DNA of 32,858 nucleotides from Pseudomonadota bacterium (GTDB taxonomy: Bacteria; Myxococcota_A; UBA796; GCA-2862545). Positions 1 through 32,858 of this stretch are shown here, piece after piece; the stretch's first letter is position 1; each line of letters opens with the position of its first letter. The stretch covers positions 1 to 32,858 of the forward strand of contig JAGSGY010000062.1 of the NCBI GenBank assembly GCA_023954855.1, written 5' to 3'. The translations under genes and the position numbers were made by a program. The notes under the pieces are model-generated. The model saw only the letters and a list, made by a program, of their open reading frames with translations, searched no databases and was not told the origin of the DNA.

Positions 1-2550
1 ATCGTCCACATACCAGTCTGACGCCGAGCCAAGGAACAGGGAGCTATCGTCGTCGTCGACCAGCCCGTCGCCATCGTTGTCGACCCCGTCGCATTCCTCG
101 CGCTCGGCCGGGTCGCAGTCCTTCAGCCCGTCGCCATCGGAGTCGAGCCCCTCGTCGACGTCGCCGTCGCCGTCGTTGTCGATGTTGTCACAGGTCTCAG
201 TGTCGAAGCAGTTGGCGATGCCGTCGTTGTCGTTGTCGAAGCCCTCGTCGACGGTGCCGTCGCCGTTGTTGTCGACGCCATCGCACTCTTCGACGTCGAC
301 GCAGTTCGCGATGCCATCGGTGTCGTTGTCTGGGAAGTTCTCGTCGATGCTGCCGTTGCGATCGTTGTCGATGCCGTCGCAGTCCTCGGTGTCGACGCAG
401 TTGCCGATACCGTCGCCGTCGTTGTCGGCAAAGCCGTTGTCGGGCACGCCGTCGCCGTCGTTGTCGATGCCGTCGCACTCTTCGGTGTCGACGCAGTCGG
501 CCACGCCATCCGTGTCGGAGTCGGGGAAGTTGTCGTCGATGGTGCCGTTCTGGTCGTTGTCGATGCCGTCGCAGATCTCGGTGGTGGGGCAGTCGATGAC
601 GCCGTCGCCGGTCGTGTCGGTCCAGAGCTCGTCGATGTCGCCGTCGCCGTCGTTGTCGATACCGTCGCAGGTCTCGGTGTCGACGCAGTCGGCGATGTTG
701 TCGTCGTCGGTGTCGTCGTAGCCTTCATCGACAAGGCCGTTTCCGTCGTTGTCGACCCCATCGCAGTCTTCGGTGTCGAGGCAATCGACGATGGTGTCGC
801 CATCGGTGTCGGCGAAGCCCTCGTCTTCGCTGCCGTCGCAGTTGTTGTCGATGCCATCGCAGACTTCGGTGGCGTCGGGACTGACGGCCGCTGTGCTGTC
901 GTCGCAGTCGCCGAGGATGTCGGACTCGGCGCTATTCGCAAAGCAGGCCATACGCGCCGTGCCGAGATCATCGCCATAGCCGTCGAAGTCGGTGTCGGGG
1001 TACCAGGCCACGAGGACCGCGTCGGGGTCGTTGTCGTCGACCAAGCCGTCGCAGTCGTTGTCTTGGTTGTCGCACTCTTCAGGGAAGCCCGGGGCATTCA
1101 GCGGGTCGGCGTCATCGCAGTCGTACTGCACCGGCGAGCCGTCCGTGTCGCCATCCACCCAGTCCGTCGGGTCCGCAGCGGGCCCACCAAAGGCGCCGAT
1201 GTCCGAACGTGATCCGTCGGGGTTGAGAATCGCGGGGTCCCCTGTCCCGATGGCCGCACTTCCCCACATCAGATGCAGGTCATCACCGCAGAGGTTGTCA
1301 TTGGACCACCCCACGAAGTCGGGGTCGGCGAAGACGTTGGTCGCGTCGAGGGAGTTGGTCGAGTCCCCCCCAAGGTTCTGCCACCAGAGGTTGTAGGCGA
1401 CCGTCGAGCCGCTCCCGTCGAAGGCGGGGACCTGAAGGTGATGCGCGACGATGTTGTTGCGGAAGTCGCCGTTCCCGCTCCAGAAATTGGCGGCGACGCC
1501 CCATTGGGGCTGGGTCTCTTCGTTGGCCACAAAGGTGTTGTTGTGGATGTTCGCTGAGCCGTTCTCGACGTAAACACCCGCGCCGGAACGTTCCGAGCGG
1601 TTGCCGACGAAGATGTTGTTGGTGACTTCACCGTCTCCAGAGCGAAGTGCGAGCGCTCCACCCTTGTCGGGCTCGCGAGTGAGGCCGTTGTTACAGAACT
1701 GGTTGCGGCGCACCTCAGCCGCGGGCGTCGACTGGATGTCGACCGCGGCCCCATAGGTGCTCAACCCACTATCGACGTAGTTGTCCTCGAAGGTGCAGTC
1801 TTCGAGGACAAAGCTCTCAGCGTTGCGAACCGAGATGGCTCCGCCGTTATCGCGCGACCAGTTGTGGTCGAACACGCTGCTCCGGATAGATGCTGGGCCG
1901 AACTCGAACTGGATGGCGCCCCCAGAGTCGTCGCTCTGGTTGTTGCTGAACACCGAGCCTTCGACCACCAGGTCATAGCGATCACGACCGTGAATCGCCC
2001 CGCCGCCGTTGTTGCTGGTGTTACCGGTGAACACGCTGTCGTAGACCTCGATGCGCGTGTTCCGCCAGGTGCCAATCGCACCGCCTTCATTCGCGAAGTT
2101 GCTCGTGAAGGTGCTGTTGCGAATGACCACCCAGCCGCCGTCGCGCACATCCATCGCGCCGCCGACCGTATTGCCGCTGCGAATGTTGTCGAACGTGCAG
2201 TCGTCGAAGGTCACCGGCGAGTCGTTCGTGTCTGGATAGGTGAAGTTCCCTCGTTGGACCTCGATGTCATTGTCGATGAAGTCGATGCCGCGGAAGGTGA
2301 GGCCGTCAGCATTCACCTTGCCGAGCTCCATCTGCACCACATCGCCGACGGTCTCGCGCTCGATCGTCACCGAGTCGGCGACATTAGTGGCATCGATGTT
2401 GTTGTACAGCCCAGCAGCCACCCAGATCACATCGCCCGAGTTGGCCCACTCGAAAGCGTCCTCGAGCTCAATCGAGTTCGACACGAAGATGTCGGCTGCA
2501 AGGGCTTGGCCGGGCAGCAGCAGAAACAGGGCGAGGTGCGAGAGACGCAT
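1..2550 (-). CDS. Secreted beta-helix protein with MopE-type Asp-rich tandem repeats (3' end outside window)
   Basis: One uninterrupted frame of 850 codons runs from an ATG at 2548-2550 to the window edge, so the C-terminus is missing. GGAG lies 5 bases before the ATG. The product starts with a signal peptide (MRLSHLALFLLLPGQALA). Residues about 20-450 are rich in short N/S/G-containing turns such as NNGGGAIHG and NNTFVANE, typical of a right-handed parallel beta-helix (polymorphic-outer-membrane or choice-of-anchor type). From about residue 467 come MopE-like metal-binding motifs (DCDD...ECDNQDNDCDGLVDD), then tandem units of about 32 residues beginning CDGIDND. Such Asp/Asn/Gly loops resemble calcium-binding thrombospondin-type repeats. 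The protein is probably exported and surface-associated; a C-terminal anchor, if present, lies beyond the window. It is divergent from the acyl-CoA ligase gene. Family assignment is good; function is unknown. Confidence 0.85.
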   Translation of the reverse strand, partial: MRLSHLALFLLLPGQALAADIFVSNSIELEDAFEWANSGDVIWVAAGLYNNIDATNVADSVTIERETVGDVVQMELGKVNADGLTFRGIDFIDNDIEVQRGNFTYPDTNDSPVTFDDCTFDNIRSGNTVGGAMDVRDGGWVVIRNSTFTSNFANEGGAIGTWRNTRIEVYDSVFTGNTSNNGGGAIHGRDRYDLVVEGSVFSNNQSDDSGGAIQFEFGPASIRSSVFDHNWSRDNGGAISVRNAESFVLEDCTFEDNYVDSGLSTYGAAVDIQSTPAAEVRRNQFCNNGLTREPDKGGALALRSGDGEVTNNIFVGNRSERSGAGVYVENGSANIHNNTFVANEETQPQWGVAANFWSGNGDFRNNIVAHHLQVPAFDGSGSTVAYNLWWQNLGGDSTNSLDATNVFADPDFVGWSNDNLCGDDLHLMWGSAAIGTGDPAILNPDGSRSDIGAFGGPAADPTDWVDGDTDGSPVQYDCDDADPLNAPGFPEECDNQDNDCDGLVDDNDPDAVLVAWYPDTDFDGYGDDLGTARMACFANSAESDILGDCDDSTAAVSPDATEVCDGIDNNCDGSEDEGFADTDGDTIVDCLDTEDCDGVDNDGNGLVDEGYDDTDDDNIADCVDTETCDGIDNDGDGDIDELWTDTTGDGVIDCPTTEICDGIDNDQNGTIDDNFPDSDTDGVADCVDTEECDGIDNDGDGVPDNGFADNDGDGIGNCVDTEDCDGIDNDRNGSIDENFPDNDTDGIANCVDVEECDGVDNNGDGTVDEGFDNDNDGIANCFDTETCDNIDNDGDGDVDEGLDSDGDGLKDCDPAEREECDGVDNDGDGLVDDDDSSLFLGSASDWYVDD
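94..861 (-). repeat. Tandem 96-bp repeats encoding 32-residue CDGIDNDGDG units
   Basis: Eight consecutive units begin with a Cys codon at 861, 765, 669, 573, 477, 381, 285 and 192 (minus strand), and a ninth begins at 93. Most are exactly 96 bp; the seventh is 93 bp and the eighth 99 bp. Each encodes CDG[IV]DND-x-[DN]G, an acidic stretch, then a second Cys near unit position 27 (ADCVDTE or GNCVDTE). Within-gene amplification is the likely origin. The repeats are coding, in frame and imperfect. Confidence 0.85.
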
Positions 2551-2620
2551 AGAGACTCCGAGGCGCACAGTGTAGCGGGCGAACCCGCCGCCCAATGGAT
2601 AGTCGTGACCCGGAGGCCAA
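2551..2620. promoter_or_regulatory. Divergent intergenic region with a short inverted repeat
   Basis: These 70 bp separate the divergent beta-helix and acyl-CoA ligase genes and must hold both promoters unless transcription starts inside a gene. A perfect inverted repeat GCGGG-CGAA-CCCGC sits at 2575-2588 and could be an operator. Ribosome sites are visible at both ends: GGAG for the minus gene at 2556-2559 and GGAGG for the plus gene at 2612-2616. I could not define -35/-10 boxes with confidence. Confidence 0.4.
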
Positions 2621-4390
2621 ATGCGCCGTGCACATCCCCCAGAAGACACCATCACAGCGCTGTTTCTCTGGGGCGTAGACCGCGATCCAGAGGCGACCGC
2701 CTACTTTGTCCAGGAGCAGGGACTGTGGCGCCCGTACAGCCGCCGCTTCAGCCTGGAGCAGTGCGCCGCCGGGGCGAGAGCGCTTCACGACCTCGGCATC
2801 GGCCCCGGAGACCGGGTGGCCATCGTCAGCACGACACGTCCCGAATGGGCAGCCGTTGATCTGGCCACGACCGCCCTCGGCGCCATCACTGTCGGTCTGT
2901 ACCCGAACCTCCCCGCGGACCACCTCGCCTACCCGCTCGCCCACTCCGGCTCGCGCATTGCCATCGTCGAGAATGCCGAGCAGGCGTCCAAGATCGCGGC
3001 GATTCGCGACCAGCTGCCCGACCTGGAGCGGGTGATCAGCATCGACCCCGTTGAAGGCATGGACAGCATCCTCGACCTCGCGACCACCCCCGATGTCGCC
3101 TTCCTCCGCGCCAGAGGCGCCGAGCGTCGACCCGAAGACATTGCCACCCTCATCTACACCTCCGGAACCACCGGGGAACCCAAGGGCGCGGTCCTCACCC
3201 ACGGCAACTTCGCCTTTGTGTGCAAGGCGGTGCTCGAGGCCGTCGACGTCGTGGACGGGGAGCGCTCGATCGCCTGGCTGCCGCTCGCGCACGCCCTGCA
3301 GCGCCAGACCCTGTACACCAGCTTCCTCATCGACACGGTTGGCTACTGGTCCCCCTCCGTCGAGGACTTGCCCGAGGTCATCGCCTTTGGACGTCCGCAC
3401 ATTCTCGCATCGGTGCCGCGCATGCTCGAGAAGATCCGCGGGCGCATCCTGGCGGGCGTGGCCGAGCGGGGTCCTCGTGCCGACCGGGCCGTACAGCGTG
3501 CCCTCGCGATCGGTGTGAAGCGGCTTGGCTACCTGGAGCGCGGTGAGCGCGTGCCTCGGGTGCTGGAGCTGCGCTGGCGGCTGATGGACCGCCTCGTGTT
3601 CGCGAAGATCAAGGAGCGCCTCGGAGGCTCGCTACACACCCTGGCCGTCGGCGGAGCTGCTCTCGACCCCGAGGTCGCCCGGTTCTTTGGCGCCATGGGC
3701 CTGTCGGTCATCGAGGGCTGGGGCCTGACCGAGACCGCGGCTCCAGCGACCGTGAACCGCACCCACCACTTCCGGTTTGGCACCGTCGGCAAGCCCCTTC
3801 CCGGTGTCGATGTGCGCCTCGCTGATGACGGCGAGATCCTGGTCCGCGGCCCCGGCCTGTTCCGCGGCTACTACAAGGACGAAGCCGCCACTGCCGACGC
3901 CTTCGAAGACGGCTGGTTCAAGACCGGCGACCTCGGAAGCTTCGACGCCGATGGCTTTCTGAAGATCACCGACCGAAAGAAGGAAATCTTGGTCACCGCA
4001 GGAGGCAAGAACATCGCTCCCGTCCCGATCGAGGCCCGAATCATGCGCTCACCGCTGATCTCGCAGGCCGTCGCGGTCGGCAGCGAGCGGCGCTACATCG
4101 CAGCCCTAATCAGCCCAGATGCCGAGGCCCTCGATGCCTGGGCCGCCGCCGGCGGTCATGGCACCCTCACCGCCGAGGAGCGGGTTCAGCATCCCGAGAT
4201 CGTCGCGGCCTTCGAGCAAGCCGTCGCCACGGCCAACGAGACCCTCCCCCGCTGGGAGCAGATCAAGACCTGGCGTGCGGTGCCGATCGAGTTCACGCCC
4301 GAAGGCGGCGAGCTCACGCCGACCTTGAAGCTCAAGCGTCGAGTGATCGCCGAGCGCTACGCCGACCTCATCGAACAGCTCTATGTCTGA
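2621..4390 (+). CDS. Long-chain acyl-CoA ligase (AMP-forming, FadD15-like)
   Basis: The 589-residue protein matches the ANL adenylating superfamily in length and motifs. The P-loop-like A3 motif YTSGTTGEPKG is at residues 179-189, GWGLTET at 366-372, GWFKTGD at 431-437 and DRKKE at 451-455. A C-terminal TPTLKLKRR segment (about 566-574) holds the presumed catalytic lysine of the adenylation step. The family activates a fatty acid with ATP to an acyl-adenylate and transfers it to CoA. The pattern DRKKEILVTAGGKNI followed by PTLKLKRR is typical of bacterial long-chain (FadD15/FACS) members rather than medium-chain ones, but the substrate cannot be read from sequence. It starts at an ATG 4 bases after GGAGG. 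It is the first gene of a run with the dioxygenase (8-base overlap) and the kinase. No signal peptide; cytoplasmic or membrane-peripheral. Confidence 0.92.
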   Translation: MRRAHPPEDTITALFLWGVDRDPEATAYFVQEQGLWRPYSRRFSLEQCAAGARALHDLGIGPGDRVAIVSTTRPEWAAVDLATTALGAITVGLYPNLPADHLAYPLAHSGSRIAIVENAEQASKIAAIRDQLPDLERVISIDPVEGMDSILDLATTPDVAFLRARGAERRPEDIATLIYTSGTTGEPKGAVLTHGNFAFVCKAVLEAVDVVDGERSIAWLPLAHALQRQTLYTSFLIDTVGYWSPSVEDLPEVIAFGRPHILASVPRMLEKIRGRILAGVAERGPRADRAVQRALAIGVKRLGYLERGERVPRVLELRWRLMDRLVFAKIKERLGGSLHTLAVGGAALDPEVARFFGAMGLSVIEGWGLTETAAPATVNRTHHFRFGTVGKPLPGVDVRLADDGEILVRGPGLFRGYYKDEAATADAFEDGWFKTGDLGSFDADGFLKITDRKKEILVTAGGKNIAPVPIEARIMRSPLISQAVAVGSERRYIAALISPDAEALDAWAAAGGHGTLTAEERVQHPEIVAAFEQAVATANETLPRWEQIKTWRAVPIEFTPEGGELTPTLKLKRRVIAERYADLIEQLYV

Positions 4391-5054
4391 GAAGAGGTCG
4401 ATTGGCCACGGCGCCTGGATTCGGGTCATCGAGGACTTCTTGCCACCCAGCGAGGCCGACGATGCCCTCGATGCGCTCCTGGCCGAACTCGCGTGGGAAC
4501 AGCGGTCGAACGTCGTGTTCGGAAAAGAAGTGCTCCAGCCCCGCCTCTGCGCTTGGGCCGGGGCCATCCCGTACAAGTTCTCGGGACAAACGCTCGAAGC
4601 GCGGGCCCCAACGCCGACGCTTGCCGCACTCTCGGAGCGCGTGCTCGCCGAGGTGCCGCATCCGTTCAACCACGTGGTAGTGAATCACTATCGGAACGGC
4701 CGAGACTGGATTGCCAAACACGCCGACAATGAACGCGAGCTCGGCTACCGCCCGCTGATCGCTGCGGTGTCCCTCGGCGCGACGCGTCGCTTCGACCTGC
4801 TTCGCAAGAAGGGCAGACGCCTGGTGAAACTCCAGCTCACCCATGGATCCCTGCTGGTCATGGGCGGAAGCTGCCAACACACGTGGCGTCACCAGCTGCC
4901 CAAGCAAGCCGCAGTCACCGAGCCGCGCCTGAACCTGACCTGGCGACAGCTGATGGGGCCGCCGGGCTGGAAGCGCGACTGGGAGAGCGACCCCAACCGA
5001 CGCGAACCACGGGGCGAGAGTTCCGGCCAGGCGGCGGTCACACCGCGCGTCTGA
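4383..5054 (+). CDS. AlkB-type 2-oxoglutarate/Fe(II) dioxygenase
   Basis: The 223-residue protein has the AlkB/ALKBH2-like core. NHYRNGRDWIAKHADNE supplies the HxD iron ligands H113 and D115. SLGATRRF is at 130-137. The third iron ligand is probably H170 in QHTWRH. R182 and R188 in PRLNLTWR are the expected 2-oxoglutarate-binding arginines. Known members remove alkyl groups from damaged bases (1-methyladenine, 3-methylcytosine) by oxidation; some act on RNA or proteins. All key residues are present, so it should be active. The ATG lies inside the end of the acyl-CoA ligase gene (8-base overlap), suggesting translational coupling. The last 30 residues (GWKRDW onward) are a basic, probably unstructured tail. 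The link with an acyl-CoA ligase is unexplained. Confidence 0.9.
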   Translation: MSEKRSIGHGAWIRVIEDFLPPSEADDALDALLAELAWEQRSNVVFGKEVLQPRLCAWAGAIPYKFSGQTLEARAPTPTLAALSERVLAEVPHPFNHVVVNHYRNGRDWIAKHADNERELGYRPLIAAVSLGATRRFDLLRKKGRRLVKLQLTHGSLLVMGGSCQHTWRHQLPKQAAVTEPRLNLTWRQLMGPPGWKRDWESDPNRREPRGESSGQAAVTPRV

Positions 5055-5055
5055 A

Positions 5056-6438
5056 GTGCACAATGGCTTGCACGGCTACGCCCGTCGCTCTATGGCGCTG
5101 CGCATGACTGCCGAACACAACCATCCCTATCAAGTGCTCGAGATCGTGGCCGCCGGAACCTTCGGCCAGGTCTGCATCGTCCAGGACGTCGCCGACGGCC
5201 GGCCGCTCGCGGTCAAGGTGCTCAAGAAGGAGTTTCTGCGCAATCAGAAGGTGATGGCGCGCACGCGTGATGAGGCGCGGTTGCTCAGCGTGCTCGACCA
5301 CCCGAACCTGCTGAACACGGAGGGCTTCTTCGTGATGGGCGGTCACCCCATCGTCGCGATGGAGTGGGTGCAGGGTATTCCCCTCTCGGACCTGTGCGAT
5401 CCGGAGCGTCCGGTGCCGCCGGCTGCGGTCTCAGCCGAGATCATTCGCCAGTGCTCGCTCGCCCTCGATGCGGCGTACACCACCCCCGCAGGTCCCGAAG
5501 GCGAGCCGCTTCACCTCGTGCACCGCGACATCAAGCCCGGCAACATCCTGATCAGCGTCGACGGCGATGTGAAGGTGGTGGACTTCGGCATCGCCAAGGG
5601 CAACTTCCAGCACAAGGAAGCCGTGACCGTCTCGGTGGTTCTGGGAGCCCGCGACTACAACGCGCCAGAGAGGCTCGACGGCGACGAAGACCAGCCCTCT
5701 CTCGACGTCTACAGCCTCGGCTGCACGCTGTACCGCTTGCTCGGCGGCACCGAAGCCTTCATCTCGATGAACCCGAACCGCCACAGCCCTCGCCTCGAAG
5801 AAGCGAGCGCGGCTCTGGCCCTCGACGGTGTGCGCGGCGCGGCGCGGCTACTTCTGCCCGACCTGCTCCAGCAGATGTGCGCCTATGACCCCACCGAGCG
5901 GCCCAGCCACCGTGAGGTCGTCGAGCGCATCGAGGACATGCAGACGCGCTTTGGACTGGACTGCGACCTTCGCGCCTTCGCGGCTGAGACCGTCGCGCCG
6001 CTGTACCACACCCGCGGATGGGTCCCTCCGACCGAGCACCCCGCCTGGCCCGACGTCGCCTTTCTCGAAGCCGGGCTTCCCGCCGACCACGAACCCCAGG
6101 TTGGAGCAGCAGCGACCACGACCTCAGGCGATGTCGACGCCCGCCTTCGGGTCGCCTTATCGACGCCCGAGTGGCCCTCGCAGGTGCCCGCGATGCGTCG
6201 CCTGCTCGCCGGTCATCCACGCTGGGACCCCACGCCACTGGTGACGCTGCTTCGCGAGGCGAGCGCTCCCGCTTGGCAGCTGTGGAAGAAGCCGCCGCCG
6301 ACGCATAAAGTGGCCGCGGCCCTCGAGCTGCTGCGTGGGCGCAACGACGCCGTCACCGTCGAGGCCGTGCGGGGGCTGATCCGACACAAGAACCCCGAGA
6401 TCGCCGCCAGCGCCCAGGCCCTGCTCGACGCGCTCTAG
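5056..6438 (+). CDS. Ser/Thr protein kinase with unrecognised helical C-terminal region
   Basis: A eukaryotic-type kinase domain spans about residues 24-290. It has the glycine loop AAGTFGQV at 32-39, K54 in AVKVLK, E73, the catalytic HRDIKPGN at 156-163, DFG at 176-178 and APE at 203-205, so all residues needed for phosphotransfer are present. The remaining 170 or so residues match nothing I recognise; the end (ALELLRGRNDAVTVEAVRGLIRHKNPEI) looks like one or two HEAT-like helical pairs that could bind a partner. No membrane segment is visible, so it is probably cytosolic. The start is uncertain: GTG at 5056 sits right after the dioxygenase stop, but ATG codons at 5092 and 5104 are nearer the kinase fold, and none has a clear ribosome site. 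It ends 1 base before the convergent TetR gene. Confidence 0.9.
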   Translation: MHNGLHGYARRSMALRMTAEHNHPYQVLEIVAAGTFGQVCIVQDVADGRPLAVKVLKKEFLRNQKVMARTRDEARLLSVLDHPNLLNTEGFFVMGGHPIVAMEWVQGIPLSDLCDPERPVPPAAVSAEIIRQCSLALDAAYTTPAGPEGEPLHLVHRDIKPGNILISVDGDVKVVDFGIAKGNFQHKEAVTVSVVLGARDYNAPERLDGDEDQPSLDVYSLGCTLYRLLGGTEAFISMNPNRHSPRLEEASAALALDGVRGAARLLLPDLLQQMCAYDPTERPSHREVVERIEDMQTRFGLDCDLRAFAAETVAPLYHTRGWVPPTEHPAWPDVAFLEAGLPADHEPQVGAAATTTSGDVDARLRVALSTPEWPSQVPAMRRLLAGHPRWDPTPLVTLLREASAPAWQLWKKPPPTHKVAAALELLRGRNDAVTVEAVRGLIRHKNPEIAASAQALLDAL

Positions 6439-6439
6439 G

Positions 6440-7045
6440 TCAGTCCAGCACCGGCGCGAGCGCATCGGTGATCGTCATCAGGCTCTGGACGAGCCGCTCC
6501 TCGTCGACCCCATCGACGTCATAGAGCGAGCTTGCGCGAAACAAGCCGACCATGGCGCGCACAGCGGTTCGCGCGACGGCCTTGCCATGCGCGACGTCGG
6601 CGGCCCGACCGGCCCGAACCGCCGCCGAGGCGAAGCTCTCGACCGCCCAGAGCTCGAACTCCTGCTTTCGCTCGACCCCGCGAGCCGACGCCCGTAGCTC
6701 CATGAACCGAAACACCGGCAGGTCGCGCCGGAGCCTGCCGACCACGTCCACGAACATGGCCTGCATCTGGTCCGCTCCAGGCTCGGGGTGCTCGAGCACC
6801 GCCGACGCACTGCGCTGCAGATCGGCGAAGATGCTCGCGCCGACGGCGTCGAAGATGTCGTCTTTCGTCGCGAAATACTGGTAGATCGAGCCCACCGAGA
6901 CGCCGGCATTCTTCGCGATCAGGGCCATTGACGGCTCCTGACCCCCATTTGCCCGCAAAACCTGAATGGTCCCGGCCAAGATCGTGCGAATCGTCTCACG
7001 GGAACGCTGCTGACGCGGGTTTCTTCGGAGGTTATCGCCGGGCAT
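6440..7045 (-). CDS. TetR-family transcriptional repressor
   Basis: This 201-residue protein has an N-terminal TetR DNA-binding domain: RSRETIRTILAGTIQVL as helix 1 and a helix-turn-helix MALIAKNAGVSVGSIYQYFATKDDIF at about residues 40-65, whose SIYQYF segment is the classic recognition helix. The C-terminal two thirds is the variable ligand-binding and dimerisation part. I chose the ATG at 7043-7045 because AGGA lies about 7 bases upstream; an upstream ATG at 7114 would add 23 residues and run into the likely promoter. It is divergent from the Old Yellow Enzyme gene, the usual layout for a repressor controlling its neighbour. The ligand is unknown; an electrophile, as for NemR in E. coli, or a lipid-like substrate of the export cassette are possibilities. 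Confidence 0.93.
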   Translation of the reverse strand: MPGDNLRRNPRQQRSRETIRTILAGTIQVLRANGGQEPSMALIAKNAGVSVGSIYQYFATKDDIFDAVGASIFADLQRSASAVLEHPEPGADQMQAMFVDVVGRLRRDLPVFRFMELRASARGVERKQEFELWAVESFASAAVRAGRAADVAHGKAVARTAVRAMVGLFRASSLYDVDGVDEERLVQSLMTITDALAPVLD

Positions 7046-7149
7046 CGTTTTCCTGTGGAGACGCGAATCGGCAACGTGCCGCCGAGCGCATAGCTTAACG
7101 ATGAGCGAAGCCATGCGGCCCGCTTTTTGCGCCAGGCCGAGGAAGCCCC
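7046..7149. promoter_or_regulatory. TetR/Old Yellow Enzyme divergent promoter region
   Basis: This 104-bp gap lies between the divergent starts. A perfect inverted repeat CGGCA-ACG-TGCCG occupies 7069-7081 and is a candidate TetR operator. A more AT-rich stretch (TAGCTTAACGAT, 7091-7102) may hold the -10 region of one or both promoters. The ribosome site of the plus gene is GAGGAAG just before its ATG. Confidence 0.4.
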
Positions 7150-8388
7150 ATGTCCACCGCAGCGTCCATTCGAGACACCCTCTCCGCGCCGTTCACCCTG
7201 GCGAACGGCCAGGTCGTGAAGAACCGACTGCTCAAGTCGGCGATGAGCGAGACCCTGGGCACCGGCGACAACCGCGTCACCGACAGCTTGATCACCCTCT
7301 ACAAGCAGTGGGCGGACGGAGGCATTGGCCTATCGGTCACCGGCAACGTGATGGTCGACTCGAACGCCCTCGGTGAGCCGGGCAACGTGGTCCTCGAGGA
7401 CCGCCGCGACATCGAGAAGCTCGCCGAGTGGGCAAGTGCCGGCAAGTCGGGAGGCGGGCTCATCTACATGCAGCTCAACCATCCCGGACGCCAGGTCCCC
7501 CGCTTTCTCAACAAGGAGGCGGTCGCTCCCAGCGCCGTCCCTTTCCGCGCCGAGCTCAAGAACGTGCTCGCCACCGCGCGCGCCCTCACCCACGGCGAGA
7601 TCGAGGGCTTGATCGCTCGCTTCGCCACCGCGGCCGCCATCGCCGAGGAGGCGGGCTTCGACGGCGTCCAGATTCACGGTGCCCACGGCTACCTCGTCAG
7701 CCAGTTTCTCTCGCCCCACACCAACCAGCGCACCGACCAGTGGGGAGGAAGCCCAGAGGCTCGCCGGGCCTTCGCCATCGCCCTGATTCGGGCTATCCGC
7801 GCGGCCACTTCGCCCGGCTTTGGTCTCGGCATCAAGATCAACTCGGCCGACTTCCAGCGCGGCGGCATCACCGAAGAAGAGTCGATGCAGACCATCGTCG
7901 CGCTCGCCGCCGAGGGCCTAGACTTCGTCGAAGTGTCTGGTGGCACCTACGAGGCCCCGGCGATGATGGCGGCCAAGAAGAGCACTCGCGAACGTGAGGC
8001 CTACTTCCTGACCTTTGCAGAGACTCTACGGAAGACCCTTGATGTGCCCTTGATCGTCACCGGCGGCTTTCGCTCAGGCGCAGCTATGGCCGATGCCATC
8101 GGAAGCGGCGCCGTCGACATGGTCGGCCTGGCGCGCACGGTGGCCATGGACCCCGACTTTCCGAACCGGCTGGTCGACAAGGGCGACATTCGCCTGGACA
8201 TCAAGGACCTTCGCACCGGCATCGCCTTCGTCGACAAGATCGCGATGATGGAGCTTCTCTGGTACGAACGCCAGATTCACCGCATGGGCGCCGGCAAGCG
8301 TCCCATCCCGAGTGAGGGCGCCCTGAAGTCGCTGTTCTTCTACGCCCTGAAGAATGGGCCCAAGAGCTTGAGGCGGCGGCGTGCCTAG
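7150..8388 (+). CDS. Old Yellow Enzyme family NADH:flavin oxidoreductase
   Basis: This 412-residue FMN-dependent TIM-barrel enzyme has the OYE signatures. QLNHPGRQ is at 108-115. HGAHGYLVSQFLSPHTNQRTD follows at about 176-196, with H176 and H179 as the usual substrate-carbonyl anchors and Y181 as the proton-donor position. WGGS and a phosphate-binding VTGGFRSG loop lie near the C-terminus. The family reduces activated C=C bonds (enones, nitro compounds) using NAD(P)H. It is the short form, without the C-terminal iron-sulfur/FAD domains of 2,4-dienoyl-CoA reductase. It is divergent from the TetR gene and 74 bp upstream of the RND exporter in the same direction, so it may share regulation with the export cassette. 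The substrate is unknown. No signal peptide; cytoplasmic. Confidence 0.93.
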   Translation: MSTAASIRDTLSAPFTLANGQVVKNRLLKSAMSETLGTGDNRVTDSLITLYKQWADGGIGLSVTGNVMVDSNALGEPGNVVLEDRRDIEKLAEWASAGKSGGGLIYMQLNHPGRQVPRFLNKEAVAPSAVPFRAELKNVLATARALTHGEIEGLIARFATAAAIAEEAGFDGVQIHGAHGYLVSQFLSPHTNQRTDQWGGSPEARRAFAIALIRAIRAATSPGFGLGIKINSADFQRGGITEEESMQTIVALAAEGLDFVEVSGGTYEAPAMMAAKKSTREREAYFLTFAETLRKTLDVPLIVTGGFRSGAAMADAIGSGAVDMVGLARTVAMDPDFPNRLVDKGDIRLDIKDLRTGIAFVDKIAMMELLWYERQIHRMGAGKRPIPSEGALKSLFFYALKNGPKSLRRRRA

Positions 8389-8462
8389 TCACCCGCACAT
8401 CGAGCCGGACTCTTCCTCGCCAGTGACCGGTTATCCACGCGTCCTCCGGAGCAACCACCGCC

Positions 8463-11000
8463 ATGAGTGAGCGCAGCGCCGCCAATCCGCTCTTTCTCGC
8501 CTTCGGGCGCTTCGTCATCGCCGCTCGCGTTCCGCTGATCGCGCTGACGCTGGTGATCACGGCCCTGTTTGCTGGGGCCTCGGCCAAGTACCTCGAGGTG
8601 AACAACACCACCGAGTACTTCGCCGTCGGCAATGCCGAGGTCTCTGACCGTCTCGAGGAGTTCCGCGACGACTTTGGCCGCGACGAGATGTACGCGGTGA
8701 TGATCGAAGGTGACGTCTTCTCTGTGCCCTTCCTCGACAAACTCGAGGTGCTGCACGCCGAGCTCGAAGACTTCGACATGGAGGTCGCAAGCCTCGGTGA
8801 GCGCCGCAAGGACCGCCTCGACTTCGACCCTGCCGTGACCGCAAAGGCGCCCGAGCCCGAGGTCGACGCCTTTGCCGACGACTTTGCCGACTTCGGCGGC
8901 TTCGGCGAAGAGGATGCCTGGGGAGATGAAGCCGGCGGAAGCCTGGTCGAGCAGGTCGTCAGCCTCGTGAACGCCCGCCAGACCGTGCCCACGGGGGACG
9001 GCATCGTCGTGCGCGGATTGCTCGAAGACCCCACCGCGAAAGAGGATCTTCCAGCCCTCAAGAAGCGCGTGCTGGCCGATCGAACCCTCGTCGGCAATCT
9101 CGTCGGAGAGAACGGAACGCACACGGTCATCATGGTGCGCACCGGCTTCATGAACGAGCTCGACAGCGGCCGCGTGGACGGCGCCATCGCAGAGCTGGCC
9201 GAGAAGCATGAGGGTCCCGGATTCAAGGTCACCGTCACCGGCACTCCGCACCTGAACCAGTCGCTGAACAGCATGGTCACCTCGGACATGAAGCGCTTGG
9301 TCGTCGCGGCCGCCATCGTGATGACCTTGCTGCTCATCGCGCTGTTCCGGCATCCCGTCGGCGTCTTCGGCCCGTTCTTCGTCGTGGCCATGGCCTCGAT
9401 CTGGACCCTGGGTGCGATGGCGCTCTACGGCGCTCCGATCACGCTGGTCTCGAACGTCCTCCCGGCCTTCCTCGCCGCGGTCGGTCTCGGCGACTCGATT
9501 CACATCCAGAGCGTGTTTCGAGAGGCCCGCAATCAAGGGCTCTCAGCCCGAGAGTCCGTGCTGGCCGCCATCGGAAGCACGGGCACCCCCGTGGTCTTCA
9601 CAACGATCACGACCATGGCCGGTCTCGCCTCGTTCCGCTTTGCCGGCACCGTCGCCATTCAGGAGATGGGCCTGTTCGGCGCCTTTGGCGTCAGCGTGGC
9701 GATGCTCCACAGCCTGGTGTTCTTGCCCGCGGTGCTGTCCTTCCTCGAGAAGGGAAACCTCGGCGGCGGAGTCGTCGAAGAAGGCGAGCGCAAGCCCGAC
9801 ACCATCGACACCGTGCTCGCCTGGTCGGGCGGCCTGTCGAACACCCCGGCGCGAAGGGTCCGCACCCTCGTCGGCGCCGCCCTGCTGGTCATCATCGCCG
9901 TGGTCGGCATGTCGAAGCTGCGCGTGTACCACAACCCGCTGGTCTGGCTTGGCCCCGAGAGCGAGACCACCATCGGCGTCAACACCATGGACGCCGAGGT
10001 CGGCGGCACCACCACCGTCACATTGCTTCTCGAAGCGGACGGCGAAAACGGACTCAAGGACCGCGACTTCCTGGCCGCCGTCGACGAGCTCACGACCCAC
10101 GCGAGTGAGTGGGTCCACCCCGATTATGGGTCCCCCATCGTCACCTCTTCGACCAGCCTCGCGGACCTCGTCAAAGAGACGAACCGGGCGCTTCACGGCG
10201 GTGATGAGTCCTACTACGTCGTCCCCGAGGACCAGCGCGCAGCCGCCGATGCCCTGCTGTTATTCGAGCAAGCCAGCCCAACGGAGCTCCAGCGCATTGC
10301 CACCGCAGATCTGCGGAAGACGCACCTGACCATGCGGGTCGTATGGCTAGACGCGTCTGGCTACCTGCCGTTCATGGAACACCTCGAGGAAGGCGTTGAC
10401 CGCATCATCGGCGACAAGGCGACCTCTCGCTCGACGGGCTCCATTCTCACGGTCATCACCGTCGTGAACACCATTCTCCACGACCTGATGATGAGCTTTG
10501 GCATGGCCCTTCTCGCAATCACGATGATGATGGTCATCCTGCTCCGCGACGTGCGCCTCGGTCTGGTCGCCATGGTGCCGAACCTCATGCCCATCGTCTT
10601 CATCATGGGTTTCATGGGGTACATGGGCATCACCATCGACCTGACGAACCTGCTGATTGCCTCGATCGTCATCGGCATCGCCGTCGATGACACCATCCAC
10701 TTCCTGTACCAGTTCCAGGCCGGTCACAAGGCCTTCGGCGACGTCGAGAAGGCCATCGACCACGCCATGGAGCACGCAGGCCGCGCGATGGTCAGCACCT
10801 CCATCGTGCTTACGCTCGGCTTCGGCGTCTACATGGCCTCGTCGCTGGTCAGCATGCAGCGCTTCGGCCTTCTGGTCGGATTCACCTGCGTGATGGCCCT
10901 GTTCGTCGACCTGATCATCGCACCCGCACTGCTTCGCACCCTCTACGCCACCTCGTCCCCGGGAGCCGAAAATGCCCACGTTCCGCAGCCTGCCAAGTAA
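8463..11000 (+). CDS. RND/MMPL-family inner-membrane transporter
   Basis: The 845-residue protein shows the duplicated RND architecture: TM1 at about 20-40, a periplasmic domain to about 275, TM2-TM6 at about 278-428, TM7 at about 467-482, a second periplasmic domain to about 655, and TM8-TM12 at about 670-828. Proton-relay-like acidic residues lie in GLGDSIHI (341-348) and GIAVDDTIHF (738-747). Members of this branch (MMPL, HpnN, predicted RND exporters) move lipids or hydrophobic molecules with the proton gradient. An unusual acidic/aromatic stretch, FADFGGFGEEDAWGDEAGG (141-159), sits in the first periplasmic domain. The downstream genes encode a periplasmic LolA-like protein (29-base overlap) and an outer-membrane barrel, so it probably drives transport across the periplasm. 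GGAG is about 11 bases before the ATG. The substrate is unknown. Confidence 0.92.
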   Translation: MSERSAANPLFLAFGRFVIAARVPLIALTLVITALFAGASAKYLEVNNTTEYFAVGNAEVSDRLEEFRDDFGRDEMYAVMIEGDVFSVPFLDKLEVLHAELEDFDMEVASLGERRKDRLDFDPAVTAKAPEPEVDAFADDFADFGGFGEEDAWGDEAGGSLVEQVVSLVNARQTVPTGDGIVVRGLLEDPTAKEDLPALKKRVLADRTLVGNLVGENGTHTVIMVRTGFMNELDSGRVDGAIAELAEKHEGPGFKVTVTGTPHLNQSLNSMVTSDMKRLVVAAAIVMTLLLIALFRHPVGVFGPFFVVAMASIWTLGAMALYGAPITLVSNVLPAFLAAVGLGDSIHIQSVFREARNQGLSARESVLAAIGSTGTPVVFTTITTMAGLASFRFAGTVAIQEMGLFGAFGVSVAMLHSLVFLPAVLSFLEKGNLGGGVVEEGERKPDTIDTVLAWSGGLSNTPARRVRTLVGAALLVIIAVVGMSKLRVYHNPLVWLGPESETTIGVNTMDAEVGGTTTVTLLLEADGENGLKDRDFLAAVDELTTHASEWVHPDYGSPIVTSSTSLADLVKETNRALHGGDESYYVVPEDQRAAADALLLFEQASPTELQRIATADLRKTHLTMRVVWLDASGYLPFMEHLEEGVDRIIGDKATSRSTGSILTVITVVNTILHDLMMSFGMALLAITMMMVILLRDVRLGLVAMVPNLMPIVFIMGFMGYMGITIDLTNLLIASIVIGIAVDDTIHFLYQFQAGHKAFGDVEKAIDHAMEHAGRAMVSTSIVLTLGFGVYMASSLVSMQRFGLLVGFTCVMALFVDLIIAPALLRTLYATSSPGAENAHVPQPAK

Positions 11001-11793
11001 GGTCCTGCTCGCAAGCCTGCTCTGGGCGAGCACCCTCGCCTCGGCTGTCGAGCCGACCGAGACCGACCCGAACGTCATCATGGACGCAGTCACGGCGCAG
11101 GACACCGGCGACAAGCAGAAGTCGCGCGTGCACATCACGATTATCGACAAGGCCGGCCGCGAGCGCACGCGCTCCATCGTCACCCGCGCCATGGACTTCG
11201 ATGGCGGCAGCAAGCAGCTGATGCTCTTCGAGGGCCCGGCCGACGTGCGCAACGCTGGCCTGCTGTCGATCAACCACGACGATGCCTCGAAGAACGATGA
11301 CCAGTGGCTCTACCTGCCGAGCTTGGCGAAGACCTCGCGCATCAGCGGCGCAGACCGCTCCGGCTCGTTCATGGGCACCGACCTGACCTACGCAGACATG
11401 GGTGACCGCGACACCGAGAACTACGACTACACCTTGGTTCAGGGCTCGGCGACCGTGGACGGCGACGACTGCTGGGTCATCGAGTCGCGGCCGAACGCCG
11501 ATGAAGCCTCGGAGACTGGCTACGTGAAGTCACACACCTGGATCAGCAAGAGCAAGCTGATTCCGGTACAAGTCAAGGCATGGGTCCTCGAAGGCAAGAA
11601 GCTGAAGTACACGAAGTTCGGCGAAATCCAGCAGATCAACGGCATCTGGGTTCCGCACCGCATCGTCGTGCGCACGGTCAAGGGCACTGAAGTGCAGTCG
11701 ACCTCGACCCTCGTGTTCTCAGAGATCGCCTTCGACCAGGAAGATGTCGTGTCCAGCGACTTCACCGAACGCCGCCTCGAGCAGGGCCTGTGA
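10972..11793 (+). CDS. Periplasmic LolA-like outer membrane lipoprotein-sorting family protein
   Basis: The 273-residue precursor begins with a signal peptide (MPTFRSLPSKVLLASLLWASTLASA, cleavage near A25). The mature part has the pattern of the LolA_like family (Pfam PF17131): SRVHITIIDKAGRERTRSIVTRAM, then QLMLFEGPADVRNAGLLS, then DDQWLYLPSLAKTSRISG and SGSFMGTDLTYADM. This fold is an open beta-barrel with a hydrophobic cavity that carries a lipid or lipoprotein through the periplasm, and members are often found beside RND genes. The ATG overlaps the RND gene by 29 bases with GGAG 6 bases upstream, and the stop overlaps the next start by 4 bases, so the three are probably made as one unit. 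It probably hands a hydrophobic substrate between the RND pump and the barrel protein. Confidence 0.9.
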   Translation: MPTFRSLPSKVLLASLLWASTLASAVEPTETDPNVIMDAVTAQDTGDKQKSRVHITIIDKAGRERTRSIVTRAMDFDGGSKQLMLFEGPADVRNAGLLSINHDDASKNDDQWLYLPSLAKTSRISGADRSGSFMGTDLTYADMGDRDTENYDYTLVQGSATVDGDDCWVIESRPNADEASETGYVKSHTWISKSKLIPVQVKAWVLEGKKLKYTKFGEIQQINGIWVPHRIVVRTVKGTEVQSTSTLVFSEIAFDQEDVVSSDFTERRLEQGL

Positions 11794-13685
11794 GTCCACT
11801 CCTCCTCGTACTGGCGAGCTTGGCCCCCGTGTGGGCCGAGACGCCGGTCGTGGAGGAACCCGCCTCGCCCGTCTGGACGGAGGATGCCGGCGAGGCCTCT
11901 TCGTCGGTCGAGGACTCACCCTGGCAGACCGCGGGCCCCTGGGACGTGCCGACCCTCATCGAAGGCCCGCCCACCCCACTTCGCAGCCCGATCAACATCG
12001 CACCTTGGTGGCTGCGCGAGCCGCCAAACCCGTGGGGAGTGGCTGCCGGCACTGCTGCGCCAGCCGAAGTCACCCCATGGACCGGCTCGGCGCCCACACC
12101 CGAGCCCGGCTGGGAGCAGGCCGCCGGCGCTGACGAAGCCGGTTGGGGAGACAGCCCAGCCGCCGATACCGCTGACGAAGCAGGCTGGGGCGACGCAGCC
12201 GATGAAGCCGGTTGGGGCGACGAAGCCGACGATGCCGGCTGGGGCGATGCCGGCGACACCGCTGGCTTTGGCGACGCCCCGCCCACGACGCCCGCCAAGA
12301 GTCGCAATCCGATGTTCACCTTCGGCGGTGCCCTCGAGACCCGCGAGTCTCTGTGGATGGAGCGCCTTGGCGAGACCCCACTGGCCTCGGCCAAGCAGTC
12401 TGTCGACCTCGAGGCACGCTTCAAGAAGGGCATCTTCCGGGGCAAAGCCGCCGTGCACGCCGAGGCCGACCTGGCCTACTGGTTCCCCCAGGACCGGTGG
12501 GACGGCATCATGGAGGACAAGCCGACCTTCCGCACCTACGGGCGCCAGCTCCTTCCGCGCGAAGTCTGGCTCTCCGCCTCTCCCGGCGACTTCGAGTTCA
12601 GCGCCGGGCGCCAGAAGGTGGCCTGGGGCGAGGGACTGCTGCTCTCGCCGATGGACGTCATCTCGCCGCGCGACATGCGCGAGCCGGGACTCGCCGACCT
12701 CGAGGACCTGCGCCTTCCGGTCACCATGGTCCGCGCCGGCTGGTATCCGGGCTCGCACCGCTTCGAGCTGTACTACGTCCCCGAGTTCGACATCGGCTTT
12801 CGCAGCCCGCCACAGGGCCCCTACGGCGGCATGACCGCGCTGGTGGACCAGGCCCCCGACATCAATCCGAGCGACCTCTTCGAAGACCCGACCGGCGGAC
12901 TGCTCGGCGGCCTCATCGACTACTTCTTCGGCGACGAGTTCGACGAGCAGGTCGAGACGCTGCTCACCGACAAGGCCTACACCTACGAGCACCAGCAGCC
13001 CCGTTGGAAGGCCTCACAGGCCCAAGTCTTCGGACGGTGGCGGTACAGCGGAAACGGCATCGACGTGGCGCTGTACGGCGGCACGCTCATCGACAAGCAA
13101 GGCGCGTTCAGCTTTCCCGAGCTTCAGACTTTCATCGACGAAGACGTGATTCGGCTCAAGGTCGACCACTACCGCTACAGCTCGTTTGGTCATTCCGGCG
13201 CCGCCCCCATCGACAAGCTGCTGTTGCGGTGGGAGCTCGCGGTCGACTTGAACAAGCCGTACAACACGGCCGACTGGGACGTCGCACCACCTGAATTGAG
13301 CGTAGGCCGCGGCGACCTAGCCACCGGCATGGTGGGTGTGGGCATGAACTACATCCCGAACACCACCGTGGACTTCGAGGTCAGCCAGGGCGTGTTCCTC
13401 AAGAACCCCGGCGAGCTCATCACCCCTGCAGACACCACCAACTGGGGCCTTCGGGTCGGTTGGACGGGCATGCGCGAACGGCTGCGCCTAGGCGCCACTG
13501 GCCTCGCCTTTGGAACCGATGGCCGCTACGGGTCGCTCGCTCGCCTCGACGCCTCTTACGCCCTGCGCGACGGCCTCTGGGCCACGGTGGGCGGAATCAC
13601 GTACCAGCCAGGTCGCGAGAACGGCCCGCTGATCGGACTCGACACCCACGACCAGCTGTTCGGTCAGCTTCGATGGTCGTTCTAG
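11790..13685 (+). CDS. Outer-membrane beta-barrel protein (DUF1302-like) with DEAGWGD repeat linker
   Basis: The 631-residue precursor starts at a GTG whose last three bases with the next A form the GTGA overlap with the previous stop. A short signal peptide (MSPLLLVLASLAPVWA) is followed by about 150 residues of acidic, Pro/Trp-rich linker. The linker includes a first copy of DEAGWGD (115-121) and then four 9-residue units (129-164). From about residue 175 alternating-hydrophobicity strands begin (FTFGGALETRESLW) and continue to the C-terminal FGQLRWSF, which ends in Phe as many outer-membrane barrels do. GRQKVAWGEGLLLSPMDVISPRDMREP (273-299) resembles the GRQ-x-x-WGE motif of DUF1302 and related porin-like proteins, which co-occur with RND genes in proteobacterial lipid and steroid clusters. 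It is probably the outer-membrane end of the export cassette. Family identity is moderate; the barrel assignment is strong. Confidence 0.82.
   Translation: MSPLLLVLASLAPVWAETPVVEEPASPVWTEDAGEASSSVEDSPWQTAGPWDVPTLIEGPPTPLRSPINIAPWWLREPPNPWGVAAGTAAPAEVTPWTGSAPTPEPGWEQAAGADEAGWGDSPAADTADEAGWGDAADEAGWGDEADDAGWGDAGDTAGFGDAPPTTPAKSRNPMFTFGGALETRESLWMERLGETPLASAKQSVDLEARFKKGIFRGKAAVHAEADLAYWFPQDRWDGIMEDKPTFRTYGRQLLPREVWLSASPGDFEFSAGRQKVAWGEGLLLSPMDVISPRDMREPGLADLEDLRLPVTMVRAGWYPGSHRFELYYVPEFDIGFRSPPQGPYGGMTALVDQAPDINPSDLFEDPTGGLLGGLIDYFFGDEFDEQVETLLTDKAYTYEHQQPRWKASQAQVFGRWRYSGNGIDVALYGGTLIDKQGAFSFPELQTFIDEDVIRLKVDHYRYSSFGHSGAAPIDKLLLRWELAVDLNKPYNTADWDVAPPELSVGRGDLATGMVGVGMNYIPNTTVDFEVSQGVFLKNPGELITPADTTNWGLRVGWTGMRERLRLGATGLAFGTDGRYGSLARLDASYALRDGLWATVGGITYQPGRENGPLIGLDTHDQLFGQLRWSF
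12132..12275 (+). repeat. 27-bp tandem repeats encoding DEAGWGDxA units
   Basis: Four contiguous 27-bp units starting at 12174 encode DEAGWGDAA, DEAGWGDEA, DDAGWGDAG and DTAGFGDAP. They are preceded by a further DEAGWGD copy at 12132 separated by seven residues. They lie in the periplasmic linker of the outer-membrane protein, between the signal peptide and the barrel. Confidence 0.85.
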
Positions 13686-13689
13686 AACG
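13678..13689. promoter_or_regulatory. Perfect 12-bp palindrome upstream of the kinase-ATPase gene
   Basis: CGTTCTAGAACG is a perfect palindrome spanning the stop codon (TAG at 13683-13685) of the barrel gene, about 50 bp before the kinase start. AT-rich palindromes of this kind are uncommon in this GC-rich region, so it may be an operator. A chance match cannot be excluded. Confidence 0.35.
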
Positions 13690-13741
13690 GTCGCGGTAGC
13701 ATCGCTCGGTAGGAGGTCGCCTGGAGACACAGGTCCCCGAC

Positions 13742-16700
13742 TTGATCGAGCGACTCGGCCGCGGCGCGATGGGCGAGGTGTGGCGGGGAGCTCTGGGCGG
13801 GCACCCGGTGGCGGTGAAGCGACTGCACCCCGAGCTCTCACGCAGACCCGAGCGGCGCGAGGCCTTCCTTCACGAAGTGCGCGCAGTGGCCCGCCTGCAC
13901 CACCCGGCACTGATCGCGGTCTACGACTACGGCATCGATGAGGGCGTGCCATGGATGGCGATGGAGTTGGCCAGCCAGGGAACGCTGGCCGCGCACCCGC
14001 CCGAGAGCTTCGCCGAGCTGCGCGAGCGGCTCCTCGTCACGCTGGACGCACTCGCTCACGCCCACGCCCACGACCTCACTCACCGCGACCTCAAGCCGAG
14101 CAACTTGCTGATCTGCGGCCACACGGATGCCCGCCCAGGGCTCAAGCTCGCCGACTTCGGTATCGCCCAGGCACTGGGTGCGGAGGACGCGCTCGCGCAC
14201 TCCGGCACGCCCCTGTACATGGCCCCCGAGCAGGTTCTCGGAGCCTGGCGGCAGGTGGGACCCTGGACGGATCTCTACGCTCTCGGATGCCTGGGCTTTC
14301 AGTTCGCAACAGGCTCCGCACCGTTTCGAGGCACGAGCGGCGAGCTGAGACGCGCGCATCTGAGCGCACCCGTGCCGAGGCTCCGGCCCCACTTTCCGGT
14401 CCCTGCCGGATACGAACCGTGGCTCAGGCGCCTCCTGATGAAGGCCCCCGCCGAGCGCTATCGATGCGCTGCCGATGCGGCGTGGGCACTCCGCCGCTTG
14501 GAGCACGCTGAAGCCGGACACGCCCAGCCCTCATGGCCCCTCGACGCGCCCACGCTCACCCACTTCGACGGCTCGGCCGTACTCGACGGGACGACGCTCG
14601 TCGGCACGCCGGACGCCGAGACAGAAGCCATGGCCATCGAGCGCGCACCATGGCCCTTGCAGGCTCCGCCCACCCTTCCCGTCACCGCCCATCGAGGCCT
14701 GGGCCTAGGCGTTGCCTCTCTGCGCGAAGTGCCGTTGGTGGGTCGCCAGCGCGAGACCTCCAAGCTGTGGGAACGGCTTTCCGAGGCACTCGAGGCCGAG
14801 GACACCAGGGTGGTCGTACTTCATGGGCCGCCAGACATCGGAAAGACCCGGCTGGCCCAATGGCTGGTGCGACAGGTGCGCGCGTGTGGTGGCGTCGGCT
14901 TGTTCGTCGATGCATCCGGGGTGGACCCGGTGGCTGAAGCCCTTCGCACCGCACTCCACAGTGATGGACTCAGCGACGATGCGCTCAGCGCACACCTCAA
15001 GGAGCGCACAGGCTCGGCGGGACTGGCCACGACGCTGACGCAAGACACCCGGAAGGTCGGAGAGATGTGGTCCGCACTGCGCGCCTGGGCCGAGGAACGC
15101 CCCCTCGTCATCGCGCTCGACCCCATCAGCCCCGATGCGATCGAGCTCGCGCGAGCCGCAACGGGCCACGGCGCCATCCTCCTCCTCACCGCGCGCGACA
15201 ACGACCTGGATGCCGCGCGACGTGAGGCGCTTGCCCACGCCTCGTTCATCCCCGTCGGCCCACTCGACGAACGCGACTGGACCGCACTTGCCGACGCCCA
15301 GATTGGCGTCTCCCACGCGCTGTCTGGTCGGCTTGCAGTGCTTTCCGAGGGGATCCCAGGCGTCGCGGAACGGTGGGTCTCCTCGTGGGTGGAGAACCAG
15401 CGCCTGCGCTCCGGAGACGGAGGACTGGAGCTCGACGAGACTGCCCTGCGCGCCGCAGCAGAACCGTCCAACTACTGGCTCCATCGAGTGCGGGCAGCGC
15501 TACAGGACCCTACCGACCAGCAGGAGGCTCTCGAGATTGCGGCGGCGCTGGGCGTACGGGTCGACCGTGAGCGCTGGCATGCTCTGATCGGTGGCACTCC
15601 CGAGGGGCTCGAGGGCGGGCTGGCGTCACGAGGGCTCATCCGACCGACCGGCACCGGCTTCGCGTTCGTACACCCCGGCATCACCGACGCCCTTCGACAC
15701 CTCGCGGGAGAGCGCTGGGCCACGCACCAAGCAAGCTGTGCCGCGACCGCAACCGACGACGAGAGCAAGGGCCGGCACTGGCTCGCAGCCCAGCAGCCTC
15801 GACAAGCCATCGCCCCGCTGCTGAGAGCCGCCCACCAACGGCATCTCCGCGGCCAGTTTCGCCGCGCGCGCGACTTGTACCAGGAGCGAACCGACGCGAT
15901 GCAGAGCGTCGGCATCGACGAGGACGACCCTCGTTGGGCCGATGGGTGGAACAAAGAGGCCATCACCTGGCGCATGCTCGGCGACTTCGACCGCTGCGTG
16001 GAGCTTGGAGGAGCCGTCGAGGCCCTGGGTAGGCGCATCGGCGAACCGTCGCTAATCGGAGACGGCCTAATCACGCAAGGCGTGGCGTTCGGCAACAGCG
16101 GCAAGCTCGCCGAGGGCCTCACCTGCCTCGACGCGGCCATCGGGCATCTCGAGGGTCGACCCGGCCGCCAGAGGGCTCACGTCGTGCGCGCCGGCATCCG
16201 CATCCTCGCCCGGCAGCTCGACGGGGCCGAAGCTGACTTGCAGACGGCGCTATCTGGCGAGCTCGCTCCCTACCTCAGGGCCGAGGCGCTGCGGCACCTT
16301 GGGGGCATCGGCTTTCTACGCGGCAACCCCGCCGACTTCGAAGCGCGCCTGACCGAAGCCATCGCTATCTACGAAGCCACGGGCGACCGTTGGGGCCAGG
16401 CCGTATCGGTCGGCGACCTGGGCGTCGTGGCGCACGTGCGCGGAGACCTCGACAAGGCCGAACAGTTCTACCGCCGTGCCATGGAGCTCTGGCAAGAAGT
16501 CGGCGGTCGAGACCAACTCATTGCGCAGAACAACCTCGCGATGGTGCAGGCCGCCACAGGGCGCTTTGCAGAAGCACTCCAGGGCTCAGCCTGGGTGGAG
16601 GCCCAGGCCAACAAGGTACAACTGACGCGGATCGTCGCTCCGAGCCACGCGGTTCAGCTGGTCGCGAGCGCTGGGCTCGGCGATGGCGCCAGCTTCGACG

Positions 16701-16861
16701 CCACGCTCGAGCGAACGAGGGCGCTCACCTCACCGAGTGTGGATGAAGACCTGCCACAGCTGGCCAAGGACGCCGCGGACCATTGGGACAAGCACGGCGA
16801 TCAGGCGCGGACACAAGCGGCGCTCGCACAGGCCGCGCACTGGGCGGCAGCGCTGGGGTAG
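13742..16861 (+). CDS. Ser/Thr protein kinase fused to AAA/STAND-like ATPase and TPR region
   Basis: This 1039-residue multidomain regulator has three parts. Residues 1-255 are a complete kinase domain: GRGAMGEV loop at 6-13, K26 in VAVKR, E45, HRDLKPSN at 114-121, DFG at 138-140, APE at 161-163. About residues 330-640 form a STAND/AAA-type ATPase beginning LVGRQRE (332-338), with Walker A GPPDIGKT at 362-369 and a Walker B-like LVIALDP. About 680-1039 are TPR-like helical repeats (LYQERTDAMQSVGI, LGVVAHVRGDLDKAEQFYRRAMEL). Such fusions are frequent in Myxococcota and probably sense a partner through the TPRs. The start is TTG at 13742; an in-frame CTG at 13721 lies 4 bases after GGAGG and would add seven residues (LETQVPD). 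The FHA-winged-helix gene follows 18 bases after the stop and is a likely target. No membrane segment. Confidence 0.9.
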   Translation: MIERLGRGAMGEVWRGALGGHPVAVKRLHPELSRRPERREAFLHEVRAVARLHHPALIAVYDYGIDEGVPWMAMELASQGTLAAHPPESFAELRERLLVTLDALAHAHAHDLTHRDLKPSNLLICGHTDARPGLKLADFGIAQALGAEDALAHSGTPLYMAPEQVLGAWRQVGPWTDLYALGCLGFQFATGSAPFRGTSGELRRAHLSAPVPRLRPHFPVPAGYEPWLRRLLMKAPAERYRCAADAAWALRRLEHAEAGHAQPSWPLDAPTLTHFDGSAVLDGTTLVGTPDAETEAMAIERAPWPLQAPPTLPVTAHRGLGLGVASLREVPLVGRQRETSKLWERLSEALEAEDTRVVVLHGPPDIGKTRLAQWLVRQVRACGGVGLFVDASGVDPVAEALRTALHSDGLSDDALSAHLKERTGSAGLATTLTQDTRKVGEMWSALRAWAEERPLVIALDPISPDAIELARAATGHGAILLLTARDNDLDAARREALAHASFIPVGPLDERDWTALADAQIGVSHALSGRLAVLSEGIPGVAERWVSSWVENQRLRSGDGGLELDETALRAAAEPSNYWLHRVRAALQDPTDQQEALEIAAALGVRVDRERWHALIGGTPEGLEGGLASRGLIRPTGTGFAFVHPGITDALRHLAGERWATHQASCAATATDDESKGRHWLAAQQPRQAIAPLLRAAHQRHLRGQFRRARDLYQERTDAMQSVGIDEDDPRWADGWNKEAITWRMLGDFDRCVELGGAVEALGRRIGEPSLIGDGLITQGVAFGNSGKLAEGLTCLDAAIGHLEGRPGRQRAHVVRAGIRILARQLDGAEADLQTALSGELAPYLRAEALRHLGGIGFLRGNPADFEARLTEAIAIYEATGDRWGQAVSVGDLGVVAHVRGDLDKAEQFYRRAMELWQEVGGRDQLIAQNNLAMVQAATGRFAEALQGSAWVEAQANKVQLTRIVAPSHAVQLVASAGLGDGASFDATLERTRALTSPSVDEDLPQLAKDAADHWDKHGDQARTQAALAQAAHWAAALG

Positions 16862-16879
16862 CGTGGCCCTGGAGCGCCC

Positions 16880-17842
16880 GTGTTCGAACTGCAGATCCAC
16901 AAGGACGGCGCTGTCGTCCACCGCCACTCCATTGGCCCACAGCCGAGTCACATCGGCAGGGCTCGGACCAACGACCTTGTGCTCGCCAGCCCACGGGTCT
17001 CTTCCCAGCACCTCATCGTGTGGACAGACGCCGACACGGTGTGGTTCGAGGACGTGGGAAGCCGCAACGGCACGACCCTCAACGGGGACACGCTCACCGG
17101 CCGAAAAGCGGCGACCACCGGTGCAGTGCTCGTGCTCGGCGATGCCGTCGAGCTCCACTTGGTGGGCACCGCCCCAGCCCATGACGATGCCCTCCCGTCT
17201 CTCTTCGTCGAAGACACCGCCAGCGGCGTGCAGATCGCCGTTCGTGCGCAGCGCGCCCACTTCGGCTCCGGCATCGATGCGGACATTCGCCTACAGGAAG
17301 GGCCGGCCCGGGCCGCCACCCTCATCGTTCACAGCCACGAAGTCTGGCTCGGCACCGACGAGGGAGAGCGCGAGCTGGTCATCGGAGAGCCCTTCGACGT
17401 CTGCGGCCGCGTCTACGTGCTTCGGGCAGACACGGGGGCCGCAACAAAGACCGAGGCCCTGGACGAGGCCCGCTACCCCTACGACCTCGCGGTGAGCCTC
17501 GAAGGTGCGAGTGGGCCGTCGGCCACGCTCACCCACCGCCGCACCCGTGCGGTTCACGTCGTCCGCTCCGAGGTCCGTGTGACCCTGCTCTACGTGCTCG
17601 CCCGGACGCTTGCCGCGCACGTTGACGAGGGTGCTGCGGCCGAAGTCCGAGGCTGGATACACGACGACGATGTGGCCAGCGGTCTGTGGGGACGCGAGCG
17701 GTTCAAGCTCGAGCCGAACAACCTGCACGTGCTCGTCCACCGTCTCCGCAAAGAAGTCGAAGCGGCTGGCTTCGACCCGTGGTTCATCGAGAAAAAGCGC
17801 CGCCACCTGCGACTCAGGTTGGACGGCGCTGTGGTGGAGTAG
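16880..17842 (+). CDS. FHA-domain protein with C-terminal winged-helix DNA-binding domain
   Basis: The 320-residue protein starts at a GTG with GGAG 5 bases upstream. Residues 1-98 are an FHA domain with the phosphothreonine-binding residues G26-R27, S42, H44 and the SRNGT loop (61-65). Residues about 108-183 look like a second, degenerate FHA fold (HFGSGIDADIRL, then ELVIGEPFDVCGRVYVL) that lacks the SRNGT loop. Residues about 222-316 resemble an OmpR-type winged helix: RSEVRVTLLYVLARTL, an LWGRE turn, then NNLHVLVHRLRKEVEAAGF as recognition helix and a C-terminal hairpin. This suggests a transcription factor switched by binding a phosphorylated partner. The immediately upstream kinase is the obvious candidate. 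Known comparison: EmbR of mycobacteria (winged helix, BTAD, FHA) is controlled by PknH; here the order is reversed and the BTAD is absent. Confidence 0.87.
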   Translation: MFELQIHKDGAVVHRHSIGPQPSHIGRARTNDLVLASPRVSSQHLIVWTDADTVWFEDVGSRNGTTLNGDTLTGRKAATTGAVLVLGDAVELHLVGTAPAHDDALPSLFVEDTASGVQIAVRAQRAHFGSGIDADIRLQEGPARAATLIVHSHEVWLGTDEGERELVIGEPFDVCGRVYVLRADTGAATKTEALDEARYPYDLAVSLEGASGPSATLTHRRTRAVHVVRSEVRVTLLYVLARTLAAHVDEGAAAEVRGWIHDDDVASGLWGRERFKLEPNNLHVLVHRLRKEVEAAGFDPWFIEKKRRHLRLRLDGAVVE

Positions 17843-17917
17843 GCCTAGACGCCACGCGTGGCAGAGCAGCCCGCAGGGCCACCTGGCAGGGCCGCGACCC
17901 CGCGTGGCGCCCGGCAA
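17843..17917. terminator. GC-rich inverted repeats between convergent genes
   Basis: A perfect palindrome GCCACGCGTGGC lies at 17851-17862. CGCCACGCG (17850-17858) can also pair with CGCGTGGCG (17901-17909). The position between two convergent genes suits a bidirectional terminator, but no T-run follows, so this is a candidate only. Confidence 0.3.
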
Positions 17918-18943
17918 TCACTTCAGGCTGCCGACCTTGGCGGTGCCGTAGCGGCTCGAGAGCGGCGAGAACACAGGGAACTCCATGCCCATGCGGACCA
18001 TCGGCCCGAGACCCGGCTCGATGCCAAGGCCGAGGTGAAACGGCGTGTCCATGCGGCCGAGCCCAGCCGACCGGTTCAGGCGCAGCTCACCGCCCCAGTG
18101 GCGGAAGTTGCTGAAGTTCTCGGACTCCGAGTTCTGCGGCGTGTACAGGACGACGAGCTCGAGGCCATGCTGCCCCCGGATCATTCGGCGCTCACCGTGG
18201 TGTTCCTGAATCTCGCGCCAGGTCGTGAGGAAGGAAACACCACCCGCGAAGGCCAAGTATCCCGGCGCGACCTTGTCATCTGCGAGGTCGGGACCTCGTC
18301 CCACGAGACTGCGCAGCCCGCCGTAGACGATCAGGTTGCGCTGGGCGGTAACGGTGGTGTCGATGTACTTGTAGGTGGTCGTGGTCGTGCGCATGTCCGA
18401 GCTCGAGCTCTGCGAGAGATTGAACTTCGCATCCCGCTGCTTGTGCCCGCGGATCAGGCTGAAGCCCACGTTGCCGTAGAGCTGGCCGAAGGTGCGGGGG
18501 CCGTTGTCGCGGAGGGTGACCCCGAGCGCGGCTCCAGAGTCGATGTAGAGGCCCGACGCGGCCACGAGCTGGTAGCGGGGCCCGAAGGCCGCAAGCGTAT
18601 GGCTGCTGGTGACGTCCAGCGCCAGGCCGAGCATGTCCCAGTCCTTGCGCTTGAACCTCCCCGGCGCTGCGGACTCACCGGCGTCACTTGGCGTGGCGGC
18701 CGAAGTGGGCTCCACCGCTGGCTCGATTGGGGCGGGCTCGGCGGGGGGCTCCGCTACGGCCTCCGTCGGCGAGGCCTCGGTCGGCGAGGGGGCCGGCGCG
18801 ACCCCATCCTCTTCGGGCTCCTCTGGCGTGGTGGCCTCGACCGGGGGCACTTCGGCACCCGAAGCCTCCGGATCTGGCGCGTCCTGGGCAAGAGCAGGTG
18901 CAGTGAGTGAGAGGGCGAGAACGGCTGAAACGAAACGGACCAT
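17918..18943 (-). CDS. Putative outer-membrane beta-barrel protein with Pro/Glu/Ala-rich linker
   Basis: The product is 341 residues from the ATG at 18941-18943, which has GGAGG 5 bases upstream; an earlier in-frame start would only add eight residues. It begins with a signal peptide (MVRFVSAVLALSLTAPALAQ) followed by about 75 residues rich in Pro, Glu and Ala (PTEASPTEAVAEPPAEPAP), probably an extended linker in the periplasm or cell wall. From about residue 95 alternating polar/hydrophobic strands (DMLGLALDVTSSHTLAAFGPRYQL, GLYIDSGAALGVTL, GQLYGNVGFSLI) suggest a barrel of roughly ten strands. I recognise no named family. It lies downstream of the Lnb-like gene on the same strand, separated by 98 bp containing an inverted repeat. 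Confidence 0.75.
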   Translation of the reverse strand: MVRFVSAVLALSLTAPALAQDAPDPEASGAEVPPVEATTPEEPEEDGVAPAPSPTEASPTEAVAEPPAEPAPIEPAVEPTSAATPSDAGESAAPGRFKRKDWDMLGLALDVTSSHTLAAFGPRYQLVAASGLYIDSGAALGVTLRDNGPRTFGQLYGNVGFSLIRGHKQRDAKFNLSQSSSSDMRTTTTTYKYIDTTVTAQRNLIVYGGLRSLVGRGPDLADDKVAPGYLAFAGGVSFLTTWREIQEHHGERRMIRGQHGLELVVLYTPQNSESENFSNFRHWGGELRLNRSAGLGRMDTPFHLGLGIEPGLGPMVRMGMEFPVFSPLSSRYGTAKVGSLK

Positions 18944-18996
18944 GAGGACCTCCAGGTGGCTGTTCACAACCTAGGAATCCCCCGCCCTGAAAGACT

Positions 18997-19037
18997 TTCT
19001 GGTCTCTTTCTGAGTCCCCTCGATCCGCAGACCAGAA
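18997..19037. promoter_or_regulatory. 9-bp inverted repeat between Lnb-like and barrel genes
   Basis: TTCTGGTCT (18997-19005) and AGACCAGAA (19029-19037) form a perfect 9-bp inverted repeat with a 23-nt loop, located just after the Lnb-like stop and before the barrel gene. It could be a weak hairpin or a spaced operator. There is no T-run typical of an intrinsic terminator. Confidence 0.35.
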
Positions 19038-19041
19038 CGAC

Positions 19042-19884
19042 CTAGGGGCGAGCCGGAGCTGGAAGGTCCGCGCGAATCTGCACCGAGAAGTCCTCGGCCC
19101 CGTCATGCGCCAAGACCCTGTCGTTCACCCGGTAGCTGTCGCGCAGGTCGTCGAGCCCGACCGTGGTGTCGAGCAGTCCGAGTTCCCAGGCCAACTCGTC
19201 GGAGTAGCCGGGAAACAGCACCTTGCGGCTGAACGGAACCGTCTTTGGCGCGATGGTGTTGACGTGGTCGACCAGAACCGTCGTGCAGTTCCGGCTGAAC
19301 GTATTGTAGAAGCGGGGCTCTTCGCGCAGCCGGTTGGCGCTCTCGAGCATGTCCACGAGCATGGTGCGCGCATCGTCCCGGGACGCGACCATCGGGTAGA
19401 GAAACACGTCGTCCTCGCGGTGCTTGGCCCGCAGCCCGATCAGGTCGCGCTCGTCCCCCACCACGTACATCAGCTCGAAGTTGTTCAGCATCCCGGTGAG
19501 GACCCCGAACTCCTCCCCGACTTCCTTTCGAATCTCGACCGAGATGGCCAAGGCCCGCCCGTCCTCGAAGGTGAAGCTCACGAAGGTGTGTGCCGCTCCG
19601 CCAAAGTCAGAGAAGGGCTCGACGATGAACCAGGCGCGCTCGAGGGCGTTGAGGTCGTAGCTGCGCTGGTCGTACGCCACGTCAAAGTCGTCGACGTCCC
19701 GGTACGTGAAGTTCCGAATGCCCGAGACGTACACGAAGTCGCCCTCGAAGTGCGCCACGGGAAGCACCGCCTGGTCTGCGTTCCACTCGCGGTCGTTCGA
19801 GGGGCGCTTCAGCCCGACGAACAGCGAAAGGGCCAGTGCGAGCGCCACGAACAGCCCCGCCCCTGCAGCCAAAATGCGCTTCAC
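19042..19884 (-). CDS. DUF4105 (Lnb N-terminal-like) membrane-anchored periplasmic protein
   Basis: I chose the GTG at 19882-19884, which has GGGAGG 3 bases upstream (280 residues); a TTG at 19902 would add six. An N-terminal membrane segment (AAGAGLFVALALALSLFVGL) anchors a periplasmic domain. The pattern GGAAHTFVSFTFEDGRALAISVEIRKEVGEEFG, with a later SRNCTTVLVDHVN, is that of Pfam DUF4105, the domain found in Lnb, the lipoprotein intramolecular transacylase of some Firmicutes. The His of GGAAH and the Cys of RNCTT are the likely thiol-enzyme pair. In Gram-negative bacteria the role of this family is not settled; an acyl-transfer or thiol-hydrolase activity in the envelope is an inference. 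It follows the giant repeat protein gene at a 30-bp distance on the same strand. Confidence 0.82.
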   Translation of the reverse strand: MKRILAAGAGLFVALALALSLFVGLKRPSNDREWNADQAVLPVAHFEGDFVYVSGIRNFTYRDVDDFDVAYDQRSYDLNALERAWFIVEPFSDFGGAAHTFVSFTFEDGRALAISVEIRKEVGEEFGVLTGMLNNFELMYVVGDERDLIGLRAKHREDDVFLYPMVASRDDARTMLVDMLESANRLREEPRFYNTFSRNCTTVLVDHVNTIAPKTVPFSRKVLFPGYSDELAWELGLLDTTVGLDDLRDSYRVNDRVLAHDGAEDFSVQIRADLPAPARP

Positions 19885-19914
19885 CGACCTCCCAGAACCC
19901 AAAACAAACTCCGT

Positions 19915-22900
19915 CTACGCGCCGTAGCGCCGCCGCCGCACGAACAGCGGCAGCAGCACAAGACCGAGCCCGGCCGTTCCCTGAACGCTTCGACAGCCGC
20001 AGTCTTCGGGGTCTAGACCGGTGTCTGCGGTATCGGCCGTGTCGACGAGGTCGCTACCGCAGTAGTTGTCGTCGTTGTCGGGATCGATGAAGTCCGGCAG
20101 GCCATCGCAGTCGACGTCGGTGTCGAGCTCGGATGCATCGTCGACGCCGTCGCCGTCTGCGTCGAGGTCGAGGTGGTTGGGCTCGCCGTCCCCATCGATG
20201 TCAAACGACCCCTCGACGATGGTGGGAATGCCATCGTTGTCGTCGTCGGCGTCGTAGAAGTCGACGAGCGCGTCACCGTCGGTGTTCACCGGCTCGAAGA
20301 GCTCCGCCTGGTCGCAGTGCACCGTCGCGGTGTACGCATCCCAGTCGAGCTCGTGTCCGTACTCGACACCGTCGGGCACGCGGTCGAAGTCGCTGTCGCG
20401 AAGCTGCGGGTCCGAGCCGAGGGCTTCTTCGACGGCGGTCGGCAGGCCATCGCCATCGGGGTCACCGCACGGGCCATCGTGGTGAAGCGGGTCGAGGTAG
20501 TCGACGAGGCCGTCCCAGTCCGTGTCATCGGTGTGGGGGTCTCCGTCGCCGTTGTAGTCCTCGTCGGCGGTGTGAATGCCGTCGCCATCGTCGTCGGTGT
20601 CGTGGTGGTTCGGCCGCGTGTCCCCGTCTTGGTCCGGCAGCATGGGCGGGGCCGGGAGCGGCGGAAGCGGCGGGCAACCGACGCCCACGCAGCGGTTCTG
20701 CGCGTCCGCGACCGAGATCTCGTCAATCGTCAGCGCGGTGTCGTTGTCGTCATCGGTGTCGCAGACATCCATGATGCCGTCGTTGTCGCTGTCGCGGAGC
20801 GCACCGAGCTGACCGAACTCCGCACCGTCGTGGATGCCGTCAAAGTCGCTGTCAGGCGTGCCCTCACCCAGGCACTCGAACCCGGGACAGGCCAGGCCGG
20901 CGCCCAGCTCGACGCGGTCTCCTGAGATGGGGTTCCACTCGGCGGCACAGGGTCGCTCATGCCGGTTGAGGATGCCATCCCCATCGCGGTCCGCGTCGGG
21001 TCCGTCGAGGGTGTCGCAGTCGGCGTAGTCGGGCTGGAAGTCGTTGTCGCTGTCGGTCAGCCCCTCGTCACGATCGAGAAGGCCATCGCCATCGGTGTCG
21101 ACATCGACGTAAGGCGGGCGACCATCATCAGGGCCCTGGCACTCCACGAACCAGTCGCCCTCGGTGAAGGTCGGAATGCCGTCGCCGTCGTCATCTTCGT
21201 CGAGTGGGTCGGGAATGAGGTCGAGGTCGGTGTCGCGTGGGGGTCCGTTCAGGTTCAAGCCCCACTCGACGACGTCGGGAATCGAGTCGAAGTCCGCATC
21301 GGTCGTGTACTGCGTGCCCACCGGGTACTCCCAGAGGGTCGGCACGCCATCGCCGTCGTCGTCGGGGTCGAGGTAGTCCGGAGTGTTGTCGTTGTCGGTG
21401 TCATCGTCGAAGAGTGCGTCTCCGTCGCGGTCTTCGTCGGCGGTGGGAATGCCGTCGCCGTCGTCATCGGGGTCGAGGTAGTCGGGGATCTGGTCGCGGT
21501 CGCTGTCCTCGTCGTCGGGTCCGGCGCCGGTGTAGACCTCGTTGGCCGTTGCGATGCCATCGCCGTCGTCGTCGGCGTCGAGCACGTCGGGAATGGTGTC
21601 GTTGTCGCTGTCGCCGCGGGTGAACTCAATCACATCGCCGATGCCGTCACCATCGGAGTCGTCGCTGCAGCCGTCGGTTCCCAGGTTGAACTCGTCGATC
21701 CAGTTGACGCCGTCGCCATCGAGGTCGCCGAGCGGGCCGTCGTCAATGGGATTGCAGTTGTCATCAACGCCGTTGCAGGGAAGATCGACCTGCCCCGGGT
21801 AGATCTCTTCGTCGGCGTCGTTGCAGTCGGTGTTGTCGGCCACGAAGCCAGGCGGCTGCACGCACGCGCGACGCATGCCGTTCGGGTCGCCGAATTCGTC
21901 CAGATCGACATCCGGATACCAGGGGTCGCCACCCGGGTCGATGTTCTGCACCGTGTCGTCGCAGTCCTGGCTGTTGCGAACCCAGGTTCCCGGAAGGGTG
22001 GGAATCAGACAGCTGCGCTCTTCGGTCCCAAAGTCGCCCCAGCCATCACCATCGGCGTCTAGGTACCAAGGGGTCTCAGGATTCAGGTCCGGATCGGAGT
22101 CGTTGCAGTCGTCGTTGTTGAGCGACCAGCCACGTCCCGGCGCTTCACAGCTTGCGGTCGCGAGCCCAGCGCCAGCACCATCACCGTCGTTGTCCGCGTA
22201 CCAGGAGGCCCCGGGAAACTTCAGCGGGTCGTTGTCGTCGCAGTCACCATCCCGTGGGACGAAATCCGCCCCGGGTGCGTCACAGGCGGGCGTCGAGCTT
22301 CCGGCTCCATAGGTGTCACCGTCGTTGTCAAACCACCACGGGGTCTGCCCAATTGCGCCAGGATCGACATCATCCGCGGCCCCGTTGCAGTCTTCGTCCA
22401 CATCGAGTGCATCACACAGCTCCGTGGCGTTCGGATGCACCGTGGTGTCGGTGGGCGCACAGTCGGCGATGGCGGTAGGCGCGACAAAGCCTGGAGGCTG
22501 CGTACAGGCCTCGACAGCACCTGCAAGCACGCCGGTGCCGTCATTGTCAGTGTCGGGCCACCAGGTGCTCGGCCCGAGAATGTTTGCGTTGGTGTCGTCG
22601 CAGTCCCCGTCGACCGGTGACCACTTCGGCCCGGGATCGGTACAGGTGCCGAGCGCCTGCGCAGAGCCAAAGCCAAGGCCGTCTTCATCGTTGTCGGCGT
22701 AGAAGTCACTGAGCACGTCGCTGTCGGCATCATCGATGTCGTCGTCGCAGTCGTTGTCGATGCCGTCGCAGATCTCCTGCTCGGCCGGCGAGGCCAGCGC
22801 GTCGCCGTCGTTGCAGTCGGTGGCGTTGGTCACATCGCCGTAGCTCTCGACGCAGAGCAGGCCCGAGTCGTTCTCGTCGCCGTACCCGTCGCCGTCTGCA

Positions 22901-24033
22901 TCGGCGTAGTAGGTCTCGCCGTCGCAGTAAGTGATGAGGTGGGTGCCCGCGCTATTGTCGATCCAGCTCGCGAACTCGAGCTTGGCCCAGTCCCCATTGC
23001 GCTCGGTGGACGAGATGCGCACGTCGTCGATGAGGCCGTCAAAGTACTCGCGGTCGCCACCGGGAATGCGGCCGACGTACCAGACTGAGGTCGTCTTGTT
23101 CGTGGTCGCCGCGCCGGTGACATCACCTTGCAGGACGCCATCGATGTACATGCGAAGCCGGCCCTCGGACTTGTCGCGCGTCATGAACGCGTGGTGCCAG
23201 TACCAGTTGTTCACCGCCGAGGTGCTCTCGATGACGTCGGTGCCGGGCCCACTGACGCGAAACGCCCACTTGCCGCTCGAGGTCACGTAGCCGTAGAAGA
23301 CGTCGTTCGAGCCACTGCGCTCGATGCCGAGGATGCCTGGGCAGTCCCAATAGTTGCTGCGCCCGGACTGGTCGGTGGCAAACCAGTAGCTGACCGTGGC
23401 CTCTTCAGACTCGCCGAGGACGGTGTTCGCGTCCCAAGCGCCGTCGCCCGTGCCGCCCCAGTAGTCGCCATTGCCGTCGAGCACACCGTAGAAGCCGCGC
23501 GTCCAGCCCTGGACGTAGGTATTGCCAGACGCGTTCTTGCTGCGACCTCGCCCGGTGCTGTCGGTCAGCGTCGAGGTCTCACCCACATGCCACACCGCCT
23601 CGAAGCTCGAGTCCCAGACCGACGAGCCATTGGTCGGCGTGCTCGCGTTGGAATTGCCGTAGTACATCCAGATGTCGACGGTGCTGTTGGGCGCAATCGA
23701 GGGGATCTTCACGTGAATCGAGGCGCGGTCCAAGGACGTGTTGAAGCGCTCGATCTCGTGGGGCAACAGCGTGCCGTTACTGTCGACGAAGCGAAGGTCC
23801 GAGCCGTCGTCGTTCATCAGATCGAAGTCGGCCCGCTGGTACTGGACGTCGGAGGAGACGTAGGCCAGGCGCACCATGACCGGGAAATCGGTGACGGTGC
23901 CCGAGAGCCCGCGACCGTTGCTGTCGATGGTGAGCTTCTGCCGATGCTGCCAATCCGGATTCCACCAGTCGGACTGGGGAGCGGCATGAGCAGACGAACC
24001 GACCACCATGAGGAGTAGAAGTGCGGACCGCAT
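19915..24033 (-). CDS. Giant secreted DUF2341/LamG/MopE/thrombospondin-type-3 repeat protein with MYXO-CTERM-like tail
   Basis: The product is 1372 residues from the ATG at 24031-24033, with GAGG about 8 bases upstream. It begins with a signal peptide ([17 protein letters not shown]). A DUF2341-type domain spans about 20-135 ([22 protein letters not shown]). A LamG/concanavalin-like sheet domain spans about 145-346, ending LIDDVRISS. MopE-type metal-binding repeats follow (DCDD or DCND...[10 protein letters not shown], about 370-810), then thrombospondin-type-3 repeats ([15 protein letters not shown], about 810-1335). The C-terminus is CGC, a hydrophobic stretch [13 protein letters not shown], then VRRRRYGA, matching the Cys-helix-Arg layout of MYXO-CTERM sorting signals. 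The protein should be exported, calcium-rich and attached to the outer surface. A role in adhesion or surface structure is inferred. Its repeats resemble those of the protein at 1-2550, but the domain order differs. Confidence 0.9.
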
Positions 24034-24113
24034 TTTTGGTGCCTCTGTTCCTATAGTATAGCGACGAGCCCGGGCACCTACCCCCGAAAGCGAAGCCAAG
24101 GCGGCGAATCCAC
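24034..24113. promoter_or_regulatory. Divergent promoter region with TATACT -10 candidate
   Basis: In this 80-bp gap, CTATAGTATA (24051-24060) is a rare AT-rich element. Read on the minus strand it gives TATACT at 24055-24060, a good -10 box for the giant repeat gene, with transcription predicted to start about 15 bases before its ATG. No clear -35 box is visible at the correct distance. Confidence 0.45.
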
Positions 24114-24701
24114 ATGCACCTGACGGATGAACAGAGCCTGCACGCGGTCACCGTGCACGAGCAGGGCTTCGGCGCCCAGGTGATTCGCAAGTCGGAATAC
24201 GAGGATGTTCGCTTCGAGCGGTGCCAGTTCGAGGCCGTGCGCTTCGTCGATACGCGCTTTACTTCCTGCACCTTCGTCGACTGCCAGTTCACCGACCTCA
24301 CCCTCGCGGGTAGCACCATGAACGGCGTACGCTTCGAGCGGTGCCGCATGATGGGCGTCAACTTCGCCACCCTGCGACCGATGTTCCTCGACCTCGGCTT
24401 CAGTGAGTGTTTGCTGGACTACAGCGGCTTCGCCGGCATGCCTCTCTCCGGCATCTGCTTCTCGGATTGCCGGCTTCACGACGTGGACTTCGCCGGCACT
24501 CAGCTCGAGGGCGCCGACTTCTCGGGAAGCGACCTGCGCGACGCAAACTTCAACCGCGCCAACCTCGTTCGCACCGACCTTCGGCACACGTCGAACACCG
24601 CCTTCGACGCCACGCTCGTCACCCTCGGCGACACCAAGGTCGACCTCGACACCTTGGTCCGCGTCGGCGCTCGACTCGGGCTGAATACGGGCTTGGGCTA
24701 G
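24114..24701 (+). CDS. Pentapeptide-repeat protein
   Basis: The 195-residue protein consists largely of five-residue repeats of the A(D/N)LxX or xxFxx type: [31 protein letters not shown], then [27 protein letters not shown] (about 28-160). These wind into a right-handed four-sided beta-helix. Some members (Qnr, MfpA) mimic DNA and bind gyrase, but this one is shorter than Qnr and has no other diagnostic feature, so no function is assigned. The last 35 residues ([24 protein letters not shown]) form a non-repeat cap that may mediate dimerisation. No signal peptide is visible, so it is probably cytosolic. It is divergent from the giant repeat gene and 93 bp upstream of the START gene. Confidence 0.88.
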
Positions 24702-24761
24702 GTCGACCGAAGTTCTCGACCACCGGCCCACAGGTTGTGCTAGCTTTCGCGGACTGTTCTG

Positions 24762-24775
24762 ACCCAACCTTGGGT
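24762..24775. promoter_or_regulatory. Inverted repeat upstream of the START-domain gene
   Basis: ACCCAA-CC-TTGGGT is a perfect 6-bp inverted repeat 20 bp before the START gene's ATG. It is a candidate operator or an mRNA hairpin close to the ribosome site AGGAG (24785-24789). Confidence 0.4.
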
Positions 24776-24794
24776 TTGGAGCACAGGAGTATGC

Positions 24795-25556
24795 ATGCCC
24801 TTCCGTACCGCCAAGGCCCTGTTCCTCGCCGCCTCGATGCTCGTCGCCACTGCATCCCACGCCGGCGATCTGCCCTGGGAAGAGATCTACACCGAGGCCG
24901 AAGTCACGGTGTCGCGGGCCGAGGTGGACGGCACCAAGCTCTTTGCCTTCAAGGGCGAGACCATCATGGATGCGAGCCGAGGCCAGGTCTTGCACGTGCT
25001 TCTCGACAATGAGCACCGCGTCGAGTGGGTCGATCGGCTCTACACGAACTCCATCGTCGAGCGAAAGACGACCTTCGACTACGTGCTGTACCAGGCCTTC
25101 GACCTGCCCGCGATGTTCGCCAGCCGCGACTACGTCTACCACGGCGTCGTGACCGAAGACCCCACCAGTGGCGTCGTGACCCTGACCATGCAGTCGGTCG
25201 AGCACCCCGATGCCCCCGAGACCGTCGGCGTGCGCGCCGAGCTGCTCAACAGTCGCTACCTGCTCACTCCCGTCGAGGACGGGAACAAGACCCGCGTCGA
25301 GGTCGAGATCATCACCGACCCCAAGGGCATGATGCCGAGCTGGCTGGTCAACGTGATTCAGAAGTCCTGGCCCGTCGACACCCTGAACGCCCTACGCGGC
25401 GAGCTGTCCAAGCCCTACGCAGGCGTGCACCCCCTGCCGCTCGAAGGCGTGACCCCGAACGAGGACGAGCGCCGCATCGCGACCGATGAAGGCGAGCTCG
25501 ACACGGGCGATGCTGGCCCCACTCTCGCCGATGGCGTTGAGCCCGTCACCCAGTAG
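24795..25556 (+). CDS. Secreted START-domain lipid-binding protein
   Basis: The 253-residue precursor has a signal peptide (MPFRTAKALFLAASMLVATASHA). Residues about 25-215 show the START/SRPBCC pattern: PWEEIYTEAEVTVSRAEVDG, the amphipathic segment VLHVLLDNEHRVEWVDRL, SRDYVYHG, a strand ending LTMQSVEHPDAPE, and the C-terminal helix MMPSWLVNVIQKSWPVDTLNALR that caps the hydrophobic cavity. START domains bind a single sterol, phospholipid or other lipid; bacterial exported forms are known but poorly studied. ATG 24795 is preferred to ATG 24791 because only it opens this frame, and AGGAG is 5 bases upstream. The acidic tail (DEGELDTGDAGPTL) is probably disordered. The next gene begins at the base after its stop. 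It may carry lipid in the periplasm. Confidence 0.88.
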   Translation: MPFRTAKALFLAASMLVATASHAGDLPWEEIYTEAEVTVSRAEVDGTKLFAFKGETIMDASRGQVLHVLLDNEHRVEWVDRLYTNSIVERKTTFDYVLYQAFDLPAMFASRDYVYHGVVTEDPTSGVVTLTMQSVEHPDAPETVGVRAELLNSRYLLTPVEDGNKTRVEVEIITDPKGMMPSWLVNVIQKSWPVDTLNALRGELSKPYAGVHPLPLEGVTPNEDERRIATDEGELDTGDAGPTLADGVEPVTQ

Positions 25557-26084
25557 ATGCCGGCCTACTTTGCCTATGGCGCGAACATGTGCCCCGATGT
25601 GCTCCTGCGCAGGGCCATCGCATGGGAGCACGCCTACCCCGCGCGTCTCGCCGGCTTTCGACTCGAGTTCACCACGCCTGGCCTGCGGTGGATCGAGCCG
25701 GCCTTCGCCAGCGTCGCGGTCGACGCCGAGTGCGTGGTGCACGGCGTGCTCTACGAGATGAGTCAAGAGGCACTCGACCGACTCGGCGAGTTCGAAGGCG
25801 AGGACTACCGCGAGCTCGACGTCACGGTCTCCGGCCCTGACGGTCACCGACCGGCGCGAACCTATCAGTGCCTTCGCCCCATTCAAGGACGGCGCCCCTC
25901 TCGGCGCTACCTAGGCGTCATGCGCAGTGGAGCCCTCACGCACGGCCTGCCGGACGAGCTGCTCGCAAGTCTCGATGCCGTCGACTGCGCCTACATTCCC
26001 GTCGTCTCGGAGCTGTTCACCGCAGCGTTCGGAACCTTCGACTACGCCCACCGCCTGCTGACGCCGTCGGCAGTGCGCTCCTGA
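25557..26084 (+). CDS. Gamma-glutamylcyclotransferase-like (GGCT/AIG2) protein
   Basis: This 175-residue protein begins YFAYGANMCPDVLLRR, the nucleotide-sized anion-binding loop of the GGCT fold (usually YFAYGSNM). HGVLYEMSQEALDRLGEFEG follows at about 61-80; one of the Glu residues near this helix is the usual catalytic base. The family cyclises gamma-glutamyl groups to 5-oxoproline, and relatives act on other gamma-glutamyl amines. Ser is replaced by Ala in the first motif, which may alter binding, so activity is not certain. The ATG follows the START stop with no gap and no separate ribosome site, indicating translational coupling. No signal peptide; cytosolic. Confidence 0.85.
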   Translation: MPAYFAYGANMCPDVLLRRAIAWEHAYPARLAGFRLEFTTPGLRWIEPAFASVAVDAECVVHGVLYEMSQEALDRLGEFEGEDYRELDVTVSGPDGHRPARTYQCLRPIQGRRPSRRYLGVMRSGALTHGLPDELLASLDAVDCAYIPVVSELFTAAFGTFDYAHRLLTPSAVRS

Positions 26085-26098
26085 CCTAAAGAGGCCCC

Positions 26099-26401
26099 AT
26101 GTGCCGAAACATCAAGACCCTGCACCACTTCGAGCCCCCGGCGACTGACGAGGAGATTGCCGCGTCCGCGCTGCAGTTCGTGCGCAAGGTCAGTGGCATG
26201 CGCAAGCCATCCAAGGCCAACACCGAGGCCTTTGACCGGGCGGTCGCTGAGATCACGGCCATTACACGACGCCTCGTGCTCGAAGAGCTCGTCGGTCGAG
26301 GCGAGCCCCGGGACCGAGAGGCCATGGCCGAGGCCGCTCGCGAGCGCGGTCGCAAGCGCGATGCCCGCATGCGGGCGAAGATCGAAGCCGAGTCCGCGTA
26401 G
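26099..26401 (+). CDS. DUF2277 family protein
   Basis: A small 100-residue protein starting MCRNIKTLHHFEPPATDEEI, followed by ALQFVRKVSGMRKPSKAN, which is the conserved core of DUF2277. Members are widespread in Actinobacteria and Proteobacteria and their function is unknown. The C-terminal 30 residues (REAMAEAARERGRKRDARMRAK) are highly charged and helical. GAGG lies 4 bases before the ATG. Its stop is adjacent to the stop of the convergent lipoprotein gene, with no intervening base. It is probably transcribed with the START and GGCT-like genes. Confidence 0.88.
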   Translation: MCRNIKTLHHFEPPATDEEIAASALQFVRKVSGMRKPSKANTEAFDRAVAEITAITRRLVLEELVGRGEPRDREAMAEAARERGRKRDARMRAKIEAESA

Positions 26402-26896
26402 TTACTGCGGACAGGTCGTCGACACGACGAGGGTGTAGTCGAGCTGCTCGCCCCCAGTGTGGGTCACCGAGATGCGGACGGCGCCAAAGCTGTCGTCGGT
26501 CGGATTGTTGGTCAGCGTGACCGTAGTGCCGTCCGTCGTGCGCTCGGTCGTGCCGATGTCGCCACCCGCGTAGTACTCGAGCGACAGGCTGCCGTCGGCC
26601 ACGAGAACGCCGTCGACCTGCTCGTCGTCGAAGGTCACCTGGGTCTGAATCTGGCAGAGTGTGCTGACGTTCACCGTGAATTCATCGGTCCAGCCATCGC
26701 AAGTCGCCCCGTTGATCGTCTGTTCGGCCAGCGCCCCGCCGCCGGGGTTGATGGGATCGGCCACGTTCTCGGGACTGCAGTCGGTCGGTCCGTCCGAGTC
26801 GGTTCCGGTGTCGGTATCGGCAATGGTCTCGTCGTCCTCGGCCGTTTCGCAGGCGACGAGGGTCACAATCGAAAGCGCAAGAAGTGCAATACGCAA
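26402..26896 (-). CDS. Small acidic lipoprotein, unknown function
   Basis: 164 residues starting at TTG (26894-26896), with GGAGG 5 bases upstream. The N-terminus MRIALLALSIVTLVAC is a lipoprotein signal with LVAC as lipobox, so Cys16 should be lipidated. The +2 residue is Glu. A Thr/Asp-rich linker (DDETIADTDTGTDSDGPTD) is followed by an approximately 120-residue beta-rich domain (FTVNVSTLCQIQTQVTFDDEQVDGVLVADGSLSLEYYAGG) similar in pattern to pre-peptidase C-terminal (PPC) modules that bind calcium or carbohydrate. I do not assign a function. It is followed on the minus strand by the DUF2277 stop. Confidence 0.8.
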   Translation of the reverse strand: MRIALLALSIVTLVACETAEDDETIADTDTGTDSDGPTDCSPENVADPINPGGGALAEQTINGATCDGWTDEFTVNVSTLCQIQTQVTFDDEQVDGVLVADGSLSLEYYAGGDIGTTERTTDGTTVTLTNNPTDDSFGAVRISVTHTGGEQLDYTLVVSTTCPQ

Positions 26897-27020
26897 GGGT
26901 TCCTCCCGGTTCAGTGCAGCCTACATCGGCTGTTGAGCCACATCGACGCACGAGCCCGCCGAATCTTCAGCCGATTCATGACCGAAGTGCGGGCGACCGC
27001 GAAAAGCAGGTACCAAGCGT
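26897..27020. other. Intergenic region upstream of the lipoprotein
   Basis: 124 bp between the DUF2797 stop and the lipoprotein start, both on the minus strand. It must contain the lipoprotein promoter unless transcription reads through. Only the ribosome site GGAGG next to the TTG is recognisable. Confidence 0.4.
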
Positions 27021-27911
27021 CTAGAAGAGCCCCAGCTGCACCTGGGACCGACGGGACGACGCGGGCGGATCGAGGTCGACAAGATGGCCGACGAGCTTGC
27101 CTAGATCGAGCACGAACCGTCCTTCGCTGTCCTCGAGCACCGCAATATGGCCCACGGCTCCGACCACCATGCCTTCGAGACGACACCCCTGCTCGATGGG
27201 CAGCTCGGTCTCGGCGCGTAGCTCGGCCCGCGTCTCTCGAGCCAGGCGTGGCAGGCGTAGAGGGTCGGGGTCGTGGAGCAGGTCCGTGTAGTCGGGGTTC
27301 GCAACCTCGATCAGTGCCGCGTGGGCCGCCATCACCCGCTCTTCGGCTTGCTCGGCGGTCATCACCCCCCGCAACAGCGCCAGCTTTCGCGACCGTCGCA
27401 TGCCCTCGACCGCGGCAGTCTGGTGGGAGACCACGTGCTCCAGTTGCTTAATGCGAGGACCCGTGCCCGCGGCCACGCGGATAGCGAACAGCGGACCTTG
27501 GTCGATCAGACGGGCCTCGCGACGCCGGTCCGAGGCCGTGCCCACCTTCACTTCGGACCCCCCGAAGCTCGCCAGGTACAGGTGGTGCGTCTGCACGCAC
27601 GACTCCCGGGCGGAGGGCACCAGGGGCGGGCATGCGAAGCCGTCACAGATCATGCACGGGCGAAACGTGTCGCTCGCCATGCAGCGGGGACATTGCCGGC
27701 CGGTGGGGGTCGCTGCGTGCGGACAAGGCATCGGCTGGCGCCCCTGCCGAAATCCCGTACAGCGCCGCGGTCCAATGCCCAGGCGAAACGACCCCATCAC
27801 CTTGCGCTCGCTCGATGCACCCGTGCCCTGCTTGGCCCGCATGCGCAGGACTGGCTCGCCGTCTCTCCACCCGTAGCCGGTCACCAGTCGCAAGCCGTGC
27901 CTCTCGCGCAC
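27021..27911 (-). CDS. DUF2797-like protein with Cys-rich N-terminal region
   Basis: The 296-residue protein starts at GTG (27909-27911), 18 bases after the ABC ATPase stop. The N-terminal part has eight cysteines (C51, C63, C74, C77, C86, C89, C94, C105), including two CxxC pairs (QCPRC and PCMIC), suggesting bound zinc. It is followed by HHLYLASFGGSEVKVGTASDRRREARLIDQGP (109-140), typical of DUF2797. The YLA...KVG spacing with a following Arg resembles the GIY-YIG nuclease fold, so a remote relationship is possible but not shown. Later residues are helical and variable, ending RRSQVQLGLF. Function is unknown. Being last in the regulator-permease-ATPase run may be mere proximity; the start codon has no strong ribosome site. 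Confidence 0.78.
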   Translation of the reverse strand: MRERHGLRLVTGYGWRDGEPVLRMRAKQGTGASSERKVMGSFRLGIGPRRCTGFRQGRQPMPCPHAATPTGRQCPRCMASDTFRPCMICDGFACPPLVPSARESCVQTHHLYLASFGGSEVKVGTASDRRREARLIDQGPLFAIRVAAGTGPRIKQLEHVVSHQTAAVEGMRRSRKLALLRGVMTAEQAEERVMAAHAALIEVANPDYTDLLHDPDPLRLPRLARETRAELRAETELPIEQGCRLEGMVVGAVGHIAVLEDSEGRFVLDLGKLVGHLVDLDPPASSRRSQVQLGLF

Positions 27912-27929
27912 CTCATAACGCTCGGTCGC

Positions 27930-28619
27930 TCAACCCTTGCGATGATCCGAGGCGATGTCCCCATCGACCAGCTCGACCACGCGCGTGGCCGCTTCCATGA
28001 CCTTCGGGTCGTGCGTCGCGAAGATGAAGGTGATGCCGTGCTCGCGGTTCAGCTGCTGCATCAGCTCGATGAGCGCGTTCCCCGTCTTGCTGTCGAGGTT
28101 GGCCGTCGGCTCATCGGCAAGCACAAGCGCTGGCCTTCCGGCGATGGCCCGCGCCACGGCGACGCGCTGCTGCTGACCACCAGAGAGCTCGTTCGGACGA
28201 CGGTTCTCCAGCCCCTCCAGGCCGACCTCAGCCAGCGTCTTCATCACCGTCGCCTTGCGCTCGGCGGGCGACTTGCCCTGCAGCATCAGCACAAACTCGG
28301 CGTTCTCGAAAGCCGTGAGCACCGGGATGAGGTTGTAGGACTGAAAGATGAAGCCGAGCCGGTCGCGGCGGAGCTCCGAGAGCGCCTTCTCGGTGAGCGT
28401 CGACAGGCCATGCCCCTCGATCGTGACCTCGCCCCCGGTCGGAAGGTCCAGACCGCCGAGCAGATTCAAGAGCGTGCTCTTTCCGGACCCGGATGGGCCC
28501 ATGAGGGCCATGAAGTCGCCCTGCTCGACGTCGAGGTCGACCCCATTGAGCGCGCGGATGGTGTGCGGTCCCTGCTGGTACTCGCGTGAGACGTCTCGAA
28601 CCGAAGCAATGGTAGTCAT
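27930..28619 (-). CDS. LolD/MacB-type ABC transporter ATP-binding protein
   Basis: 229 residues from the ATG at 28617-28619, which has GGAG 6 bases upstream. An earlier TTG at 28631 would add four residues and lies on the ribosome site. Motifs: Walker A GPSGSGKST, Q-loop FQSYN, signature LSGGQQQRVA, Walker B ALVLADEPT, D-loop NLDSKTG and H-loop THD. The pattern (LGFIFQSYNLIPVLTAFENAEF, ADEPTANLDSKTG) is that of ATPases partnering FtsX-fold permeases, as in LolCDE and MacB, which extract or export lipoproteins, peptides and other substrates by a mechanotransmission mechanism rather than through a pore. Its partners are the two upstream permeases on the same strand; a 12-base gap separates it from the second. 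Confidence 0.94.
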   Translation of the reverse strand: MTTIASVRDVSREYQQGPHTIRALNGVDLDVEQGDFMALMGPSGSGKSTLLNLLGGLDLPTGGEVTIEGHGLSTLTEKALSELRRDRLGFIFQSYNLIPVLTAFENAEFVLMLQGKSPAERKATVMKTLAEVGLEGLENRRPNELSGGQQQRVAVARAIAGRPALVLADEPTANLDSKTGNALIELMQQLNREHGITFIFATHDPKVMEAATRVVELVDGDIASDHRKG

Positions 28620-28631
28620 CGAAGGCTCCAA

Positions 28632-29870
28632 TCAGTGGTGGCGCATGGCGTCAACGGGCTGCAGTCGGGTGACGCGCCACGCTGGCCACGCGGCCGCGAG
28701 AATGCTGAGAACGAGGGCGGCAATCGCGTAGTTCAGGAGGCGTGGCGGATCCCAGGCTCCGTAGATCATGGTGCTCATCACCACGCCGCCCTGGTCCATG
28801 GTGTCGCCGAGGTAGCCGCTCATGTCGATGCCCTCGTTCACGACGTACCAGGAGGGCAGAAAGCCCAAGGCGACGCCGGCCAGGGTTCCGACGACGCCGA
28901 GGGCGGCCCCCTCGAGAAGGACCAAGATCGCGACGGCGCGCTTGGACATGCCGACGGCCATCAGCACCCCGAACTCGCGGGTGCGCTCGAGCACGCTCAT
29001 CAGCACCGTGTTCAGCACACCGAGGGCCACGATGATGCCGATGATGGCCATGAGAAAGTCGTTGGACTGCTTGTCGACCTGAATCATGGCGAACAGCTCC
29101 GGAAGCGCCTGCTTCCAGTTCAGCACGTCGAGGTCGTCGCGTCCCAGGGCATCGCGGGCGATTCCAGACGCCTCGAGCGACTGGTTCGCGGACAGGAGGT
29201 GCACGGCAATCTGGTGGGCGGAGTCCTCGGTGGTCATCAACTCGCGAGCGGCGCCGATGTGGACCAGAGCGAGAAAGCCGTCCATCTCTGCGGAGCCGGT
29301 CTTGAACACCCCACGCACGCGGAACAGGCGCGACTGAACCTCGGTCTGCCCTTCTTGCTGGCCCATGTAGACGACCTTGTCGCCTAGATCGACGTCGAGC
29401 TGCTCGGCCATGCGAGCGCCAATCACGATGCCGCGCTGGTCGTCGTCGGCCAGCCACTCACCGTCGACGATCTTGTCGTCGAAGTCGCTGATCTTGGCCT
29501 CTTGGCTTGGCTCGTAGCCGGCGATGCCCGCGCCCACAGAGGTCGCCGAAGAGGTCAACAGACCGGCGAGCTGCATGCGCTGCGTGACCGTGGCCTCGGG
29601 GAAGGTGGAGCGCAGCGTCGCGGCTGCCGACTCGGAGCCGACGAGCATAAGCGCCGGGTCCTTGTCTTCTTGGTAGCCAGGCGCCTGGACCACGACGTGG
29701 CCGGCCATCTGGGACACGCCCTTGCGCGTCATCTGGTCGTAGCTTCCCGTCGCGAAGGTGATCGAGAACACCATCATGCCGAGGCCGAAGGCGATGGCGG
29801 CGACGGTGAGCAGCGAGCGCCGCGTGTTCCGAAGCAGGTTGCGAAACGCAATCGTGATGAGCTTAGTCAT
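28632..29870 (-). CDS. FtsX/LolCE-type ABC permease 2
   Basis: A 412-residue protein: TM1 at about 19-40 (SLLTVAAIAFGLGMMVFSITFA), a periplasmic MacB-type domain to about residue 270, then three TMs in the C-terminal FtsX domain. The second region contains the coupling-helix motif ERTREFGVLMAVGMSKR. The end PVDAMRHH matches the PVDAMR ending common in this permease family. It starts at ATG 29868-29870, three bases after the first permease's stop, with only a weak ribosome site (GGA). With the first permease it probably forms a heterodimer like LolC/LolE. The cargo is unknown; lipoprotein release or membrane-stress-related export are both possible. Confidence 0.92.
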   Translation of the reverse strand: MTKLITIAFRNLLRNTRRSLLTVAAIAFGLGMMVFSITFATGSYDQMTRKGVSQMAGHVVVQAPGYQEDKDPALMLVGSESAAATLRSTFPEATVTQRMQLAGLLTSSATSVGAGIAGYEPSQEAKISDFDDKIVDGEWLADDDQRGIVIGARMAEQLDVDLGDKVVYMGQQEGQTEVQSRLFRVRGVFKTGSAEMDGFLALVHIGAARELMTTEDSAHQIAVHLLSANQSLEASGIARDALGRDDLDVLNWKQALPELFAMIQVDKQSNDFLMAIIGIIVALGVLNTVLMSVLERTREFGVLMAVGMSKRAVAILVLLEGAALGVVGTLAGVALGFLPSWYVVNEGIDMSGYLGDTMDQGGVVMSTMIYGAWDPPRLLNYAIAALVLSILAAAWPAWRVTRLQPVDAMRHH

Positions 29871-29873
29871 GGT

Positions 29874-31100
29874 TCAGTCCGCCCGAATGGCGTCGACGGG
29901 ACGAATCCACGCCGCACGCGCTGCAGGCCACACCGACGCGAGCGCGCTCACGGAGATGAGGGTGACGATGGTGAGGGCAATCGGCTCCCAGTTGACGGTG
30001 CCGTACATGACCGGGTCGAGCGACACGCCCTGAAAGTCGAAGCCATCCTTCAGACTCTCGGAGAAGTCGAGGCCGTGGAAGACCAGGTAGGCATCGAGGG
30101 CACCGCCGAGTAGCAGGCCCCCTACTGCCGAGAGCATGCCGAGCAGAACGGCCTCAGCCACCACCATGCCCACCAGCTGCGGTCGCGAGACCCCCAGAGC
30201 GCGCATGACGCCAAGCTCGGTGGTGCGCTCGAACACCGAGACCAGCATGGTGTTGATGATGCCGAAGCTCGCGACCAAGAAGACAATGCCGAGGATGATG
30301 AACGACGACGCGCTCTGCATGCCCATCAGCTGATGAGTCTGCGGCGAGACATCCATCCAGGTACGCACGAGAAGCGTGGGATTTGCTTCGCCGAGAGTCT
30401 CGGCGAGTGGGGGAAGATTGTCGGCGTCGTCCGCGAGCACCGTCAGCTGGTGAACCGTGCCCTCCAAGACGAGAAGCTCCTGCAGGTCCGCCATCGAGAC
30501 ATAGGCACCGGCGCGGTCCATCGCCGCATCGCCCGACTTGAAGATGCCCACGACCTTGTAGAGCGCGTTGCCCATCGAGCCATCGGCGGCCTGAGTGACG
30601 GCCACCACTTCGTCCTCGAGCCCCACACCGAGGTCCTCGGCGAGCTTCATGCCGAGAATTACCGTGCCCGAAGTTCCGGGCTGCAGGTAAGTGCCCTCCT
30701 CCATGCGGTCCCAGACCTGCGAGACCTTGGCCTCGCGCTCGGGGTCGATGCCGATGAGCTGCGCACCCGAGGAGCGCTCGGGCCCTCCGAGAAGGCCAAA
30801 GCCGTTGAGGCGTCCCGCGACAGCGCGAACCCCGGGGGTCTGCTCGAGCCCAGCGAGCACGGTATCCGCATCATCAATCCCGTCGTACATCGAGCGCTTG
30901 CCCGGGTAGTCGGGGTGGTGCACTTGAACGTGGCCAATCTGCTGCTCGACCATGATCTCGAACAGACGCTCGTACATGCCATCGGTCAGGCAGATGGTCG
31001 ACATGCACAGGCCGACGCTCACGGCCATGGCCGAGGCAGTGATCAGCGAGCGTCGAAACTGCCGTCGGAGATTGCGCCAGGCAATCTGGAACCAGATCAT
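29874..31100 (-). CDS. FtsX/LolCE-type ABC permease 1
   Basis: 408 residues from the ATG at 31098-31100, with GGAG 6 bases upstream; an upstream in-frame ATG would add 55 residues that overlap the regulator gene and look non-coding. TM1 covers about 18-39 (SLITASAMAVSVGLCMSTICL), a MacB-like periplasmic domain follows, and three TMs lie in the last 150 residues. Motifs ERTTELGVMRALGVSR and PVDAIRAD match the FtsX family. It resembles permease 2 in layout but is clearly diverged, consistent with an ancient duplication that gave a heterodimer. The stop is three bases from the next start. The regulator gene ends 16 bases before its ATG, so all are likely co-transcribed. Confidence 0.92.
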   Translation of the reverse strand: MIWFQIAWRNLRRQFRRSLITASAMAVSVGLCMSTICLTDGMYERLFEIMVEQQIGHVQVHHPDYPGKRSMYDGIDDADTVLAGLEQTPGVRAVAGRLNGFGLLGGPERSSGAQLIGIDPEREAKVSQVWDRMEEGTYLQPGTSGTVILGMKLAEDLGVGLEDEVVAVTQAADGSMGNALYKVVGIFKSGDAAMDRAGAYVSMADLQELLVLEGTVHQLTVLADDADNLPPLAETLGEANPTLLVRTWMDVSPQTHQLMGMQSASSFIILGIVFLVASFGIINTMLVSVFERTTELGVMRALGVSRPQLVGMVVAEAVLLGMLSAVGGLLLGGALDAYLVFHGLDFSESLKDGFDFQGVSLDPVMYGTVNWEPIALTIVTLISVSALASVWPAARAAWIRPVDAIRAD

Positions 31101-31116
31101 CGAGAACTCCCACCGG

Positions 31117-31596
31117 TCATGTCTCACTCCGTGCGTCCCAGCGCGCAAGTAGCGCTGGAAACTCGCTCTCGAAGAAGGCGTTGATGTCGCGGAACTCACG
31201 CAGTCGCTCAGCGCGAGACGCGTCGGCTCCAATCTGCTCGAGATAGGCCAGGGCCTCATCGCCAATGCGCCGCAGTCGTTGAATGCGCAGGGCCTCGGCG
31301 TGGATCATCTCGTTCCAGCAGCCCTTGTGCATGCGGAAGTAGGACGCGCGATCCTTGGGAAAGCGCACCCGCTCGACCAATCCCGCGGCCATCAGCATGC
31401 GTGTGCTGGTGCTGATCGCCCCCTTCGAGGCCTCGAGCGACTCTGCGAGCTGGGTGCTCGACTGGTGCGCGGGCTCGCAGAGCATGAGGTGCCCGAGGAT
31501 CCGACCCGCAATCGGCGCAAAACCGGCGTGCTCGAACACGGCGGCAATCTGCCCCACAAGTGCGGACTCGCGCTCGGCTGGGTCCTCGGTCGACAA
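31117..31596 (-). CDS. GbsR/MarR-type winged-helix regulator
   Basis: A 159-residue protein starting at TTG (31594-31596) with GGAG 5 bases upstream. The winged helix covers about 20-95: APIAGRILGHLMLCEPAHQSSTQLAESLEASKGAISTSTRMLMAAGLVERVRFPKDRASYFRM. Here SKGAISTSTRML is the recognition helix and FPKDRASYFRM the wing. This pattern is that of the GbsR branch of MarR regulators. The C-terminal helices (EALRIQRLRRIGDEALAYL) probably mediate dimerisation. It heads the permease/ATPase run and probably represses it together with itself; the repeats at 31606-31633 are the likely binding site. The ligand is unknown. Confidence 0.9.
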   Translation of the reverse strand: MSTEDPAERESALVGQIAAVFEHAGFAPIAGRILGHLMLCEPAHQSSTQLAESLEASKGAISTSTRMLMAAGLVERVRFPKDRASYFRMHKGCWNEMIHAEALRIQRLRRIGDEALAYLEQIGADASRAERLREFRDINAFFESEFPALLARWDARSET

Positions 31597-31605
31597 CGCG
31601 TCTCC

Positions 31606-31633
31606 GTTCTGAACATTCAGATAGTTCTAAACA
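31606..31633. promoter_or_regulatory. Candidate operator and promoter of the regulator-ABC operon
   Basis: On the plus strand GTTCTGAACA (31606-31615) and GTTCTAAACA (31624-31633) form a direct repeat with an 18-bp period and one mismatch. TCTGAA-CA-TTCAGA (31608-31621) is in addition a perfect 6-bp inverted repeat. On the minus strand a possible -35 TTGTCG, a 17-bp spacer and a -10-like TATCTG overlap these repeats, so a regulator bound here would block transcription. The boxes match consensus only partly. Confidence 0.5.
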
Positions 31634-31678
31634 CTCGTGTCGACAACCGGTTGGCTTCGCCGGCCGCTCCCGTCTCGC

Positions 31679-32858
31679 TCACTCCCCGACAGAGCCACCC
31701 AAGGCGGCGCGCTGAGCGTCGACAACCCGCTGAGTCATCGCCCCCTTGTCGGGTCGCTGCACATCTTCAGCCGCCTTGCACGCCAGCTCCGCGACGAGCA
31801 AGAAGTCTGGGTCTACCAGGGCCGTCTCGGCAGCGATGGACTCGAAGTTGGCGAGGTCGCGGTCCCAGGCGGCCCACTCGCCATCCTTCGCGTGGCAGCA
31901 GAGCGCCATCAGGCTGACGATGGCGGTGATCTGGCTGCGGGGATGTGGGGCCCAGCGCGAGCGAAGCATGTCGAGCACGGGACGTACGGCGTCGACCCGG
32001 CCCCGAGCGAGCAATATCATCGCCCGGTTGCACTGAATCGCCGACGCATCGGCTCCGCAGACCTCGAGCAGTCGCTCGGCCTCGGCGTAGGAGACTTCAG
32101 CCGCATCCAGGTCTCCGGACAGGCGCGCGACCTCGCCGAGTCCGGCGACGCACTCGGCACGACCCGAGAGGTTCGCCTCGAGACCCGGCACGTCCAGACT
32201 GGCCTGGTAACAACGCTTGGCCTCGACGAGATCTCCGGAGGTACGGGCGATGTCCCCAAGGGTCAGCAGCGCATCGGCAACTCCGCTTGGACGTTCCGAC
32301 AGCTTGTAGAACTCGAGCGTGTGCAGCGCGTGGGCCCGCGCCTCGGCAAACTGGCCCGACGCTCGGGTAATGAACGCCAAGCCGTTGTGGGCCCGAGCTT
32401 GTCCGACAGCGTCCCCGACGGCCCGACAGCTCTCGAGGCCCCGCTCATAGAGTGTCCGGGAGCGGACCATGTCGGTGCGAAGCGCAGAGTAGGCCCGGGT
32501 CGTGATCGAGCGGCCGCTGAGCCACTCCCAGCCTGCCCGCCCTTCGTACGCATCGATCTTGTCGAGCATCGCATCGGCCTCTTCGAGCCGCCCGTCACCC
32601 GCGTAGACCCTCGCCCGAAGCAGCCACCCCTCGCCCCAGCCGGGGTCATCCTCGGGCAGTCCTAGGACCCGCAGCGAGGCCTCGCGCAACGCGACCAAGG
32701 CGTGCAGCGGCTCGCGGTCTCCACGGGCGTAGCGAAGTACTGCGGCCCGCAACAGCAGTGGCGCCGCTCGTCCATGCTCACCCGCCTCGGCGAGATGCCG
32801 GGCCCGCTGTTCTTCAGAGCCGGACTCATCGACGGTCTCGAGCATCGCCGCACAGGCC
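31679..32858 (-). CDS. TPR-region C-terminus of a kinase-ATPase-TPR paralogue (5' end outside window)
   Basis: The frame is open to the window edge (393 codons visible) and ends with TGA at 31679-31681. A Met at 32845 exists but is probably internal, because the codons before it (ACAAM) align with the kinase-ATPase-TPR protein at 13742-16861 (SCAAT). Clear shared segments include APLLLRAAVLRYARGD versus APLLRAAHQRHLRGQ and LGLPEDDPGWGEGW versus VGIDEDDPRWADGW. The visible part is helical TPR-like repeats (GQARAHNGLAFITRASGQFAEARAHAL, ALLTLGDIARTSGDLVEAKRCYQASL). By homology the missing part should hold an ATPase and perhaps a kinase domain; this is an inference. It lies 82 bp upstream of, and is transcribed away from the direction of, the regulator promoter region's plus side. 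Confidence 0.8.
   Translation of the reverse strand, partial: ACAAMLETVDESGSEEQRARHLAEAGEHGRAAPLLLRAAVLRYARGDREPLHALVALREASLRVLGLPEDDPGWGEGWLLRARVYAGDGRLEEADAMLDKIDAYEGRAGWEWLSGRSITTRAYSALRTDMVRSRTLYERGLESCRAVGDAVGQARAHNGLAFITRASGQFAEARAHALHTLEFYKLSERPSGVADALLTLGDIARTSGDLVEAKRCYQASLDVPGLEANLSGRAECVAGLGEVARLSGDLDAAEVSYAEAERLLEVCGADASAIQCNRAMILLARGRVDAVRPVLDMLRSRWAPHPRSQITAIVSLMALCCHAKDGEWAAWDRDLANFESIAAETALVDPDFLLVAELACKAAEDVQRPDKGAMTQRVVDAQRAALGGSVGE

What the first reader, a model, noticed from the sequence alone, without database searches (positions are those of the whole stretch)
13721..17842. Kinase-ATPase-TPR protein paired with a tandem-FHA winged-helix protein: a possible one-operon phospho-switch
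An intact Ser/Thr kinase fused to a Walker-A ATPase and TPRs is followed after 18 bases by a protein with a phosphothreonine-binding FHA domain and a C-terminal winged helix. FHA domains bind phosphothreonine, and EmbR/PknH is a precedent for kinase control of an FHA transcription factor. Here the domain order is reversed (FHA first, DNA binding last) and there is no BTAD. The direct kinase-to-regulator link is inferred from adjacency.
Basis: partly seen in the sequence, partly recalled or inferred. Interest (0 to 1): 0.65.

Follow-up and report, generated by a model that had tools for sequence, protein, structure and literature searches.

The report
Kinase-linked FHA transcription regulator pair
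Beside a protein kinase gene lies a gene for a probable DNA-binding regulator that can recognise phosphorylated threonine; it belongs to a family found almost only in one order of (probably myxobacterial) bacteria, where it repeatedly sits next to different kinases, which suggests a kinase-to-gene switch that works like a two-component system but with phosphothreonine.

Summary
A Hanks-type kinase with AAA_16 and TPR regions (13721-16861, probably CTG start) is followed after 18 bases by an FHA protein (16880-17842). AlphaFold2 and fold search confirm a C-terminal OmpR/PhoB-type winged helix (about 121 residues, not 95). FHA1 keeps its phosphothreonine-binding residues; FHA2 is degenerate. The protein belongs to a family ("FHW") nearly confined to one order. 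FHW genes adjoin a kinase gene in 28 of 67 loci and in 6 of 9 held-out loci; kinase density within 500 bp is about 20 times background. Partners vary: mostly apparent membrane kinases; the NTPase-TPR partner seen here is kept only in the other genome of the genus. New here: a Thr (Thr191) conserved in 61 of 67 members within an otherwise variable, disordered linker before the winged helix, a candidate phosphoacceptor. This kinase and its orthologue lack the Thr-x-Thr activation loop of most other partners, so docking of the FHA there is unlikely. FHA-first regulators are already known (EspM, M. xanthus FHA activators), so domain order alone is not new. Phosphorylation and DNA binding are inferred. 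New variant of a known kind.

The parts
13711..13716 (+). AGGAGG, probable Shine-Dalgarno of the kinase gene
   Evidence: read directly
13721..16861 (+). Ser/Thr kinase - AAA_16 - TPR protein; CTG start at 13721 likely (listed ORF starts at TTG 13742)
   Evidence: start supported by the Shine-Dalgarno and by the length of the ATG-started orthologue
13742..14506 (+). Hanks-type kinase domain; HRD and DFG present; activation loop DFGIAQALGAEDALAHSGTPLYMAPE without Thr-x-Thr
   Evidence: Pfam Pkinase 1.5e-34; nearest solved relatives PknA and PknB; loops compared
14732..15127 (+). AAA_16 (STAND-like NTPase) domain; Walker A GPPDIGKT at 14825-14848
   Evidence: Pfam 34.7 bits, cut-off 32.6
16415..16582 (+). 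TPR repeats (best stretch)
   Evidence: Pfam TPR_12 1e-14
16862..16879 (+). 18-base spacer with GGAG (16871-16874) before GTG
16880..17842 (+). FHW regulator, 320 aa: FHA1 - degenerate FHA2 - linker - winged helix
16880..17179 (+). FHA1, residues 1-100; pThr pocket residues R27, S41, H44, N63 present in 66 or 67 of 67 homologues
   Evidence: VIA-align Z 16.5-17.6 to FHA domains of FhaA, CT664 and EmbR
17186..17434 (+). degenerate FHA2, residues 103-185
   Evidence: AF2 beta strands; hhalign to FHA1 E 1.5e-4, probability 51%
17450..17452 (+). codon of Thr191, near-invariant Thr in the disordered linker; candidate phosphoacceptor
   Evidence: 61 of 67 sequences; neighbours variable; residues 189-196 pLDDT under 50
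17477..17839 (+). OmpR/PhoB-type winged helix, residues 200-320
   Evidence: AF2 pLDDT 94.6; top rows are OmpR/PhoB-type DNA-binding domains, Z 7.4-10.3; profile match to SaeR

Best explanation
The FHA protein is a transcription regulator of a lineage-specific family (FHW) that serves as the output of Ser/Thr kinases, in the role of a response regulator. Most likely the adjacent kinase, when its own input (here an NTPase-TPR module, elsewhere an apparent membrane-tethered domain) switches it on, phosphorylates the conserved linker Thr (Thr191) of the FHW protein; FHA1 then binds this phosphothreonine, in cis or in a partner subunit, which rearranges or dimerises the OmpR/PhoB-type winged helices on DNA. 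Shown here: domain anatomy, conservation of the FHA pocket and of the linker Thr, the winged-helix fold (predicted), and non-random kinase adjacency. Inferred: phosphorylation, the site, FHA binding, DNA binding and the direction of the effect.
For: FHA1 pThr-binding residues kept in essentially all members (R27 67/67, S41 66/67, N63 66/67). Winged helix supported by model and fold comparison. 35 kinase genes within 500 bp of 67 FHW genes (0.54/kb, 25 on the same strand) against 0.01-0.08/kb further out and 0.023/kb genome-wide; 28 of 67 loci, 21 of 51 clusters at 55% identity; 6 of 9 held-out loci. The pair is kept in the sister genome although the upstream genes differ. Thr191 in 61 of 67 while adjacent linker columns reach at most about 45-55%.
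Against: 39 of 67 FHW genes have no adjacent kinase in the stretch read (some are cut by contig ends). Thr191 is conserved there too, so it does not point to a particular kinase. No phosphorylation, binding or DNA-binding data exist. Thr191 could have a structural reason not seen in the model. Relative placement of the domains is uncertain (pTM 0.51).
Confidence: 0.5

Rival explanations
1. EmbR/PknH-like docking: FHA1 binds an autophosphorylated Thr of the kinase, which brings the regulator in to be phosphorylated elsewhere; Thr191 is incidental or only the substrate.
For: Precedent in EmbR/PknH (PMC4601284). Most other partner kinases have a Thr-x-Thr activation loop (TRTGVAMGS and similar). 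The kinase-NTPase linker has a TLT in both orthologues.
Against: The kinases of this pair and its orthologue lack the Thr-x-Thr loop, so here the docking site would have to lie in the linker or further on.
Confidence: 0.25
2. The FHW protein is a transcription regulator that answers to pThr signals from several of the cell's many kinases, and adjacency in this window reflects only co-expression.
For: 140 kinase matches in the genome; over half of FHW genes have no adjacent kinase; presence of an adjacent kinase changes at least 12 times on the tree.
Against: Adjacency is about 20-fold over background and mostly same-strand; the pair is kept between two genomes whose FHW proteins share about 52% identity.
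Confidence: 0.2
3. The FHW protein is a phospho-dependent scaffold, not a DNA-binding regulator; the winged helix serves protein contacts.
For: Winged helices can act in protein contacts (general knowledge); no DNA-binding data.
Against: Helix 3 and wing keep basic residues in nearly all members (R288 65/67, R290 67/67, K or R at 305-306 in most), and the matching folds are DNA-binding domains of response regulators, CadC, ToxR, AfsR and EmbR.
Confidence: 0.05

Closest known systems
EmbR / PknH of Mycobacterium tuberculosis
   Same: OmpR-type winged helix and FHA in one regulator controlled by a Ser/Thr kinase (PMC4601284); the family profile matches the EmbR FHA domain best in the PDB (E 1e-18), and the winged helix also aligns to EmbR (Z 7.4, rmsd 3.3, 103 residues)
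   Different: Order is FHA-FHA-winged helix; no BTAD; a second degenerate FHA; conserved linker Thr; the kinase carries NTPase and TPR regions
EspM of mycobacteria
   Same: N-terminal FHA and C-terminal DNA-binding half that binds the whiB6 promoter (PMC7002343, PMC11005418)
   Different: EspM is described with two HTH domains and a helical bundle, not an OmpR-type winged helix; no partner kinase described there
M. xanthus FHA enhancer-binding proteins
   Same: FHA domain in transcription regulators of a myxobacterium (Jelsbak 2005, cited in PMC12288465; the paper itself is not held)
   Different: Those are sigma-54 activators with an AAA+ domain (own knowledge); none here
PknK / VirS of M. 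tuberculosis
   Same: A kinase with a long non-kinase region that phosphorylates a transcription regulator (PMC9045387, PMC4601284; architecture from own knowledge)
   Different: VirS is an AraC-type regulator without FHA
Two-component systems of the OmpR/PhoB class
   Same: Same DNA-binding fold; kinase and regulator genes adjacent; apparent membrane sensor kinase in many FHW loci
   Different: Hanks kinase and FHA replace histidine kinase and receiver

Membership tests
FHA domain, pThr-binding type | GR, SxxH and NG motifs of the pThr pocket | tested here: met
   R27 67/67, S41 66/67, H44 66/67, N63 66/67, G64 67/67; Pfam E 3.9e-12
FHA domain, pThr-binding type | binds a phosphothreonine peptide | not testable with these tools
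   needs biochemistry
OmpR/PhoB-type winged helix | N-terminal beta strands, three helices, C-terminal hairpin | tested here: met
   AF2 model pLDDT 94.6; Z 7.4-10.3 to OmpR/PhoB-type domains
OmpR/PhoB-type winged helix | specific DNA binding | not testable with these tools
   Pfam Trans_reg_C reaches 20.1 bits, under the cut-off of 26.2, so a divergent member at best; DNA binding needs an experiment
EmbR (SARP) family | winged helix, then BTAD, then FHA | tested here: not met
   order reversed and no BTAD match up to E 1
Response regulator of a two-component system | receiver domain with phospho-Asp | tested here: not met
   no receiver match; FHA domains instead
Sigma-54 FHA enhancer-binding protein | AAA+ sigma-54 interaction domain | tested here: not met
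   no such match in the 320-aa protein
Hanks-type Ser/Thr kinase | Gly loop, VAVK, HRD, DFG, APE | tested here: met
PknB-like activation by Thr-x-Thr loop | two Thr in the activation loop | tested here: not met
   ALGAEDALAHSGTPLYMAPE here, RLLGGEAHGGTLRYSAPE in the orthologue; the loop is usual, not obligatory, for Hanks kinases
STAND-type NTPase | Walker A and acidic Walker B | tested here: inconclusive
   Walker A intact here, Walker B weak, Walker A lysine lost in the orthologue

The most novel reading that the evidence does not exclude
FHW proteins are the response-regulator half of a lineage-specific phosphothreonine 'two-component' system: exchangeable Hanks kinases with membrane or NTPase-TPR inputs phosphorylate a conserved linker Thr, and FHA-pThr exchange between subunits drives dimerisation of PhoB-type winged helices, in place of the phospho-Asp receiver.
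Probability: 0.3. Interest if true: 0.75.

Novelty: new variant of a known kind. Interest (0 to 1): 0.52.

Why it matters
Genomes of this group carry a hundred or more Hanks kinases, and few such kinases are tied to a defined output. A family of FHA winged-helix regulators that repeatedly sits beside kinases gives named kinase-regulator pairs, a precise residue to mutate (Thr191), and a way to ask whether phosphothreonine and FHA can stand in for phospho-Asp and receiver in one-operon signalling.

Tried and rejected
The exporter operon upstream (MMPL 8463-11000, LolA-like 10972-11793, DUF1302 11790-13685) was considered as part of the system: same strand and close, but not kept in the sister genome, where a transporter gene of another kind (permease-like, my reading of the ORF) lies upstream of the kinase, so it is left out. 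A shared Thr motif in the kinase-NTPase linker was looked for; TLT is present in both orthologues but not in the FHW-adjacent AAA_16-like kinase of G013, inconclusive. Fold search of the whole regulator is filled by FHA1; FHA2 was not predicted and searched alone for want of prediction jobs. Foldseek alone gave no E under 0.001 for the winged helix; the second look by VIA-align gave a clear set. The C-terminal domain of the membrane-type partner kinases (A3) has no Pfam match; it is enriched in, but not exclusive to, FHW partners. No plasmid or PHROGs relatives of the FHW protein. Literature searches found no description of this FHA-FHA-winged helix family; subscription papers are not held. 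One literature call was malformed, one paper was not held.

Full report
The two genes. On the + strand a kinase gene ends at 16861 and the FHA gene starts with GTG at 16880, 18 bases on. The kinase protein has an intact Hanks domain (Pfam E 1.5e-34; nearest solved relatives PknA and PknB), an AAA_16 domain just over the curated cut-off and TPRs. The listed start TTG 13742 cuts the first beta strand; CTG 13721 follows AGGAGG by 4 nt and gives about the length of the ATG-started orthologue MERAGIFTLDERLDAGAMGEV in the sister genome. No sigma-70-like promoter was found in the region, and no terminator-like site lies between the two genes.

The regulator. The 320-residue protein has a canonical FHA domain (1-100), a degenerate FHA-like domain (103-185), a linker and a C-terminal domain (200-320). 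AlphaFold2 with 41 homologues gives pLDDT 92, with residues 189-196 under 50 and an uncertain arrangement of domains (pTM 0.51). The C-terminal part alone gives pLDDT 94.6 with strands, three helices and a hairpin in the order of OmpR/PhoB DNA-binding domains. In VIA-align the first 24 rows are all such domains: GlnR Z 10.3 (rmsd 2.5, 93 aligned), ArlR 10.1, SaeR 10.0, PhoB with DNA 9.5, CadC 9.1, AfsR 8.2, EmbR 7.4 (rmsd 3.3, 103 aligned); differences under 1 are ties. Foldseek by itself was weak. By profile the C-terminal domain matches SaeR at E 1.8e-4. The relation of FHA2 to FHA1 rests on hhalign E 1.5e-4 with probability 51% and on the strand pattern.

The family. Full-length homologues (called FHW here) occur in most of the 38 relatives searched, often several per genome, three or four in the window's own. 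In 282 genomes of the phylum 38 have a match at E 1e-25: 33 of the same order (own genome included), 3 of the same class, 2 more distant with partial matches. A pattern scan of one genome for each of 84,980 species gave 35 loci, all from metagenome-assembled genomes, mostly titled Deltaproteobacteria, proteobacterium or Myxococcota. The FHA pocket residues are kept in essentially all 67 distinct members.

Kinase adjacency. Kinases are common here, 140 matches in 6.1 Mb, so adjacency needs a control. Within 500 bp of 67 FHW genes lie 35 kinase genes (0.54 per kb, 25 on the same strand); from 500 bp to 6 kb the density is 0.01-0.08 per kb, and the genome mean is 0.023. 28 of 67 loci have such a neighbour, or 21 of 51 clusters at 55% identity, with at least 12 changes of state on the tree. 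Nine loci not used before include 6 with an adjacent kinase. So the link to kinases is real and recurrent, though fewer than half of FHW genes show it.

The partner varies. Most partners are kinases of about 470-615 residues with a hydrophobic segment after the kinase domain and a C-terminal domain of about 90 residues that Pfam does not know; the transmembrane reading is by eye from the sequence, no predictor was run. This domain was also found near FHW genes in loci not used to build its profile (G024, G022, G031, G020), but also in kinases without an FHW neighbour. The kinase of the window is of another kind: its kinase domain is closest to other kinase-NTPase-TPR proteins, of which this genome has several. 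The pair is kept in the one other genome held for the genus, together with the convergent gene at 17918-18967, while the upstream genes differ. A second FHW gene next to a kinase with an AAA_16-like region, in G013, lies elsewhere in the FHW tree, so such partners were probably acquired more than once.

How it may work. The membrane-type partner kinases have a Thr-x-Thr activation loop, a usual FHA docking site in mycobacteria (own knowledge). The kinase here and its orthologue lack it. In the regulators one linker residue, Thr191, is kept in 61 of 67 members while its neighbours vary, in a stretch predicted with very low confidence, hence probably disordered. That pattern is typical of a modification site (inference). 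The simplest reading is that the kinase phosphorylates this Thr and that FHA1 reads it, in cis or between subunits, as the FHA domains of GarA/OdhI and of Bdellovibrio DgcB read their own tails (entry titles; mechanism from own knowledge). PhoB-type domains act as dimers (own knowledge), so an FHA-pThr exchange dimer would do what the receiver does in a response regulator. This last step is speculation.

What is known. EmbR/PknH is the closest functional precedent (PMC4601284). FHA-first regulators exist (EspM, PMC7002343 and PMC11005418; M. xanthus FHA activators, cited in PMC12288465). PknK phosphorylates VirS (PMC9045387). I found no description of the FHA-FHA-winged helix family or of its kinase pairing, in an open-licence library only.

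Verdict. Real, more than chance, and informative as a family. The principle (kinase to FHA regulator) is known; the architecture, the lineage-wide pairing with exchangeable kinases and the conserved linker Thr are what is new.

Noticed in passing
window 8463-13685 (+): MMPL exporter, LolA-like and DUF1302 genes overlap or nearly touch each other and end 35 bases before the kinase gene; possibly one transcript with it, but the order is not kept in the sister genome.
   Followed up: partly
window 17918-18967 (-): Convergent gene without Pfam match, kept next to the pair in the sister genome.
   Followed up: partly
window 5056-6438 (+): A second Ser/Thr kinase-like ORF about 10 kb upstream of the pair.
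   Followed up: no
window 19915-24099 (-): 1394-residue probable surface protein with DUF2341, laminin-G-like and MopE metal-binding motifs and many Asp-rich repeats.
   Followed up: no
L111 and L053: FHW genes flanked by two kinase genes on the opposite strand; one of the kinases ends in a sequence that looks like a response-regulator receiver domain.
   Followed up: no
L102, L103, L098: Records titled Bifidobacterium breve, Klebsiella pneumoniae and Rhodobacterales hold genes of this family; these MAG labels look wrong.
   Followed up: no
L096:8260-8589 and relatives (alignment A3): C-terminal domain of about 90 residues, unknown to Pfam, on membrane-type kinases, enriched next to FHW genes.
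   Followed up: partly
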